The notes below the pieces were generated by a model, which worked only from the letters and a program-made list of their open reading frames with translations, did not search any database and was not told where the DNA came from. 64,000 bases of DNA, taken from assembly GCA_947504705.1 (NCBI GenBank), contig CANNIA010000004.1:1-64000 (forward strand), written 5' to 3'. This document shows, in pieces, positions 1 to 64,000 of this stretch; position 1 is the first letter of the stretch, and each line of letters opens with the position of its first letter. The position numbers were made by a program, and so were the translations under genes. Origin of the DNA: Paracoccaceae bacterium. Lineage in GTDB: Bacteria > Pseudomonadota > Alphaproteobacteria > Rhodobacterales > Rhodobacteraceae.

Positions 1-128
1 GTCACAAGATCGAGAACATGTTCGGCAAGCTGAAGGATTGGCGGCGTATCCACACCCGCTACGACCGCTGCGCCCACACCTTCATGTCCGCCATCGCTAT
101 CGCTGCCATCGTCATCTTCTGGATATGA
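1..128 (+). mobile_element. IS5-family transposase, 3' end only (cut by window edge)
   Basis: An open frame enters from the left edge (frame starting at base 3) and stops at 126-128, giving 41 residues. It contains HKIENMFGKLKDWRRI followed by HTRYDRCAHTF. This is the C-terminal end of IS5-group DDE transposases: the catalytic Glu and the Lys seven residues later fit the E(6)K part of the Y(2)R(3)E(6)K signature. The rest of the element lies outside the window, so I cannot tell whether it is intact. The right terminal repeat should lie a few bases after the stop (about 130-150), but I could not pair it with a left end. Confidence 0.85.
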
Positions 129-373
129 TCAATGAGTCCTGAGCCTAGCTCTAGCGCCCACTCAATTGTATTGCTCTCCTTCGACTCGCGCCTCAACTGG
201 ATATCGCACCCAACGGCCCGCCCAGAGAATTCCATCCCGGAGTGGGTCCGCCGTGGAGGCGAGGTGCCGTACCAATAGGCGTTCAAGGCCTCGGACAAAT
301 CCATGAGGGCCTCATGCACGTTCGCATCGGAGTCCGGGATAGGCCAGCCAGCAATCTTGAGCAGTCGTTGCAT
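59..373 (-). CDS. Hypothetical protein, probably truncated by the IS element
   Basis: A 104-codon frame starts with ATG at 373 and reads leftward. Roughly its first 80 residues have ordinary protein composition (MQRLLKIAGWPIPDSDANVH start). Its last 20 or so residues are the antisense of the IS5 transposase end, and its stop lies inside the insertion sequence. This suggests an older gene whose 3' part was replaced by the insertion. There is a weak GGA about 9 bases upstream of the start. I recognise no family. It could also be a chance frame. Confidence 0.35.
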   Translation of the reverse strand: MQRLLKIAGWPIPDSDANVHEALMDLSEALNAYWYGTSPPRRTHSGMEFSGRAVGCDIQLRRESKESNTIEWALELGSGLIDHIQKMTMAAIAMADMKVWAQRS

Positions 374-397
374 TCAATTTTCCAACCGAAAAGAAAA

Positions 398-416
398 GGG
401 GCGGCAGTGCCGCCCC
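398..416 (-). terminator. Rho-independent terminator of icd
   Basis: A perfect 8-bp GC stem (398-405 with 409-416, loop of 3) is followed, reading leftward, by TTTTCTTTT. It begins 10 bases after the icd stop codon. Confidence 0.88.
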
Positions 417-425
417 GTTAGAATA

Positions 426-1640
426 TCAGCCGTTCAGCGCCTTGTTCAGGTATTCGTCGACCTTTTCCAGATAGCCCATCGTGGTCAGCCATTTCTGGTC
501 CGGCCCGACGAGGAGGGCGAGGTCCTTGGTCATGTGGCCGTCTTCCACGGCGTCCACGGTCACCTTTTCCAGCGTGGTCGCAAAGCGCATCAGCTGGTCG
601 TTGCCATCCAGCTTCGCGCGGTGCTTCAACCCGCCGCTCCAAGCGTAGATCGAGGCGATGGAGTTGGTCGAGGTCTGCTTGCCCTTCTGATGCTCACGGT
701 AGTGGCGGGTCACGGTGCCGTGGGCGGCTTCGGCCTCAACAATCTTGCCATCGGGGGTCATCAACACGCTGGTCATCAGGCCCAAGGAGCCGAAGCCCTG
801 CGCCACGATGTCGGACTGCACGTCGCCGTCATAGTTCTTGCAGGCCCAGACATAGCCGCCCGACCATTTCAGCGCGGATGCCACCATGTCGTCGATCAAC
901 CGGTGTTCGTAGGTGATCCCGGCCTTCTTGAAGGCAACGGCGAATTCGGCGTCGAAGACCTGCTGGAAGATGTCTTTGAAGCGCCCGTCATAGGCCTTGA
1001 GGATGGTGTTCTTGGTTGAAAGATACACCGGAACGCCCCGCACGAGGCCATAGTTCAGCGAGGCGCGGGCGAAGTCGGTGATCGAGTCGTCAAGGTTGTA
1101 CATGCCCATGTAGACGCCAGCCGAGGGGGCGGAATAGACGTCCTTTTCAATCACCGTGCCGTCGTCGCCGAGGAATTTCATCGTCAGCTTCCCCGCACCG
1201 GGGAATTTGAAATCGGTCGCGCGGTACTGGTCGCCAAAGGCGTGGCGGCCGACGACGATGGGCTTGGTCCAGTGCGGCACAAGGCGGGGGACGTTCTTGC
1301 AGATGATCGGCTCGCGGAAGATCACGCCGCCAAGGATGTTGCGGATCGTGCCGTTGGGGGATTTCCACATCTGCTTCAGGCCGAATTCCTCGACCCGCTG
1401 TTCGTCCGGAGTGATCGTCGCGCATTTGACGCCGACGCCGTGTTTCTTGATCGCTTCGGCCGCATCTACGGTGATCTTGTCATCGGTGCGATCACGCTCC
1501 TCGATCCCGAGGTCATAGTATTTCAGGTCGATGTCGAGATAGGGCAGGATCAGTTTCTTCTTGATGAAGTCCCAGATGATCCGGGTCATCTCGTCGCCGT
1601 CAAGCTCGACGACGGGGTTGGCTACCTTGATCTTGGTCAT
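426..1640 (-). CDS. icd: NADP-dependent isocitrate dehydrogenase
   Basis: This 404-residue TCA-cycle enzyme oxidatively decarboxylates isocitrate to 2-oxoglutarate, making NADPH in the cytoplasm. It is the homodimeric, eukaryote-like NADP-IDH type common in alphaproteobacteria. Visible family signatures are [19 protein letters not shown] near the N-terminus, [12 protein letters not shown], the substrate loop [15 protein letters not shown], and the nucleotide-proximal [14 protein letters not shown]. Full length for the family. The ATG at 1640 has GGAGAG five to six bases upstream. It stands alone with a strong terminator directly behind it, so it is probably monocistronic. Confidence 0.97.
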
Positions 1641-1752
1641 GAGGCTCTCCGGTCAGGGGATTCGGTTGGCGCGGTCTTAGCGGAAAACGCGGGCGATGGG
1701 AAGTGCGGTATGCGATTGTATACCGAGGCGTTGCGATTGCCTTGGCGCCATC

Positions 1753-2079
1753 CTAGTCCTGCAGATGCTCAATGATGGTGACCTCTGGAAGTGTGGCAAT
1801 TCCGTTGCCGCCGTCAGGCAGGAGATAACCCACCAATTCCAGCGGCCCTCCTACCTGTTTCTCCATCTGTATGATCACCACTTGCTCAGTGGTGCCGTCT
1901 TCTTTGGTCAGAACCGCCAAAGCTGGCAAACCGGGTGACGAGATTGGTTCAGCTTGGCCAGGGCCCGCAGCAAACACGGCAATGCAGCGGCTTACATCGT
2001 CCTGTGTTGCAGCACGTTCTTCGATTGCTGCTATCGACCGCCAATTCCCAATGTCGAAAGGCACGCTACAAGGATCCAA
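1753..2079 (-). CDS. Hypothetical protein, possibly coupled to the HD-domain gene
   Basis: A 108-codon frame starts with TTG at 2079, one base beyond the stop of the upstream HD-domain gene, so it would be translationally coupled. The product is acidic with no signal peptide or membrane segment. Its second half (EQVVIIQMEKQVGGPLELVG) looks like a real beta-rich fold rather than a shadow frame. I recognise no family. The TTG start and lack of homology knowledge keep confidence modest; AAGGAAA about ten bases upstream could serve as ribosome binding site. Confidence 0.45.
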   Translation of the reverse strand: MDPCSVPFDIGNWRSIAAIEERAATQDDVSRCIAVFAAGPGQAEPISSPGLPALAVLTKEDGTTEQVVIIQMEKQVGGPLELVGYLLPDGGNGIATLPEVTIIEHLQD

Positions 2080-2080
2080 T

Positions 2081-2680
2081 TCAATTTTCCTTCACTGGCT
2101 GAAACCACGCTTTAGCCTTTGCCTTCACCCAGTCCCAAAGCCTTGGCGCGCCCCTTGCCACCTTTATACCCACCCGGCTTTCCAGTTGGTCGAAGGTCAC
2201 GTCATAGGTGATCCAGGTCCCCCCGCCCGACATCAGGTTCGCCATCACCGGCTGCACGCGGTCGAGGCTTTTGGCAAAGACGGCGTCGGGGGTCGCGGCG
2301 GCCTCGAACTCTTCCCACAAAGCGCGGAGGTTGGTCGCCAAGTCACCAGGCAGAAGGCCGAAGATGCGGTCGGCGGCGCGGGCTTCGGCGGCTTGGGTCT
2401 CGATGCTGCCATGGGCCTGACCATTCGCGGAATGGATCGGCACGTCGCCCACGTCGATTTCCACCAGATCATGGAGGAGAAGCATCCGGATCACCCGGTC
2501 AATCGACACGCCCGGCGCGGCTTGATCGGCCAGCACCAGCGCATAAAGCGCCAGATGCCAGGAATGTTCGCCGGAATTTTCGGGGCGTGAGCCGTCGACA
2601 AGGGTCGTCGCGCGCAGGACCTGTTTCAGCCGGTCCGCCTCGTTCAGGAAGGCGAACTGCTGTTCCAGCCGCTGGGTCAA
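2081..2680 (-). CDS. HD-domain phosphohydrolase (YfbR/HDDC2-like)
   Basis: This 199-residue protein has the HD metal-dependent phosphohydrolase pattern: His39 in GEHSWH, the His70-Asp71 doublet in LLLHDLVEIDVGD, and a later Asp in KSLDRVQPVMANL. Size and motif spacing match the HD_3 group that includes the YfbR 5'-deoxynucleotidases and HDDC2, so nucleotide monophosphate hydrolysis is likely, but the substrate is not proven. Its ATG overlaps the stop of the upstream 92-residue gene by four bases, so the two are co-translated. The alpha/beta hydrolase further upstream is likely in the same leftward transcript. Confidence 0.85.
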   Translation of the reverse strand: MTQRLEQQFAFLNEADRLKQVLRATTLVDGSRPENSGEHSWHLALYALVLADQAAPGVSIDRVIRMLLLHDLVEIDVGDVPIHSANGQAHGSIETQAAEARAADRIFGLLPGDLATNLRALWEEFEAAATPDAVFAKSLDRVQPVMANLMSGGGTWITYDVTFDQLESRVGIKVARGAPRLWDWVKAKAKAWFQPVKEN

Positions 2681-2955
2681 TGACCGGTCCTGCGCTTTGG
2701 GTCTTGGGCCAGCGGTGCAGCAGGCGCCTCGGCAACCTCGCCCCGCTTGGCGGCAAGCGCCTTTTCCAGCACTTCACGCCCCCGCCGTTCGGCCAGCCGC
2801 ACCCGGACTGCGGTCATGTAGACTTCATGAAAGGTCGGCGAGGCGGCCAAGAGGATGGTGGAGACCTTTTCATAGAAACGGTCATCCCCAAGCTCTGCTC
2901 CAGCCGCGATCACGTCTTCCGCCAGCTTGTCGGCCATGTCCTGAATGCTAGACAT
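2677..2955 (-). CDS. Conserved small hypothetical protein
   Basis: This 92-residue, mostly helical, charged protein begins MSSIQDMADKLAEDVIAAG and has no signal peptide or membrane segment. It sits between an alpha/beta hydrolase (one base downstream of that gene's stop) and the HD-domain gene (four-base overlap). The tight packing is the main evidence that it is translated. I do not recognise a named family. The C-terminal 20 residues are Ala/Pro rich and probably disordered. Confidence 0.65.
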   Translation of the reverse strand: MSSIQDMADKLAEDVIAAGAELGDDRFYEKVSTILLAASPTFHEVYMTAVRVRLAERRGREVLEKALAAKRGEVAEAPAAPLAQDPKRRTGH

Positions 2956-2956
2956 A

Positions 2957-3616
2957 TTACCGCGTCGCCTCCGTCATCCTCCGACGGACGTAGTCGGAAA
3001 CTGTCTGGATCATCGGTTTCATGTGGAGTTCTTCATCCTTGAAGAAATGGTCCGCGCCGTCGATCTCGGTGTGGGTGATGGTGATGCCCTTCTGTTCGTG
3101 CAGCTTGCCGACCAGAACTTTGGTGTCCTTCGGGGGGGCAACCTTGTCGGCAGTGCCGTTGATGATCAGGCCCGAGGAGGGGCACGGGGCAAGGAAGCTG
3201 AAGTCGTAAAGGTTCGCCGGGGGTGCAACCGAGACGAAGCCGGTGATTTCCGGGCGGCGCATCAGAAGCTGCATGCCGATCCAAGCGCCAAAGCTGAAGC
3301 CTGCGACCCAGCACTGCTTGGAGTTCTGGTTCATCGCTTGCAGGTAATCCAGCGCCGAAGCCGCATCGGACAGTTCGCCGATCCCCTGATCATACTCGCC
3401 CTGGCTGCGCCCGACGCCGCGGAAGTTGAAGCGCAGCACAGTGAAGCCAAGGTTGTAGAAAGCATAGTGCAGGTTGTAGACGACCTTGTTGTTCATCGTC
3501 CCGCCATAGGCGGGGTGTGGATGCAGCACGATGGCGATCGGTGCGTCACGGTCTTTCTGCGGATGGTAGCGGCCTTCAAGGCGTCCATCGGGGCCGGCAA
3601 AGATAACCTCGGGCAT
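2957..3616 (-). CDS. Alpha/beta hydrolase (COG2945-like)
   Basis: This 219-residue cytoplasmic serine hydrolase has a full catalytic triad: nucleophile Ser108 in GFSFG, Asp157 in NGTADKVAPP and His190 in GADHFF. The HPHPAYGG segment (residues 32-39) after the first strand is typical of the small COG2945 hydrolases. The physiological substrate is unknown. It heads the leftward group with the 92-residue protein and the HD hydrolase, and is divergent from iscR. The ICE palindrome in the shared region lies closer to this gene's start than to iscR, so iron control of this gene is possible. Confidence 0.85.
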   Translation of the reverse strand: MPEVIFAGPDGRLEGRYHPQKDRDAPIAIVLHPHPAYGGTMNNKVVYNLHYAFYNLGFTVLRFNFRGVGRSQGEYDQGIGELSDAASALDYLQAMNQNSKQCWVAGFSFGAWIGMQLLMRRPEITGFVSVAPPANLYDFSFLAPCPSSGLIINGTADKVAPPKDTKVLVGKLHEQKGITITHTEIDGADHFFKDEELHMKPMIQTVSDYVRRRMTEATR

Positions 3617-3649
3617 TGGCCTCTTCTCATGCAGGAGCGCGCGGTTTCT

Positions 3650-3677
3650 TGACGCTTTCGCTCGGCTTTACTAGAAC
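3650..3677 (+). promoter_or_regulatory. Candidate sigma-70 promoter of iscR-suf
   Basis: TTGACG at 3650-3655 and TAGAAC at 3672-3677, spaced by 16 bp, make a plausible -35/-10 pair. The -10 lies inside the ICE palindrome, as expected for repression by occlusion. Inferred from match alone. Confidence 0.45.
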
Positions 3678-3686
3678 CATTCTAAA
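3670..3686. promoter_or_regulatory. ICE-like palindrome (Irr box) upstream of iscR-suf
   Basis: ACTAGAA-CCA-TTCTAAA matches 12 of 14 specified bases of the iron control element TTTAGAA-N3-TTCTAAA, which is bound by the heme-responsive Fur-family regulator Irr in alphaproteobacteria. Its position over the likely -10 suggests repression of the suf operon, with derepression when iron status changes. It could also influence the divergent hydrolase gene. Confidence 0.7.
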
Positions 3687-3763
3687 GCTGACGTCGGACA
3701 ACACCGGTTCTGCCCAGCTTTCGGGGTCCGACTGAGGTAATCTGCGCCGCGCTTGGCGTCAAT

Positions 3764-3820
3764 GAGAGTTGCACCCCATTCGGGGCAGCATGGAGAGTTG
3801 CGCCCCTATTCGGGGCAGCA
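3764..3820 (+). repeat. Tandem direct repeat (two units, period 29) in the iscR leader
   Basis: Unit 1 spans 3764-3790 and unit 2 spans 3793-3820. Both begin GAGAGTTGC and end ATTCGGGGCAGCA, differing by two bases and one indel. Each unit contains its own small inverted repeat (CCCC-ATT-CGGGG type). The second unit ends ten bases before the iscR start codon, so it overlaps the leader and the ribosome-binding region. This could be an operator pair or RNA structure. Confidence 0.75.
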
Positions 3821-3830
3821 GGGGGCGAAG

Positions 3831-4292
3831 ATGAAGCTTTCGACCAAGGGACGCTATGCAATGGTGGCATTGGCCGACCTCGCACTGGCCGAGGGGGCCG
3901 AGATGGTGTCGCTGGGCGCGATCTCGAAACGTCAAGATATCAGCCTGCCCTATCTGGAGCAGCTTTTCGTCAAGCTGCGTCGGGCCGGGCTGGTCGAGGC
4001 GGTGCGGGGGCCGGGTGGTGGCTATAGACTTGCCAGAAGCGCGGACCAGATCCGCATTTCCGAAGTCATGCAGGCGGTCGAGGAAACCGTTGACGCGATG
4101 CACACCGGGGCAGGGGCGTCGGGCGCGATCTCGGGCAGCCGGGCGCAGTCGCTGACCAATCGGCTGTGGGAGGGTCTTTCGGCCAACGTCTATGTCTTTT
4201 TGCATCAAGTGCGGCTGTCGGATGTGGTGAAGAACGACCTGACGCCATGCCCGGCGGTGCCGACGTTGCTCCGGGTGGTGGATGAGGAATGA
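3831..4292 (+). CDS. iscR: Rrf2-family regulator IscR, Rhodobacter type
   Basis: This 153-residue regulator begins MKLSTKGRYAMVALADLAL and has the Rrf2 winged helix (about residues 1-75, wing GPGGGYRLAR). It heads the suf operon and should repress it. Escherichia coli IscR holds its cluster with three cysteines and a histidine near residues 92-107; here that stretch (DAMHTGAGASGAISGSRAQS) has no cysteine. The only Cys is in TPCPAVP near the C-terminus. This single-cysteine form is known from Rhodobacter sphaeroides IscR, reported to bind an Fe-S cluster by a new scheme. The frame is open upstream to 3753, but the conserved N-terminus fixes the start at 3831. Confidence 0.93.
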   Translation: MKLSTKGRYAMVALADLALAEGAEMVSLGAISKRQDISLPYLEQLFVKLRRAGLVEAVRGPGGGYRLARSADQIRISEVMQAVEETVDAMHTGAGASGAISGSRAQSLTNRLWEGLSANVYVFLHQVRLSDVVKNDLTPCPAVPTLLRVVDEE

Positions 4293-4307
4293 CAGGTCTT
4301 AGCCCTT

Positions 4308-4409
4308 GGCAAGCGCCGGGGGGCTGTCTGCCCACCCGTGACCATTGGTGCTTGAACCAATGGCGCATCAATGGTCGCACCCACCGAGGATATTTGGGGA
4401 AGAGAAAGC
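4308..4409 (+). repeat. Dispersed intergenic element with alternative hairpins (iscR-desulfurase gap)
   Basis: The stretch opens with GGCAAGCGCCGGGGGG and closes with GAGGATATTTGG then GGAAGAGAAAGC (4386-4409), the same ends as the element at 35911-35968, but with a different middle. The middle can form either CCATTGG/CCAATGG (4342-4348 with 4357-4363) or GACCATTG/CAATGGTC (4340-4347 with 4369-4376); the two are mutually exclusive. The 3' end abuts the start codon of the desulfurase and provides its purine-rich ribosome-binding region. Confidence 0.6.
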
Positions 4410-4410
4410 C

Positions 4411-5481
4411 ATGAGTGGGCGGCTGTATCTGGACTGGAACGCGACCACTCCCCTGCGCGCGGAAGCGCGGGCGGCGATGGGGTTGGCGATGGATCTGGTG
4501 GGCAATCCGTCCTCGGTTCATGGCGAAGGGCGGGCGGCCAAGGCGATGCTGGAACGCGCTCGGGCGCAAGTGGCGGCGGCGGTGGGTTGTCAGCCGGATG
4601 AGGTGATATTTACCTCGGGCGCGACCGAGGCGGCGATGGTGTTGTCACGACTGCCTGCCGGGTATGACGTGCTGGTCGACCCGACCGCGCATGACTGCCT
4701 TTGGACGCATTTCCGGACGGGGGGCGGGGCGGCTAGCGGCCATACCCTCGCCTGGGGGCTGGCGAACAACGAGACCGGGGTGATTGCGGAACCTTTGCGC
4801 GGGGCCGAGGGCGGCTGGCATTACGGGACCCGCAAGGCCGACTGGCTTTTGCTGGATATCGTGCAGGCGATTGGCAAGGTGCCGTTCTCCTTCGCCTGGT
4901 CGCGGGCCGACATGGCGATTGTCTCGGCCCACAAGTTCGGTGGGCCGAAAGGGGTGGGGGCGCTGATCGTGCGCGGTGGCCTTGATATAGGCGCGCTGTC
5001 GCTGGGTGGCGGACAGGAAATGGGGCGCCGGGCGGGGACGGAAAACCTGATCGGCATCGCCGGGATGGGCGCGGCAGCCGAGGCCGCGGCGCGCGATCTG
5101 GCGGCTGGGATCTGGGACGAAGTGGCCGAGATTAGAAATATTCTAGAATCAGAGTTGTCTGCCGGATCAAACAAGACTATTTCCGTCGGGAATGGGTTGC
5201 CCCGTTTGCCGAACACGCTTTGCCTGATCGCCCCCGGTTGGCGCGGCGAGACGCAGGTGATGGCGATGGACCTTGCCGGTTTCGCTGTTTCGGCGGGTTC
5301 GGCCTGTTCCAGCGGCAAGGTGCGGCCCAGTCGTGTGCTGCGGTCGATGGGCTTTGACGAGGCCCAAGCCGCGCAAGCGATCCGGGTCTCGATCGGGCCC
5401 GGAGTGACGAAAGATGACGTGCAGCGGTTCGCGAAAGCTTGGACTGCTGGTTGTGCCAAGGCCCTTGCCCGGGCCGCGTGA
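4411..5481 (+). CDS. Class I (NifS/IscS-like) cysteine desulfurase of the suf operon
   Basis: This 356-residue PLP enzyme takes sulfur from cysteine as a persulfide for cluster assembly. The PLP lysine is Lys175 in [10 protein letters not shown], and the persulfide-forming Cys299 lies in [11 protein letters not shown], an extended loop typical of NifS/IscS rather than SufS. The start [16 protein letters not shown] at 4411 matches the family N-terminus; upstream in-frame codons fall in the repeat element. It follows iscR directly and precedes sufB. An AT-rich ICE-like palindrome lies inside codons 241-246, where the codons (ATT AGA AAT ATT CTA) differ from the GC-rich neighbourhood. The operon therefore has two desulfurases, this one and SufS. 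Confidence 0.93.
5131..5147. promoter_or_regulatory. Second ICE-like palindrome, inside the desulfurase coding region
   Basis: ATTAGAA-ATA-TTCTAGA matches 12 of 14 specified positions of TTTAGAA-N3-TTCTAAA. It is coded by a run of A/T-ending codons unusual for this gene and lies about 375 bp before the sufB start. It may be an internal Irr site. Confidence 0.5.
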
Positions 5482-5522
5482 AGGGCCCGGCGCGTAGGCG
5501 CCAAACTGAAGGAACGAGGCCG

Positions 5523-7043
5523 ATGAACATGCTGGAAACTGTCGACGGAACCGAGGTCCGCGAAGGCGTTGACCGCGAGACGATCGTGACTGTTCAGGCC
5601 ATGGCCGGGAAGTACAAATACGGCTGGGAAACCGAGATCGAGATGGACTACGCCCCTAAGGGGCTGAACGAAGATATCGTGCGGCTGATCTCGTCCAAGA
5701 ACGGCGAGCCGGCATGGCTGCTGGACTGGCGTCTGGCGGCTTACCGCCGTTGGCTGAAGATGGAAGAGCCGCACTGGGCGATGCTGAATTATCCCGAAAT
5801 CGATTATCAGGACCAGTTCTACTATGCGACGCCGAAAAGCATGGCGAAAAAGCCGAAGTCGCTGGACGAGGTTGATCCTAAGCTTTTGGCGACCTATGCC
5901 AAGTTGGGGATTCCGCTGAAGGAACAGATGCTTCTGGCCGGAGTTGAAGGGGAAGCCGAGCCGCGCAAGGTGGCGGTGGATGCGGTCTTTGACAGCGTAT
6001 CCGTGGGCACAACCTTCAAGGCCGAACTGGCCAAGGCCGGGGTGATCTTCTGCTCGATCTCGGAAGCTGTGCGCGAGCATCCCGATCTGGTGAAGCAGTA
6101 TCTGGGCAGCGTCGTGCCGCCGACCGACAACTTCTTCGCCACGCTGAATTCGGCGGTCTTCTCGGACGGGTCCTTCGTCTATATCCCAAAAGGCACGCGC
6201 TGCCCGATGGAACTGTCGACCTATTTCCGCATCAACGCCGAAAACACCGGCCAGTTCGAGCGGACGCTGATCGTCTGCGACGAGGGCGCCTATGTCAGCT
6301 ATCTGGAAGGCTGCACCGCACCCAAGCGCGACACCAACCAGCTGCACGCCGCCGTGGTGGAAATCGTGATCCTGAAGGACGCCGAGGTGAAATACTCGAC
6401 CGTCCAGAACTGGTATCCGGGCGACGAGAATGGTGTGGGTGGAATCTACAACTTTGTGACCAAGCGCGCCGATTGCCGGGGTGATCGGGCCAAGGTGATG
6501 TGGACCCAAGTCGAAACCGGGTCAGCGATCACCTGGAAATACCCGTCCTGCATCCTGCGGGGCGATGATTCACAGGGTGAGTTCTACTCCATCGCCATCG
6601 CCAACAATGCCCAGCAGGCCGATACCGGCACCAAGATGATCCACCTGGGCAAGCGGACGAAATCGCGCATCGTGTCCAAGGGGATCAGCGCGGGCCGGGC
6701 GCAGAACACCTATCGGGGGCTGGTTTCCATGCACCCCAAGGCCAAGGACAGCCGCAACTATACCCAATGCGACAGCCTGCTGATCGGCGACAAATGCGGG
6801 GCGCATACCGTGCCTTACATCGAGGTCCGGAACAATTCCTCGCGCGTCGAACATGAGGCGACCACGTCCAAAGTGGATGACGACCAGCTCTTCTATTGCC
6901 GCTCGCGCGGGATGGACGAAGAGGAAGCCGTCGCCCTTGTCGTGAACGGGTTCTGCAAAGAAGTCCTTCAGGCCCTGCCAATGGAATTCGCCATGGAGGC
7001 GCAAAGCCTGGTCGCGATCAGCCTGGAAGGATCGGTCGGATGA
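5523..7043 (+). CDS. sufB: Fe-S cluster scaffold subunit SufB
   Basis: This 506-residue protein is the main scaffold of the SufBCD complex, on which new Fe-S clusters are built in the cytosol. It shows the conserved SufB core: [20 protein letters not shown], the [17 protein letters not shown] strand region, YLEGCTAP, and the C-terminal [20 protein letters not shown] segment shared with SufD. Length is normal. The ATG at 5523 was chosen because [16 protein letters not shown] starts the conserved part and GGAACGAGG lies upstream. The stop overlaps the next small gene by four bases. Confidence 0.97.
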
Positions 7044-7207
7044 GAAATGCAAACCCCATAGTCTTCGGGCTGGCCTGCGCCTTGGGTGTGTTTCTGTCGA
7101 ACCTCTTCACGGGTGGAGGCGACCTTCTGACCGCGGCTTTGGCAGGTGGGGTCAGCGGCGCCATTGTCGCCTCGATCCTTTACGTCTTGCGCGCGCGTCG
7201 TGGCTAG
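7040..7207 (+). CDS. Small two-helix membrane protein in the suf operon
   Basis: This 55-residue protein begins [20 protein letters not shown]. Two hydrophobic segments (about residues 6-24 and 29-50) are separated by a Gly-rich turn, ending RARRG, so it is predicted to be an inner-membrane hairpin. The ATG overlaps the sufB stop (ATGA), which argues for translation. I know no function. Its place among soluble Suf proteins, together with two Yip1-like genes further down, hints at a membrane side to the operon. Confidence 0.75.
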
Positions 7208-7332
7208 ATTGCGCCAAGTGGGAACCGGATCATGACCGTCTTCATTACCCCTTTGCGTAAAGGCCACGACTTGCGAGATACGGCTCTGCGCCGGGCGAAG
7301 TGGGTTGCGTCCCTGCGGGAAGGGGCGACCCG

Positions 7333-7956
7333 ATGACGATGGATAAACCGGAAGTGGAAGCGGTCGGCGGCTCGAACGCAAACGTTGAGGAATTTGGGCT
7401 GACCCTGCCGGAACTCGAAGGCCAAGCCGTGCGCCGGTACTATTCGGCGGCCCGGACGATCCTTGAATATGGCAGCGGCGGTTCGACGGTTCTGGCGGCT
7501 CGGGCGGGGAGCTCGATCATCTCGGTCGAAAGCGACAGGGATTGGGCGGAGCGGTTGTCTGCACATCTGGCGCCAATCTCTCGCAAGGCGCGGGTTCATT
7601 ATGTCGATGTCGGTCTGACGGGAGCCTGGGGTACGCCGAAGAACGCGCAAGGACACCGGAATTTCCATGCTTATGCCCTGTCCGTCTGGGACCGGGCAGA
7701 TTTCAAGGCGCCCGACGTTGTCTTGATCGACGGTCGGTTTCGCGCCTCCTGCCTTGTGGCGATTCGGCTGCGCGCCACTCGGCCGACGACCGTTCTGTTC
7801 GACGATTATCTGAATCGGACCCATTATCACGGTGTCGAGGCCTTGGCGGATCTGGAAGAAATGATCGGACGCATGGCGCGATTTACCGTGACACCCGGGC
7901 CGATACCCCCCGAAATGATGACTGCGGCCGTTGGCTGGTTTGCCGACTCACGCTAG
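7333..7956 (+). CDS. Class I methyltransferase-like protein in the suf operon
   Basis: This 207-residue cytoplasmic protein has a Rossmann-type motif I (ILEYGSGGSTVLAAR), an acidic residue after strand 2 (ISVESDRDWAERL) and a motif-IV-like PDVVLIDGRFRASC. It resembles SAM-dependent methyltransferases, but its substrate is not recognisable. GGGAAGGGG lies about eight bases before the ATG at 7333; the next ATG, two codons on, is an alternative, and a more upstream one at 7300 lacks a clear ribosome binding site. It lies between sufB and sufC, with about 125 bp of non-coding DNA before it. Confidence 0.7.
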   Translation: MTMDKPEVEAVGGSNANVEEFGLTLPELEGQAVRRYYSAARTILEYGSGGSTVLAARAGSSIISVESDRDWAERLSAHLAPISRKARVHYVDVGLTGAWGTPKNAQGHRNFHAYALSVWDRADFKAPDVVLIDGRFRASCLVAIRLRATRPTTVLFDDYLNRTHYHGVEALADLEEMIGRMARFTVTPGPIPPEMMTAAVGWFADSR

Positions 7957-7984
7957 GCGCGGGTCCGGGTTTAAGGAAAGAAAA

Positions 7985-8740
7985 ATGCTGGAAATCAAGA
8001 ACCTGCACGTCAAACTTGAGGAAGAGGATAAAGTCATCCTCCGCGGAGTCGATCTGAAGATCGGCGCAGGTGAAGTGCATGCGATCATGGGGCCGAATGG
8101 CTCGGGCAAGTCGACGCTAAGCTATGTTCTGTCTGGCCGCGACGGCTATGAAGTGACCGCAGGCTCGGCCACGCTGGACGGGGCAGAGCTTCTGGAGATG
8201 GAGCCTGAGGCGCGCGCCGCTGCGGGCCTGTTCCTGGCGTTCCAATACCCGGTCGAGATTCCCGGCGTCGGCAACATGACCTTTCTGCGCACTGCGGTGA
8301 ACGCGCAAAAGAAGGCGCGCGGCGAGCCCGAGGTAACTGCGGCGGACTTCCTGAAGCTGGTCCGCGAAAAGGCCAAGACCCTGAAGATCGACGCCGAAAT
8401 GCTGAAGCGCCCGGTCAATGTGGGCTTTTCGGGTGGTGAGAAGAAGCGCAACGAAATCCTGCAGATGGCCATGCTGGAACCCCGCATGTGCATTCTGGAC
8501 GAAACCGACTCGGGGTTGGATGTCGACGCGATGAAGCTGGTCGCCGATGGGGTGAACGCGCTGCGCAGTGAAGGCCGGTCGTTTCTGGTTATCACGCATT
8601 ATCAACGGCTTTTGGACCATATCAAACCGGATGTCGTCCACATCATGGCCGCAGGCCGGATCATCAAGACCGGCGGGCCGGAATTGGCCTTGGAGGTCGA
8701 AAACAACGGCTATGCCGACATCCTGAATGAGGTCGGCTGA
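7985..8740 (+). CDS. sufC: Fe-S assembly ATPase SufC
   Basis: This 251-residue ABC-type ATPase powers conformational change of SufBCD. It has Walker A GPNGSGKST (residues 36-44), the signature FSGGEKKRNEI and Walker B CILDETDSGLD, the last two being SufC-specific variants of the ABC motifs. No membrane segment. The ATG at 7985 follows AAGGAAAG with normal spacing. Its stop overlaps the sufD ATG (TGATG), fitting equal synthesis of complex subunits. Confidence 0.97.
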   Translation: MLEIKNLHVKLEEEDKVILRGVDLKIGAGEVHAIMGPNGSGKSTLSYVLSGRDGYEVTAGSATLDGAELLEMEPEARAAAGLFLAFQYPVEIPGVGNMTFLRTAVNAQKKARGEPEVTAADFLKLVREKAKTLKIDAEMLKRPVNVGFSGGEKKRNEILQMAMLEPRMCILDETDSGLDVDAMKLVADGVNALRSEGRSFLVITHYQRLLDHIKPDVVHIMAAGRIIKTGGPELALEVENNGYADILNEVG

Positions 8741-10041
8741 TGGCACTTCCGAAGGCAAAGGAAGACGCCCTTTCGGCGCGTCTGGCAGGCCTGCCCGCGC
8801 TTTCGGGCAAGGGTTGGCTGGCTGCTGCCCGCGCGGACGCGTTGACCCGGCTGCAGGCCATGGGTTTGCCCGCAAAGCGCGATGAATACTGGCGCTATAC
8901 CGACCCGACCAGCCTGAACGCGGCTGATCCGGCCCCGGCCAAAAGCTTCAACCCCGGTGACGAGGCACCGCCCTTCGACAGCCTTGACCGGCTGAAGATC
9001 GTGTTCGTCGATGGGGTTTTCGACCCCAAGGCCTCGGACGATCTGAGTGCCGAAGGCATCCGCATTGAGCGCCTGTCCGATGCTGCTGCCGCCGATATCC
9101 ATTGGGCGCAGGGCCTGTATGGCGCGTTGGAGACTAAGGGCCAAAGCCCGGTCCAGCGCCCCCTCGCCACGCTTAACACCGCTTTTGCCACGGATGGTGT
9201 GCTGATCCATGTTACGGCCAAGGCAGCCAAGCCGGTTTCGCTGGTTTATATCCACAATTCAGAGACTTCCGATGCGATCCTGCATCACTGTGTGAAGCTT
9301 GATTCCGGTGCCAGCCTGACCCTTCTGGAAAACGGCCCGGCGGCGGCGCGGCTTAACAAGGTGATAGAGGTTGATGTCGGCGACGATGCCAGCTTCCACC
9401 ACATCCGCCTGCAAGGCCGCGACCACGAGCGCCGCGCTGTGACCCATCTTTTCGCCCGGCTTGGCGCGCGGTCAGAGCTACGATCCTTCACCCTGACCGC
9501 CAACGGCCGCCTGACCCGGAACGAGGCGGTGATCGACCTGACCGGCCCCGATGCCCGCGCCCATCTGGCAGGGGCAGCGGTCGGTGACGGCGAATTCCAC
9601 CATGACGACACCGTTTTTATCACCCATGGGGCCGAGGCTTGCGAAAGCCGTCAGGTCTTCAAGAAAGTGCTGATGAACGGTGCTGTCGGCGTCTTTCAGG
9701 GCAAGATCCTGGTCAAGCAAAGCGCGCAGAAGACCGACGGCTACCAGATCAGCCAGTCGCTGATGCTGGACGAAGACAGCCAGTTCCTGGCCAAACCTGA
9801 ACTGGAAATCTACGCCGATGACGTGAAGTGCAGCCACGGCTCCACCTCCGGGGCCATCGACGAAACCGCGCTTTTCTACCTGCAATCGCGCGGCGTGCCG
9901 CGCAGGGCAGCGCAGGCGCTTTTGGTGCTCGCCTTCCTGGCCGAAGCGATCCAGGAAATTGCCGACGACGAGATTGCCGAAGACATCCGGGTCCGGTTGG
10001 AAGGCTGGCTTGCCCGCCACGGCAACAAGGTCCGAGTATGA
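8740..10041 (+). CDS. sufD: Fe-S cluster assembly protein SufD
   Basis: This 433-residue partner of SufB completes the SufBCD scaffold and is needed for iron entry. It has a variable N-terminal helical region, then the right-handed beta-helix core (ATDGVLIHVTAKAAKPVSLV onward) and the shared C-terminal segment CSHGSTSGAIDETALFYLQSRG. The conserved His in the core and Cys in VKCSHG are present. The start overlaps the sufC stop and the stop overlaps the next gene (ATGA). Confidence 0.95.
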   Translation: MALPKAKEDALSARLAGLPALSGKGWLAAARADALTRLQAMGLPAKRDEYWRYTDPTSLNAADPAPAKSFNPGDEAPPFDSLDRLKIVFVDGVFDPKASDDLSAEGIRIERLSDAAAADIHWAQGLYGALETKGQSPVQRPLATLNTAFATDGVLIHVTAKAAKPVSLVYIHNSETSDAILHHCVKLDSGASLTLLENGPAAARLNKVIEVDVGDDASFHHIRLQGRDHERRAVTHLFARLGARSELRSFTLTANGRLTRNEAVIDLTGPDARAHLAGAAVGDGEFHHDDTVFITHGAEACESRQVFKKVLMNGAVGVFQGKILVKQSAQKTDGYQISQSLMLDEDSQFLAKPELEIYADDVKCSHGSTSGAIDETALFYLQSRGVPRRAAQALLVLAFLAEAIQEIADDEIAEDIRVRLEGWLARHGNKVRV

Positions 10042-10517
10042 GCGCCTCGACCGAGCTTCTGGCCAGTTGGCGGCACCCCCGCGCGGGAATCCGTCGCCAT
10101 CTGGCGCGCGGGGTGTCCGAGCCCTTCGCCTTCTCGCTTCTCCTCATTTTCCTGATCCTTGCCTTTGTCGGCCAATGGCCCGTCGCCGCCCGTGACGCGC
10201 ATTTTGCTGACAATGCGGCGGTCGCCCCGCGGATATTTGCGATAGCACTGGCAGTGCTGGCGATGATCCCGTTCTGGTACGGGCTGGCCGCCCTGTCCCG
10301 GATCGTGGCGCGCGCCTTGGGTGGGCAGGGGTCGTGGTATTCCGCCCGCATCGCCCTTTTCTGGGCGCTGGCCACCGTTAGCCCGCTGATGCTGTTGCAA
10401 GGTCTGGTTTCTGGCATGATCGGCCCAAGCCCCGCCCTTTGGGCGGTCAGCAGCGTTGTCGGCCTCGCCTTCCTCTGGCTTTGGTTGACCATGTTGCATG
10501 AGGCGGAAAAGGCATGA
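10038..10517 (+). CDS. Yip1-like multi-pass membrane protein (first of a pair)
   Basis: This 159-residue membrane protein has four hydrophobic segments (around residues 30-47, 64-85, 102-125 and 131-152). It has a short basic N-terminus with WRHPRAGIRRHLARG, reminiscent of the LRNPR-type start of bacterial Yip1-domain proteins. It overlaps sufD upstream and the second Yip1-like gene downstream by four bases each. Function unknown; its conserved place between sufD and sufS makes involvement with cluster delivery or iron handling at the membrane conceivable but unproven. Confidence 0.75.
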   Translation: MSASTELLASWRHPRAGIRRHLARGVSEPFAFSLLLIFLILAFVGQWPVAARDAHFADNAAVAPRIFAIALAVLAMIPFWYGLAALSRIVARALGGQGSWYSARIALFWALATVSPLMLLQGLVSGMIGPSPALWAVSSVVGLAFLWLWLTMLHEAEKA

Positions 10518-11110
10518 CCCTTGCCGCCCGCATCCTGGCCCTTGCCGAACTGACCCTGCGCAACCCGCGCGAGGCCGCCCGTGTGCTTCTGGCCGAAGGC
10601 GTGCCGCTTTCCGCCCGTAAGCTGGGCCTTCTTTTCGTTGCGGTCATGTCGGTGCTGCTGGCGTCGATCGAGATCGGCACCACTTCAGACCCGGTGCCCC
10701 CGGTGATCGCCTTCATGATGGCAAGCCCGCTGCGGCTGGCGGCGTTCGAATGGCTCATGCTGGCACTTTCCGTGCTGATGATCCACCGGATCGGCCGCAG
10801 CTTTGGCGGAACTGGCAGCCTTGCCGATGCGCTTTTGATCACCATCTGGGTCGAGTTTTTGATGCTGGGCCCGCAGGTCCTGCAACTGCTGATCGGCCTT
10901 GTCTCGGCCGATCTTGCCGGGATCATCGGGATTGGCAGCCTTGCAATGTTCCTGTGGCTGATCACCAGCTTCATCGCCGAACTGCACGGCTTTCGCTCTC
11001 GCCCGCTGGTCTTTCTTGGCATGGTCGTTGCGTCTTTCGCCGCGGGCATGGTGATGGCCATCCTGATTGCCCTGATCCTTGGGCCTAAGGTCCTGTTGCC
11101 CTATGTATGA
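10514..11110 (+). CDS. Yip1-domain membrane protein (second of a pair)
   Basis: This 198-residue inner-membrane protein starts MTLAARILALAELTLRNPRE, with the Asn-Pro-Arg motif that precedes the first membrane helix in bacterial Yip1-domain proteins. About five hydrophobic segments follow. It is a likely diverged partner of the preceding gene, with which it overlaps by four bases; it overlaps the sufS start by eight. Specific role unknown. Confidence 0.78.
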   Translation: MTLAARILALAELTLRNPREAARVLLAEGVPLSARKLGLLFVAVMSVLLASIEIGTTSDPVPPVIAFMMASPLRLAAFEWLMLALSVLMIHRIGRSFGGTGSLADALLITIWVEFLMLGPQVLQLLIGLVSADLAGIIGIGSLAMFLWLITSFIAELHGFRSRPLVFLGMVVASFAAGMVMAILIALILGPKVLLPYV

Positions 11111-12323
11111 CATCCACAAAATCCGCGCCGATTTCCCGATCCTGTCGCGTCAGGTGAACGGCAAGCCCTTGGTCTACCTGGACAACGGGGCTTCAGCGCA
11201 AAAGCCGCAGGTGGTGATCGATGCGGTGACGCAGGCCTATTCCCATGAATACGCCAACGTCCATCGCGGCCTGCACTACCTGTCGAACCTTGCGACTGAA
11301 AAGTACGAATCCACCCGTGGCAAGCTGGCCCGGTTCCTGAATGCCGGGTCCGAGGACGAAATCGTCTTCACCACCGGCACGACCGAGGCGATCAACCTGG
11401 TCTCCTACGCTTGGGCCTCGCCGCGCCTTCAGGCGGGCGATGAGATCATCCTTTCGGTGATGGAGCATCACGCCAATATCGTTCCCTGGCACTTCCTGCG
11501 CGAACGGCAGGGTGTGGTTCTGAAATGGGTGGAGGTGGATGCCAAGGGCGACCTTGACCCTCAGGCGGTGCTTGACGCGATCACCCCGCGCACCCGGCTG
11601 ATTGCCGTGACCCATATGTCGAACGTCCTCGGCTCGGTCGTCGATGTGGCCGCGATCTCCAAAGGTGCCCGTGACAAGGGCGTGCCGGTTCTGGTCGATG
11701 GGTCACAGGCGGCGGTGCATATGCCGGTCGATGTTCAGGCCATCGGGTGCGATTTCTATGCCATCACCGGCCACAAGCTTTACGGGCCGTCAGGCTCGGG
11801 CGGGATCTACATCCGCGCCGACCGCCAGGCCGAGATGCGCCCCTTCCTTGGCGGTGGCGACATGATCCGCGAGGTCACCCGCGACGCCGTCACCTGGAAC
11901 GATCCCCCGATGAAGTTCGAGGCCGGGACGCCAGGCATCGTCCAACAGATCGGGTTGGGCGTGGCGCTGGACTACCTGAACGGCCTTGGCATGGCCAACA
12001 TCGCCGCCCATGAACGGCACTTGCGCGACTATGCCCGCGACCGGCTTGCGGGCCTGAACTGGCTAAATGTGCAGGGCCAGTCCACGACCAAGGGCGCGAT
12101 TTTTTCCTTCACGATGGAAGGGGCGGCCCATGCGCATGACATCTCGACCATCCTCGACAAGCGCGGCATCGCTGTTCGCGCCGGGACCCATTGCGCCATG
12201 CCCTTGATGCAGCACTTTGGCATCACCGCCTCGTGCCGGGCCTCGTTCGGCCTCTACAACACGCTGGAAGACGTGGACAAGCTGGTCGATGCGCTCCAGC
12301 TTGCCCGGGATCTTTTTGCCTAA
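11103..12323 (+). CDS. sufS: Class II cysteine desulfurase SufS
   Basis: This 406-residue PLP enzyme mobilises cysteine sulfur for SufBCD. Lys225 in ITGHKLYGPSGSGG binds PLP, and Cys364 in RAGTHCAMPLM is the persulfide cysteine, both at Escherichia coli-like positions. The start MYDIHKIRADFPIL lies inside the end of the preceding gene. It is the last recognisable suf gene here: no sufE, sufU or A-type carrier follows before the convergent protease gene. A sulfur acceptor must therefore be encoded elsewhere. Confidence 0.96.
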   Translation: MYDIHKIRADFPILSRQVNGKPLVYLDNGASAQKPQVVIDAVTQAYSHEYANVHRGLHYLSNLATEKYESTRGKLARFLNAGSEDEIVFTTGTTEAINLVSYAWASPRLQAGDEIILSVMEHHANIVPWHFLRERQGVVLKWVEVDAKGDLDPQAVLDAITPRTRLIAVTHMSNVLGSVVDVAAISKGARDKGVPVLVDGSQAAVHMPVDVQAIGCDFYAITGHKLYGPSGSGGIYIRADRQAEMRPFLGGGDMIREVTRDAVTWNDPPMKFEAGTPGIVQQIGLGVALDYLNGLGMANIAAHERHLRDYARDRLAGLNWLNVQGQSTTKGAIFSFTMEGAAHAHDISTILDKRGIAVRAGTHCAMPLMQHFGITASCRASFGLYNTLEDVDKLVDALQLARDLFA

Positions 12324-12326
12324 GAG

Positions 12327-14474
12327 TCAAAACTTGAGGGCAAAGGCAATCGCGCCGCTGGTGTCGGTCGCCCCGGCTTGGTTTCCATAATTCTCGGAAT
12401 GGACCAGCGAGAACTTCATTTCCGTCCATTTGCCCAGCGGGGCCATGTAGGCCATTTCCAGATCGATCTGCCGGTCCTCTGGCGCAAGGTCGATTGAAAC
12501 ATCCTCATAGCTCATCGTCGCCTTGTTCATGACTGGCAGCCGGGCAACAGCGTGGCCCGAAGCGACAGCAACCGGCAGTCCGACCCCGACCGAGAACCGG
12601 TCACCTTTGGTGAAAAGCTCACTCTGACCGACCGTCAGCTTGACCGCGTTGAAGCTGGCACTGGTCGCTTCGGTGATCCTGGTCGCCCCGCCAAGGTCGG
12701 TCACGCCCAATTCACCCGACAGCGCAAGGAACCCGTTGGTCCCGATATCCTGCGTCAGCCCCAGCGTGACCGAGGCCATCGTCGCCGCCTGATCGCCACC
12801 AAGGCTCATCAGCCCCTTGTTGTCGCGCGCCAGCTTCAGCCCAAGCTCCAACCGGGTTTCCCCATCCCCCATCGCCCGCGTCAAGGCAACGCCCGAGGCA
12901 GAGTCGCCAGACGCAGGCACAAGCACCGTGGCCGAGCCAAGCCCGTCCGGGTCGTCCATCCTCAGCGTTGCGCCGGTGAAGCTGGCGAAAGGATCGCCGA
13001 GCGCGGTCGGCGCAGCAGTGCGGTCGGCAGCAAAATTGGCCGACATGCTTTTGGCCAGCAGAGTCATGCCTTGCCCGTCCATCGTGGCTTCGGTCGCCAG
13101 CGACTCGGCGGTCATCCGGAAGGGCGCGTTCAGCACATCCCTGACCGCAACATCCATGCCGGTCAGCGAGCGTTCGATCGCATTGCCAAAGCCGGTTCCG
13201 GTCTTCAGAACCGGGGCACTTGTACCCACCTTTGCGCCGGATTCCATCGCCATCGCCGTGGGGCCAATCGGGCGCAGTGCTGCTTCGATGTCCAGGTAGC
13301 CCATGCCGTACAACACCGAATATCGCTTGAAATAGCCGTCGGCGAGTTCAACCGTGTCATCGCCGCTAAAGAAGTCATCCTCAGCCGATGCCAGCAGCCG
13401 TATGCGCAATTCATGCGGCGTCAGGGTCGGAAAAGCCTCGGCCAACAAGGCCAGCGCGCCGGAAACCTGCGGTGCGGCAAAGGACGACCCCGTCGTGATG
13501 TCGTAATCCGAAGCCGGACCCGTTGCCGCATTCCACGACCCATCCGCCACGATGCACCAGCGCGCCGATTCGTAGCAGGGCGATGACAGAAGATAGACAG
13601 AGCTGACCACGTTGCTCGTGAAAGTCGGAACCCCGTTTGCGACCGCAATCCAGCCAGCCTCAAGGTAGTTGGCCAGAACCGGCAACCCATCCATCAGCCC
13701 GGCATTACCATTGTCGCTGTTGTCGACGGCAAAGACCACAACCCCCGAGGCCGCATAGTTCTGGATCGCGGACAGATAGGCGGCGCCATCCGTGCCCGAA
13801 AAGGCTGCGTTGAAGCCTGACTGGTTCAGGCCGATATTGGTGTAGCCCCACGAGTTGTTCCAGGCGACGGCCCCTTTCTCCAGCGCGCCGACGCCAAGCT
13901 GCGCAAGCTCGGCAGACGTGTCGAAACTCCCGAAAAACCCGGTCGCGCCTGGCGCGGTCCCAACGAAAGTTGCTGAATTTCCCAGGGCAACCGAAACGAC
14001 CGAGGTGCCATGCTCGCCTGTAAGGCCATTTGATTGCACAATGACGCGGCCTGCCCCGATGGCCTCGTGATCAACCGAAACATGCGCATCGGAAAACGCG
14101 ATGATCTCGCCCGCCCCGGTCAGACCGGTCGCATGGGCAAAGGCCGCGCCCCCGGTGCGCAAGGGATCCTGCGTGGCACCGACAGGGATGCTTTCGCCAT
14201 AAAGGCTGTTGATCATGGCAATCCCGGCCGACGTGTTCTGATACTTCGCCGTTGCCAGAAGATTTGCCAGATTTGTCGCTACGTTCGGATCGATCGCAAA
14301 GCCCACCGTCAGCGTGGCAATGTTGATCGGGGAGGGTGCCGCGAAAGTCGGCAGATAGGACGACAGGTCGGTCGTGCCATCGCCTCCGCCACAGGCTGAC
14401 AAAAGCGCGATGGATGAAAGCGAAAGCAGGAACCGCGCCCGCCGGGCCGGGAAATGGGATGACGCAAACAGCAC
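12327..14474 (-). CDS. Lipidated S8 (subtilisin) protease with autotransporter-like C-terminus
   Basis: This 715-residue exported protein has a basic n-region, a hydrophobic core and lipobox LLSAC (Cys28), followed by a low-complexity Gly/Thr stretch. The subtilase domain (about 110-400) shows Asp129 (FSDAHVSVDHE), His155 (GEHGTSVVS), oxyanion Asn252 and Ser331 (GSSFAAP). The final 280 or so residues have alternating hydrophobic strands and end AIAFALKF with a terminal Phe, as in outer-membrane barrels. The architecture recalls neisserial NalP, a lipoprotein autotransporter subtilase, though shorter. The start is GTG at 14474 with GAGGG six bases upstream. Convergent with sufS, separated by three bases. 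Confidence 0.85.
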   Translation of the reverse strand: MLFASSHFPARRARFLLSLSSIALLSACGGGDGTTDLSSYLPTFAAPSPINIATLTVGFAIDPNVATNLANLLATAKYQNTSAGIAMINSLYGESIPVGATQDPLRTGGAAFAHATGLTGAGEIIAFSDAHVSVDHEAIGAGRVIVQSNGLTGEHGTSVVSVALGNSATFVGTAPGATGFFGSFDTSAELAQLGVGALEKGAVAWNNSWGYTNIGLNQSGFNAAFSGTDGAAYLSAIQNYAASGVVVFAVDNSDNGNAGLMDGLPVLANYLEAGWIAVANGVPTFTSNVVSSVYLLSSPCYESARWCIVADGSWNAATGPASDYDITTGSSFAAPQVSGALALLAEAFPTLTPHELRIRLLASAEDDFFSGDDTVELADGYFKRYSVLYGMGYLDIEAALRPIGPTAMAMESGAKVGTSAPVLKTGTGFGNAIERSLTGMDVAVRDVLNAPFRMTAESLATEATMDGQGMTLLAKSMSANFAADRTAAPTALGDPFASFTGATLRMDDPDGLGSATVLVPASGDSASGVALTRAMGDGETRLELGLKLARDNKGLMSLGGDQAATMASVTLGLTQDIGTNGFLALSGELGVTDLGGATRITEATSASFNAVKLTVGQSELFTKGDRFSVGVGLPVAVASGHAVARLPVMNKATMSYEDVSIDLAPEDRQIDLEMAYMAPLGKWTEMKFSLVHSENYGNQAGATDTSGAIAFALKF

Positions 14475-14657
14475 TTTGGACCCTCACGAATCTGGACACT
14501 TTGATTCACCACAGGTTGTGCGGAAAAATTGAAAAGGTCACCACATTTCTGCCTTGAGGCAAAAGCCGGCACCCTGCCATTATCCACGCCCCCCCCGACA
14601 CAGTTTCCCGTCCTTTGCCGTTGAATCCCCTCGGCCCATCGGGTATGAGCGCGCCAG

Positions 14658-14734
14658 GCACCCATAGCTCAGCTGGATAGAGCGTTGCCCTCCGAAGGCA
14701 AAGGTCGCACGTTCGAATCGTGCTGGGTGCACCA
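14658..14734 (+). tRNA. tRNA-Arg (anticodon CCG)
   Basis: A 77-nt cloverleaf: acceptor GCACCCA pairs with TGGGTGC, the anticodon arm is TTGCC-CTCCGAA-GGCAA with anticodon CCG, and the T-loop is TTCGAAT. Discriminator A and an encoded CCA end follow. It reads CGG codons. Confidence 0.97.
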
Positions 14735-14863
14735 ATAAGGCATCACTTGGAACCGGACCGCCCCGCCGGGAAATTGCGGGATTTCGCTTTCCCGCATCTC
14801 CTGCTATGGAACGGCCAGAAATGCACCTCCCTTGAAACCACCTCAGACAAAAGGCCCAAACCA

Positions 14864-15310
14864 GTGAGCCCGCGCATCCTTCTGCCCCTCGTCATGTCCC
14901 TCGCTGCCTGTGGCGGCGGCTCCAGTAGCATGCAGCTTTATCCGCTTCAGGGCGCGATTGCCGCAGCCGATCCGACGCTGGTGATCCAGGCGAAGACGAC
15001 GAACACCAACAGCACCTCCGGCTCATTGACTTTCAAGCTGCCTGATATCGGGAAATGCGAAGGCACATGGAGCTCTTTGACTCCGCGTAGCGTTTCGCAT
15101 TCAAAGGGGCTCGCGTTGACCTGGAAGAAGACCGGGGGCGAGGTTGGCACCGAAAGCCAGACGGTTGCGGGCGTGAACAACGGCGAGATCTACGCCGTCT
15201 GTGAGGATGGCACTCGGGTGCAGGGCACCTTTGTGATCGGTTCGGGCACCGCCAGCGGGACGGGCGCTGCAAGCGACACCAACGGCAACGTCTACAAGCT
15301 TCTGTTCTGA
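14864..15310 (+). CDS. Small secreted lipoprotein, unknown function
   Basis: This 148-residue protein starts at a GTG (14864), giving VSPRILLPLVMSLAACGGGS: a very short signal peptide with lipobox LAAC. The mature part is Ser/Thr/Gly rich with two further cysteines (GKCEGTW and YAVCEDG) that could form a disulfide. The frame stays open back to 14720, but that would overlap the tRNA, so the internal start is preferred. Ribosome-binding signal is weak (AAAGG). I recognise no family. Confidence 0.6.
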   Translation: MSPRILLPLVMSLAACGGGSSSMQLYPLQGAIAAADPTLVIQAKTTNTNSTSGSLTFKLPDIGKCEGTWSSLTPRSVSHSKGLALTWKKTGGEVGTESQTVAGVNNGEIYAVCEDGTRVQGTFVIGSGTASGTGAASDTNGNVYKLLF

Positions 15311-15672
15311 TCCGCCTTTTGATGATCCTAGAGCGCGCCAGAAGTACTCTAACTGGTGTTGCCGGTGGTCGGGTTTGTGATTTGCGGGGATCGGTAGAGC
15401 AGTGGCCCAAGCAAGCTGAAGGCATCGGGGCCAATATCCTCTTGGATCGCGCTCTAAATGCGCTGAAAAGCTCAGTTTAGCCAGTCAGGGGTGGATTTCG
15501 TTGCAACGCTGCCTTGCATAGTCCAGAGCCGAAAAATTCGGCATCCCCTGACCCGGAGTGACCTGCCCCCGGTCGCGCCTCGCTCATAACGAGAGTCTGG
15601 CTTGTTGATAGTTGTCGGTTTCGGGTTGGGCAAGCGCGCCGGGGGGTTGAAGTTTTTCCTTTCGACCCTACT
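15311..15672. other. Gene-free stretch before sitA, with possible mobile-element relics
   Basis: There is no convincing gene in these 362 bases. The left part is bracketed by 9-bp inverted repeats (15329-15337 and 15448-15456). A short frame inside it (about 15395-15479) codes for a helical peptide ending LDRALNALKSSV and may be decayed coding sequence. Around 15548-15575 the text GACCCGGAGTGACCTGCCCC resembles the end of an IS3-type element, but no transposase remains. Confidence 0.5.
15329..15456. repeat. 128-bp segment bounded by 9-bp inverted repeats
   Basis: TAGAGCGCG (15329-15337) and CGCGCTCTA (15448-15456) are exact reverse complements flanking a non-coding segment, as in a miniature inverted-repeat element or insertion relic. 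No target-site duplication is clear. Confidence 0.4.
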
Positions 15673-15693
15673 TGCAAATGGTTCTCATTTGCA
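15673..15693. promoter_or_regulatory. Mur (Fur-family) box upstream of sitABCD
   Basis: A perfect palindrome with arms TGCAAATG and CATTTGCA around a 5-bp centre matches the manganese-responsive Mur/Fur box of alphaproteobacteria. It lies 29 bp before the sitA start, so binding by Mn-loaded Mur should repress the transporter. Confidence 0.85.
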
Positions 15694-15721
15694 TTCTAGT
15701 TGCCTCGACAAGGAACCCCGC

Positions 15722-16615
15722 ATGACCCCGGCCCGCGCTGCCCTGCTGTCGCTGATCACGACCCTCCTGCCTGCGCCGCTTTTGGCCGAGGACGGGTTCA
15801 AGGTCGTCACCACTTTCACCGTGATCGCCGACATGGCCCGCAACGTGGCTGGCGAGGGAGTCGAGGTGGTCTCGGTCACCAAGCCCGGGGCCGAGATTCA
15901 CGGCTATGAGCCCACCCCACAGGACATAGTGGCCGCGACCGATGCCGATCTGGTGCTGTGGAACGGCCTTGGCCTGGAACGCTGGTTCGAGCAGTTCCTG
16001 ACCAATCTGGGCGATGTGCCCTCAGTGACTTTGACCGATGGGATCGATCCGATCTCGATCACGGGTGGCGACTATGACGGCAAACCTAATCCGCATGCCT
16101 GGATGAGCCTGTCGAATGCGCTCATCTATGTCGACAACATCGAGGCCGCGCTGTCAAAGGCTGACCCGGCCAATGCCGCGACCTATGCCGCCAATGCGAC
16201 GGCCTACAAGGCGGAACTCACCGCAGCACTTGATCCCCTGAAAGCTGCGATCACTGCCCTGCCGGATGACCATCGCTGGCTTGCCACCTGCGAAGGGGCC
16301 TTTTCCTACCTCGCCCGCGACCTTGGCCTGCATGAACTTTACCTCTGGCCGATCAACGCTGATCAGCAGGGCAGCCCGCGTCAGGTTCAGGCGGTGATCG
16401 ACGGCGTGCGCGAACACAAGATCCGATCGGTCTTTTGTGAAAGCACGGTGTCATCCGACCCCGCCGAACAGGTCGCCCGCGAAACGGGTGCGGCTTTTGG
16501 TGGCATCCTATACGTCGACAGCCTGTCCGAGGCCGACGGTCCGGTGCCGACCTATCTCGACCTGCTGAAGGTCACCATCGAAACCATCGCCCAGGGTCTG
16601 GCCCCGGCGGAGTAA
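15722..16615 (+). CDS. sitA: Manganese/iron ABC transporter, substrate-binding protein SitA
   Basis: This 297-residue periplasmic protein has a cleavable signal ([20 protein letters not shown], cleavage near LLA-ED). It belongs to the cluster A-I metal-binding family. The four ligands are visible: His60 ([11 protein letters not shown]), His125 (NPHAWMS), Glu191 ([10 protein letters not shown]) and Asp266 (ILYVDSLS). The H-H-E-D set is that of Mn/Fe binders, in contrast to the three-histidine zinc site of ZnuA, and there is no His-rich loop. Start ATG 15722 directly behind the Mur box region. First gene of sitABCD. Confidence 0.93.
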
Positions 16616-16619
16616 GAAA

Positions 16620-17477
16620 ATGATGCGCGATACCATCGCTGTCGAGGACGGCATTTTCGCCGAAGGGGTGACAGTCACCTACAGAAACGGCCTGACCGCG
16701 CTGACCGATGCCAGCTTCTCGATCCCGCGTGGCACGATCACTGGCCTTGTGGGTGTGAACGGCGCGGGAAAATCCACGCTTTTCAAAGCAATCATGGGCT
16801 TTGTCCCCGTCGCCCGCGGCACGATCCGGCTTTTGGGCATGCCAGTGCGCGACGCTCTCCGCCAGAACCTGGTGGCCTATGTCCCCCAGGCCGAAGAGGT
16901 CGACTGGTCCTTCCCAGTCCTTGTCGAAGACGTGGTGATGATGGGCCGCTATGGCCACATGGGCTTTCTGCGCCGCCCCTCCGCCAATGACCGCGCCAAA
17001 GTTGACCAGGCGCTTGCCCGCGTTGGCATTACAGACCTGCGCCATCGCCAGATTGGCGAGCTGTCGGGCGGCCAGAAGAAACGCGTCTTCCTCGCCCGCG
17101 CCTTGGCGCAAGAGGGCAAGATCATCCTCCTCGACGAACCCTTCACCGGCGTCGATGTGAAGACCGAGGAGCAGATCATCACTCTCCTTCGTGCCCTTCG
17201 CGAAGAGGGTCACGTGATGCTGGTTTCAACCCACAACCTTGGCTCGGTCCCAGAATTTTGCGACCGGACGGTGTTGGTCAAGGGCACCGTCCTCGCCTCG
17301 GGCCCGACCGAGGCCACCTTCACCCGCGACAATCTTGAACGCGCCTTCGGCGGTGTGCTGCGCCATTTCACCCTTGGCGGCAGCGATCTGCACGAAGACG
17401 ACGATACCCGGGAAATCTCGATCCTGACCGACGACGAGCGCCCCTTCGTGCACTACGGCCGGAAGGGCGATAGATGA
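16620..17477 (+). CDS. sitB: Manganese/iron ABC transporter, ATPase SitB
   Basis: This 285-residue ABC ATPase energises metal import. It has Walker [13 protein letters not shown], signature [15 protein letters not shown], Walker [12 protein letters not shown] and the switch His in VSTHNLG. GGAG lies seven bases before the ATG at 16620; a second ATG one codon on is an alternative. It starts four bases after the sitA stop. After this gene the operon is interrupted by a roughly 300-bp structured repeat. Confidence 0.93.
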
Positions 17478-17786
17478 CCCGGACCTCGCCCGACGCCTAT
17501 GAAATGGAGCGGCTTGCGCCACAAGTTTCCTGTCTCGTCGTCGGGGTTTCGCCCTCCTCCTCGGTGGCAAGGGGCTTTGCCCCTTCGGCCCTGCGGGCCA
17601 CCCCAGAGCGTTTTTGCCAAGAGGAAATCCCTCATCATTCCTCTTGGCAAAAGTACTCCCAGGGGGTTTGGGGGCAGGATGCGTCCATCCGCCGAGCCGC
17701 AGCGCGAACAGCGCGTAAGGCGAGACAAAAGGATTGCGGCGCAGCCGCTCCGCATGAAAACCGCCCCAACCCGTTCGGCGTCGGCC
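17478..17786 (+). repeat. Structured repeat inserted between sitB and sitC
   Basis: A compact chain of hairpins: AAGGGGC-TTT-GCCCCTT (17569-17585), GGCCC-TGC-GGGCC (17587-17599) and a perfect 15-bp inverted repeat TTTTGCCAAGAGGAA/TTCCTCTTGGCAAAA (17612-17626 with 17638-17652). The last contains two opposed copies of the CCAAGAGGAA motif of the dispersed element seen elsewhere in the window. sit genes are normally nearly contiguous, so this looks like an insertion. The sitC frame stays open across much of it. Confidence 0.7.
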
Positions 17787-18626
17787 ATGCTTGAACCCTT
17801 CGCCTACAGCTACATGACCAATGCGATGTGGGTTTCTGCCCTTGTCGGCGGCGTCTGCGGGTTTCTTTCCGCTTACCTCATGCTGAAGGGCTGGTCGCTG
17901 ATTGGCGACGCGCTTTCCCATTCCGTCGTTCCCGGCGTGGCGGGCGCCTATATCCTTGGCCTTCCCTTCGCCCTTGGCGCGTTCCTCTCCGGAGGCCTCG
18001 CCGCCGCCGCGATGCTGTTTCTGTCCAACCGCACGGGCCTCAAGACCGACACCGTCATCGGCCTGATCTTCACCTCCTTCTTCGGCCTTGGCCTCTTTCT
18101 GATCTCGATCTACCCGACCTCGGTCTCGATCCAGACCATCACCATGGGCAACATCCTTGCGATTTCGCCCGAGGATACGCTGCAACTGGTCCTGATCGGC
18201 GGCATCTCGGCTGCGGTGCTTCTGGTGATATGGAAGGACCTTATGGTCACCTTCTTCGATGAGGCCCACGCCCGCACCATCGGCCTCAAACCCGGGCTGC
18301 TGAAGGTCGTCTTCTTCACTCTCCTCTCCGCCTCGACCGTCGCCGCGATGCAGACCGTGGGCGCTTTCCTTGTCGTCGCCATGGTCGTCACACCCGGTGC
18401 CACCGCCTATCTGCTGACCGACCGCTTCCCCCGGCTTTTAACCCTGGCATCCGGGATCGGGGCGGCAACTGGCAGCCTTGGTGCCTATCTCAGCTTCTTC
18501 CTGGATGGAGCAACCGGGGGGGTGATCGTCCTCCTCCAGTTCGCGCTCTTCTCGCTCGCCTTCGTCTTCGCCCCCAAGCACGGCATCCTTGCCGCCCGCC
18601 GCCGCAGCCGCGAGGCGCTGCAATGA
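17787..18626 (+). CDS. sitC: Manganese/iron ABC transporter, permease SitC
   Basis: This 279-residue inner-membrane permease of the ABC-3 family has about eight hydrophobic segments, beginning MLEPFAYSYMTNAMWVSALV. The conserved LMLKGWSLIGDALSHSVVPG loop and GAFLVVAMVVTPGATAYLL are typical. The frame is open from 17499, but those codons translate the upstream repeat, so the start at the conserved MLEPFAYSYM (17787) is chosen; an ATG at 17754 is possible. No strong ribosome binding site is seen, perhaps because the insertion removed it. The stop overlaps sitD (ATGA). Confidence 0.9.
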   Translation: MLEPFAYSYMTNAMWVSALVGGVCGFLSAYLMLKGWSLIGDALSHSVVPGVAGAYILGLPFALGAFLSGGLAAAAMLFLSNRTGLKTDTVIGLIFTSFFGLGLFLISIYPTSVSIQTITMGNILAISPEDTLQLVLIGGISAAVLLVIWKDLMVTFFDEAHARTIGLKPGLLKVVFFTLLSASTVAAMQTVGAFLVVAMVVTPGATAYLLTDRFPRLLTLASGIGAATGSLGAYLSFFLDGATGGVIVLLQFALFSLAFVFAPKHGILAARRRSREALQ

Positions 18627-19444
18627 TCGAGACGCTGATCCAGCCCTTCCAATATCCGTTCATGCAAAACGCCTTTCTGATCGCGCTGATCGTGGCCCCA
18701 CCTTGCGCGCTCTTGTCCTGCTTTTTGGTCCTGAAAGGTTGGGCCCTGATGGGGGATGCCGTCAGCCATGCCGTCCTGCCCGGCATCGTGCTGGCCTATA
18801 TGACCGGCCTGCCGCTGCTTCTGGGGGCTTTCGTTGCGGGCCTTGGCTCGTCCCTCCTGACCGGCTTTCTGGCCGACAACAGCCGATTGAAGCGCGATAC
18901 GGTGATGGGTGTCGTCTTTTCCGCCATGTTCGCGCTGGGGATCGTGCTCAACACGGCTTTCCCCAGTAGCGTCCACCTTGACCATATCCTCTTCGGCAAC
19001 ATGCTGGGCGTGGGGCAGTGGGATCTCATCACTGCCGCAACCGTCGCCATTCCCGTCACCCTTATCCTCGCGCTGAAGTGGCGCGACCTGATGCTGCATG
19101 CTTTCGATGCTGCTCAAGCGCAGGTGTCGGGGTTGCCGACGAAACTTCTGCATTACGGCCTTCTCGCCATCCTCGCCCTGACCATTGTTGCCACCCTGTC
19201 CTCGGTCGGGTTGGTCCTTGCCGTTGGCCTCCTCATTGCGCCCGGTGCCATCGCCTTCCTGCTGACCCGAAGCTTCGGCGCGATGCTGATCACCGCCACC
19301 CTTGCCTGCCTTTTCGCCATGCTCGCCGGGGTTTGGGCCAGCTTTCATTTGAACTCTGCCCCTGCGCCCACGATCATCCTGATCCTGACCGGGCTTTTCC
19401 TTCTGGCTTTCCTGCGGCGCAGCTTGATCCAGCGTGCAGCCTGA
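18623..19444 (+). CDS. sitD: Manganese/iron ABC transporter, permease SitD
   Basis: This 273-residue second permease, paralogous to SitC, begins MIETLIQPFQYPFMQNAFL. It carries the family loop LVLKGWALMGDAVSHAVLPG and the later VLAVGLLIAPGAIAFLLT. It forms the heterodimeric channel with SitC in the inner membrane. The start overlaps the sitC stop. It ends the metal-import operon; the next gene starts 60 bp on and has unrelated content. Confidence 0.92.
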   Translation: MIETLIQPFQYPFMQNAFLIALIVAPPCALLSCFLVLKGWALMGDAVSHAVLPGIVLAYMTGLPLLLGAFVAGLGSSLLTGFLADNSRLKRDTVMGVVFSAMFALGIVLNTAFPSSVHLDHILFGNMLGVGQWDLITAATVAIPVTLILALKWRDLMLHAFDAAQAQVSGLPTKLLHYGLLAILALTIVATLSSVGLVLAVGLLIAPGAIAFLLTRSFGAMLITATLACLFAMLAGVWASFHLNSAPAPTIILILTGLFLLAFLRRSLIQRAA

Positions 19445-19504
19445 TCCGGCTTTACTGCCAAAGCACAAGCCCTTACCCATGTCCGGGAAACCTGGACCAA
19501 ACGC

Positions 19505-20311
19505 ATGACCGGACAGCCCACTGCCTTGACCAAAGCCGTCGACGACCGGCTGGCCCGGTTGCAAGCCGAGGCCGCCACGCCCGCGCGGCTGGAGGCGCAG
19601 TTGCGCACTCTTGCCAAATGGCGCTCGGCGGTGCTTGCCAATACTCAGGCACTTAAGGCTGGCACCAAGGTCACCGCTGGCCCCTTTGCTGGCATGGTCT
19701 ATGCCGCCCAAGCGTCCGAAGGCGGTCGTGCGCCGCGACTGCTGGGCGCTTATGAGGCAAGCCTGCATCCGGTGGTCGAAACCGTCATCGCCCGCGCCTA
19801 TCCCCAAATCCTCGATATCGGCTGCGCCGAGGGCTACTATGCCGTGGGCCTAGCCCGCCGGATGCCCGGATCCACCATCCACGCCCACGACATGAACCCC
19901 GCCGCCCGCGCACTTTGCGCCGAAATGGCCCATGCCAATGGCGTCGAAGCACGCGTCATGATCGGCCCCGAAGTCACCCATGCCGATTTCGCCCTGTGCC
20001 AGACCGCCCCGACCTTCATCCTCTGCGACATCGAAGGGGCCGAGGGCGAACTCCTCGACCCAAAGCGCGCGCCCACCCTGACCCAGGCCGATATCCTTGT
20101 CGAAGTCCACGAAGGCATGCGCCCCGGCCTGCTTGCCACCCTGACCGACCGCTTCGCCGCCAGCCACAAGATCACCCGGATCGACCGAGCGCTGCGCCCC
20201 GACCTTCTGCCCGACTGGGCCGAAGCCCTGTCTGATCTTGACCGACTGCTTCTGCTTTGGGAATGGCGCGCCTCGCCCACGCCCTGGCTTTGGATGGAAC
20301 ACCACGGATGA
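19505..20311 (+). CDS. SAM-dependent methyltransferase, substrate unknown
   Basis: This 268-residue cytoplasmic protein has an N-terminal helical region (1-90) and then a class I methyltransferase fold: motif I ILDIGCAEGYYAVGLARR, an acidic residue after strand 2 (HAHDMNPAAR) and motif IV-like FILCDIEGAEGELLD. The last motif resembles FkbM-type enzymes. It overlaps a glycosyltransferase gene by four bases, which suggests a glycan or glycoconjugate as target. No more specific assignment is justified. Confidence 0.82.
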   Translation: MTGQPTALTKAVDDRLARLQAEAATPARLEAQLRTLAKWRSAVLANTQALKAGTKVTAGPFAGMVYAAQASEGGRAPRLLGAYEASLHPVVETVIARAYPQILDIGCAEGYYAVGLARRMPGSTIHAHDMNPAARALCAEMAHANGVEARVMIGPEVTHADFALCQTAPTFILCDIEGAEGELLDPKRAPTLTQADILVEVHEGMRPGLLATLTDRFAASHKITRIDRALRPDLLPDWAEALSDLDRLLLLWEWRASPTPWLWMEHHG

Positions 20312-22005
20312 CCAAGACCCCGCCCGACACCAATGCCGCGATCTGGTTTGCTGCCGATGGCTTCGATCCGGGCACCAAGGGGATCAACGGTCGCCGGGTT
20401 GCCGGCGAAAGCTTTCTGCGCGGGTTCTTCCAGCACGGCAACGTCGCCGAATTTGTCAGCCTTGCACATGGCTCGGGTGACCATGCGACCTTTGCCGCCA
20501 TGGCGTCTCAGGCTGGCGTCGACCAACCCTTGCGCGCAGTCATGCTGCATCTTCTCGCGCAACTGGCCCCGACTGATGTCGTCTTCTTCCCTTCGCCGCT
20601 GAACGCCCGCGAGTGCTGGCGCCGCGCGCCGCATGGCGGGGCGGCCTGGGCGATTTCCGGGATCACCCATACCACCGCCACCCGCGCGGTGATGGAGGCG
20701 ATCTTCGAAATCCGCTCGGCTCCGCAAATGCCTTGGGACGCAATCATCTGCACTTCGGCTGCTGTCCAATCCTCGATGCGCAGCTTGATGGAACTGGCGG
20801 AAGAGCATCTTGCCGGGCGCTTTCCCGGCGCGGTCCTGCCAACCCGCCCGCTGTTGCCGGTGATCCCGCTTGGCGTCCATTGCGCCGATCACCGACCCGA
20901 TCCGGCCATGGGCAAAGCCCTGCGGGATCGGCTTGGGATCAATCCGCAGGACGTGGTCGTCTCCACGATCGCCCGGCTGACCCCGGACGAAAAATTCGAT
21001 CCCTTCCCCCTGTTCATCGCGCTAGAGGCTGCCGCCCCGGCCCTTGCTGAAAAGGGCGGGCGCTTTCACCTTATCTTCTGCGGCCAGTTCCGCGATGCCA
21101 TCTGGCCCGAAGCCTTTGCCGAAGCCGCGCGCCGCCTGATGCCCTCGGTTCCCTATCACCACCTTGACGGCGGCGATGCGGGCGAGCGGAAGTCCACCCT
21201 TTCCGCCAGCGATATCTTTGTCTTCCCGATCGACAACCTGCAGGAAACCTTCGGCCTTGCCCCGATCGAGGCAATGGCGGCGGGCCTGCCGGTCATTGTC
21301 TCGGACTGGGATGGGATGAAGGACACTGTCACCCCCGATGTCGGGATCCGTGTTCCAACCGAAATGGCCCGCGCGGGCGAAGCCACCCATATCAGCCTGC
21401 GCCATCAGGGTGGGACCGACAGCTATCTGCAATACCTTGGCCAGATGTCTGCGCTGACTCGGCTGCATGTTGGCGAATTGACCGCGGCACTGGAACGGCT
21501 TGCGATCGACCCCGAACTGCGCGCCCGGATGGGGGCCGCAGCAAAGGCCCGGGCCGAGTCGCTTTATGACTGGCGCGTCGTCATTCCGCAAATGCAGGCG
21601 CTTTGGGGCGAACAGGCTGCAATGCTGGCCCATGCCCGCAGCAAGGGTGGCGCTCAGGTCGCCAAACTGGACGGCGCGCGCCTGCCCACCGCCCCGGCCC
21701 CTGACCTCATGTTCGGGGCCTATCCCTCCGCCCCAGCCCCGAACCCGCGCCGCCATTTGCGGGCGGTGGATATCGGTGCGCGCCCCGATCTCGCCCAGAC
21801 CTTCGCGCTTCGCCGCTATGCCGAAAGCCGCCGGATGATCGAAGACCCCGCTCGGCTGCAAGCGATCCTTGCCTATTTCACGGGGAATGAGGCTGCCGGA
21901 GCAACTGTCGACGAAGTCGCCGCCAAGATGCGCCTGCCGCGCCCCGTCGTCGCCCGCGCTGCCCTGTGGCTGATGAAATACCACTTCCTGACCGAGGCTT
22001 CATGA
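20308..22005 (+). CDS. GT-B glycosyltransferase (family 4-like) with extra C-terminal domain
   Basis: This 565-residue protein has a GT-B fold. The donor-binding half has VVSTIARLTPDEKFDPFPL and the E-x7-E-type motif in NLQETFGLAPIEAMAAGLPV, followed by VSDWDGMKDTV. Retaining family 4 chemistry is likely; donor and acceptor are unknown. After a Pro/Ala linker (about 455-490) the last 50 residues (TVDEVAAKMRLPRPVVARAA then LWLMKYHFL) look like a small winged-helix module, unusual for this enzyme class. The start is placed at the ATG overlapping the methyltransferase stop; its own stop overlaps the SDR gene. Confidence 0.82.
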   Translation: MTKTPPDTNAAIWFAADGFDPGTKGINGRRVAGESFLRGFFQHGNVAEFVSLAHGSGDHATFAAMASQAGVDQPLRAVMLHLLAQLAPTDVVFFPSPLNARECWRRAPHGGAAWAISGITHTTATRAVMEAIFEIRSAPQMPWDAIICTSAAVQSSMRSLMELAEEHLAGRFPGAVLPTRPLLPVIPLGVHCADHRPDPAMGKALRDRLGINPQDVVVSTIARLTPDEKFDPFPLFIALEAAAPALAEKGGRFHLIFCGQFRDAIWPEAFAEAARRLMPSVPYHHLDGGDAGERKSTLSASDIFVFPIDNLQETFGLAPIEAMAAGLPVIVSDWDGMKDTVTPDVGIRVPTEMARAGEATHISLRHQGGTDSYLQYLGQMSALTRLHVGELTAALERLAIDPELRARMGAAAKARAESLYDWRVVIPQMQALWGEQAAMLAHARSKGGAQVAKLDGARLPTAPAPDLMFGAYPSAPAPNPRRHLRAVDIGARPDLAQTFALRRYAESRRMIEDPARLQAILAYFTGNEAAGATVDEVAAKMRLPRPVVARAALWLMKYHFLTEAS

Positions 22006-22724
22006 CCCGCACCATCCTGATCACCGGGGCAGGGGCTGGCATCGGCCGCGCCACCGCCCGCACCTTCCTTGCCGCCGGGTGGGAGGTTGCCCTTCTTGGC
22101 CGCCGCCGTGAAACACTGGAAGAAACCGCCGAAGGCCGCCCCGCCCGCATCCTTGTCTGCGATGTCGGCGACCCGGATCAGGTTCAGGCAGCCTTTGCAG
22201 ACCTGCCCCGCCTAGATGTCCTGTTCAACAACGCCGGCATCGCCGCCAAGGCAGCACCCATCGACGAAATCCCGGTGCAGGACTGGCTGGATCTCAGCCA
22301 CACCAACATCACCGGCATGTTCCTTTGTGCCCGCGCCGCCTTTGGCCTGATGCGCCGCCAGTCGCCACAAGGCGGCAGGATCATCAACAACGGCTCGATC
22401 TCGGCCCATGTCCCGCGCCCCGGCTCGACCCCCTACACGATGTCGAAACATGCCGTCACCGGCCTTACCCGCACCCTTGCCCTTGACGGCCGCGCCTTCA
22501 ACATCGCCTGCGCGCAAATCGACATTGGCAATGCCCTGACCGAAATGGCCCAGGGCTTCACCAAAGGCGTGCTTCAGGCCAACGGCGACACCAAGGTCGA
22601 ACCGGTGATGGATGTGGCCCATGTGGCCCAGATGGTCCTGCACATGGCCAACCTGCCGCTGTCGGTGAACACGCCCTTCGTCACCATCATGGCCCGCGAC
22701 ATGCCCTATATCGGGCGCGGCTAG
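22002..22724 (+). CDS. Short-chain dehydrogenase/reductase
   Basis: This 240-residue classical SDR has cofactor loop TGAGAGIGRA, the NNAGIA motif, the catalytic Ser region NNGSISAH and active-site YTMSK. An Arg after strand 2 (GRRRETLEE) suggests NADPH preference. It is the third gene of the methyltransferase-glycosyltransferase-SDR operon, each overlapping the next by four bases, and so probably acts in the same glycan or small-molecule modification. Substrate unknown. Its stop overlaps that of the convergent arsR-type gene. Confidence 0.85.
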   Translation: MTRTILITGAGAGIGRATARTFLAAGWEVALLGRRRETLEETAEGRPARILVCDVGDPDQVQAAFADLPRLDVLFNNAGIAAKAAPIDEIPVQDWLDLSHTNITGMFLCARAAFGLMRRQSPQGGRIINNGSISAHVPRPGSTPYTMSKHAVTGLTRTLALDGRAFNIACAQIDIGNALTEMAQGFTKGVLQANGDTKVEPVMDVAHVAQMVLHMANLPLSVNTPFVTIMARDMPYIGRG

Positions 22725-23074
22725 CCGCCCAGACGAAGCTCCGGCAGAACCCGCAGCAGCGTCACTACATTTGGGTCAAGCAGCGAATAATGGATCGCCT
22801 TGCCCTCGCGCCGTGTGGCCACCAGCCCCTCAAGTCGCAGCCGCGCCAATTGCTGGCTGACCGCCGCTTGCCGTTGGCCCAAAAGCCCCTCAAGCTCGGT
22901 CACCGATTTCTCGCCCGAGGCCAGATGACACAGGATCGCCAGCCGCCCGTCATGGCCAAGCGCCTTGAACAGGGACGAGAACCGATCAATCTGGCCGCCA
23001 AGGGCGCAGGAAAGGTCAGGGCAATCCGGGCGGACCGCCACAGGGGTTTCGTGGGACAGGCGGGTAAAGGACAT
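22721..23074 (-). CDS. ArsR/SmtB-family winged-helix repressor
   Basis: This 117-residue regulator has a central ArsR helix-turn-helix (TELEGLLGQRQAAVSQQLAR, then LEGLVATRREGKAIHYSL). Cysteines occur at the N-terminus (DCPDLSC) and in helix RLAILCHLASGE. The latter position matches one of the two redox cysteines of BigR/SqrR-type sensors, but the second, C-terminal cysteine of those proteins is missing. The start at 23074 has GGAG about nine bases upstream; an in-frame start at 23191 would add 39 unlikely residues. Target and signal unknown; it may autoregulate through the inverted repeat upstream. Confidence 0.82.
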   Translation of the reverse strand: MSFTRLSHETPVAVRPDCPDLSCALGGQIDRFSSLFKALGHDGRLAILCHLASGEKSVTELEGLLGQRQAAVSQQLARLRLEGLVATRREGKAIHYSLLDPNVVTLLRVLPELRLGG

Positions 23075-23105
23075 GACGACACTCCGTGCAACTCGTGATT
23101 GCAAT

Positions 23106-23121
23106 AAGATAGCATGATCTT
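23106..23121. promoter_or_regulatory. Candidate operator of the ArsR-type gene
   Basis: AAGAT-AGCATG-ATCTT is an inverted repeat in an AT-rich patch 30-50 bp before the repressor start. ArsR-family dimers bind such repeats near their own promoters. No consensus match is claimed. Confidence 0.4.
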
Positions 23122-23265
23122 CATATAGCCGCGACGCCCACTTGTCCTTGATGCAAGTCAAGGGCAAGGTTCCGCCGAAAGCGCCAACCAAGTTCCTGTC
23201 TGTCCGCTCGGAGTTGGGCAGGGGACCGGGATGGCACTTATGCCGAAAATGCGAAGGAGCCGCAG

Positions 23266-24216
23266 ATGACCCGCCTTTCCGCCTTTACCTCCCCCGGCCG
23301 CTTTTGGCGCGGGAACCTGCACACCCATTCCACCAATTCCGACGGCATCCTCTCGCCGGACGAGGTCTGCCGCCGCTATCAGGCCGAAGGCTATGACTTC
23401 ATCGCGCTGACCGACCATTTCATCGGCATCTACGGCTACCCGATGACCGATACCCGCCCCTATCGGAACGCCAACTTCACCACCCTGATCGGGGCCGAGC
23501 TTCACTCCGGCGCGCAGTCGAATGGCGAGCTTTGGCATATCCTTGCCGTCGGCCTGCCCGACAACTTCCCGCCGCCTTCGACCACCAGCTTTGTCGCCGA
23601 GCCGGGCCAGGAATCCGGCCCCGACATCGCCGCCCGCGCCGTGGCCGCAGGGGCCTTCGTCGCCATCGCCCATCCGCAATGGTCCGGCCTGACCCTTGCC
23701 GACGCCCGTTCGATCACCGCCGCCCATGCGGTCGAGATCTACAACCACGGCTGCGCCAATGGCTGCGACCGCCCCGATGGGTTCGGGATCGCCGACCTTC
23801 TCTTGACCGAAGGGCGCAAGCTGACCCTGATCGCCACCGATGACGCGCATTTCTATGAGCCCGACCATTTCGGCGGTTGGGTCATGGTCAAGGCCACCGA
23901 AAACACCCCCGAGGCGCTGCTTGCCGCGCTGAAGAACGGCGACTTCTACTCCAGCCAGGGTCCCGAAATCCGCGATGTCCGGATCGAAGGCGACAAGGCC
24001 ATCGTCGAATGCTCGTCTGCCGCTTCGGTCATCGCCATGGGCTGGGGGACGGGGGCCAAGGGTGTGCATGGCCATTCCATGACCCGCGCCGAAGTGCCGC
24101 TTGACCGGCTTCTGGGCAGCCCATGGATCCGCATCTCGGTGATTGACGCCGCCGGCAAACGCGCCTGGTCAAACCCGATCTGGCGCGACGCGGGCAAGAA
24201 CCCCCGCATCCTGTAA
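23266..24216 (+). CDS. PHP-domain phosphoesterase
   Basis: This 316-residue cytoplasmic metal-dependent phosphoesterase has PHP motif I NLHTHSTNSDG, motif II ALTDHF, the later GAELHSG and IAHPQW histidines, and TDDAHFYE near the end of the barrel. All expected metal ligands appear present. The C-terminal 80 residues form a beta-rich extension. Substrate not identifiable; relatives include 3',5'-nucleotide phosphatases and uncharacterised CehA/McbA-like enzymes. GAAGGAG precedes the ATG. It stands alone between the arsR-type gene and a YdeI-like gene. Confidence 0.87.
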   Translation: MTRLSAFTSPGRFWRGNLHTHSTNSDGILSPDEVCRRYQAEGYDFIALTDHFIGIYGYPMTDTRPYRNANFTTLIGAELHSGAQSNGELWHILAVGLPDNFPPPSTTSFVAEPGQESGPDIAARAVAAGAFVAIAHPQWSGLTLADARSITAAHAVEIYNHGCANGCDRPDGFGIADLLLTEGRKLTLIATDDAHFYEPDHFGGWVMVKATENTPEALLAALKNGDFYSSQGPEIRDVRIEGDKAIVECSSAASVIAMGWGTGAKGVHGHSMTRAEVPLDRLLGSPWIRISVIDAAGKRAWSNPIWRDAGKNPRIL

Positions 24217-24228
24217 CGGGGTCGGGCG

Positions 24229-24864
24229 ATGGCTGACGCGCAGATGATCACCAAGGCCGAAGATTACTTTGCCCTTGGCTGTGGCCGCTGCGCCCGGTTC
24301 GCCACGCCCGACTGTTCCGCCCGCCGGTGGCTGGAGGGCCTTGTCACCCTCCGCCGCATCGCCAATGACTTGGGCCTCACTGAAATCGCGAAATGGGGCC
24401 ATCCCTGCTATATGCATGCGGGCCGCAACATCGCCCTTATCGGGGCCTTCCGGGGCGACTACCGCCTGACCTTTATGAACGCGGCCTTGCTGCAAGACCC
24501 AAAGGGAGTGCTCGAAAAGCAGGGCCCGAACACCCGCCACCCCGACTGTATGCGCTTTACCGACACCACCACCCCCGCCGCGATGGAACCCACGATCCGC
24601 GCCTATCTGGCCGAGGCGATGTCCTACGCTGAAGCAGGTATCCTGCCCCCCAAAACGCCCACCGAGATCGACCTCTCTCCCGAACTGGTCGAGGCGCTGG
24701 ACGCCGACCCCGAACTTGCCGAGGCCTTCGCCGCCCTCACCCCCGGCCGCCAGAAAAGCTGGGCGCTTCACCTGAGCGACGCCAAGACCCCCGCCACGCG
24801 CCTATCGCGGATCGAAAAGGGCCGGGCAAAGGTCATTGCGGGCAAGGGTGCGACTGAACGATGA
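24229..24864 (+). CDS. YdeI/OmdA-like protein with DUF1801 domain
   Basis: This 211-residue protein has an N-terminal DUF1801-like domain (IAKWGHPCYMHAGRNIALIG then FRGDYRLTFMN). The C-terminal helical part (LSPELVEALDADPELAEAFA, then ALTPGRQKSWALHLSDAKTP and TRLSRIEKG) matches the YdeI/OmdA family. The family was named for bacteriocin or envelope-stress phenotypes, but its biochemical role is unclear. It starts 12 bases after the PHP gene stop, with only a weak ribosome-binding site, so coupling is possible. Confidence 0.85.
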   Translation: MADAQMITKAEDYFALGCGRCARFATPDCSARRWLEGLVTLRRIANDLGLTEIAKWGHPCYMHAGRNIALIGAFRGDYRLTFMNAALLQDPKGVLEKQGPNTRHPDCMRFTDTTTPAAMEPTIRAYLAEAMSYAEAGILPPKTPTEIDLSPELVEALDADPELAEAFAALTPGRQKSWALHLSDAKTPATRLSRIEKGRAKVIAGKGATER

Positions 24865-24927
24865 TTGCCTCTCCGCTTGCGGAGTTGGATCGGCCTTGTT
24901 GATCGTTGTGGTAGGCCGGTTCAAGCC

Positions 24928-25341
24928 CTAAGCGGATGGAGCCGTGGGACGTTCGATCAGCCTAAAGGCGATAGTAAGTACTGTCGCATATGCCAAAATG
25001 TAAAGATGACCCGCCACTTGGATGGTTCCGTTCAAAATGTATGGTCGATGACCAACGTAGAACGTGCCTCCATCAAAGTATTGAGAGAAGGCAATCCAGC
25101 GGACAAGCGCCCAGAAAACCAAGAATGCCAGCGCTGAACGCGACAAAGCTAGGCTGTTTATTATGGGAACCAATTCGGCAACTGCAAAAAGTGCGCTTGC
25201 GACCGCGACGATCAAGGCGAAGCAAACCACAACGGCAAGGCTTAGACCGAACAGGCTCGGTTCCGTGATGGCGAGCGACGCAACAACCAACGCAGTTGCA
25301 GCTAGTACCTTCAGCCCATAATTATCCCGAACCGTTTTCAT
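24928..25341 (-). CDS. Hypothetical membrane protein of lower GC content
   Basis: This 137-residue protein begins MKTVRDNYGLKVLAATALVV and has four hydrophobic segments with a charged C-terminal tail (RLIERPTAPSA). Base composition is visibly lower in GC than the neighbours, with many A/T third positions, suggesting recent acquisition. The start is uncertain: the frame is open 20 codons further upstream, but the shorter start gives a normal membrane-protein N-terminus. No family recognised. Confidence 0.55.
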   Translation of the reverse strand: MKTVRDNYGLKVLAATALVVASLAITEPSLFGLSLAVVVCFALIVAVASALFAVAELVPIINSLALSRSALAFLVFWALVRWIAFSQYFDGGTFYVGHRPYILNGTIQVAGHLYILAYATVLTIAFRLIERPTAPSA

Positions 25342-25406
25342 GGCCAAACGATACAGCCTTCTTGAGCGTCCGCAACGTCCGCAAAGCGGCCATAGCGCCA
25401 CCGCTT

Positions 25407-26060
25407 CTACGCCTTTCCCTCCAATCCCGCCGCAGCCTCCGCGCTGGCACCCGGAATCCGCATCTCGAACGTCTCGGTCACGCTGGTATAGTCATAATAC
25501 CCCAACCGCGCCAAAGGCCGGATCAGGGGGATGTCCAGCTTGCCGTCCGGGCGGATCACCTCGTCCTTCACATGGATCTGCGTGACCTCGCCAAAGACCA
25601 CATCCACCCAGCCATGCGCCGAATTGCCTTTCAGCCGGGTCGTCGACAGATAGCGGCATTCGAAATGCGCCGGGCTTTCCGCCACCCTCGGGCCGGGGGC
25701 ATCCACACAGGCGGCCTTGGTCACCCCCGCCTTTTCAAACTCATCCACCCCATCCGGCCATTCCATCGCCGAGATGTTCACCGCCTCACGCAGGTCATAG
25801 GTCGCCATGTTCCAGACGAACCAGCCTGTGGCCTCGGCATTCAGGACCGAATGCTTGCGCCGCCCGTCCGAATAGGGGTTCGCGGCAAACATCACCATCG
25901 GCGGGTCAAAGGACAGGTTCTGCCATTGGCTATAGGGCGCAAGGTTCGCGCGGCCTTCGGCATCGACGGTGGACAGCCAGCCAATCGGCCGGGGCACCGT
26001 GCAGGATTTGAAGGGCGAGAAGGGCAAGGGGCAGGCTTCCCGCCCCGGAGCAAAATGCAT
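25407..26060 (-). CDS. Flavin reductase-like (FMN-binding split-barrel) protein
   Basis: This 217-residue cytoplasmic protein has the flavin-reductase-like fold: SCTVPRPIGWLSTVDAEGRA at the N-terminus, NLAPYSQWQNLSFDPPMVMF, and the later ECRYLSTTRL and VFGEVTQIHV strands. Such proteins bind FMN; many are misnamed oxidoreductases, and the actual partner here is unknown. GAGAGG lies before the ATG at 26060. It is the last gene of the leftward hut direction but is separated from hutU by 142 bp with a candidate terminator, so it may be independent. Confidence 0.85.
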   Translation of the reverse strand: MHFAPGREACPLPFSPFKSCTVPRPIGWLSTVDAEGRANLAPYSQWQNLSFDPPMVMFAANPYSDGRRKHSVLNAEATGWFVWNMATYDLREAVNISAMEWPDGVDEFEKAGVTKAACVDAPGPRVAESPAHFECRYLSTTRLKGNSAHGWVDVVFGEVTQIHVKDEVIRPDGKLDIPLIRPLARLGYYDYTSVTETFEMRIPGASAEAAAGLEGKA

Positions 26061-26167
26061 CAGTCCCTCTCCAGATCACCCGTAGGTCGGGGCCTGCCCC
26101 GACTCACTGGCCAAAAGTTAACACCACCTAAACGCCCACAAGCAACCCATTGATACTACTAAGGTCA

Positions 26168-26196
26168 AAGGGGCCGCCCCGCGTGGACAGCCCCTT
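26168..26196 (-). terminator. Candidate terminator after hutU
   Basis: A 7-bp GC stem AAGGGGC/GCCCCTT with a 15-nt loop is followed, reading leftward, by a short T run (TTTGACC). It overlaps the very end of the hutU region boundary and is weaker than a classical intrinsic terminator. Confidence 0.45.
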
Positions 26197-26202
26197 CCGA
26201 AA

Positions 26203-27885
26203 TCAGTTCCCCAGGATCCCCGGCAACCGCAGCCCGTGATCCTTGGCGCACTGGATCGCGGTCTCATACCCCGCATCCGCATGCCGCCAGACCCCCGAAG
26301 CCGGGTCGTTCCAAAGAACCCGCTCCAGCCGTTTCGCGGCCTCGGGCGTGCCATCGGCCAGGATCACGACCCCAGCGTGCTGCGAGAACCCCATCCCGAC
26401 CCCGCCCCCATGGTGGAGGCTGACCCAAGTCGCACCCGAGGCCGTGTTGACCAGCGCATTCAGCAGCGGCCAGTCGGAGACAGCATCCGACCCGTCCCGC
26501 ATCGCCTCGGTCTCGCGGTTGGGCGAGGCCACCGACCCCGAATCCAGATGATCCCGCCCGATGACAATCGGAGCCTTCAACTCGCCCGAAGCAACCATTT
26601 CGTTGAACATCAACCCCGCCCGGTGGCGGTCACCAAGCCCGATCCAGCAGATCCGCGCGGGCAGACCCTGAAACGCAATCCGGTCGGCGGCCATGTCCAG
26701 CCAGCGGTGGAGGTGAGCATTCTCGGGGAACAGCTTCTTCATCGCCGCGTCGGTCTTGTGGATATCCTCCGGGTCGCCCGACAGCGCCACCCAGCGGAAG
26801 GGCCCGATCCCTTTGCAGAAAAGCGGGCGGATATAGGCGGGCACGAAACCGGGGAAGGCGAAGGCATTCTCAAGCCCTTCATCCTTCGCGACCTGCCGGA
26901 TGTTGTTGCCGTAATCCAGCGTCGGAACCCCGGCGTTCCAGAACCCGACCATCGCCTCGACATGCGTGCGCATGCTGGCCTTGGCGGCCTTCTCGACCGC
27001 CGAAGGGTCGGTCTCTTGCTTGGTCCGCCAATCACCCACCGACCAGCCCGCCGGGCAATAGCCGTGCAAGGGGTCATGGGCCGAGGTCTGGTCGGTCACG
27101 ATATCGGGGCGCGGACCGCCCGCCTTCATGCGGGCCAAAAGCTCGGGGAAGACGTCGGCGGCATTGCCGAGAAGGCCCACTGATTTTGCCTCACCCTTCG
27201 CCGTCCAATCGGCGATCAGGGCTAGTGCTTCATCCAATGTCTTCGCTTTGGCGTCCAAGTATCTGGTGCGAATGCGAAAATCGATCCGTGTCTCATCCAC
27301 TTCAACTGCCAGACAGCAAGCCCCAGCCATAACGGCGGCCAAGGGCTGTGCCCCGCCCATGCCGCCAAGCCCGCCGGTCAGGATCCACTTTCCGGTCAGG
27401 TTCCCGGCATAGTGCTGGCGGCCAGCTTCGGCGAAGGTCTCATAGGTTCCCTGCACAATCCCTTGTGTGCCAATGTAAATCCAGGACCCGGCGGTCATCT
27501 GGCCGTACATCATCAGACCCTTGCGGTCGAGTTCATTGAAATGCGCCCAGGTTGCCCAATGCGGCACGAGGTTGGAGTTTGCAATCAGCACACGCGGGGC
27601 ATCGGTGTGGGTCTTCACGATGGCAATCGGCTTGCCCGACTGGACGATCAGGGTCTCGTCCGCCTCAAGGTCCTTCAATCCTGCAACGATGCGGTCGAAA
27701 TCCTCCCAGGTGCGGGCGGCGCGGCCGATGCCGCCGTAGACCACCAATTCATGCGGGTTTTCGGCCACATCGGGATGCAGGTTGTTCATCAGCATCCGCA
27801 TTGCCGCCTCGCCGCCCCAGGTCTTGGCGGTCTTTTCCGGGCCGGTCGGCGGATAGATGTCACGCAGGTTGTGGCGGGGGTTCAT
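26203..27885 (-). CDS. hutU: Urocanate hydratase
   Basis: This 560-residue enzyme converts urocanate to 4-imidazolone-5-propionate using tightly bound NAD as an electrophile. The NAD loop [19 protein letters not shown] and the catalytic-region [11 protein letters not shown] are present. Full length. The ATG at 27885 follows GAGGT with a 5-base gap; in-frame codons upstream lie in the acyl-CoA dehydrogenase gene. It is last in the leftward operon hutI-hutH-CoA transferase-acyl-CoA dehydrogenase-hutU, eight bases after the dehydrogenase stop. Confidence 0.97.
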
Positions 27886-27893
27886 GGGATACC

Positions 27894-29033
27894 TCAGTGC
27901 AAAAGGTGGGCAGCGATGATCGTTCGCTGGATTTCGGAAGAGCCTTCGTAGATCCGCATGATCCGGCAATCGCGGCTCAGGCGTTCCAGAGGGAAATCGC
28001 GGGTATAGCCATAGCCGCCGTGCAGCTGCAGCGCCGAGTCAGTGACACGATGCGCCATTTCGCTGGCGAAAAGCTTGGCCATACTGGCGGCTTCGGTAAA
28101 TCGTTGGCCCGCTTGCCGCTGGCGCGCGGCCTCAAGCGCCAGAAGACGGGCGGCACGCAGATCAGTGGCCATGTCGGCCAGTTGCCAGCGAATGCCTTGA
28201 CGCGCGGCAAGGGGTTGGCCGCCGATGATGCGGGTTTTCACCCAATCGGTCGCGGCATCCAGCGCGGCTTGGGCGATGCCAATGCACATGGCGGCGACCT
28301 CGACCCGGCCATTGTCCAGAACCTTCATCGCGGTCTTGAACCCGCTGCCCTCGGGGCCGATGCGGTTGGCCTCGGGAACCCAAGCGTCGAAGTCCAGCTC
28401 CCAGACATGTCCGCCGCGCAGGCCCATCGTGCGTTCAACCCGGCCCGGAACCAGCCCGACTGTGCCCTTTTCCAGGACAAAGGCCGAAATTCCGCGATGC
28501 CCGGCAGCAGGATCGGTGACGGCATAGACGACGATGAAATCCGCAAACCCACCGTTTGATATAAAGCACTTCGAGCCTTTCAGACGATACCCCGCCCCCT
28601 CGCGCGTGGCGCGGGTCTTCATGTCGGCAGGGTCGGACCCGGCATTCCGTTCCGTCAGGGCAAAGGCACCCAGCGTCCGCCCTTCGGCAGCATCGGGCAG
28701 GAACCGCGCTTGTAAAGCGGCGTCGCCGCCCAGATGCAACGAGTCGGTGGCAAGGTAATGTGCCGTCAGCGCCGATGCGGTTGACCCGCAGGCCCCGGCT
28801 ACAATCTCGACCGCGCGCAGAAGGGCGGTGGCCGACAGGCCCGGCCCATGTGGTGCGGGCAGATTCGCCCCCATCATCCCGGCATCCGTCAAACAGGCAA
28901 GCTGGGCATGGACGAACTGCCCAGCCTCGTCGGTTTCAGCCGCCAATGGGGCCAGCCGTGCCGCCGACAGGCGCTGCAGCATGTCGCAAAAGGCGCGTTC
29001 TTCTTCGGGCAGGCTGGCGAAAAGATCGGTCAT
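27894..29033 (-). CDS. Acyl-CoA dehydrogenase embedded in the hut operon
   Basis: This 379-residue flavoenzyme of the short/medium-chain acyl-CoA dehydrogenase type passes electrons to ETF. It shows [15 protein letters not shown] (FAD/substrate loop), [29 protein letters not shown] and the catalytic base Glu363 in [11 protein letters not shown]. Its start overlaps the CoA-transferase stop by four bases and its stop is eight bases from hutU, so it is co-translated with histidine-degrading enzymes. A fitting, unproven substrate is imidazolepropionyl-CoA, which would give urocanoyl-CoA. Alternatives are unrelated short-chain acyl-CoAs. Confidence 0.9.
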
Positions 29034-30169
29034 GGGGCAAGTCCAAAGCAGCGAAGGATTTCTGGTCCGTCGGCGCCAAGCGCAGGGGCAGATCGGCTGG
29101 CCATGGGTTTCTGGCCGTCAAACCAGACCGGTTGGCCGACGGTCGGGGCGGTGCCCAGCACCGGATGCGGCAGGTTGGTCACAAGCCCCCGCGCGACCCC
29201 GTGCGGCGAGGCCGCGGCTTCGGCCAGGCTTTGCACTTGTGCCGTCGGGATCCCGGCCCCGGCCAAGGCGGCGACTACCTCGGCCACCGGGCGTGTGCCG
29301 GTCCAGCCTTCGATCGCGGTGCGGATGCGAGGTTCTTGCCGGGTGCGGCCGTCGTCGCGCGACAGGTCGGGATCGCTGGCAATATCAGGCCGCCCGATCA
29401 GGCCGCACAACCCCTGCCACTGCCGGTCGCCCAGAACCGCGATCACTGCCTGGCCATCTGCGCAGTCAAAGCAGCCAAAGGGGGTGGACAAGGGATGCCG
29501 GTTGCCGACCCGCTGCGGGGTCTGACCGGCATAGAACTGGACGGCGTGACTTGTCGGCAGCAGGGAAAAGAGCGCATCGAACATCGAAACATCCAGCGTC
29601 GCGCCAATCCCGGTCTGGCCCCGGCGATAAAGCGCTGCAAGGATGGCCCAACCGGCATAAAGCCCGGCCATCAGGTCGCCCTGACTTTCACCCACCTTCA
29701 GGGGCGCGCCACCATCTTCGCCATTGGCCGCCATCAGCCCCGACATCGCTTGGGCCACCAGATCATAAGCCGGCAGTGCGGCATCCGGCCCGGTCTGCCC
29801 AAAGCCCGAAATCGAGGCATAGATCAGCGCGGGATTTTCGCTGCGCAATTCAGGCCCAAGCCCCAGACGGGCGGCGACACCGGGGCGAAAGTTTTCGACC
29901 ACCACATCACAGGCCAGCGCAATCGCCCGCGCGGTCGTTTGCGCAGCGGGGTCCTTTAGGTCCAGAACGATGGACTGCTTGCCCCGGTTGACCAGCGTGA
30001 AAAGCGCTGATTCGCCCTGAACGAAGGGACCGATATGGCGGTAATCATCGCCGGAAGGTGGTTCAAGCTTGATCACCTCGGCCCCAAGATCGGCCAGAAG
30101 CGCGGTACAGAACGGCCCCGCCAAGACGCGGGTCAGGTCCAGAACGCGCAGACCGGCAAGAGGCTTCAT
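29030..30169 (-). CDS. Class III (CaiB/BaiF) CoA-transferase embedded in the hut operon
   Basis: This 379-residue protein moves CoA between acyl-CoA and a free acid through an aspartyl-CoA anhydride. The catalytic Asp is expected to be Asp165 in [13 protein letters not shown]. Other hallmarks are [13 protein letters not shown] and [20 protein letters not shown], plus [12 protein letters not shown]. Start and stop each overlap a neighbour by four bases (hutH upstream, acyl-CoA dehydrogenase downstream). Placement between hutH and hutU suggests it activates an imidazole acid such as imidazolepropionate; family membership alone does not show the substrate. Confidence 0.9.
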
Positions 30170-31710
30170 GCCAGAACCGGCAGATCAAGGCCTGTCGCAC
30201 GAGCAAGGCGGCCATCGGCCACCATGGCTGCGGCATGGGCCAGATCGGGCGCGAGATAGCGGTCGTCCTCAAGTGCGGCGACTTCTACGCGGAAGGCGGC
30301 AAGCGCACGTTGCAGGGGCGCAGAGGTTTTCAGGGGCGCGCGGAAGTCGAGGCCTTGCGCGGCGCACATCGCCTCGACCCCGAGGATCACGTTCAGGTTC
30401 TTAACCATTTTCCGCAACCGGCGCGCGCCATGGGCGGCCATCGACACATGGTCCTCTTGGTTGGCGCTGGTTGGGGTCGAGTCGATCACTGTCGGATGGG
30501 CGAGGTGCTTGTTCTCGCTCATCAGCGCCGCTGTGGTGACTTCGGCGATCATCAGGCCGGAGTTTAGGCCGGGCTTCGGGGTAAGGAAGGCAGGCAGGTC
30601 GAAATTCAGCGTTGGATCGACCATAAGGGCCACGCGCCGCTGGGAAATCGCGCCGATCTCGGCCAGGGCCAATGCGATCATGTCGGCTGCAAAACCAACG
30701 GGTTCGGCGTGGAAGTTGCCACCGGAGACGATCTGCCCATCCGACAGCACCAACGGGTTGTCGGTGGCGGCGTTCGCCTCGATCTGCAGAGTGCGGGCGG
30801 CCATGCGCAGCACGTCCATCGCCGCCCCGGTCACCTGCGGCTGGCAACGGATGCAATAGGGGTCCTGTACCCGGTGGTCGTCTTCGCGGTGGCTTTCGCG
30901 GATCTCGGAGCCAGCCAAAAGCGCGCGCATCGCGGCGGCGGCCTCGATCTGGCCGGGCTGGCCGCGAAGCGCATGGATTTCGGCCTCGAGCGGTGCGGTC
31001 GAGCCCATGATCGCGTCGGTCGACATCGTCGAAATGACCAGCGCCTCACGCGCGGCTTGCCAGCCCTGAAAAAGGCTCGCAAGCGCGTAAGCCGTGGAAA
31101 ACTGGGTGCCATTGATCAGCGCAAGGCCTTCCTTTGCTCCCAAGGTGATTGGAGAAAGTCCTTTGGATTTAAGCGCTTCTGCGCCGATCCTTATCTGGCC
31201 ATCCACCATCGCTTCGCCATGGCCGATCATCACGGCGGTCATGTGGGCCAGGGGTGCCAGGTCTCCGCTTGCTCCGACCGAGCCCTGATCGGGGACCACC
31301 GGGGTCACGCGGTGCAGAAGCATCGCCTCGATCAGTTCCACCACGACCGGTCGCACGCCTGACGCGCCGCGCCCAAGCGACAGAAGCTTCAGCACCATCA
31401 TAAGGCGTGCAACGTCTTCCGGCATCGGATCGCCGACGCCGCAGGAATGCGACAGGATCAGGTTTTCCTGAAGTTTGGCAGTATCTTGCAGGGCGATCTT
31501 CACGGATGCCAGTTTGCCAAAACCGGTATTCACCCCATAGACTGCCGCCGTCCCCTGTGCTGCCGCCGCGATATGGCCAGCGGCGCGGAGGATGCCAGGG
31601 CGGGCGCTGTCGTGCAGTTTGGCGGGCAGCATCTGGCGGTAGATGCGTTCCAACTGGTCAAGGCCAACTGTGCCGGGGATCAGAATTTCAGGCGACAGCT
31701 TTTCAGTCAT
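30166..31710 (-). CDS. hutH: Histidine ammonia-lyase
   Basis: This 514-residue enzyme deaminates L-histidine to urocanate, the first step of the pathway. The Ala147-Ser148-Gly149 triad in [15 protein letters not shown] cyclises to the MIO cofactor. The active-site segment YGVNTGFG (58-65) is also present. The start at 31710 ([10 protein letters not shown]) follows GGAGG by eight bases, within the last codons of hutI. The frame is open 51 codons further upstream but only as an overlap with hutI. Confidence 0.97.
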
Positions 31711-32896
31711 CGGGGTGGCCTCCGAAAATGCGGGTGTGAAGGGGGGTGGCGCCAATCCGGTAGCTGAGTTCGGCCGGATGCTCGGCCTCCCAAAGGCAAA
31801 GGTCGGCACGCAGGCCGGGGGTGATCTGGCCGCGGTCGGCAAGGCCAAGCGCGCGGGCGGCATGGGTGGTGGTGCCCAAAAGCGCCTCTTCCGGGGTCAT
31901 CCGGAACAGGGTGCAGGCCATGTTCATCGCCAAGGTCAGCGAGGCCATGGGCGAGGAGCCGGGGTTCACATCGGTCGCCACGGCCATCGGCACACCGGCG
32001 GCCTGCAAGGCGGCGATGGGGGGGGGTTGCGTTTCGCGCAGGGTGTAGAAGGCACCGGGCAGGATCACGGCGACGGTTCCCGCGCGGGCCATGGCTTTGA
32101 TCCCGGCGTCGGACAGATACTCCAGATGGTCCGCCGAGAGTGCCCCAAGACCTGCCGCGAAGGCTGCGCCGCCAAGGTCGGAAAGCTGTTCGGCATGCAG
32201 CTTCACGGCCAGACGCAGGGCCTGCGCCTCGGCGTACAGCGGCCGGAGGTCTTCGACCGAAAAGGCGATCCCTTCGCAGAAGGCGTCGACCGCATCGACC
32301 AGCCCTTCGGCGTGCGCGGCACGCAGGGACGGTATCGCGACCTCGGCGATATAGTCCGCATTCCGGCCCTTGTATTCGGGCGGGATCGCGTGGGCGGCCA
32401 GATGCGTCGCCTTCACTGTCACCCGCCGCACACCAGCAATCCGGCGGGCCACGCGCAGCATCTTCAGCTCGTCTTCGATGGTCAGGCCATAGCCCGACTT
32501 GACCTCAATCGTCGTGGCCCCGCTGGCGATCAGCTGATCGACCCGCGTCAGGGCACTGGTCAGAAGCTGGTCTTCGCTGGCAGCTCGTGTGGCCTTGACG
32601 GTCGACAGGATGCCGCCACCCGCCCGCGCCACTTCCTCATAGCTCGCACCCTGCAGCCGCAGCTCGAACTCCACGGCGCGATGCCCGCCAAAGACCGGGT
32701 GACCGTGGCAGTCGATCAGGCCGGGGGTAAGAAGGCGACCTTCGCAATCGAGTTCCGGCAGGGCGCGATACTCAGCGGGCAGGGCGGCCATTGGTCCGGC
32801 CCAGGTGATGCGCTCTCCCTCGATCACCACAGCGGCATCCGGGATCAGGCCGTAGCCTGCGGTCATCGTTGCGAGGGTGGCGTGGGTCAGGAGCAT
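31703..32896 (-). CDS. hutI: Imidazolonepropionase
   Basis: This 397-residue amidohydrolase opens 4-imidazolone-5-propionate to N-formimidoyl-L-glutamate. Metal ligands His64 and His66 in [10 protein letters not shown], the later [10 protein letters not shown] histidine, SADHLEYL and the Asp in TDVNPGSSP are visible. It is the first gene of the leftward hut operon, directly behind the divergent promoter and operator shared with hutF. AAGG lies close to the ATG. Overlaps hutH by eight bases. Confidence 0.96.
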
Positions 32897-32962
32897 TCAC
32901 TTGCCTTATGACTGGTCTATTGGCTAATATGTCTAGACATAATGCCTGTCAAGTGAGTCGCC
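32897..32962. promoter_or_regulatory. Divergent hutI/hutF promoters with a shared palindromic operator
   Basis: The perfect palindrome TATGTCTAGACATA (32928-32941) contains GT-N-TA-N-AC, the pattern favoured by HutC-type GntR regulators. Rightward, TTGCCT (32901-32906) and TAATAT (32925-32930) are 18 bp apart. Leftward, TTGACA (32952-32947) and TATTAG (32929-32924) are 17 bp apart. The operator overlaps the rightward -10 and the leftward spacer, so one bound HutC dimer could block both promoters. Confidence 0.75.
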
Positions 32963-34315
32963 ATGATCCTGCACGCCGAAACAGCACTTCTGCCCGATGG
33001 CTGGGCCAGCAATGTCCGCATCCGGGTGGAAGGGGGCCGCATCGCCGAAGTGACGCCCAATTCCGCGCCGGAAGGCACGCGGCTTGGCGTCCTTCTGCCC
33101 GCGCCGGTGAACCTGCACTCCCACACGTTCCAGCGCGCCATGGCCGGGATGACCGAAGGCCGCACCGCGGGGCAGGACAGTTTTTGGACCTGGCGGACGC
33201 TGATGTACCGCTTCCTTGAACGCCTCTCGCCAGAGGATGTGCAGACCATCGCGGCGCAGGCGTTGGTGGAAATGGCGGAATCTGGTTTCGCCTCGGTCTG
33301 CGAGTTTCACTACCTCCACCATCCGGTTGGCGGTGGCACCTATGCCGATCCTGCCGAGATGTCTGGGCGGATCATTGCGGCGGCACAGGAGACGGGCTTT
33401 GGCCTGACGCATCTGCCGGTGATCTATGAACAGGGCGGCGTCGATGGGCGGGCGCTGGCGGGCGGGCAGTTGCGGTTTGGATCGACGCCCGACACCTATG
33501 CGCGCATTCTGGATGGGGCGAAAGCGGCGCTGTTGGCTCTGCCGGATGGCCAGCTTGGTGTTGCCCCCCATTCCCTGCGCGCGGTCAGCAAGGCCACCCT
33601 TGCGCGCGTAGCTGGCATGGTTCCAACCGGCCCGGTCCATATCCATATCGCCGAACAGGTGGCCGAGGTGACCGAGGTTCAGGCGGCCTGGGGCGCGCGG
33701 CCCATGGACTGGGCCGTGGCGAACTTGGCCCTGGATGCGCGTTGGTGCATGATCCATGCGACGCAGATGACAGGTGAGGAAACCACGGCCCTTGCCCGGA
33801 TCGGGGCCGTCGCGGGCCTGTGCCCGATCACCGAGGCGAACCTTGGCGACGGGATCTTCAACGGGCCGGACTGGTTGGCTGCGGGCGGGGCCTTTGGGGT
33901 GGGCTCGGACAGCAACGTCCTGATCTCGATGCCCGAGGAATTGCGAACGCTGGAATACTCCCAGCGCTTCAACCACAAGGCCCGTGCGGTGATGGCGGAT
34001 GGGGCCCGATCCACCGGGCGACTTCTGTGGGACGGGGCGGCAGCGGGTGGCGCAAAAGCCGGGGGCCGCGATGCGGGGGCGATTGCGCCGGGCCTTTGGG
34101 CCGATCTTCTGGCCATCGACACGGGCGACCTTCGGCTAGAGGGGCTGAAAGGCGACACACTTCTGGATGCGTTTCTCTTTGCAGGTCGCGACGGGCTGGT
34201 GACCGACCTTTGGTCCGCTGGTCGCCATATCGTGAAGGACAGCCGCCACATCGCCCGCGACACGGTTGCGACTCGCTTCCGCGCCGTGATGCAGCGCCTG
34301 CGCGGGGCGCTATGA
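32963..34315 (+). CDS. hutF: Formimidoylglutamate deiminase
   Basis: This 450-residue amidohydrolase releases ammonia from N-formimidoyl-glutamate to give N-formyl-glutamate. Metal ligands His52 and His54 (NLHSHTFQRAM), then HIHIAEQ, MIHATQMT and GVGSDSNV follow the family order. Its presence means the five-step pathway of pseudomonads and rhodobacters is used rather than HutG-type direct hydrolysis. The N-formylglutamate deformylase that should follow is not in the window. Its stop overlaps hutC (ATGA). Confidence 0.95.
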   Translation: MILHAETALLPDGWASNVRIRVEGGRIAEVTPNSAPEGTRLGVLLPAPVNLHSHTFQRAMAGMTEGRTAGQDSFWTWRTLMYRFLERLSPEDVQTIAAQALVEMAESGFASVCEFHYLHHPVGGGTYADPAEMSGRIIAAAQETGFGLTHLPVIYEQGGVDGRALAGGQLRFGSTPDTYARILDGAKAALLALPDGQLGVAPHSLRAVSKATLARVAGMVPTGPVHIHIAEQVAEVTEVQAAWGARPMDWAVANLALDARWCMIHATQMTGEETTALARIGAVAGLCPITEANLGDGIFNGPDWLAAGGAFGVGSDSNVLISMPEELRTLEYSQRFNHKARAVMADGARSTGRLLWDGAAAGGAKAGGRDAGAIAPGLWADLLAIDTGDLRLEGLKGDTLLDAFLFAGRDGLVTDLWSAGRHIVKDSRHIARDTVATRFRAVMQRLRGAL

Positions 34316-34998
34316 CCCATGGCTGGGAAGATATCCGCGCCGATGTCCTGCGCCGTATCCGGTCGCGGGAATGGCCGCCGGGCGGGCTGATCCCCGGCGA
34401 GGAAACGCTGGCCGCCGAATTCGGCGTAGCACGGGCGACGGTGAACCGGGCGCTGACAGCGCTTGCCGAGGCCGGAGTGATCGAACGGAAAAAGCGGGCG
34501 GGCACAAGGGTTGCCGAACTGCCCGTGCGCCGTGCCCGGTTGGAGATTCCGGTGATCCGGCTGGATGTCCTTGGCCGGGGTCTGGCCTATGACTTCAAGC
34601 TTCTGGCCGACCGCATGGGACCAGCGCCAGTGCCGGTAACCGCAAGGCTCGGCCTGCCGGAGGCAACCCCGATGCGCTATCTGGAAACCCTGCATCTCGC
34701 TGGCGGGCGGCCCTTCGTGCATGAGGCGCGCTGGCTGAACCCCGCGGCTTTGCAAGGGGCAACCCCCGATTTTGCAACGATCAGCGCCAATGAGTGGCTG
34801 GTGACGGAAGTGAGCCTCGTGTCCGGCGATATCGCCTTTACCGCCGAAGACGCCAGCCCGCGCGAGGCCGAAGTGCTGGGCGTCGCCCCCGGTGCGGCCC
34901 TTCTCATTGCCGAACGCACCACCCATGGCACGCTTGGCCCGATCACCTGGGTCAAGCTTGCCCATGCGCCGGGGCATCGGGTGTCGATGACGTTCTAG
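34312..34998 (+). CDS. hutC: Histidine utilisation repressor HutC (GntR family)
   Basis: This 228-residue regulator has an N-terminal GntR winged helix (residues about 1-70; GEETLAAEFGVARATVNRAL) and a C-terminal UTRA ligand domain (about 85-225). HutC proteins sense urocanate and leave DNA when it is bound. The likely operator is the palindrome between hutI and hutF. The ATG overlaps the hutF stop, so hutF-hutC is a two-gene, autoregulated unit. Confidence 0.93.
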   Translation: MTHGWEDIRADVLRRIRSREWPPGGLIPGEETLAAEFGVARATVNRALTALAEAGVIERKKRAGTRVAELPVRRARLEIPVIRLDVLGRGLAYDFKLLADRMGPAPVPVTARLGLPEATPMRYLETLHLAGGRPFVHEARWLNPAALQGATPDFATISANEWLVTEVSLVSGDIAFTAEDASPREAEVLGVAPGAALLIAERTTHGTLGPITWVKLAHAPGHRVSMTF

Positions 34999-35004
34999 CC
35001 GCGC

Positions 35005-35032
35005 GTAGGATGGGCAATATTGCCCATCCTAC
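35005..35032. terminator. Perfect 28-bp palindrome between hutC and the LysR gene
   Basis: Arms GTAGGATGGGCAAT and ATTGCCCATCCTAC are exact reverse complements with no spacer. It lies between convergent genes, so a bidirectional terminator is likely, although no long T run follows on either side. The sequence style also resembles REP-type repeats. Confidence 0.55.
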
Positions 35033-35038
35033 ATTGCT

Positions 35039-35887
35039 TCACCCCGGAAAATGCCGGGCGACAAGCTGGGTCAGGCGGCGGTGCAGGCTTTGCGTCCGGT
35101 GCCGGATATGCACCGCCGCATAGACCGGCTGGCGCAAATCAGGGGCATCCGCGACCGCCATGAACCGCCCTCCCGCCACCAATTCGACTGCGGTCTTTTC
35201 CAGCACATAGCCCGACCCGCCCATTGCCATCAGAAGCGACACCACCGACCCCGATTGCCCGACCGAGACTGGGGCTGCGGCTAGGTCTGGCGTCATCTGG
35301 CGGTGCATTTCCTCGAAGGCCGGGGAGAAATGGGCAAAGACAAAGCGGTCGGGCCGCACCTCGGCCATTCGCGCCGTCTCGGTCGAGAGCATACGATAGG
35401 TCACATCGCCCACGCTTTCGAAATGCAGATCCGGGTGAGCCTTTGGGGCGAACATCACCGCGAAGTCCAGAATGCCGGTCAAAAGGTCGGCGCACATCTG
35501 GTTCGAATAATCCGGCTCGATGTAAAAGGCGGTCTCGGGCAGGGCGGCACGGAACTCGGAGACCCAGTCGCCAAGATAGACCGCTGCAAGGTCGTTCTGG
35601 ATACCAAGTCGCAAAAGTTGCTGCGCGCCTTGAGGGATCTGGATCCGCCGCCGAGCCTCATTCCATTCGTGGCGCAAAGTGCGGGCGTGAGGTTCAAAGC
35701 GTTTGCCTTCCGGCGTCAGCGTCGTGCCTGCGCGGGAGCGGTCGAACAACCGCGACCCTACCGACTGTTCCAGCGCCGAAACACGGGCCGAGACTGTGGA
35801 TTGTGTGATCCTCAGCCGTTCCGCCGTGCGGTGGTAGCTGCGGGTTTCGGCAAGGTCGAGGAAGGTGTCGAGCAGTTCGATTTGCAT
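35039..35887 (-). CDS. LysR-family transcriptional regulator
   Basis: This 282-residue protein has an N-terminal winged helix (MQIELLDTFLDLAETRSYHR then TAERLRITQSTVSARVSALE) and a periplasmic-binding-like effector domain from about residue 90. It is divergent from the first FAD/GcvT gene across a 176-bp gap, the usual arrangement for a LysR activator of a catabolic operon. It therefore probably controls the N-methyl catabolic cluster to its right. Effector unknown. Confidence 0.9.
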   Translation of the reverse strand: MQIELLDTFLDLAETRSYHRTAERLRITQSTVSARVSALEQSVGSRLFDRSRAGTTLTPEGKRFEPHARTLRHEWNEARRRIQIPQGAQQLLRLGIQNDLAAVYLGDWVSEFRAALPETAFYIEPDYSNQMCADLLTGILDFAVMFAPKAHPDLHFESVGDVTYRMLSTETARMAEVRPDRFVFAHFSPAFEEMHRQMTPDLAAAPVSVGQSGSVVSLLMAMGGSGYVLEKTAVELVAGGRFMAVADAPDLRQPVYAAVHIRHRTQSLHRRLTQLVARHFPG

Positions 35888-35910
35888 GGGTTTGACGCCG
35901 GGCTTGTGGC

Positions 35911-35968
35911 AAGCCCCGGGGGCGCTTCGCCCCCCGGACCCCCTGAGGATATTTGGAGAAGAGAAAGC
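35911..35968 (+). repeat. Dispersed hairpin + GAGGATATTT element
   Basis: A GC stem-loop around GGGGGCG-CTT-CGCCCCC is followed by GAGGATATTTGG and then AGAAGAGAAAGC. The ends match the element at 4308-4409, and the 3' half matches 42016-42039. It lies in the LysR/demethylase divergent gap, oriented toward the demethylase. Confidence 0.7.
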
Positions 35969-36063
35969 ATCTGATCGGGTTTTCCGATCAATACCCGGTT
36001 CCTTGCCGAATTGAAAGCGGGGCGGCGAAGGCCGATAGTACCGCGCGAAACGGGAGGGCGGTC

Positions 36064-38505
36064 ATGGCGGAATTTGCGTCGGCGAAAGTGGTGATCATCG
36101 GCGGAGGGGCGGTTGGTGTATCCTCGCTATACCATCTGGCCAAGGCGGGCTGGACCGATGCCCTCCTGCTGGAAAAGAACGAGCTGACCGCCGGATCAAC
36201 TTGGCATGCGGCGGGCAATGTGCCGACGTTCTCGTCCTCCTGGTCGATCATGAACATGCAGCGCTATTCGGCCGAGCTGTACCGGGGTCTGGGCGAGGCT
36301 GTCGGCTATCCGATGAACTACAACGTCACCGGATCGGTGCGGCTTGGCCATACGGATGAACGCCTGATGGAATTCCAGAAGGTTGCAGGGATGGGCCGTT
36401 ATCAGGGCATGGACCTGGAGGTCCTGACGCCGGATGAGATCAAGTCGCGCTATCCCTTTGTCGAAACGCATGATCTGACCGGTGCGCTTTATGACCCGAA
36501 TGACGGCGACATCGACCCGGCGCAGCTGACGCAGGCCCTGGCGACGGGTGCCCGCCAGATGGGCGCACGGATCGAACGCTTCTGCCCGGTCACGGCGGCG
36601 CGCTGGACGGGGACGGAATGGATCCTTTCGACGCCCAAGGGCGAAGTGCGGGCGGAATATGTGGTGAACGCGGGCGGGTACTATGCGGCTCAGGTCGGCG
36701 CGCTGTTCGGTCGCCGGGTACCGATGATGGTGATGAGCCATCAGTACATGCTGTTTGACACCATCCCGGAACTGGAAAGCTGGACCAAGGAAGTCGGCCA
36801 CAAGCTGCCCTTGCTGCGCGACGTGGACAGCTCTTACTACCTGCGCCAGGAAAAGATGGGCTTCAACCTTGGCCCCTATGAAGGCAACTGCCGCGCGCAT
36901 TGGGCGACGCCGGATGACCCGATGCCGGATGACTTCAGTTTCCAGCTTTATCCCGATGATCTGGACCGGCTGGAATGGCACATCAACGACGCCATGGACC
37001 GCGTGCCGCTGCTGGCCAAGGCGAACCTGACCAAGGTGATCAACGGTCCGATCCCATATACGCCGGACGGCAATCCCCTGATCGGCCCGATGCCGGGGGT
37101 TCCGAATGCGTTCGAGGCTTGCGTCTTCACCTTTGGCATCTGTCAGGCCGGGGGCGCGGGCAAGGTTCTGGCCGAATGGATGACCGAAGGTGCCACCGAA
37201 TGGGATATGTGGTCCTGCGATCCCCGCCGCTTCACCGGCTGGGAGGATCACGATTACTGCGTGAAAAAGGGGCTGGAGGTCTATGGCAACGAATATGCCA
37301 TGCATTTCCCGCATCACGCCTGGCCCGACGGCCGGATGAAGCGCCTTTCTGCCGTGCATGACCGCACCTCTGCGCTGGGCGCGGAATATGGCCCCTACAA
37401 CGGCTATGAGCGCGCGCTTTGGTATGCACGCCCCGGCGATGACATCGAAGAGCAGGCACAGCGCACCTGGCGGCGCGAAGGCCCGTGGTTCAACGCGGTC
37501 AAGGCCGAATGCGAGGCCGTCCGTGATGCTTGTGGCATTCTTGATCTGCCGGGCTTCAGCCGCTTCCGCCTGACGGGCGCTGGGGCTGCCGCGTGGCTCT
37601 TGCAGCAGATCACCGGCAAGCTGCCCAATGTCGGGCGTCTGGGTCTCGCCTATTTCTCCGACGACAAAGGCCGGATCGTGACCGAAATGTCGGTCGCCCG
37701 GATCGCCGAGGATGAAATCCTTCTGATCACCGCCTCGACGGCGCAACTGCATGACCGGGGCTGGCTGGAGCGTCACCTTGCCCCCGGTCTCTCGCTGGTC
37801 GACGAAAGTGCCGATTGGTCCTGTCATATCCTGACCGGCCCGAAAGCGCGGGAGGTTCTGGCCGCAACCGGCACTGATGCCGATCTGGCCAAGGGCTGGC
37901 TGACCCATCAGGCCGCGACCATTGCGGGCCGTGATGTGAAGCTGATGCGCGTGTCTTTTGCCGGGGAACTGGGCTGGGAAATCCACACCAAGCTTGCCGA
38001 TACGCCTGCGGTCTGGGACGCGGTGATGGCGGCGGGCAAGCCCCATGGCCTGAAACCCTTCGGCATGTTCGCGCTGAATTCCTTGCGGGTCGAAAAGGGC
38101 TATCGCACCTGGAAGGGTGACTTGTCGACCGACTACACCATCCTGCAGGGCGGGCTGGACCGCTTTGTCGACTGGGCCAAGCCGGACTTCCGGGGCAAGG
38201 CGGCCCTTGAGGCCGAAAAGCAGCGCGGCGTCACCAAGCGTTTCGCGACGCTGGTCATCGAAGCCGACACCCATGACCCGCCCTATATGGCCACCATCTG
38301 GCATGACGGCAAAATCGTGGGCGAACTGACCAGCGGCTATTACGGTCACCGCATCGGGGCCTGCGTCGGGCTTGGCATGCTGAAGACGGACCTGAACGTG
38401 GCCGGGCAAGCGGTCGAAGTTGAAATCTTCGGCAAGCGCTATCCCGCGACCGTCAAGGCGGATGAGCCCCTGTGGGACGCCAAGAACGAGCGCATCCGCG
38501 CATGA
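36064..38505 (+). CDS. FAD-dependent N-demethylating dehydrogenase with GcvT domain (dimethylglycine/sarcosine dehydrogenase-like), copy 1
   Basis: This 813-residue protein has an N-terminal DAO-type FAD domain (VVIIGGGAVGVSSLYHLAKA) and His48 in TWHAAG, the residue that covalently holds FAD in dimethylglycine and sarcosine dehydrogenases. A linker (about 375-430) and a C-terminal GcvT/aminomethyltransferase-like folate domain (about 430-813) follow. Such enzymes oxidise an N-methyl group and transfer the one-carbon unit to tetrahydrofolate. The start at 36064 follows GGGAGGGCGG; earlier in-frame codons run through the repeat element. First gene of the cluster; its stop overlaps the MDR gene. 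Confidence 0.9.
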   Translation: MAEFASAKVVIIGGGAVGVSSLYHLAKAGWTDALLLEKNELTAGSTWHAAGNVPTFSSSWSIMNMQRYSAELYRGLGEAVGYPMNYNVTGSVRLGHTDERLMEFQKVAGMGRYQGMDLEVLTPDEIKSRYPFVETHDLTGALYDPNDGDIDPAQLTQALATGARQMGARIERFCPVTAARWTGTEWILSTPKGEVRAEYVVNAGGYYAAQVGALFGRRVPMMVMSHQYMLFDTIPELESWTKEVGHKLPLLRDVDSSYYLRQEKMGFNLGPYEGNCRAHWATPDDPMPDDFSFQLYPDDLDRLEWHINDAMDRVPLLAKANLTKVINGPIPYTPDGNPLIGPMPGVPNAFEACVFTFGICQAGGAGKVLAEWMTEGATEWDMWSCDPRRFTGWEDHDYCVKKGLEVYGNEYAMHFPHHAWPDGRMKRLSAVHDRTSALGAEYGPYNGYERALWYARPGDDIEEQAQRTWRREGPWFNAVKAECEAVRDACGILDLPGFSRFRLTGAGAAAWLLQQITGKLPNVGRLGLAYFSDDKGRIVTEMSVARIAEDEILLITASTAQLHDRGWLERHLAPGLSLVDESADWSCHILTGPKAREVLAATGTDADLAKGWLTHQAATIAGRDVKLMRVSFAGELGWEIHTKLADTPAVWDAVMAAGKPHGLKPFGMFALNSLRVEKGYRTWKGDLSTDYTILQGGLDRFVDWAKPDFRGKAALEAEKQRGVTKRFATLVIEADTHDPPYMATIWHDGKIVGELTSGYYGHRIGACVGLGMLKTDLNVAGQAVEVEIFGKRYPATVKADEPLWDAKNERIRA

Positions 38506-39539
38506 CCCCGGTTCCCGCCATGATGTCGGGCGTGCAGCTTGTCGGTCACGGCGGGCCCGAGACGCTAGTCTGGCGGGACGACATTCCGGTGCCGCGCCCC
38601 GGTCCGGGCGAGGTGCTGGTCAAGGTCTTGGCGGCAGGGGTCAACATGACCGATCTCAACACCCGCAAGGGTTGGTATGGCGGCGAAGGCCGTGCGGCTG
38701 GCCGGGCAGGCGAAATGGGTTTTCCCCGCATCCAGGGCTCTGACCTCTGCGGGCGGATCGTGGCGCTGGGCGCAGGCGTGCAGGGCCTGCCTTTGCGCGC
38801 GCGGGTGATTTGTCCCACGAACCAGCACGAGCCGACGGCAGCAAACCCGATCCATTTCGTCTCGATCGGCTCGGAATTTGAAGGGGCCTTCGCGCAATAC
38901 TGCGTGGTCAAGGCGCGGCACCTGCGTAATGTGACCGCCTCGCCCCTGACAGACACGGAAACCGGCGCGATGCCCTGCGCGCACGGCACAGCGCATAACC
39001 TGCTGACCCGCGCCAATGTTGCCGTGGGCGAACGCGTGCTGGTCACCGGAGCTTCGGGCGGCGTGGGCCTTGCAGCCGTGCAGCTTGCCCTTCTTCGCGG
39101 GGCGGAAGTGACCGCAGAATGCAGCCTGTCGAAATCCGCGCCTCTGCGCGCCATGGGGGCCACGATCCTGCCCCGCGACAGTGTCCCACAGGCGCAAAGC
39201 TTTGATGCCGTCATCGACATTGTCGGCGGCGACGGCTTTCAAGACCGCCTCGACGCGCTTCGCCCCGGTGGCCGCTATGCCACAAGCGGGGCCGTCGGGG
39301 GCCCCTTGGTCAAGGGTGACCTCCGCCGCGTCTACCTCAATAACCTGACGATCCACGGCGCGACCCATCAGCCACGCGAAGTATTTGCGGGCCTTGTCAC
39401 CATCATCAACACCGCCCGCATCCGCCCAGTGGTGTCGAAAACCACCCCCCTGCGCGACATCGCCCTTGCGCAGGCCGACCTTGCCGCCGGGCGCACTCCC
39501 GGCAAACTTGTTCTTGTTCCATCGGAGGCCCAGCCATGA
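38502..39539 (+). CDS. MDR-family oxidoreductase (quinone oxidoreductase/alcohol dehydrogenase-like)
   Basis: This 345-residue medium-chain dehydrogenase/reductase has the GroES-like N-terminus (PGPGEVLVKVLAAGVNMTDL) and an NADP-binding loop (VLVTGASGGVGLAAVQLALL). The Cys/His zinc ligands of true alcohol dehydrogenases are not in their usual places, so it is more like zinc-free quinone oxidoreductases. Substrate unknown. It overlaps both flanking FAD/GcvT genes by four bases, an intimate arrangement implying a role in the same pathway. Confidence 0.85.
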   Translation: MTPVPAMMSGVQLVGHGGPETLVWRDDIPVPRPGPGEVLVKVLAAGVNMTDLNTRKGWYGGEGRAAGRAGEMGFPRIQGSDLCGRIVALGAGVQGLPLRARVICPTNQHEPTAANPIHFVSIGSEFEGAFAQYCVVKARHLRNVTASPLTDTETGAMPCAHGTAHNLLTRANVAVGERVLVTGASGGVGLAAVQLALLRGAEVTAECSLSKSAPLRAMGATILPRDSVPQAQSFDAVIDIVGGDGFQDRLDALRPGGRYATSGAVGGPLVKGDLRRVYLNNLTIHGATHQPREVFAGLVTIINTARIRPVVSKTTPLRDIALAQADLAAGRTPGKLVLVPSEAQP

Positions 39540-41980
39540 GTATCCCCACCAAAGCCCGCGCCGTTGTCATCGGGGGCGGAGTCTCCGGCTGCTCGGTCGC
39601 CTATCACCTGGCCAAGGCGGGCTGGACCGACATTGTGCTTCTGGAGCGCCGCAAGCTGACAAGCGGCACCACCTGGCACGCCGCAGGCCTGATCGGCCAG
39701 CTTCGCGGGTCTGCCAACATGACCCGGCTCGCGAAATACTCCCGCGACCTTTACATCAATCTTGAGGCGGAAACCGGCGTTGCCACTGGCATGAAGCAGG
39801 TCGGCTCGATCTCGGTCGCGTTGACCGCCGAACGGCATGAAGAACTTCTAAGGAACGCCACCATCGCCCGCATCTTCGGCGTGGACGTGGCCGAAATCTC
39901 GCCGACCGAGGCCAAGGCGATGTATCCTCACCTGAACATCGGCGATGTGGTGGGCGCGGTGCATCTGCCTGGCGACGGCCAGTGTGACCCGGCCAACATC
40001 GCGATGGCGCTGGCCAAGGGTGCGCGGATGCAGGGTGTGCAAATCCATGAGATGACCAAGGTCACCAAAATCACCACTGCCAACGGCAAGGTGACCGGCG
40101 TTGATTACGAAGGCACTGATGGCCCCGGCCATATTCAGGCCGACGTGATCGTCAACTGCGGCGGCATGTGGGGCCGCGACTTGGCCGCGCAGAACGGCGT
40201 CACCCTGCCGCTCCATGCTTGCGAGCATTTCTACCTGATCACCGAACCCGTCAAGGGCATCGACCTCAACCTGCCGGTCCTCCGCGTGCCGGACGAATGC
40301 GCCTATTACAAGCAGGACGCAGGGAAAATGATGCTGGGGGCCTTTGAACCCAAAGCCAAACCCTGGGGCATGGACGGCATTCGCCCGGACTTCGAATTCG
40401 ACACGCTGCCCGAGGATTGGGATCACTTCATGCCCATCCTTGAAATGGCCACCAAACGCCTGCCGCTGTTCGAAACAGCAGGCATCCACACTTTCTTCAA
40501 CGGCCCGGAATCCTTCACCCCCGACGACCGCTATTACCTTGGCGAAGCGCCCGAGGTGAAAGGCTACTGGATCGCCGCTGGCTATAACTCGGTCGGGATC
40601 GTGTCTTCAGGTGGGGCCGGTCAGGCGCTGGCGCATTGGATCACCGAAGGCGAACCGCCCTTTGACCTGTGGGAAGTCGACATCCGCCGTGCGCAGCCGT
40701 TCCAGAAGAACCGCAGCTACCTCAAGGAACGCGTCACCGAAACTCTGGGACTTTTGTACGCCGACCACTTCCCTTATCGCCAGATGGCCACCTCTCGTGG
40801 CATCCGCCGCACGCCCTTGCACGATCACCTGAAAGCGCGCGGTGCGGTGTTTGGTGAGGTTGCAGGTTGGGAGCGGGCCAACTGGTTTGCCAATGAGGGG
40901 CAGGAGCGGGATTACAAGTATAGCTGGAAGCGGCAGAACTGGTTTGAAAACCAGAAGGCCGAACATCTGGCAGTCCGCAACGGTGTCGGCTTCTTCGACA
41001 TGACCTCCTTTGGCAAGATCCGCGTCGAAGGCCGCGATGCCGCTAAATTCCTGAACCGGGTCTCCTCCGCCCAGGTCGATGTGGAACCGGGCAAGATCGT
41101 CTACACTATGTTCCTGAACCAGCGCGGCGGGATCGAGGCCGACTTGACCGTCACCCGCCTGTCGGAAACCGCCTATCTTCTGGTCGTGCCGGGGGCCACC
41201 TTCCAGCGCAACCTTGACTGGCTGCGCCGCAATGTCGGCGACGATTTCGCCGTGATCACCGATGTGACGGCGGCTGAATCCGTGCTTTGCGTCATGGGCC
41301 CGAAATCGCGGGACCTGCTGTCCCGTGTGTCGCCCAACGATTTCTCCAACGCCGCCCATCCCTTTGGCACGGCCAAGGAAATCGAGATCGGCATGGGCCT
41401 CGCCCGCGCCCACCGCGTCACCTATGTGGGCGAACTCGGGTGGGAGCTTTACGTCAGTTCCGACCAGACCGCCCATGTGTTTGAAACGCTGGAAGCGGCA
41501 GGCGCGGACCTTGGCCTGAAACTCTGCGGCCTGCACACGCTGGATTCTTGCCGGATCGAGAAAGCCTATCGCCACTGGGGCCACGACATCACCGACGAAG
41601 ACCACGTTCTGGAAGCAGGCCTTGGCTTCACTGTTTCCGCCAAGAAACCCGACTTCCTTGGTCGCGACGCCGTGTTGCGGAAGAAAGAGGCCGGGCTTGA
41701 CCGCAAGATGCTACAGTTCCGCCTGAAAGACCCCGAGCCGCTTCTCTTCCATAACGAAGCCATCGTCCGTGACGGCAAGATCGTTGGCCCGGTCACCAGC
41801 GGTGCCTATGGCCATTTCCTTGGCGGCGCCATCGGTATGGGCTATGTCCCTGCCAAGGGTCAGAGCGATGACGACATCCTCGGCTCGACCTATGAGATCG
41901 AAGTTGCTGGCAAGCGCCATGCCGCGATTGCCAGCCTTGCCCCGATGTATGACCCGAAATCCGAACGGATCCGGGCCTGA
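39536..41980 (+). CDS. FAD-dependent N-demethylating dehydrogenase with GcvT domain, copy 2
   Basis: This 814-residue paralogue of the gene at 36064 has the same layout: FAD fingerprint VIGGGVSGCSVAYHLAKAGW, flavinylation His48 in TTWHAAGLIG, and GcvT-like C-terminal half (from about 430, with GELGWELYVSSDQ and the final GHFLGGAIGMGYV barrel). Conserved tail PKSERIRA parallels KNERIRA of copy 1. Sequence divergence suggests sequential demethylations (for example dimethyl- then monomethyl-amine) or different substrates. It starts inside the MDR stop. A hairpin (41992-42010) follows. Confidence 0.9.
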   Translation: MSIPTKARAVVIGGGVSGCSVAYHLAKAGWTDIVLLERRKLTSGTTWHAAGLIGQLRGSANMTRLAKYSRDLYINLEAETGVATGMKQVGSISVALTAERHEELLRNATIARIFGVDVAEISPTEAKAMYPHLNIGDVVGAVHLPGDGQCDPANIAMALAKGARMQGVQIHEMTKVTKITTANGKVTGVDYEGTDGPGHIQADVIVNCGGMWGRDLAAQNGVTLPLHACEHFYLITEPVKGIDLNLPVLRVPDECAYYKQDAGKMMLGAFEPKAKPWGMDGIRPDFEFDTLPEDWDHFMPILEMATKRLPLFETAGIHTFFNGPESFTPDDRYYLGEAPEVKGYWIAAGYNSVGIVSSGGAGQALAHWITEGEPPFDLWEVDIRRAQPFQKNRSYLKERVTETLGLLYADHFPYRQMATSRGIRRTPLHDHLKARGAVFGEVAGWERANWFANEGQERDYKYSWKRQNWFENQKAEHLAVRNGVGFFDMTSFGKIRVEGRDAAKFLNRVSSAQVDVEPGKIVYTMFLNQRGGIEADLTVTRLSETAYLLVVPGATFQRNLDWLRRNVGDDFAVITDVTAAESVLCVMGPKSRDLLSRVSPNDFSNAAHPFGTAKEIEIGMGLARAHRVTYVGELGWELYVSSDQTAHVFETLEAAGADLGLKLCGLHTLDSCRIEKAYRHWGHDITDEDHVLEAGLGFTVSAKKPDFLGRDAVLRKKEAGLDRKMLQFRLKDPEPLLFHNEAIVRDGKIVGPVTSGAYGHFLGGAIGMGYVPAKGQSDDDILGSTYEIEVAGKRHAAIASLAPMYDPKSERIRA

Positions 41981-41991
41981 ACGATAACCGC

Positions 41992-42039
41992 GCCGCCCGA
42001 TGCTGGCGGCAGATTGAGTATTTGGACCAAGAGGAAAGC
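41992..42039 (+). repeat. Dispersed hairpin + GAGTATTT element before the mttB homologue
   Basis: GCCGCC/GGCGGC (41992-41997 with 42005-42010) forms a small stem, then GAGTATTTGG and CCAAGAGGAAAGC (42016-42039) follow. The AAGAGGAAAG lies 10-20 bases before the mttB start and is its best Shine-Dalgarno candidate. Confidence 0.65.
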
Positions 42040-42048
42040 GGAAAAGCG

Positions 42049-43617
42049 ATGAATGATATCCCGGAAGTCGGTGAGATTTGCGAACCCGCTCGCGCGCGGT
42101 CTGGACGCTCTGGCGGTCGCTCGGCCCGCGTGGCGATGCGGGCGGCCCCCTTGGCCGATGACGTGCGCCCCGTCCGCCCCGGCATGCCCGGTGGCCAGTA
42201 CAAGCCCCTGACCGAAGCCGGGGTGCAGCAGATCCACGCCGCCGCTTTGGACGCGCTGGAGCAGATCGGCCTGTCCCAAGCCCCGCCCTCGGGCGTGAAG
42301 CTTTTGACCGACGCAGGCGCGATCCTGGGCGACGACGGCCGCATCCGTTTCCCGCGTGCCTTGGTCGAGGACATGCTGAACATCGCCGCCCGCGACATCA
42401 CGCTGTTCGCCCGCGACACCAAGCAAGACCTGCACCTGACCGGCTCCAACGTCCACTACGGCACCGCCGGGGCCGCCGTGCACATTGTCGACCCGATCAA
42501 CCTTACCTACCGCGAGTCCACCGCCCAGGATCTTTATGACGCGGCGCGTCTGGTCGATAATCTCGACAACATCCATTTCTACCAGCGCACCATGGTCTGC
42601 CGGGACGTGATGGACAACCTGGAGATGGACCTCAATACCCTTTACGGCTGCCTTGCTGGAACCACCAAACACGTCGGCACCTCCTTCTCCGACCCCTCCC
42701 ACGTCGCCGATTGCTTCGAGATGCTGCACATGGTGGCTGGCGGTGAGGAGAAGTGGCTGGAACGGCCCTTCGTGTCGAACTCCAACTGCTTCGTCGTCCC
42801 GCCGATGAAATTTGCCGAGGAATCCTGCATCACCATGGAGGATTGCATCCGCCGTGGCATGCCGATGCTCCTCCTCTCGGCAGGCCAAGCCGGGGCCACC
42901 GCACCGGCCCCCATCGCCCTGACTATCGTGCAAGCCGTCGCCGAATGCCTTGCCGGTGTCGTCTATGTCAACGCCATCAAACCCGGCGCGCCCGCCATTT
43001 TCGGCACCTGGCCCTTCGTCAGTGACCTGCGCACCGGGGCCATGTCGGGCGGCTCTGCCGAGCAGGCCCTGCTGACCGCAGGCTGCGCCCAGATGCACCG
43101 CTTCTACAACCTGCCGGGCGGCGCGGCCTCCGGCATCAGCGATAGCAAACTCCCCGACATGCAGGCCGGGTGGGAGCAGGGGATCACCAACTCCCTCGCC
43201 GGTCTTGCGGGCCTCAACATGTGCTATGAGGCCGTCGGCATGCACGCCTCACTCCTCGGGTTCTGCCTTGAATCCCTCGTCCTTGGCGACGACCTCCTCG
43301 GCCAAGCCATGCGCCTTGTGCGCGGCATCGACGTCACCCCCGACAGCACCTCCATCGAAGCGATGAAGGATGTCTGCCTGGGCGGGCCGGGCCACTACCT
43401 CGGCTCTGACCAGACCCTGAAACTGATGCAGACCGAATACATCTACCCGAAGTCCGCCAACCGCATGTCGCCCAAGGAATGGAACGAGGCGGGAAAACCC
43501 CTCCTCCTCGACACCGCCATTGCTAGGAAGAACGACATCCTGTCCAAGGCAGGCTGCCGGGTCGATCCCGAAATCGACGCCGCGATCCGCAAGCGTTTCA
43601 ATATCTTCTTCAAGTGA
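42049..43617 (+). CDS. MttB-superfamily methyltransferase, non-pyrrolysine
   Basis: This 522-residue protein belongs to the trimethylamine:corrinoid methyltransferase (MttB) superfamily: conserved TIM-barrel segments include VHYGTAGAAVHIVDP, TMVCRDVMDNLEMDLNTLYG, SNSNCFVVPPMKFAEESC and the C-terminal PGHYLGSDQTLKLMQTEYIY. The frame contains no in-frame amber codon, so it lacks pyrrolysine, as in MtgB-like betaine methyltransferases. Those act with a corrinoid protein, which is not encoded nearby. Neighbouring FAD/GcvT demethylases suggest a quaternary or tertiary N-methyl substrate. The Arg-rich first 50 residues are probably disordered. Confidence 0.88.
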   Translation: MNDIPEVGEICEPARARSGRSGGRSARVAMRAAPLADDVRPVRPGMPGGQYKPLTEAGVQQIHAAALDALEQIGLSQAPPSGVKLLTDAGAILGDDGRIRFPRALVEDMLNIAARDITLFARDTKQDLHLTGSNVHYGTAGAAVHIVDPINLTYRESTAQDLYDAARLVDNLDNIHFYQRTMVCRDVMDNLEMDLNTLYGCLAGTTKHVGTSFSDPSHVADCFEMLHMVAGGEEKWLERPFVSNSNCFVVPPMKFAEESCITMEDCIRRGMPMLLLSAGQAGATAPAPIALTIVQAVAECLAGVVYVNAIKPGAPAIFGTWPFVSDLRTGAMSGGSAEQALLTAGCAQMHRFYNLPGGAASGISDSKLPDMQAGWEQGITNSLAGLAGLNMCYEAVGMHASLLGFCLESLVLGDDLLGQAMRLVRGIDVTPDSTSIEAMKDVCLGGPGHYLGSDQTLKLMQTEYIYPKSANRMSPKEWNEAGKPLLLDTAIARKNDILSKAGCRVDPEIDAAIRKRFNIFFK

Positions 43618-43624
43618 GGCATCC

Positions 43625-45055
43625 ATGATCCCCGCCAACATGCTGAAATTCTACATCAACGGCCAGTGGGTTGACCCGCTGTCCAAGACCCGCATGGGCG
43701 TGGAAAATCCCGCGACCGAAGAGATCGTCTGCGAAGTCGCCATGGGCAATGCCGAGGATGCCGACCGTGCCATCCTCGCCGCCCGTGCCGCTTTCGATAC
43801 CTGGACCTACCGCCCGGTTGCCGAACGCATCGCCATCGTGAAGCGCGTGCTTGAGGTCTATAACGAACGCTACGAAGACTTTGCCCAAGCCATGTCCACC
43901 GAAATGGGCGCGCCGATCACTTGGGCGCGCGGTGCGCAAGCCTGGGCAGGACAAGTCCATATCGAGGCGACGATCAAGGCCGCCGAAGAGATGGTCTGGG
44001 AATACAACCGTGGCACCACAAGGATCATCTATGAAGGGATCGGCGTCTGCTCGCTGATCACGCCGTGGAACTGGCCGATGAACCAGATCGCCTGCAAAGT
44101 CGCCCCGGCGCTGATCGCAGGCTGCACCATGGTGCTGAAACCGTCGGAAATAGCACCCCTCTCCGGCACCCTCTTCGCGCAGGTCTGCCATGACGCGGGC
44201 GTGCCTGCCGGTGTCTTCAACCTTGTCCACGGCAATGGTCCCGATGTCGGCGCGCGGATGTCCACCCACCCCGAGGTTGACATGGTCTCCTTCACCGGCT
44301 CGACCCGGGCCGGGACGCAGATCGCCGCCGTGGCAGCCGCAACTGCCAAGCGTGTGGCGCAGGAAATGGGCGGGAAATCCCCCAACATCATCCTGCCCTC
44401 TGCCAACCTTGCCGAGGCCGTGGCCGCAGGCGTCAACGCCGTGATGTCGAACACCGGCCAATCCTGCGACGCCGCAACCCGGATGTATGTGCCCCGCGCG
44501 CGGCAGGCCGAAGCCATGGCCGTCGCCAAGGAAACCGCCGAAGCGATCAAGGTCGGTGACCCGCGCGACGAAGCCACCGTCATCGGCCCCTTGGTGTCCA
44601 AGATGCAGTTCGAAAAGGTCCAGCGCCTGATCCAGGCCGGGATCGACGAAGGCGCTACCCTTGTCACCGGTGGCGTCGGTCGTCCGGCGGGCCTGAACCG
44701 TGGCTGGTTCGTGCGCCCGACGATCTTTGGCGATGTGGTCAATGCGATGACCATCTCCAAGGAAGAAATCTTCGGCCCGGTCCTGACGATCCAGCCCTAC
44801 GACACCATCGAAGAGGTGATCGCCATGGCCAATGACACGATCTACGGCCTTGCCGCCTATATCTCGGGCCCGGTCAAAGACGCCATTCCGGTGGCCCGCC
44901 GCCTGCGCGCCGGGACGATCAACCTCAACTACCCCGACTGGGACACTTCCGCCCCGTTCGGCGGCTACAAACAATCGGGCAACGGTCGGGAATATGCCGA
45001 CTGGGGCATCCATGACTTCTGCGAAGTCAAAGGCATTGTCGGCTACGGCAACTAA
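43625..45055 (+). CDS. NAD(P)-dependent aldehyde dehydrogenase
   Basis: This 476-residue enzyme has the aldehyde dehydrogenase fold with general base Glu247 (QEMGGKSPN), nucleophile Cys281 (NTGQSCDAATR), ITPWNWPM and the C-terminal PFGGYKQSGNGRE. Within the cluster it may oxidise an aldehyde left after C-N bond cleavage of the methylated substrate, or a formaldehyde/betaine-aldehyde-type intermediate. The start at 43625 lies seven bases after the mttB stop; in-frame codons upstream fall within mttB. Confidence 0.92.
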   Translation: MIPANMLKFYINGQWVDPLSKTRMGVENPATEEIVCEVAMGNAEDADRAILAARAAFDTWTYRPVAERIAIVKRVLEVYNERYEDFAQAMSTEMGAPITWARGAQAWAGQVHIEATIKAAEEMVWEYNRGTTRIIYEGIGVCSLITPWNWPMNQIACKVAPALIAGCTMVLKPSEIAPLSGTLFAQVCHDAGVPAGVFNLVHGNGPDVGARMSTHPEVDMVSFTGSTRAGTQIAAVAAATAKRVAQEMGGKSPNIILPSANLAEAVAAGVNAVMSNTGQSCDAATRMYVPRARQAEAMAVAKETAEAIKVGDPRDEATVIGPLVSKMQFEKVQRLIQAGIDEGATLVTGGVGRPAGLNRGWFVRPTIFGDVVNAMTISKEEIFGPVLTIQPYDTIEEVIAMANDTIYGLAAYISGPVKDAIPVARRLRAGTINLNYPDWDTSAPFGGYKQSGNGREYADWGIHDFCEVKGIVGYGN

Positions 45056-45105
45056 CCATCAGGGGCGGGCCGGACCTCGCCCCCAACCATCCATACGGGG
45101 ATATC

Positions 45106-46005
45106 ATGCATTACGGATATATCGGCCTTGGCAACCTTGGCGCGGCCTGCGCGGGCTGCCTTGTGAAAGACGGCTTCAAGGTCACTGTCTATGACCTGAA
45201 CGCCAAACTGGCCGAACCCTTGGTCGCCATGGGCGCCACGCTGGCCAACAGCGCCGAGGAACTCGCGGCGTCGGTCGATCACGTCGTCACCTGCCTGCCG
45301 TCCCCGGCGGTGTCCGAACGCGTGCTGAAAAACATCCTGCCCCACATGAAAAAGGGCGCAAGCTGGGTCGAAATGTCGACCCTTGGCCGCGACGAAGTGC
45401 TGAAGCTTGCCGCCATCGCCGCCGAATCCGGCGTGCGGATGATGGAACTTCCTGTCACCGGCGGCGTTCACCTTGCTTATCAGGGCAAGATCACCATGCT
45501 CGCAGGCGGCGACAAAGCCCTCTTTGACACCCATCACAAGGCCATGCAGGCCATGGGCGACCGGATTTTCCATCTGGGACCCTTGGGTGCCGCCTGCATC
45601 ATCAAGGTCATCACCAACATGCTGGCCTTCATCCACCTGAAAGCCACCTCCGAGGCGCTGATGCTGGCCAAACGCGGTGGGCTTGATCTGGGGCAGGCTT
45701 GGCATGCGATTGCAGCCTCGTCGGGCAACAGCTTCGTGCATGAAACCGAAGGCGCGCTGATCCTGAACGGTTCCTACGACATCGCCTTTAACATCGACCT
45801 TGCGCTCAAGGACCTTGGCTTTGCGCTCGGCTTCGGCAAGGAATTCGGCGTGCCCCTGGATTTGGCCAGCATGACCAACCAGACCTATATCGCCGCCAAA
45901 GCCGCCTATGGTGGCGAGGCGCAAAGCCCCGAAATCGCCCGGCTGCTGGAGGACCTTCTCGACACCGACCTGCGCGCTCCGGGCTTCCCAGCACGTCTGG
46001 AATGA
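45106..46005 (+). CDS. 3-hydroxyisobutyrate dehydrogenase-family oxidoreductase
   Basis: This 299-residue beta-hydroxyacid dehydrogenase has the nucleotide loop GYIGLGNLGAACAG, the substrate-binding PVTGGV and catalytic Lys167 in IIKVITNML. Members reduce or oxidise beta-hydroxyacids or semialdehydes with NAD(P). Here it would interconvert a hydroxyacid and the aldehyde used by the adjoining aldehyde dehydrogenase. It lies 50 bp after the latter and appears to end the cluster's core, since a strong hairpin follows. Confidence 0.88.
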   Translation: MHYGYIGLGNLGAACAGCLVKDGFKVTVYDLNAKLAEPLVAMGATLANSAEELAASVDHVVTCLPSPAVSERVLKNILPHMKKGASWVEMSTLGRDEVLKLAAIAAESGVRMMELPVTGGVHLAYQGKITMLAGGDKALFDTHHKAMQAMGDRIFHLGPLGAACIIKVITNMLAFIHLKATSEALMLAKRGGLDLGQAWHAIAASSGNSFVHETEGALILNGSYDIAFNIDLALKDLGFALGFGKEFGVPLDLASMTNQTYIAAKAAYGGEAQSPEIARLLEDLLDTDLRAPGFPARLE

Positions 46006-46015
46006 CCGCTTGAGT

Positions 46016-46057
46016 GGCCGTGGGCGACCGGTTAAGTTTCGGTAAACGCCCACGGCC
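46016..46057 (+). terminator. Long hairpin after the beta-hydroxyacid dehydrogenase gene
   Basis: GGCCGTGGGCG (46016-46026) pairs perfectly with CGCCCACGGCC (46047-46057); inside, ACCG/CGGT extends the stem. No clear T run follows, so termination is probable but not certain. Confidence 0.5.
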
Positions 46058-46119
46058 AAGCCTTTGATTTCGCCGGGGTTCAGCTTTTTTTCCACCGTGG
46101 ACACTTTGGAAGGCAGCCC

Positions 46120-47226
46120 ATGACCCCTGACGCCCAGTCCCGCATCGCCCGCCTCCTCCATCACCGGAAACCGGGCCTTTCGCAGGGCGAGCCGATCATC
46201 CCCCCGATCACCGCCTCGGCAACCTTTCATCTGCCGACGGTCCAGTCCGGCGGCCAATTCTACGGACGGAACGGCAACCCCTCGTGGGACGCCGTTGAAG
46301 CCCGGCTTTCGATCCTTGAAGACGCCGAGGCGATCTCCTTCCCCTCCGGCATGGCCGCCATCACCGCCGCCCTCTTTTCCACCCTGAAAGCCGGCGACCG
46401 GCTGGTGATCCCGTCGGACGGCTACTACGTGACGCGGGTCCTGTCGGAAGGTTTCCTGAAACCGCTCGGGGTGGAGGTCACCCAGATACCGACCCGCGAC
46501 TTTGAAACTGCCGATTTCACCGGCGCGGCAGTCGTCTACCTCGAAACCCCGTCAAACCCTGGCCTCGACGTGGTCGATATCCAGTCCGTCGCCACCCGCG
46601 CCCACCAGGCCGGGGCGAAGGTCATCGCCGACAACACCACGATGACCCCCCTCCTGCAGCGCCCGCTCGACCTTGGCTGCGATCTTGTGGTGGCTGCCGA
46701 CACCAAGGCCCCCGCGGGCCATTCCGACGTCCTCTTCGGCCATGTCGCAGGCCGTGACGCCGCCTTGATGGCCCGAGTGAGGGACTGGCGGCGGATGTCC
46801 GGTTCGATCGCCGGGCCGTTCGAGGCCTTCCTCGTTCACCGTGGCCTTGAAACGTTGGAGGTTAGGCTTGATCGGATGTGTTCCTCTGCCGCCACGATTG
46901 CCGACCGGCTCGCAGCCCATCCTGCGGTGAGAAACCTGCGCTTCCCCGGCTTGGCCAGCGACCCCTCACACCAGGTTGTCGGCAGCCAGATGGCCAACGG
47001 CGGCTTCCTGATCGGGTTTGAACTCCCCGATGCTGGCGCTGCCGAAGGCTTCCTCGCCCGCTGCCCGTTGGTCGAACAATCGACAAGCTTCGGCGGCACA
47101 CATTCCGCCGGCGAACGCCGCGCCCGTTGGGGGGACGGGGTGAGTGAGGGGTTTATACGCCTTTCGGTCGGGGTAGAACCGGTCGAAGTTCTCTGGCAGG
47201 CGATCGACACCGCACTTGCCGGGTAG
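46120..47226 (+). CDS. Cys/Met metabolism PLP-dependent lyase (cystathionine gamma-synthase/lyase family)
   Basis: This 368-residue fold-type I PLP enzyme has YGRNGNPSWDAVEARLSILE (phosphate and subunit contacts), Asp171 in DNTTMTP and the Schiff-base Lys196 in AADTKAPAGHSD. The last motif differs from the usual S-x-TKY in lacking the aromatic residue after Lys, and the protein is slightly shorter than average. It could be a cystathionine beta-lyase or a related C-S lyase. GGAAGG precedes the ATG. It follows the N-methyl cluster after a hairpin, so functional linkage is uncertain. Confidence 0.85.
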   Translation: MTPDAQSRIARLLHHRKPGLSQGEPIIPPITASATFHLPTVQSGGQFYGRNGNPSWDAVEARLSILEDAEAISFPSGMAAITAALFSTLKAGDRLVIPSDGYYVTRVLSEGFLKPLGVEVTQIPTRDFETADFTGAAVVYLETPSNPGLDVVDIQSVATRAHQAGAKVIADNTTMTPLLQRPLDLGCDLVVAADTKAPAGHSDVLFGHVAGRDAALMARVRDWRRMSGSIAGPFEAFLVHRGLETLEVRLDRMCSSAATIADRLAAHPAVRNLRFPGLASDPSHQVVGSQMANGGFLIGFELPDAGAAEGFLARCPLVEQSTSFGGTHSAGERRARWGDGVSEGFIRLSVGVEPVEVLWQAIDTALAG

Positions 47227-47230
47227 GGTG

Positions 47231-47256
47231 CCAAATTCCTTCCTCAAGGAATTTGG
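47231..47256. terminator. Bidirectional hairpin terminator between convergent genes
   Basis: CCAAATTCCTT and AAGGAATTTGG form a perfect 11-bp stem with a CCTC loop, followed by TCTTTCCCC on the + strand. It overlaps the last codons of the leftward SDR gene and serves the PLP lyase gene. Confidence 0.65.
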
Positions 47257-47933
47257 GTCTTTCCCCAAAGCGTATCCAGAATCCGCCGCGCCTCGTCCTG
47301 CGGATGGGCCAAGGGCGCACGATCTTCGCCCGGGAAGAACCTGGCGCGGGTGGCGGTCGGCATTCCTGCTGGGGTTGCGATTACCACACGGGGGCCGTGC
47401 CGTGCCGTTTCAGCCTGCCAGCTTTTCGCCAGCGCCATCTGGGCGGCCTTTGTCGCGCCATAGGCCCCAAAGAACGGCTGCCCCGCACGCGGATCATCAA
47501 GGAAAAGCGCAGTTCCGTCATGGGCGCGCAGCAGCGGTTCCACCATCGGGATCAGCATGCCGGTGGCGCGGGTGTTGACCGCAAGCGACTTGTCCCAGTC
47601 CTTCTGGTCAAGCGACCCGGCCGGAGACAGCGATGTCGCGTGGACCGCCGCATGGACCCAGAGGCCAAGGCCACCCCAGCGGTCATGGATGCTGCGGCAG
47701 AGGTGGCGCATCGCGTCGTCATTGGTCACGTCCATCGGCGCAAGCGTCAGCCCGCCCGCGCCCGGCAGGCCCGCGGATTTGACGCGATCATCCAGCTCTT
47801 CCAGCCCGCCAACCGTCCGGGCCACGGCCACCACATGCCAGCCACGCAGGGCTAGTTGTTCGGCCATGGCGGCACCAAGGCCACGCGAGGCACCGGTCAC
47901 GAGGGCGATCTTGGCGGCGATTTTCTGGGTCAT
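47244..47933 (-). CDS. Short-chain dehydrogenase/reductase
   Basis: This 229-residue SDR has cofactor loop TGASRGLGAAM and active-site YGATK (GAYGATKAAQ). The usual NAG motif after strand 4 is replaced by HAAVHA, an unusual change that may alter stability or substrate position. The start at 47933 (MTQKIAAKIALVTG) follows AAGGA by eight bases; an upstream in-frame start at 47987 has no good signal. Substrate unknown. It is single and convergent with the PLP lyase. Confidence 0.83.
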   Translation of the reverse strand: MTQKIAAKIALVTGASRGLGAAMAEQLALRGWHVVAVARTVGGLEELDDRVKSAGLPGAGGLTLAPMDVTNDDAMRHLCRSIHDRWGGLGLWVHAAVHATSLSPAGSLDQKDWDKSLAVNTRATGMLIPMVEPLLRAHDGTALFLDDPRAGQPFFGAYGATKAAQMALAKSWQAETARHGPRVVIATPAGMPTATRARFFPGEDRAPLAHPQDEARRILDTLWGKTQIP

Positions 47934-47968
47934 GACCTGATCCTTGCGGGGCTGTAGAAGCGCACCGA

Positions 47969-47996
47969 GCGGGGATATTTGTGCCAAGATGAAAGG
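47969..47996 (+). repeat. Copy of the dispersed GGATATTT...CAAGATGAAAG motif
   Basis: GCGGGGATATTTGTG then CCAAGATGAAAG repeats the 3' half of the elements at 35911 and 42016, here without an obvious flanking hairpin. It points rightward, toward the small lipoprotein gene. Confidence 0.55.
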
Positions 47997-48166
47997 GCAA
48001 GGGGGTGCCTAGCCCTTGCGGCCATATCTCGCAGCAATTTCAGCCTGACCGGTGCGGGCTACCCGGAACAGATTGCATCGGGGGTAAGGACGGCAGGTGG
48101 CGTGCAATTTGCGCCGGTTTATGATAGACAGCTCCCACTTGATCCTAATTCTCAACGGAGGTCGAA

Positions 48167-48286
48167 ATGCGCACTATTCATTTGTGGCTTGTGGTGGCAG
48201 TCGGATTAGCCCTGACCGGCTGTGCAAGCATGCCTCCATCGCAAGGAGCCATGGCGAGCGACGGATCGGACGGCAGCAGCTACTAG
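48167..48286 (+). CDS. 39-residue lipoprotein
   Basis: The gene codes for MRTIHLWLVVAVGLALTGCA followed by a short polar tail of 19 residues. It has a typical lipoprotein signal with lipobox LTGC (Cys19). GGAGG lies seven bases before the ATG, one of the best ribosome binding sites in the window. The mature peptide would be only about 21 residues (Ser/Gly/Asp rich), comparable in size to entericidin-type lipopeptides but without sequence likeness that I can see. Function unknown. Confidence 0.7.
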   Translation: MRTIHLWLVVAVGLALTGCASMPPSQGAMASDGSDGSSY

Positions 48287-48319
48287 CCTAGTTTCGCGCC
48301 CGATGACTTGGACCGGCGC

Positions 48320-49783
48320 TCACTCTGCCGCCTTCATCTGAAAACCTTCCTCGATTTTGTCCGAAGGGGCGACCGGGTAGTCGCCCGAAAAGCAGGCGTC
48401 GCAGAATCTTGGCGCTTTCGGGTCGCGGCCCTGGGCTTGGCCCGCGGCGCGGTAAAGGCCGTCAAGCGAGACGAATTTCAGGCTGTTGACGCCGATCCAG
48501 TCGCGCATTTCGTCTTCAGACATGGTGGCCGCCAGAAGCTTGGAGCGTTCTGGGGTGTCGACACCGTAGAAGCAGGGCCATGCGGTGGGGGGCGAGGCGA
48601 TGCGGAAGTGGACCTCCGCCGCCCCGGCTTCAACGATCATGTCCTTGATCTTGCGGCTGGTGGTGCCGCGCACGACCGAGTCGTCAACCAGGATCACCCG
48701 CTTGCCCTTGATCAGCGCGCGGTTGACGTTCAGCTTCAACCGCACGCCCATGTTGCGGATTTGCTCGGTCGGCTCGATGAAGGTCCGGCCCATGTACTGG
48801 TTGCGGATGATCCCCATGCCATAGGGAATGCCGGATTCATGGGCATAGCCGATGGCCGCAGGCGTGCCACTATCGGGCACCGGGCAGACGATATCGGCAT
48901 CGACCGGGGCTTCACGGGCCAGCTCTACGCCGATCTGGCGGCGGGTTTCATAGACCGAGCGGCCGCCGATGATGCTGTCGGGGCGGGAGAAATAGACATT
49001 CTCGAAGATGCAGAAACGCGAGGGTGCCGGGGCGAAGGGGCGGGTCGATTCTACTTTGTTGTCTTCGATGACGACCATTTCACCTGGCTCGATCTCGCGG
49101 ATGAATTCGGCACCGATGATGTCAAGGCCGCAGGTTTCCGATGAAAGCGCCCAGCCGCTGTCGCCAAGGCGGCCAAGAACCAGCGGGCGCACGCCCAGGG
49201 GGTCGCGCACGCCGATCAGCTTGGTGCGGGTCATGGCCACAATCGAGAACGCCCCTTCAACCCGGCGCAGCGCGTCCTTGATCCGTTCGGCCAGCGACTT
49301 TTGGATTGATCGGGCCATCAAGTGGATGATGCACTCGCTGTCCGAGGAAGACTGAAAAATCGACCCGCGCTCAATCAGTTCGCGACGAAGCGCGGTCGCG
49401 TTGGTCAGATTGCCGTTGTGTGCAATGGCACAGCCGCCCATCGAAAACTCGCCAAAAAAGGGCTGCACGTCCCGGATCGCGGTGGCGCCTTTCGATCCGG
49501 CGGTGGAATAGCGGACATGGCCGATGGCAAGCGGGCCAGGCAGCGTATCCATCACATCGGGCTTGGTGAAATTGTCGCGGACATAGCCGAAGCGGCGGGC
49601 CGAGTTGAAGCCGTGGTCGGGGTGATAGCAGACGATCCCGCCTGCCTCTTGGCCCCGGTGTTGCAGGGCATGGAGGCCAAGCGCCACGAAGTTCGACGCA
49701 TCGGCCACGCCGACCACGCCGAAAATGCCACACTCCTCCTTCAGCTTGTCGTCATCGAAGGGGTGAGAGCGGAAAGGGGCCAT
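48320..49783 (-). CDS. purF: Amidophosphoribosyltransferase
   Basis: This 487-residue enzyme catalyses the first step of purine synthesis, PRPP plus glutamine to phosphoribosylamine. After a short propeptide-like N-terminus, Cys18 in KEECGIFGVVG is the class II glutaminase nucleophile, which implies removal of the first 17 residues. HNGNLTNA and the PRPP loop VILVDDSVVRGTTSRK are present. It is downstream of cvpA, as in Escherichia coli, with 89 bp between them. Confidence 0.96.
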   Translation of the reverse strand: MAPFRSHPFDDDKLKEECGIFGVVGVADASNFVALGLHALQHRGQEAGGIVCYHPDHGFNSARRFGYVRDNFTKPDVMDTLPGPLAIGHVRYSTAGSKGATAIRDVQPFFGEFSMGGCAIAHNGNLTNATALRRELIERGSIFQSSSDSECIIHLMARSIQKSLAERIKDALRRVEGAFSIVAMTRTKLIGVRDPLGVRPLVLGRLGDSGWALSSETCGLDIIGAEFIREIEPGEMVVIEDNKVESTRPFAPAPSRFCIFENVYFSRPDSIIGGRSVYETRRQIGVELAREAPVDADIVCPVPDSGTPAAIGYAHESGIPYGMGIIRNQYMGRTFIEPTEQIRNMGVRLKLNVNRALIKGKRVILVDDSVVRGTTSRKIKDMIVEAGAAEVHFRIASPPTAWPCFYGVDTPERSKLLAATMSEDEMRDWIGVNSLKFVSLDGLYRAAGQAQGRDPKAPRFCDACFSGDYPVAPSDKIEEGFQMKAAE

Positions 49784-49872
49784 GCGTCCGAATCCTGTCC
49801 TTGGGGGTGCCGCGGTATTTACGGCAGTGGTTCGGGACTGTCACGCCCCGAAACGCCCGACAGGCGGCAGGA

Positions 49873-50490
49873 TCAGGGCGTGGTGGTCGTCGCCGCAGGC
49901 TCGGCCGGGGCGGTTGCGTCCGGGGTGGGTTCCGTGCCCGGGGCGCAGATATTGGTCAGGTCATTGTAGCGCGCGACGACCCACTGCGGCGCATCGGTCG
50001 GGATGTATTCGTCGATCCGGGCCTGAAAGTTCGCGAAGATAAGCGCCGTGCGGCTTTCGTCGATCATCGAGATCGGCTGGTCGGCAAGGACGCGGTCATA
50101 GACGATGAAGGCGACGGCGATCAGAAGGACGCCACGCCCCGCACCGAACAGAAAGCCAAGCGCCTGGTCGATCCCGCCAAGGGCCGAGCGTTGGACGGCC
50201 CCGGAAAAGAGTGGGGTGAAAAGTGCTGCGACGATCAGGCCGATCACGAAGACGCCAAGACCGGCGGCGACGACCGAAAGTTCACAGCTTTCCGACAGGA
50301 ATTGGCCAACCACAGGCAGTTCCTTGACCAAGGGCTGCACCGAGGGCGCGAAGTAATAGGCCGCGATTGCAGCGCCGATCCAGCCGAGGATTGCCATGAG
50401 TTCGCGGACAAGGCCGCGCGAAAAGGCAAGAATGGCAGAGACGAGGATGATGATGGCCGCGCCACCGTCAATTGCGGTCAAGTTTTCCAT
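49873..50490 (-). CDS. cvpA: CvpA-family membrane protein
   Basis: This 205-residue inner-membrane protein has four hydrophobic helices (about 11-25, 30-50, 72-92, 108-128) and a soluble C-terminus ending in an Ala/Pro/Thr-rich disordered tail. It begins MENLTAIDGGAAIIILVSAI, and the FSRGLVRELMAILGWIGA segment is characteristic of CvpA. Known members affect colicin V export and envelope stress, but the molecular role is unsettled. It lies between radA (32 bp upstream) and purF, a common alphaproteobacterial order. Confidence 0.92.
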   Translation of the reverse strand: MENLTAIDGGAAIIILVSAILAFSRGLVRELMAILGWIGAAIAAYYFAPSVQPLVKELPVVGQFLSESCELSVVAAGLGVFVIGLIVAALFTPLFSGAVQRSALGGIDQALGFLFGAGRGVLLIAVAFIVYDRVLADQPISMIDESRTALIFANFQARIDEYIPTDAPQWVVARYNDLTNICAPGTEPTPDATAPAEPAATTTTP

Positions 50491-50522
50491 CGATCAGTCC
50501 TCATCCCATTTTCTGCGAGGCT

Positions 50523-51878
50523 TCAGCCCGCTCCGAACATTTCGCCCACAAAGGCCGTCAGATCCGGCATTTGCCGTATCTGAATGCCCGCCGTTCCATC
50601 GGTCTTCGAATGGGACGGCAAGGTTGCCTGTGAGAAACCAAGTTTTGCGGCTTCTTTCAACCTGTTTTCGGTCTGCCCCACCGGCCTTAATGCGCCCGAG
50701 AGGCTGATTTCACCGAAAAGCACCATGTCAGGGGGGATCGCGATGTCTTCCCGCGCAGAGAGAAGCGCTCCGGCGACGGCCAGATCGGCTGCAGGCTCGC
50801 TGACCCTAAGGCCTCCGGCGACATTCAGGAACACGTCTAGTCCGGTGAACGGGATGCCGCAGCGTGCTTCCAAGACGGCAAGGATGGTTGAGACCCGGCC
50901 TGAATCCAGACCAACAACCGTGCGACGAGGGCTGGCGAGAGTGGAAGGGGCGACAAGGGCCTGAATCTCGGTCAGGACGGGGCGCGTGCCCTCGATCCCG
51001 GCAAAGACGGCCGAGCCGGGGGCAGGCTGGTCGCGGTTGGCAAGGAAGAGGGCCGAGGGGTTCGGGACTTCGGCAAGGCCGCCGCCAGTCATCTCGAAAA
51101 CGCCGATTTCGTCGGCGGGGCCAAAGCGGTTTTTCACGGCGCGCAGAATGCGAAACTGGTGGCCACGCTCGCCTTCGAAGTAAAGCACGGTGTCGACCAT
51201 GTGCTCAACCACGCGGGGACCGGCAATCTGGCCGTCCTTGGTGACATGGCCAACCAGAATGACCGCTATGCCCTTGCGCTTGGCGAAGGTGACCAGCTCA
51301 TGCGCGGCGGCGCGGACTTGGGAGACGGAACCAGGGGCGGCCTCGATGCTGTCAAGCCACATGGTCTGAATCGAATCGATGATCGCAAGTTGCGGGCGGG
51401 TCGCGTCCAGTGTCGTCAGGATGTCGCGCAGGTTGGTCTCGGCCCCTAGATGGACCATCGCATCGGTCAGACCAAGGCGCTGCGCCCGCATCCTGACCTG
51501 CGCCGGGGCTTCCTCGCCCGAGATATAAAGGCACTTCAGGCCTTTGCGGGCAAAGCTGGCAGCGGCCTGCAAGAGGAGCGTCGATTTGCCGATTCCGGGA
51601 TCACCGCCGACAAGGATTGCCGAGGCTGGGACGAGGCCGCCGCCAAGCACGCGGTCAAGCTCATCAATGCCCGATGAGGCGCGGGGTGGGGCGACTTCTT
51701 CGGTGGTAAGGTCGGACAGCGGGATCAGCCGGCCCTTGGCGCCCAGCGATTTCGGGCCGGTGGAGAGCGGTGCCTCTTCGACGATGGTGTTCCAGCCGCC
51801 GCAAGCGTCGCATTTGCCTGCCCATTTGCGGTGGACGGCGCCACAGGCCGAACAGGTGAAGGTGTTGGTCTGTTTCAT
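50523..51878 (-). CDS. radA: DNA repair protein RadA
   Basis: This 451-residue RecA-like ATPase/helicase processes recombination intermediates. It has an N-terminal C4 zinc finger (Cys9, 12, 23, 26), Walker A GGDPGIGKST, the RadA-specific KNRFGP motif and a C-terminal Lon-protease-like domain (from about 290). The start MKQTNTFTCSACG at 51878 is preferred to an in-frame codon at 51914 because it aligns with the zinc finger. Confidence 0.96.
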   Translation of the reverse strand: MKQTNTFTCSACGAVHRKWAGKCDACGGWNTIVEEAPLSTGPKSLGAKGRLIPLSDLTTEEVAPPRASSGIDELDRVLGGGLVPASAILVGGDPGIGKSTLLLQAAASFARKGLKCLYISGEEAPAQVRMRAQRLGLTDAMVHLGAETNLRDILTTLDATRPQLAIIDSIQTMWLDSIEAAPGSVSQVRAAAHELVTFAKRKGIAVILVGHVTKDGQIAGPRVVEHMVDTVLYFEGERGHQFRILRAVKNRFGPADEIGVFEMTGGGLAEVPNPSALFLANRDQPAPGSAVFAGIEGTRPVLTEIQALVAPSTLASPRRTVVGLDSGRVSTILAVLEARCGIPFTGLDVFLNVAGGLRVSEPAADLAVAGALLSAREDIAIPPDMVLFGEISLSGALRPVGQTENRLKEAAKLGFSQATLPSHSKTDGTAGIQIRQMPDLTAFVGEMFGAG

Positions 51879-51942
51879 GCGCCTCAGGGTGCCTTGAAAG
51901 GCGGTTCGCTGCAAGGCGCGGGAGGAACAAGAATCCTAAGGA

Positions 51943-51964
51943 AAATTTCTTGAGTAAGAAATTT
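51943..51964 (-). terminator. Hairpin between the pqiA-like gene and radA
   Basis: AAATTTCTT-GAGT-AAGAAATTT is a perfect 9-bp stem in the 101-bp gap, 16 bases after the pqiA-like stop. It closely resembles the AAATTCCTT/AAGGAATTT hairpin at 47231. Confidence 0.5.
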
Positions 51965-51979
51965 GGGCCGCGTGATGAG

Positions 51980-52450
51980 TCACGCAGCAGGTTTTGATTT
52001 CCACGAGATCAGGATCGACGCAAGGATACAGCCGGAAAAGAAGTAAAGCCCCCAGGCGGTTTCGATCGTGACGTAGCCCGCGCCTTTCGCGATCACGATG
52101 TATAGCGCGATCAGGAAGACATCGGCCATGGCAAGCTTGCCGAGGATTTCCAGCACCGGCAGGGTTTTCGGGGAAAGGAGGTTCCAGTGCAAAAGTGCCA
52201 GACCGATGGTCTTGGCATAGGGCGCGAAGATCGCAAGGAAGGTAACGACCAGCGCCAGTGCTGCGTCCTCGCCCCACAGGCTTTGCAGACCGGTGACGAC
52301 CGAGATCTCGTCCATCCCGAAGATTGGCAGAAGTGCTGCCCGCATCAACGGCGCGAACCAGGCGATGGGGAACAGGATGAGGAGGGCGAGGTTGAGGAAC
52401 TTCAACAGGCTCAAGTCTTTCTGGTCTGGCAAAGTGAATATTTCTCCCAA
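51980..52450 (-). CDS. Paraquat-inducible protein A-like membrane protein
   Basis: This 156-residue inner-membrane protein has four hydrophobic segments and the PqiA-family segment LGKLAMADVFLIALYIVIAK. It corresponds to a single PqiA domain without the N-terminal zinc-finger part of longer members. PqiA proteins work with MCE/PqiB lipid-transport assemblies. Its place directly after mlaE-mlaF suggests a role in the same phospholipid trafficking. The dispersed GAATATTT motif (52434-52460) overlaps its start on the opposite strand. Confidence 0.85.
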   Translation of the reverse strand: MGEIFTLPDQKDLSLLKFLNLALLILFPIAWFAPLMRAALLPIFGMDEISVVTGLQSLWGEDAALALVVTFLAIFAPYAKTIGLALLHWNLLSPKTLPVLEILGKLAMADVFLIALYIVIAKGAGYVTIETAWGLYFFSGCILASILISWKSKPAA

Positions 52451-52460
52451 GAGGAAGGGC
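52434..52460 (+). repeat. Degenerate copy of the dispersed GAGTATTT...CAAGAGGAAG motif
   Basis: GTGAATATTTCTCC then CAAGAGGAAGGGC lies in the 18-bp gap between mlaF and the pqiA-like gene and overlaps the start of the latter in opposite orientation. Confidence 0.45.
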
Positions 52461-52468
52461 TAGCCCGG

Positions 52469-53230
52469 CTATCGGACGCTTTCAATCGGCCCATCTGCCC
52501 GGCCATGGATGAACTGTTGCACGTAGGGATCCGGCGTCGCGTCCATCTCGCTGACCGGGCCGGTCCAGCGGATCACCCCGCCGTGGAGCATGGCCACATT
52601 GTCGGCAATCGCGCGGACCGAGGACATGTCATGGGTGATCGTCATCGCGGTTGCACCCATTTCCACCACGATCTCGCGGATGAGTTCGTTGATTACGCCG
52701 GCCATGATCGGGTCAAGTCCGGTGGTTGGTTCGTCAAAGAAGATGATCTCGGGCGAGGCGGCGATGGCGCGGGCAAGGCCGACGCGCTTTTGCATGCCGC
52801 CAGAAAGTTCGGCCGGGAAAAGGTCGGCGGTGTCGGGCCTCAACCCGACGCGGCGGAGTTTTTCGATGGCTGCGTCGCGGGCCTGCGGTTTGGGCAGGGC
52901 TTTGGGACCGCGCATCAGGCGGAAGGCGACGTTTTCCCAGACGCGAAGCGAGTCAAAAAGCGCGCCGCCTTGGAACAGCATGCCGAAGCGGGCCAGAAAG
53001 GCATCGCGGTCGGCCCCGGATCTGCCCTTGGCGGTCACATCCTGATCGTCCAGCGTGATCGTGCCGCTGTCGGGGCGAACAAGGCCGAGGATGCTTTTCA
53101 AGAGGACCGACTTGCCGGTCCCGGACCCGCCGATGATCACCATCGACGTGCCAGAGGCGATGTTCAGGTTCACCCCCTGCAGCACCCGGTTGGCTCCAAA
53201 GGCCTTTTGGACATCCGTAAGCGTGATCAT
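52469..53230 (-). CDS. mlaF: Phospholipid ABC transporter ATPase MlaF-like
   Basis: This 253-residue ABC ATPase has Walker A IIGGSGTGKSVLLK, the signature LSGGMQKRVGLARAIA typical of MlaF (Met instead of the usual Gln/Glu), Walker B IIFFDEPTTGLDP and switch His in THDMSS. It pairs with MlaE to move phospholipids across the envelope. It overlaps mlaE by four bases. No MlaD (MCE) gene is adjacent, so the periplasmic partner must be encoded elsewhere. Confidence 0.93.
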   Translation of the reverse strand: MITLTDVQKAFGANRVLQGVNLNIASGTSMVIIGGSGTGKSVLLKSILGLVRPDSGTITLDDQDVTAKGRSGADRDAFLARFGMLFQGGALFDSLRVWENVAFRLMRGPKALPKPQARDAAIEKLRRVGLRPDTADLFPAELSGGMQKRVGLARAIAASPEIIFFDEPTTGLDPIMAGVINELIREIVVEMGATAMTITHDMSSVRAIADNVAMLHGGVIRWTGPVSEMDATPDPYVQQFIHGRADGPIESVR

Positions 53231-54006
53231 GTGGTGAAAAATACCTCGGTCAGCAGGTAGTTGGCGGCCAGGATCAGGACCGAGGCCGAAACGACGGCAG
53301 ATTTGGTCGCAGCCCCAACGCCCTGCGCGCCACGGGCGGAATTCATACCGTGATAGCAGCCCATCAGCGCCACGATGAAGCCGAAGGCAGCACCCTTCAC
53401 CATGCCCGAGCCTACGTCCCAGGTTTCCAGGAAATCGACGGTGTTCTTGAGATAGGCGGCGGAATTGAAGTCGAGCCGGGTAATGCCGACCAGCCAGCCG
53501 CCCATGATGCCGATGGCGTCGCCGACGCCCACAAGCACCGGCATCGCCAGTGTGGCTGCAACCACGCGTGGCACGACAAGGTATTTCAGCGGATTGGTGG
53601 AAAGGGTGACAAGGGCGTCAAGCTGTTCGGTGACCTTCATCGTGCCGATCTCGGCCGCGATGGAACTGGCAACGCGGGCGGCGACCATCAGGCCCCCCAG
53701 CACGGGACCCAGTTCGCGCGCCATGCCGATGGCGACAATCGAGGGCACCACCGCTTCGGCGTTGAAGCGTGAACCGCCCGCATAGATCTGCAGCGCCAGC
53801 GCGCCCCCGGTGAAAATGGCGGTCAAGCCGACGACGGGCAGCGAGAACCAGCCGATCTGCAACAGCGACTGGCCGAATTCGCGCAAATAGAACGGCGGGC
53901 GCAAGGCATGCCCGATCACCGAGCCTGCAAAAAGCCCCAGCCGACCGACGGCTGCAAAGGCCTGCAGCACCGGGCGGCCAAAGGCGCCAAGCGTGCCTGC
54001 GATCAT
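53227..54006 (-). CDS. mlaE: Phospholipid ABC transporter permease MlaE-like
   Basis: This 259-residue inner-membrane permease of the MlaE family has an amphipathic N-terminus and five to six hydrophobic helices. It carries the family core GMARELGPVLGGLMVAARVA then SSIAAEIGTMKVTEQLDAL, followed by PLKYLVVPRVVA. It overlaps alr upstream and mlaF downstream by four bases each, so alr-mlaE-mlaF-pqiA-like is one leftward transcript. Confidence 0.93.
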   Translation of the reverse strand: MIAGTLGAFGRPVLQAFAAVGRLGLFAGSVIGHALRPPFYLREFGQSLLQIGWFSLPVVGLTAIFTGGALALQIYAGGSRFNAEAVVPSIVAIGMARELGPVLGGLMVAARVASSIAAEIGTMKVTEQLDALVTLSTNPLKYLVVPRVVAATLAMPVLVGVGDAIGIMGGWLVGITRLDFNSAAYLKNTVDFLETWDVGSGMVKGAAFGFIVALMGCYHGMNSARGAQGVGAATKSAVVSASVLILAANYLLTEVFFTT

Positions 54007-55052
54007 GCGGAAACCTCCTGATACTGCCGGTCGAACCGCTGCCCAAGGGTTGCAAGAAGCTCGTAGCCGATGGTTCCAGCGAAATTGGCCAGGGAGTCAA
54101 TCCCCTGTTCGGGGCCAAGAAGGTCAAGCTTCAGGGGAATCTCGTCAAGATCGGTCACATCGACGGTGATCAGGTCCATCGAGACGCGCCCGATGAGGGG
54201 GCAGGCCTGATTGCCAGCCCACAGGATCGCGCGGTTTGACAGGCTTCTGGGCAGCCCGTCGGCATAGCCGCCAAGCAGCGTCGCGGCTGTGGTGGGGCGC
54301 TTGGCCACCCAGGTGCAGCCATAGCCGACGCTTTCGCCGGGTTCGAGGTGGCGGGTCTGGATAACGGGCAGCGACAGGCCGACAACAGGCTGCGCATCGG
54401 CAAAGGGCAGGCCGCCGTAAAGGCCGATTCCGGGGCGCGTCAGGTCAAAGTGATAGGCCGGGCCACGCAGCACGCCACCGGTGGCCGACAGGCTGCGGGG
54501 CAGGCCGGTGCCATCGGTCATCGCGTGGAAGGCGGCAAGCTGGGCCCGATTGGCGGGGTGGTCGGGGTCGTCGCCACAGGCAAGGTGGCTCATCAAAAGC
54601 GCAGGTTCAGCCGCCAGCAGGATGGGCGCAATCGCCTGCCAATCGGATGGCTTCACCCCCAGGCGGTTCATGCCGCTGTCAAGCTGGACCCCGAAGGGGT
54701 GGCCCGGAAGCGCCTCAAGATTCCGGGTGATCTGTTCGATGCTGCTGAGCATCGGGGTCAGGTCCAGATCGCGGATCAACTCGGTGTCGCCAGACAGGTG
54801 GCCGGTCAGGATACCGATCTGCGGTCCGGGACCCAGAACCTTGCGCAGCGCGATTCCTTCGGCGGCATGGGCCACGAAAAAGCGCCGCGCGCCCGCGACC
54901 GCAAGCGCATGCACGACCCGTGCAGCGCCAAGGCCATAGGCGTCGGCCTTTACCACGGCGGCCGTCTGCACGGTGGCGGCGGACAAGCGGTCCAGCGCCC
55001 GCCAGTTGGCAGCAATCGCCTCAAGATCAATGGTCAGGGTCAGCGAGGTCAT
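54003..55052 (-). CDS. alr: Alanine racemase
   Basis: This 349-residue PLP enzyme makes D-alanine for peptidoglycan. Lys35 in VVKADAYGLG binds PLP and acts as one base; Tyr244 in SVGYGCTW is the other. The N-terminal TIM barrel and C-terminal beta domain are complete, and length is normal. Coupling to a phospholipid transporter operon suggests shared envelope-biogenesis expression. It is divergent from the P1B-4 ATPase. Confidence 0.95.
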   Translation of the reverse strand: MTSLTLTIDLEAIAANWRALDRLSAATVQTAAVVKADAYGLGAARVVHALAVAGARRFFVAHAAEGIALRKVLGPGPQIGILTGHLSGDTELIRDLDLTPMLSSIEQITRNLEALPGHPFGVQLDSGMNRLGVKPSDWQAIAPILLAAEPALLMSHLACGDDPDHPANRAQLAAFHAMTDGTGLPRSLSATGGVLRGPAYHFDLTRPGIGLYGGLPFADAQPVVGLSLPVIQTRHLEPGESVGYGCTWVAKRPTTAATLLGGYADGLPRSLSNRAILWAGNQACPLIGRVSMDLITVDVTDLDEIPLKLDLLGPEQGIDSLANFAGTIGYELLATLGQRFDRQYQEVSA

Positions 55053-55161
55053 GCGGCTCTTTCGTCGGATGCGCGCAAAGGGTCAAGGGCAAATGGCCGC
55101 ATCACCTATCCTTGTCCTTTCCCCGCCGAGAGGGCAAGTCTGGGACAGACAGGAGCGCGAG

Positions 55162-57057
55162 ATGAGTGATCAGGCCGATAGTTCCGCAATCCAGGATGGC
55201 GAAGACCTGCTGACGATCCTGTGCTGGATCGGGCTTGCCGTTGCAACGCTGGATGCCTTTGTGCAGCCGCTCCCCCTTGGCCTGACTTGGGCCGCGCTTG
55301 GGATGTCCTATCTGGCGGGCGGTATTCCCTCGGCGCGCGAGGCGCTAAGGGAACTTTGGAGCGAAAGAAAGCTCGACATCGACCTTCTGATGGTCGTGGC
55401 CGCGCTGACCGCTGCAGCCGTGGGCGCGACGCTGGAAGGGGCCGTTCTGCTGGCCCTTTTCTCGCTGTCGCACACGCTGGAGCACCGGGCGATGGGCAAG
55501 GCCCGCCGGGCGGTGGAGGCACTGATGCAGCTGCGCCCCGAAACGGCGCTGCGCGAAGGGCCGAACGGAGTAGAAGAAGTGCCGGTCGCTGACCTTGTGC
55601 CGGGTGACAGGGTCGTGCTGCGCCCCGGCGCGCGGGTGCCGGTCGATGGGCGCATCGTCGTTGGCACGGGCCATCTGGATGAAAGCACGGTTACGGGGGA
55701 ATCAGCCCCAGCCCGCAAGACCGTGGGCGCGCTGGTGCATGAAGCGACCGTGAATCTAGAGGCGATTCTGACGGTCGAGGTCACGCGGGGCCTAGCGACA
55801 AGCACCGTAGCCCAGATGATACGCCTGGTGACCGAGGCCCAAGCGATGCGGTCGCCGTCCGAGCGGTTCTCGGACTGGTTCGGCCAGCGCTATACTGTGG
55901 TGGTCCTTGTGGGCTCGATCCTGTCGTATTTCGGCTTTCGTCAGGTGGGTTGGGACCCGGGCGAGGCGGTCTATCGTGCGGCCACGCTTCTGGTCGCGGC
56001 CAGCCCTTGTGCGGTCGTGATCTCGGTCCCTGCAGCGGTCTTGTCGGCCCTATCGGCGGCCGCGCGGGGCGGGGTTCTGTTCAAGGGCGGCGCTGCGCTG
56101 GAATCCCTTGCCGAAGTCAAGGTCTTTGCCTTCGACAAGACCGGAACCCTGACCACCGGTCAGGCCGAGGTGACCGGGGTTGCCGCCCTGATCGGGACCG
56201 AAGTCGATTTTCTGGCGCTTGCCGCCGGGCTTGAGGCACAATCCGAACATCCCATCGCCGAGGCCTTGCGCCGCTTGGTCCTGCGCCGGGCGATCACTCC
56301 CCTAGACGTGGGCGAGGTGCAATCCTTTCCCAGCGAGGGCATCACGGGTCAAGACCGCGAAGGTGGGGTCTGGGCGGGCAACCGTCGAATGCTTGAAAAG
56401 ATGGGGGCGGCTCTCCCGGACTCGCTGTCGCGCATGATCAATGGCGCGGAAACTCTGGTCCTTGTCGGGCGCGGCTCTATGCTTCTGGGCGCGATCACCG
56501 TGGCCGACACGCCGCGTGATGCCGCGCGTGAGGCGCTTGGTGCCTTGCGTGGCAAGGGTGAGGCGCGGCTTTTGATGATGACGGGCGACCGCGCCGAAGT
56601 CGCCGCACGTATCGCTGGCATGTTGGGGCTGAAGCCTGATGAGGTGCATTCGGGCTTGCTGCCAGCGGACAAGGTCCGCCTGGTCGATGACGCCACGCGT
56701 TACGGCAAAGTTGCCTTCGTCGGGGATGGGGTGAACGATGCCGCAGCCTTGGCGCGAGCCGATGTCGGCATCGCGATGGGCGTTGCGGGCAGCGAGGTTG
56801 CCCTGCAGGCCGCCGATGTGGCGCTGATGGCCGAAGACCTGCGAAAACTGGCCGCCGCCCGAAGGCTCGCCCGCCGCACGGCAAGGGTGATCCGGCAGAA
56901 CCTGACGCTGGCGATTGGGGCCATGGTAGTTCTGGTGATCGGAAGCCTGTTCTTCGATCTTCCCATGCCGCTTGCTGTCCTTGGCCACGAAGGTGGGACG
57001 CTTCTGGTGGTGCTGAACGGCTTGCGGCTTCTGGCCGACCCGATCCGCGTGCGTTGA
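55162..57057 (+). CDS. P1B-4-type heavy-metal ATPase (Co2+/Fe2+ efflux type)
   Basis: This 631-residue P-type ATPase has no N-terminal metal-binding domain. It has TGES (178-181), SPC in transmembrane helix 4 (281-283), phosphorylated Asp325 in FDKTGTLT, TGDRAEVA, GDGVNDAAAL and HEGGT (609-613) in the last helix. SPC plus HEGGT defines subgroup P1B-4, which exports Co2+, Ni2+ or Fe2+ (CoaT, PfeT, FrvA, CtpD). Fe2+ export is attractive beside suf and sit genes but unproven. The start at 55162 follows AGGAG by seven bases; earlier in-frame codons are antisense to alr. Confidence 0.93.
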   Translation: MSDQADSSAIQDGEDLLTILCWIGLAVATLDAFVQPLPLGLTWAALGMSYLAGGIPSAREALRELWSERKLDIDLLMVVAALTAAAVGATLEGAVLLALFSLSHTLEHRAMGKARRAVEALMQLRPETALREGPNGVEEVPVADLVPGDRVVLRPGARVPVDGRIVVGTGHLDESTVTGESAPARKTVGALVHEATVNLEAILTVEVTRGLATSTVAQMIRLVTEAQAMRSPSERFSDWFGQRYTVVVLVGSILSYFGFRQVGWDPGEAVYRAATLLVAASPCAVVISVPAAVLSALSAAARGGVLFKGGAALESLAEVKVFAFDKTGTLTTGQAEVTGVAALIGTEVDFLALAAGLEAQSEHPIAEALRRLVLRRAITPLDVGEVQSFPSEGITGQDREGGVWAGNRRMLEKMGAALPDSLSRMINGAETLVLVGRGSMLLGAITVADTPRDAAREALGALRGKGEARLLMMTGDRAEVAARIAGMLGLKPDEVHSGLLPADKVRLVDDATRYGKVAFVGDGVNDAAALARADVGIAMGVAGSEVALQAADVALMAEDLRKLAAARRLARRTARVIRQNLTLAIGAMVVLVIGSLFFDLPMPLAVLGHEGGTLLVVLNGLRLLADPIRVR

Positions 57058-57216
57058 TCCGGGGCCAGGGCGAGCGATTGGCCAAAGATGGTAAAAGGAG
57101 CCCAGGTCTTTCTGCGCGGAAGACGGGTGGAAGACACAAGCAAGACGGAATGAAGACCCAAAATCAGACCAATCGGACCGGATTTCTGCAGCGTTCCCAA
57201 GGCTTGGTGACCGTCC

Positions 57217-58014
<798 letters not shown>

Positions 58015-58126
58015 CTAAGCTTGGTCAAGTGCCGATCATGAAAAATCGGAAAAGCTGCTGAATTCTAGTGATAAATATCAGCGCACTACGCCCTATCCGG
58101 TTCGCGCTAGTTGTGGAAGGTCCGCC

Positions 58127-59629
58127 TCAGAACCCCACATCCGGCCCGCCTTGGCCCTGCCACGGCTTGGCAAGGTTGCCGAACCGGGTGAAGCGGCCCT
58201 CGAAGCTAAGCTCGATGGTGCCGATGGGGCCATGGCGCTGCTTGCCGATGATGACTTCGGCCTTGCCGCGCACCGATTCCATCAGCGCCATCCACTGCGC
58301 CATCTTTTCCAGTTCATGGTCGCCGGGCTTTTCGCGCTCGCGGTAATATTCGTCGCGGTAGACGAACATGACCACATCGGCGTCCTGCTCGATCGACCCG
58401 GATTCGCGCAGATCGGACAGCTGCGGCCGCTTGTCTTCGCGGCTTTCCACCTGACGCGACAGCTGCGACAGCGCGATGACCGGAATGTCCAGTTCCTTGG
58501 CAATCGCTTTCAGACCCTGGGTGATCTCGGACACTTCCTGCACCCGGTTTTCCTTGGACGTGCCTTTCAGCAGCTGCAGGTAGTCGATGATCAGCACATC
58601 CAGCCCATGCGTCCGCTTCAAGCGCCGCGCGCGGGCGGCGACTTGGCTGATCGGCAGGGCGGGGGTGTCGTCGATATAAAGCGGGCAGGCTTCCAAATCT
58701 TTGGCGGCCTCGACAAAGCGGCGGAACTCGATCTCGGTCAAGTCGCCGCGCCGGATCTGTTCGGAAGGGACTTCCGAAGCCTCGGACAGGATGCGGGCGG
58801 CGAGCTGTTCGGCTGACATCTCGAGGCTGAAGAACCCCACGACGCCGCCATCCACTGCGCCTTCCGTCCCATCAGGCAATCGCCCCCGGCGATGCGCCTT
58901 GGCGATGTTGAAGGCGATGTTGGTAGCCAGCGAGGTCTTGCCCATCGAAGGCCGACCGGCAATAATCAGAAGGTCGGAAGGGTGCAATCCCCCCAGCTTC
59001 TTGTCCATGTCGATCAGGCCGGTGGAAATCCCTGCCAGACCGCCGTCGCGCTGATAGGCGGCGTTGGCCACGTTCACCGCGTCCGTCACCGCCTTCAGAA
59101 AGCTTTGGAACCCCCGTTCCGCGACACCCTGCTCGCCCAGCTTGTAAAGCCGCTGTTCGGCCTCGATGATCTGGTCCTTGGGCTCGTTCGCCACTTCGAC
59201 CTTGGCGGCCTGAGAGGCGATGTCGCGGCCCAGCTGGATCAGCTCGCGCCGGACGGCGAGGTCATAGATCATCTGCGCATAATCCCGCGCCGCATAGGCC
59301 GAGATCGCAGCGCCGGCAAGGCGAACCAGATAGGCAGGCCCGCCCAGTTCCTTCAGGCCTGCATCATCCTCGAAGAACCCCTTCAAGGTCACAGGCGAGG
59401 CCAATGCATTCTTCTGGATCCGCGCGGCGGCAATTTCAAAGATGCGCTGGTGGACCGGGTCGAAGTAGTGTTCAGCCTTAACCACCGAGGAGATGCGGTC
59501 GTAGATGTCGTTGTTCGTGAGGATCGCACCCAGAAGCTGCTGCTCGGCCTCGATATTATGCGGCAGGACTTCGGGGTCGGTCTGCTGGGTGGCGGGAACC
59601 AAGGGCCTTAGCGCGGTGATCTCGGTCAT
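58127..59629 (-). CDS. dnaB: Replicative DNA helicase DnaB
   Basis: This 500-residue hexameric helicase has an N-terminal DnaG-interacting domain (PHNIEAEQQLLGAIL onward) and a C-terminal RecA-like motor: Walker A AGRPSMGKTSLA, VLIIDYLQLL (Walker B) and LSQLSRQVESR. The start at 59629 follows AAGGAGG with ideal spacing. No intein or other insertion is present. The 233-bp gap to pyrE should carry its promoter; one DnaA-box-like TTATCCCCA is seen there but nothing else I can support. Confidence 0.97.
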   Translation of the reverse strand: MTEITALRPLVPATQQTDPEVLPHNIEAEQQLLGAILTNNDIYDRISSVVKAEHYFDPVHQRIFEIAAARIQKNALASPVTLKGFFEDDAGLKELGGPAYLVRLAGAAISAYAARDYAQMIYDLAVRRELIQLGRDIASQAAKVEVANEPKDQIIEAEQRLYKLGEQGVAERGFQSFLKAVTDAVNVANAAYQRDGGLAGISTGLIDMDKKLGGLHPSDLLIIAGRPSMGKTSLATNIAFNIAKAHRRGRLPDGTEGAVDGGVVGFFSLEMSAEQLAARILSEASEVPSEQIRRGDLTEIEFRRFVEAAKDLEACPLYIDDTPALPISQVAARARRLKRTHGLDVLIIDYLQLLKGTSKENRVQEVSEITQGLKAIAKELDIPVIALSQLSRQVESREDKRPQLSDLRESGSIEQDADVVMFVYRDEYYREREKPGDHELEKMAQWMALMESVRGKAEVIIGKQRHGPIGTIELSFEGRFTRFGNLAKPWQGQGGPDVGF

Positions 59630-59862
59630 CTCTGCCTCCTTGAAGCGAAATCTCTGCCCGATGTCAGGGCTGCCACGCAAGGCATGAACAAACCTGTGGG
59701 CAAGTCCGGGCCGAGTCGCGTCCGGGCGCGGTTTGTTCCTGTCAGTCTACCATATCTCGCGGGGTGAAAGAACCAAACCGCAAGACATGCCCAGCCGAAT
59801 CGCAGCTTATCCCCAAAGGGTCCACAGGTCCGCCCACCGGAGATTTTAGCCCCGCCGTGAAA

Positions 59863-60543
59863 TCAGGCAGGCATGCGCGCCTCTTGCCATGCTCGGGGGG
59901 CTTTGAGGAAGCTTTCCACCTCGGCCAAAGTGGCCGCATCAAACGAGCCTTGCGCGCGGGCCTCGGCCAGCACGTCCCACCAGGTGCAAAGGTGGTGCAG
60001 CTTCACGCCATGCGCGCCCAGCTTGGCTTCGGTATCGGGGAAGATGCCGTAATAGAAGATTACCGCCGTATGGCCGCAAGTGGCCCCGGTTTCGCGGATC
60101 GCGTCGACGAAGCTGAGTTTCGAGCCGCCATCTGTCGTCAGATCCTCGACCAGCAACACGCGCTGGCCTTCGGTCATCACCCCTTCGATCCTTGCGTTGC
60201 GGCCATAGCCTTTTGGTTTCTTGCGCACATAGGTCATAGGCAAGGCCATCCGTTCGGCGACCAGCGCGGCAAAGGGAATGCCGGCAGTCTCGCCACCGGC
60301 GATGTTGTCAAAGGCCTCGAACCCGACGTCGCGCATGACGGTGACAGACAGGAAATCCATCAGGGTCGATCGGATGCGGGGATAAGAGATCAGCTTGCGG
60401 CAGTCGATGTAGGTGGGCGAAGGCAGGCCGCTTGCCAGCGTGAACGGCGTCTCGGCGTTGAAGTGGACGGCCTTGATTTCCAAAAGCGCGCGGGCGGTCA
60501 GCCGGGCGATTTCCTCTTTCGGCGGGAAGGAAGTGGGGATCAT
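59863..60543 (-). CDS. pyrE: Orotate phosphoribosyltransferase
   Basis: This 226-residue enzyme transfers ribose-5-phosphate from PRPP to orotate in pyrimidine synthesis. The PRPP signature [14 protein letters not shown] and [18 protein letters not shown] (catalytic loop with Lys) are present. The start at 60543 ([11 protein letters not shown]) follows GAAAGGACC. It lies 87 bp after pyrC on the same strand and both serve de novo UMP synthesis. Confidence 0.95.
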
Positions 60544-60630
60544 GGGCGGTCCTTTCTCGGGGGCGCTCATCGCTTCCTTGCGGGCGCTCCTCGCTTGGCG
60601 AAGAGGCCCGTCAGGGCTGATGAGCGATGG

Positions 60631-61671
60631 TCAGGCCACAACGTGCCAATGCACGGGGAAGCCGGGGTTGAAGACAGTGACGGGGCCAGCCTCGGAGACA
60701 ATTTTCTCGGGCCAGACGCAAGGTTCGGGCCGCTTTTCAAGGCGGATCATCTCGCGGTTCACGGGCAGGCGGTAGAAGGCGGGGCCGTTCCGGGAGGCAA
60801 AGCCTGCCAGTTGGTCCAAGGCACCCTCTTCCTCGAACACATGCGCCAGCAGACTCATCGTGTTGGTCGCGGTAAAGCAGCCAGCACAGCCGCAGGCATG
60901 TTCCTTCAGCGCATCGACATGGGGCGCGCTGTCGGTGCCGAGGAAATAGCGGGGTGAACCAGAGGTCGCCGCCTTGCGCAGCGCCAGCCGGTGTTTTTCG
61001 CGCTTGGCCACGGGCAGGCAGTAGTAATGCGGCTTGATCCCGCCCGCGAGGATGTGGTTGCGGTTGATGATCAGGTGATGCGTGGTGATCGTCGCTGCCA
61101 GATTAGCCCCGCCCTCGGCGGCATAGGCGACACCTTCCTCGGTGGTGATATGCTCCATCACCAGCCGCAGGTCTGGAAGGCGGCGGCGCAGGGGGTCAAG
61201 GACGGTGTCGATGAACACCGCCTCACGGTCAAAGATGTCGACGGCGGGATCGGTCACTTCGCCATGGGTGCACAAGGGCAGGCCGATCTCGGCCATCTTC
61301 TCAAGCACCGGCATGACCTTGCCAAGGTCCTGCACCCCGGAGTGCGAATTGGTCGTGGCCCCGGCGGGATAAAGCTTCACCGCCTTGACCAGACCCGAGG
61401 TATGGGCGGCGGCCACATCGGCGGGATCGGTGCCTTCGGTCAGGTACAGCACCATCAGGGGTTCAAACGCCATGCCCGCCGGAAGCGCCGCCATGATCCG
61501 CGAACGGTAGGCCACCGCATCGGCCAGCGTCACCACCGGCGGCACAAGGTTTGGCATCACGATGGCCCGGGCGAAATGGCGCGCGGTTTCGGGCAACACG
61601 GCCTTGAGCATCGTGCCGTCGCGCAGATGCAGGTGCCAGTCGTCGGGGCGGGGCAGGGTGATCGTTTGCAT
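60631..61671 (-). CDS. pyrC: Dihydroorotase (class II)
   Basis: This 346-residue zinc enzyme cyclises carbamoyl-aspartate to dihydroorotate. Metal ligands His13 and His15 (DWHLHLRDG), the carboxylated Lys99 ([14 protein letters not shown]), HGEVTD and the later GTDSAPH are all present. The size and motif pattern match the Escherichia coli-type enzyme. First gene of the leftward pyrC-pyrE pair. Confidence 0.96.
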
Positions 61672-61758
61672 GGGCGCTGAGGTATCGCAAACCTTACCCC
61701 GTTTCCAGTGGCATCACGGAGCACAATGGGCAAGGATACCGGGAAAAGAGGAGTTTTC

Positions 61759-62154
61759 ATGATCCGCATCGTCACGCTTGCCGTCCTGCTTGCTGGTCCC
61801 GCCTTTGCGCAAGAGATCGACTGCGCCAATGCCATGGCCCAACAGGAACTGAACCTCTGCGCCTACCGGGACTGGCAGGACGCCGATGCCGACCTTAACA
61901 AGGCCTACAAGCAGGCCGTGGCGATGTTGAAGGATTGGGATGCTGATCTCTCTGAGGGCGAGCCGTCGGCAGCCAACGCCCTTCGCGACGCGCAGCGGGC
62001 CTGGATCACCTTTCGCGACAAGGCCTGTGAGGTCGAGGGCTATGCCATGCGCGGGGGCAGCGCAGAACCGCTTTTGGTCAACGGTTGTCTTGCCGGTCTG
62101 ACCCGAGAGCGGACGGCGCAATTGCTGGCTCTGGTCGAAAACTACGGCGGGTAG
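61759..62154 (+). CDS. Secreted DUF1311/LprI-like protein
   Basis: This 131-residue protein has a cleavable signal peptide (MIRIVTLAVLLAGPAFAQ). Its mature part contains four cysteines (Cys22, Cys34 and two in DKACEVEG and VNGCLAG), the layout of the DUF1311/LprI N-terminal family. Some relatives inhibit lysozyme. The QRAWITFRDKACE segment is the family signature. AGAGGAG precedes the ATG at 61759. Divergent from pyrC and monocistronic. Confidence 0.85.
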   Translation: MIRIVTLAVLLAGPAFAQEIDCANAMAQQELNLCAYRDWQDADADLNKAYKQAVAMLKDWDADLSEGEPSAANALRDAQRAWITFRDKACEVEGYAMRGGSAEPLLVNGCLAGLTRERTAQLLALVENYGG

Positions 62155-62195
62155 TCACTGGACGAGCCTGCGATCTTTCGGCACCCGCCCGCTGA

Positions 62196-63089
62196 CTACT
62201 GACCCTCGCCATTCAACTCGGCCAGCCGTCGCGCAAACCGCGGTGAATTGAGCCGTGATGTGACCGAGCGGCAGATTTTCGCCTCGCGTCTTGGATGACC
62301 CGTCATCCGGGCGTGGGCGAGGATGCTGCGCAAGTAATCGGCATTCGTCCGTCGCCCGCGCCAAAGGAGGGAATAGAACTCTGGCGAGAAGCGTTTTTCC
62401 ATCACCGCTTCCAGAATTCGGTCAAGCGCCTCCATCTCGGCCAGCGTGTCTTCGGTCGCCTCGCCGGTGTGGGGGGCGTGCAGGGTCATGACCCACGGGC
62501 GCTGAAAGAGTGCAGCATGCATGGCATCGGGCGCGTGCAGCGGGTCGTGGATCAGCCAGACTTTCTCAGCGCTATCGATCATGTCGGGTGCATAGCTGTA
62601 GCGGCCGTCAAAATTGATCCGGCGCGCCCCGCGCAACCGCTGATCCCAACCCGTCCGGTTGAATTCGCCGGTGGCACGCGGTGCAACAAGAACCACATCC
62701 GCGCCCGGAGCGGTGACCGAAAAGGCCGCCGCTGCATATCCGGCAATACCCGCGCCATAAAAGACGACCCGGTCGAAGGCCTCAAGAAAACTGTTGTCGG
62801 AAATCCGGTCGAAATAGGTAAAGACCAAGGGATCGCGCCACCAGGTTTCCCCGTCACAGATGAGTGTCATCAGCGACCAGTCACGTTCTTTGCATAAAGC
62901 AAAATGCGCTGGCAAGCCTTCCTCGCTTTCCTTTAGGGAAGCCAGGGTTTCAAATGTCACCAATAGCAATGGCCGCGCTTCGGTAAAGAAAGCCCAGTGA
63001 CGACTTCCCAATTGAAGGAAGTCGCCACTTTGCTCTGCAGCTGACCGTAACGCACCTTGCCAGCCATCGGCCGAAGCAAGATCGTCCAT
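62196..63089 (-). CDS. Lineage-specific hypothetical protein (often mislabelled PAPS reductase)
   Basis: This 297-residue cytoplasmic protein has a central Rossmann-like or hydrolase-like segment (VVFYGAGIAGYAAAAFSV) and the conserved WLIHDPLHAPDAMHAALF and DGRYSYAPDMI motifs. From memory, close relatives across the Rhodobacteraceae carry the label phosphoadenosine phosphosulfate reductase, but I see none of the catalytic Cys motif of that enzyme, so the label should not be copied. The C-terminal 70 residues are basic. Function unknown. Confidence 0.75.
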   Translation of the reverse strand: MDDLASADGWQGALRSAAEQSGDFLQLGSRHWAFFTEARPLLLVTFETLASLKESEEGLPAHFALCKERDWSLMTLICDGETWWRDPLVFTYFDRISDNSFLEAFDRVVFYGAGIAGYAAAAFSVTAPGADVVLVAPRATGEFNRTGWDQRLRGARRINFDGRYSYAPDMIDSAEKVWLIHDPLHAPDAMHAALFQRPWVMTLHAPHTGEATEDTLAEMEALDRILEAVMEKRFSPEFYSLLWRGRRTNADYLRSILAHARMTGHPRREAKICRSVTSRLNSPRFARRLAELNGEGQ

Positions 63090-63174
63090 CGTCAGAAAGT
63101 CCCCAACCGCAAATACTCAATCAACAATCCGAAGTTGATCGAATTTTTGTCATCGGGCAAGCCGCCTGTGCGTT

Positions 63175-63219
63175 GAAACCGGTTGCGCCAGCGTGAATTC
63201 GTCACACGCAACCGGTTTC
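63175..63219. repeat. 13-bp perfect inverted repeat between gcdH and the hypothetical gene
   Basis: GAAACCGGTTGCG (63175-63187) and CGCAACCGGTTTC (63207-63219) enclose 19 nt that contain a smaller GCGTG/CACGC pair. It lies 72 bp after the gcdH stop and 86 bp before the next gene start; it may terminate gcdH or act as an operator. Confidence 0.6.
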
Positions 63220-63290
63220 ATCCCGTGAAAGTGGCGGCAGGGTCCCTCGGGTTTGGCAGGAAAGCAGGGCCAGTCGCGGCTAAAGCCGGG

Positions 63291-64000
63291 TCAGAAAAAG
63301 GCCTGCAACCCGGTGACAGCACGGCCAAGAATCAGCGCATGGATGTCATGCGTGCCTTCATAGGTGTTGACCGTTTCCAGGTTCACCATGTGGCGCATGA
63401 TCTGGAAATCTTCCTGGATGCCATTGCCGCCATGCATGTCACGCGACCAACGGGCAATGTCCAAAGCCTTGCCGCAGTTGTTGCGCTTGATGATCGAGAT
63501 CATCTCGGGCGCGGCATTGGCTTCATCCAGCAGGCGACCCACCCGCAAGCTTGCCTGAAGGCCCAAGGAGATCTCGGTCAGCATATTGGCGAGCTTCAGC
63601 TGGAAAAGCTGCGTCCCGGCGATCGGCTTGCCAAACTGCTTGCGATCCAGCCCATATTGCCGCGCCGCGCCAAGGCAGAACTCGGCCGCCCCCATCACGC
63701 CCCAGGCGATGCCATAGCGGGCACGGTTGAGGCAACCGAACGGGCCTTTCAACCCCTCGACAAAGGGCAACAGCGCGTCTTCGCCGACTTCCACATCCTT
63801 CAGCACGATCTCACCCGTGACCGAGGCCCGCAGGGAAAGCTTGCCGCCAACCTTCGGCGCGGAAAGCCCCTTGGTGCCCTTGTCCAGCACAAAGCCTTTG
63901 ATCTTGTTGCCATGGGCTTCCGACTTGGCCCAGACCACGAAGACATCGGCGATCGGCGCGTTCGAAATCCACATCTTCGCGCCGTTCAGTACATAGCCAT
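63291..64000 (-). CDS. gcdH: Glutaryl-CoA dehydrogenase, 3' part (cut by window edge)
   Basis: About 236 C-terminal residues are visible; the frame runs off the right edge ([20 protein letters not shown]). The protein is a flavin-dependent acyl-CoA dehydrogenase that oxidises and decarboxylates glutaryl-CoA to crotonyl-CoA in lysine and tryptophan breakdown. Diagnostic segments are [40 protein letters not shown] and [20 protein letters not shown], in which Glu is the catalytic base. The second motif distinguishes it from other acyl-CoA dehydrogenases. Confidence 0.93.

Follow-up and report, generated by a model that had tools for sequence, protein, structure and literature searches.

In the carnitine metabolism of E. 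coli, CaiB and CaiA join a family III CoA-transferase to a flavoenzyme of the acyl-CoA dehydrogenase (ACAD) family in a closed CoA loop that acts on a single C=C bond. A pair of genes of the same two families lies within a histidine utilization (hut) operon on the stretch of DNA analysed here, 64,000 nucleotides from a Paracoccaceae bacterium (hereafter the window). In contrast to the reaction proposed for the window pair, the CaiB/CaiA system is reductive and uses another substrate, and the window proteins fall under the cut-offs of both of its models, those of the crotonobetainyl-CoA system (NF002885, 139.8 against 540; NF002914, 126.8 against 413). Aryl-propionates and aryl-acrylates are handled as CoA esters, with recycling of the CoA, by CarA/CarC of caffeate respiration and by FldA/AcdA of Clostridium, which resemble the proposed action of the window pair in these two respects but are anaerobic and reductive and act on another ring. 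The same net reaction that we propose for the pair was reportedly described by Coote and Hassall in 1973 in Pseudomonas testosteroni, an aerobe said to oxidize imidazolylpropionate, with no genes assigned to the activity.

Two further systems bear on the comparison. Methylsuccinate use combines an itaconate CoA-transferase with a methylsuccinyl-CoA dehydrogenase (PMC12290011), and there, as proposed here, a CoA-transferase and an added ACAD open a known gene cluster to a new saturated substrate, although this is a dicarboxylic acid that belongs to another pathway. Imidazole propionate (ImP) itself is made by the urocanate reductase UrdA, which is described as using free urocanate, without CoA (PMC10882135). 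UrdA shares its substrate and product with the reaction proposed for the window pair, but it runs in the opposite direction and on the free acid, whereas the window encodes a CoA-transferase and an ACAD. ImP is a gut microbial product, and titles in the reference list of one article (PMC13320830) connect this compound with type 2 diabetes, atherosclerosis and Parkinson's disease. Among the matches listed, none in the open literature names genes for its breakdown.

Organization of the hut operon

On the minus strand of the window, hutI (imidazolonepropionase, 31703..32896), hutH (histidine ammonia-lyase, 30166..31710), the CoA-transferase gene (CoAT, 29030..30169), the ACAD gene (27894..29033) and hutU (urocanate hydratase, 26203..27885) follow one another with overlaps of 8, 4 and 4 bp and then a gap of 8 bp, a spacing given in the preliminary description that the coordinates reproduce to the base. 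The three hut enzymes score well above the cut-offs of their models (TIGR01224, 468.8 bits against 298.15; TIGR01225, 664.7 against 539.15; TIGR01228, 928.9 against 375, respectively), and hutU starts at the ATG at 27885, the longest open reading frame reaching a TTG at 27969. Divergent from this run, on the plus strand, are hutF (formimidoylglutamate deiminase, 32963..34315; TIGR02022, 540.7 bits against 413.05) and hutC (34312..34998), which encodes a GntR-family histidine utilization repressor. Between hutI and hutF, at 32927..32942, lies a predicted HutC-type operator, ATATGTCTAGACATAA, which is the sole match to WTATGTNTAGACATAW with up to two mismatches in the 3.72 Mb genome (a control pattern gave 0). 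As predicted from sequence, this hut-type site precedes the transcription unit, and hutI, hutH, CoAT, ACAD and hutU are read as one operon behind the only HutC-type operator of the genome. The adjoining HutC equivalog, at 220.4 bits against a cut-off of 220 for TIGR02018, places the operon in a HutC regulon on a borderline score. The operon's genes include no ligase, CoA-ester hydratase or thioesterase, which fits a closed CoA loop. Dehydration of imidazolelactate to urocanoyl-CoA was considered and rejected, as there is no dehydratase among these genes.

CoAT is a family III CoA-transferase by PF02515 (CoA_transf_3), which it matches above the cut-off at 413.7 bits, and by its Asp165, which aligns with Asp in the four solved relatives listed. 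ACAD matches PF00441 (Acyl-CoA_dh_1, 177.1 bits), PF02770 and PF02771, all above cut-off, and its Glu363 aligns with the Glu of 5ol2. Both residues, put forward earlier as catalytic, hold up across the relatives, Asp165 being conserved in all 109 aligned rows and Glu363 being Glu in 111 of 113, in alignments that include some rows repeating one gene; the two exceptions at Glu363 are a gap at a contig end (L072) and an Asp in a paralogue (L003). ACAD also has residues specific to its clade, such as Asp97 (102/103 rows) and His92 (103/103).

At the level of substrate, none of the 21 NCBIfam models listed for ACAD reaches its cut-off, nor does any of the seven listed for CoAT, so homology names no substrate, and this counts against the ImP reading. 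The top score of ACAD is to acryloyl-CoA reductase (AcrC, NF042972), at 360.2 bits against a cut-off of 640, and CoAT reaches 292.3 against 700 (NF041294) and 273.5 against 750 (NF052585) with the models for succinyl-CoA:mesaconate or succinyl-CoA:glutarate CoA-transferase. Identities as glutaryl-CoA dehydrogenase or as enzymes of succinyl-CoA:glutarate, mesaconate or carnitine conversion were rejected, every model being under its cut-off. The AF2 model of ACAD (pLDDT 93.4) has 5ol2 as its best PDB match (43% identity), and its nearest folds, butyryl-CoA and similar dehydrogenases, only restate the family. Confidence is lower for the CoAT model (pLDDT 80.8), and its fold matches superpose badly (TM ~0.5, rmsd ~20), hence it informs on family only. 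Among the PDB matches are CaiB structures and CarC (6fah) of the caffeyl-CoA reductase complex.

Recurrence of the pair and its predicted HutC-type control

The gene order had been proposed as a refuting test should it prove unique to this strain, and it is not. Of 70 ACAD relatives from public genomes (at least 60% identity), 58 have the pair next to, and in the same orientation as, hutH and/or hutU (52 with both, 4 with hutU only and 2 with hutH only), which rules out a strain-specific accident or chance adjacency. Paracoccus denitrificans DSM 413 (L032) and P. aminophilus JCM 7686 share the gene order. A second hutU-side arrangement, hutU-CoAT-ACAD-NCS1 permease, is found in another bacterial family in all 14 carriers among 198 genomes sampled, one of these loci (L203) sitting within a full hut set.

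Of the other 12 relatives, 10 occur in a cassette of HutC, CoAT, ACAD and an ABC importer, and two are intermediate. A hut-type operator accompanies each of these 12, and each of their genomes encodes a urocanase above cut-off, on another contig in 11 of them and about 4 kb from the pair in the genome of L063. The hut operator model matches upstream of CoAT in 10 of 10 cassettes and in L063, with 0 of 300 shuffles matching in each case, and two operator sites precede the pair in L037/L166. The two cassette regulators that were scanned against TIGR02018 score 244.1 (L039) and 230.2 bits (L054). In a tree, the 10 cassette repressors cluster with 10 HutC proteins of pair-bearing hut operons (100/98), separate from the HutC proteins of pair-less hut operons in six of the same genomes; the pair-bearing hut loci L053 and L058 have the other type of HutC, which counts against the proposed inlet. 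The cassettes also bear on the suggestion, favored by the position next to hutU, that the pair acts in damage repair on some other imidazole acid linked to the pathway, for instance a HutU/HutI side product (hydantoin propionate, for one). As cassettes devoid of hut enzymes carry an importer, the compound is probably external, and repair is scarcely credible.

The pair is rare, which counts against the proposed inlet. Among 289 genomes of the class, six contain CoAT at E ≤1e-100, and among 198 of the family seven contain ACAD, the window's own genome included in both; hutU is present in 101 of those 198, among which all seven ACAD-bearing genomes fall. A congener (G490) has the same operon without the CoAT-ACAD pair. 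The pair is therefore not a required Hut step, and the congener's operon argues for an optional inlet rather than a part of the textbook route.

The wider tree of the ACAD clade contains at least three separate further lineages, so six LysR-labelled rows could not be treated as one sister group. These lineages are mostly LysR-linked (Leisingera, L216, has one such pair; L153 has no LysR gene adjoining the pair), and they may differ in function. Of the 12 stretches read from them, only three have hut genes nearby, which counts against the ImP reading. Their frequent separation from hut genes, together with the breadth of both enzyme families, is what favors the view that the pair works on an unrelated short-chain acid and merely shares the operon. 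We regard this as very unlikely, since the HutC-type operator and HutC lineage are retained where the hut enzymes are gone and since the pair has a second placement beside hutU in another family.

A proposed route from imidazole propionate to urocanate

The CoAT-ACAD pair is probably an optional inlet to the Hut pathway that oxidizes ImP to urocanate. The branch from ImP to urocanate in the preliminary description is partly supported. Recurrence, operator, shared repressor lineage, importers and the second hutU-side arrangement favor a HutC-controlled inlet into the Hut pathway; the three related lineages usually lie away from hut genes. The substrate, direction, CoA loop and inducer are what we infer. 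Because ImP and urocanate are one C-C bond apart, and because the title of a 1965 paper reports imidazolepropionate as an inducer of histidine-degrading enzymes, the simplest account is that ImP is converted by way of a CoA loop; the same title also terms the compound nonmetabolizable in the organism it concerns, which counts against this account. CoAT would transfer CoA onto ImP and ACAD, as an imidazolepropionyl-CoA dehydrogenase, would desaturate the product to urocanoyl-CoA, with electrons passing to ETF and then to ETF-quinone oxidoreductase (ETF-QO). As a urocanoyl-CoA:imidazolepropionate CoA-transferase, CoAT would then hand the CoA to the next ImP, releasing free urocanate for HutU. 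With CoA as a catalyst no ATP would be used per turn, and the loop could be primed by another acyl-CoA, perhaps succinyl-CoA. HutC would keep the genes repressed until bound by urocanate, or by ImP itself.

The genome contains ETF and ETF-QO genes, in support of oxidation. The reverse process, in which urocanate would be loaded with CoA and reduced to ImP as an electron sink by analogy with CaiB/CaiA or caffeate respiration, draws on the acryloyl-CoA reductase score of ACAD and on CarC among the PDB matches. It is nonetheless highly improbable, given that the ETF genes were found on other contigs, with none adjoining the pair, that ETF-QO fits oxidation, and that the cassettes join the pair to importers in urocanase-bearing genomes, as expected of catabolism. 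If the oxidative ImP route is right, two genes define an ImP sink; they could serve as an enzyme tool or as markers of degraders in metagenomic data, and a CoA-dependent entry point is added to a classic model operon for amino-acid catabolism.

Tentatively, and with less weight than the ImP inlet itself, HutC in several Proteobacteria could govern a wider regulon for the salvage of imidazole acids. Here, imidazolepropionate would be converted to urocanate by CoAT and ACAD and imidazolelactate to histidine by a GlcD-like oxidase together with a HisC-like transaminase, with N-methylated forms first stripped by a Rieske oxygenase and with dedicated importers (amino-acid-type ABC, NCS1, TRAP). Were this true, the pair would supply the genes that have been lacking for the degradation of imidazolepropionate by bacteria. 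The same genes make a modified imidazole acid, such as N-methylated imidazolepropionate, a possible natural substrate, with chemistry and place unchanged and the product still ending in the Hut pathway. We consider this unlikely, as the HutU of the operon expects unmodified urocanate, and only four loci show two or more genes of the Rieske/HisC-like/GlcD-like set, unlike the other hut-embedded loci scanned. Two plasmid loci unite the pair with hut-type operators and with genes for a Rieske oxygenase, a reductase, a HisC-like transaminase and a GlcD-like oxidase, one of them also with HutC, and L051 and L152 hold parts of this set.

The hut operon and its predicted HutC operator

The preliminary description had placed five genes, hutI, hutH, a family III CoA-transferase (CoAT), an acyl-CoA dehydrogenase (ACAD) and hutU, in an overlapping or nearly touching series, and their positions and overlaps are borne out: hutI (31703-32896), hutH (30166-31710), CoAT (29030-30169), ACAD (27894-29033) and hutU (26203-27885) lie on the minus strand, while hutF and hutC run in the opposite direction from 32963. 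The hut genes pass their curated cut-offs, HutC barely. CoAT and ACAD fall into broad families and reach no cut-off among the listed substrate-level family models, the best NCBIfam scores being succinyl-CoA:mesaconate CoA-transferase for CoAT (292 bits, 700 needed) and acryloyl-CoA reductase for ACAD (360 bits, 640 needed), so that sequence alone names no substrate. The window has no hutG between hutH and the CoAT-ACAD pair, and two PF05013 genes occur elsewhere in its genome, which also contains one match to ETF-quinone oxidoreductase and, spread over two contigs, four to the ETF family. As a side observation, two long ORFs at 35953-41980, of 850 and 814 aa, look by eye like fusions of an FAD-dependent dehydrogenase with a GcvT-type domain, with an alcohol-dehydrogenase-like ORF between them.

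A HutC-type operator, the 16-base palindrome ATATGTCTAGACATAA, is predicted between hutI and hutF (32927-32942). The pattern WTATGTNTAGACATAW, with at most two mismatches, has one fit in the 3,719,300-base genome, and its reversed control has zero. Since this lone fit lies between hutI and hutF, the pair would very probably share the regulatory switch of the hut genes. A site model built from 15 operators of the window and of hut loci was applied to 49 hut loci, where 0 of 200 shuffles scored as well in 47 and 1 of 200 in two, some of the tested sites having also gone into building the model. Overall, it appears near certain that the pair is a member of the HutC regulon.

Recurrence of the pair beside hut genes

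The preliminary description had suggested searching other genomes for this gene order, and the pair indeed recurs beside hutH and/or hutU. An ACAD scan of public genomes gave 75 loci, 70 at ≥60% identity and five at ≤43%. Hut-adjacency was defined as hutU starting ≤300 bases after ACAD and/or hutH ending ≤1.5 kb before CoAT on the same strand, with hutG allowed between hutH and CoAT, where it is common. The pair is hut-adjacent in 58 of the 70 loci (52 on both sides, 4 by hutU only and 2 by hutH only, several contigs being short). Carriers include Rhodobacterales, Rhizobiales and Paracoccus denitrificans DSM 413, and annotated records name the pair merely "CoA transferase" and "acyl-CoA dehydrogenase family protein." In two loci (L067, L081) ACAD consists of two overlapping frames. 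In another (L014, 5361-8008) hutF is followed directly by CoAT-ACAD-hutU, with no hutI or hutH match found within the stretch.

A second arrangement emerged from a phylum sample, in which ACAD was found at E ≤1e-95 in 9 of 398 genomes (own included), three of them outside the class. Within the family of one of these, G549, ACAD occurs in 14 of 198 genomes, and all 14 carriers have the order hutU-CoAT-ACAD-NCS1 permease, where hutU is cut by the end of short stretches and the ACAD of L198 was placed by the 198-genome family search. Two lineages thus place the pair next to hutU, each in a different order. The full set in L203 comprises hutF, hutC, hutH, hutU, CoAT, ACAD, NCS1, hutI and hutG, and the L183 regulator scores 298 against the HutC cut-off of 220. 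In a wider ACAD tree, the hutU-NCS1 enzymes form their own clade (support 100/99) at the base of a 58-row group, the next fork being weak (81/57). Passages of a review place the urocanate transporter gene hutTu of Pseudomonas fluorescens SBW25 between hutU and hutH (PMC8871633), and our guess is that the NCS1 gene is related to it.

Histidine use as such probably does not require the pair, because hutU is far commoner than ACAD and an operon without the pair exists in a congener. In the window's family, hutU is present in 101 of 198 genomes and ACAD (E ≤1e-110) in 7, all of which are among the 101; leaving out the own genome, this is 6/6 versus 100/197, with a hand-worked chance of ∼0.016 for genomes that are not independent. 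ACAD adjoins hutU in five of the 7 carriers and not in G385 and G413. In the class sample, CoAT was found at E ≤1e-100 in 6 of 289 genomes, own included. In the congener, G490, hutI-hutH-hutU is present, the flanks show 78% and 83% identity, and ∼80 bases occupy the position expected for the 2.3 kb pair.

Cassettes without adjoining hut enzymes

Ten loci (L031, L033, L039, L048, L054, L057, L059, L068, L071, and L081) are cassettes of a HutC-like repressor, CoAT, ACAD and an amino-acid-type ABC importer, with no hut enzymes in the stretches examined. In L063, the order is CoAT-ACAD-importer-HutC, with hutU and hutH ∼4 kb beyond. In these eleven loci the site model described above predicts a hut-type operator upstream of CoAT, none of 300 shuffles being as good in each case. 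All 12 non-adjacent loci contain the gene for the importer's binding protein; among the 58 hut-adjacent loci it comes after hutU in 26, some contigs ending before it could appear. In L037, the pair and importer sit between remnants of hutI and hutU, and the two operators in front, located in the stretch L166 that covers this same cassette, match exactly those of the complete hut operon elsewhere in the genome (L165). The cassette (L166, 3422-6637, Paracoccus alkanivorans), with an intact pair flanked by the hutI and hutU remnants, captures a hut operon partway to becoming a cassette.

All 12 genomes with non-adjacent loci contain a urocanase over the cut-off, located on another contig in 11 and ∼4 kb from the pair in that of L063, and 11 separate hut loci of these genomes, ten examined over a length of 18 kb and one over 4.6 kb, show no pair. 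A second, divergent urocanase (668-693 bits) was seen in six of the 12 (G290, G291, G293, G294, G296, and G298).

In a HutC tree, where the outgroup is not one side of a branch, the ten cassette repressors cluster with ten HutC proteins of pair-bearing hut operons (support 100/98), nested in a 37-row group (100/100) that also includes the hut HutC of L037's genome (L165). The HutC of the pair-less hut operon in six cassette genomes belongs to a distant 8-row group, which, as exceptions, also contains HutC of pair-bearing L053 and L058. The hut HutC of L031's genome (L158) belongs to neither group, and no hutC was found beside hut loci L156 and L157. On the ACAD trees, four changes are required to explain the cassette state, two of them forced by well-supported branches. 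The simplest account is that each cassette derives from a hut operon that lost its hut enzymes and retained the repressor, operator, pair and importer, and hence selection seems to maintain the pair as an inlet by which an outside compound, inducing like the hut inducer, feeds the hut route.

Among plasmid records, ACAD matches at 60-80% identity in 14 of 188 and at <60% in 174, with no value between 44.0 and 61.1% among the 60 matches listed. Twelve of the 14 were examined, all except H9 and H10, which come from P. yeei, as does H8. Of the twelve, four are hut-embedded (L210, L211, with hutU in two pieces, L213, and L215), two are HutC-ABC cassettes (L212, L214), two combine hut-type operators with another gene set (L208, L209) and four are LysR-linked (L207, L216-L218).

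Candidate substrate and related lineages

The compound handled by the pair would be imported, resemble the hut inducer, be activated with CoA and desaturated at the alpha,beta position, and yield a hut intermediate. Of the intermediates in the hut route, urocanate alone carries an unsaturated side chain, and by established chemistry its saturated counterpart is imidazole propionate. The pair is very likely an inlet to urocanate, and imidazole propionate, as proposed in the preliminary description, is its probable substrate. Because HutU takes free urocanate and the window's hut operon contains no thioesterase, a transferase that recycles CoA from product to substrate would be a natural partner, and such a CoA loop is somewhat favored over one-way activation. 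Similar loops run in the opposite direction in CaiB/CaiA, FldA/AcdA and the Car system. Coote and Hassall reportedly described in 1973 the oxidation of imidazolylpropionate to urocanate in Pseudomonas testosteroni. A proven parallel is methylsuccinate use, where, as in the window, a transferase and an added ACAD extend a known gene cluster (PMC12290011). Among the matches listed from the open PMC literature, no title or opening of an abstract attributes the degradation of imidazole propionate to particular genes or mentions CoAT/ACAD-type enzymes in hut operons, and the CoA esters by name gave zero matches there. Excerpts from a survey of the HutC regulon by Leyn et al. (PMC5343134) name transporters and hut enzymes and not CoAT or ACAD.

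Other clade members (ACAD 51-67% identical) are not HutC-linked, and most adjoin a LysR-type gene. Across 12 such stretches, the evidence for LysR is a Pfam match in L152, L184, and L185, which are also the three with hut genes within the stretch, annotation in L207, L216, and L218, a sequence match in L217 and inspection by eye in L151, L154, and L182; L153 has no LysR gene beside the pair, and L149 gave no clear LysR call. In the wider ACAD tree, these members split into at least three lineages that fall between the hutU-NCS1 and hut/cassette clades. One hut-near member belongs to each of the three, a placement compatible with one common substrate, although the substrate in these lineages may be another one. 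In L185 a hut-type operator (9009-9024) lies between ACAD and genes that by eye resemble a TRAP transporter, adjoining both the LysR-linked pair and a full hut operon.

Two plasmid loci, L208 (2866-7521, Gemmobacter fulvus plasmid p2) and L209 (10224-15080, Mesorhizobium sp. AR02 plasmid), carry beside the pair a Rieske oxygenase, a flavohemoprotein-like reductase, a HisC-like transaminase and a GlcD-like FAD oxidase. L208 has hut-type operators before the Rieske gene and before CoAT. L209 falls outside the hut/cassette clade in the ACAD tree, yet it has HutC and two hut-type operators, located between importer and CoAT. This gene set could point to a methylated or hydroxylated imidazole acid as substrate, and it may represent an imidazolelactate or methyl-imidazole branch. 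Separately, genome G331 (L146, 7262-13032) has a second urocanase (898.8 bits, TIGR01228) beside a CoAT 46% identical to that of the window, together with a zinc alcohol-dehydrogenase-like gene and a DctP-type binding protein, and ACAD is absent.
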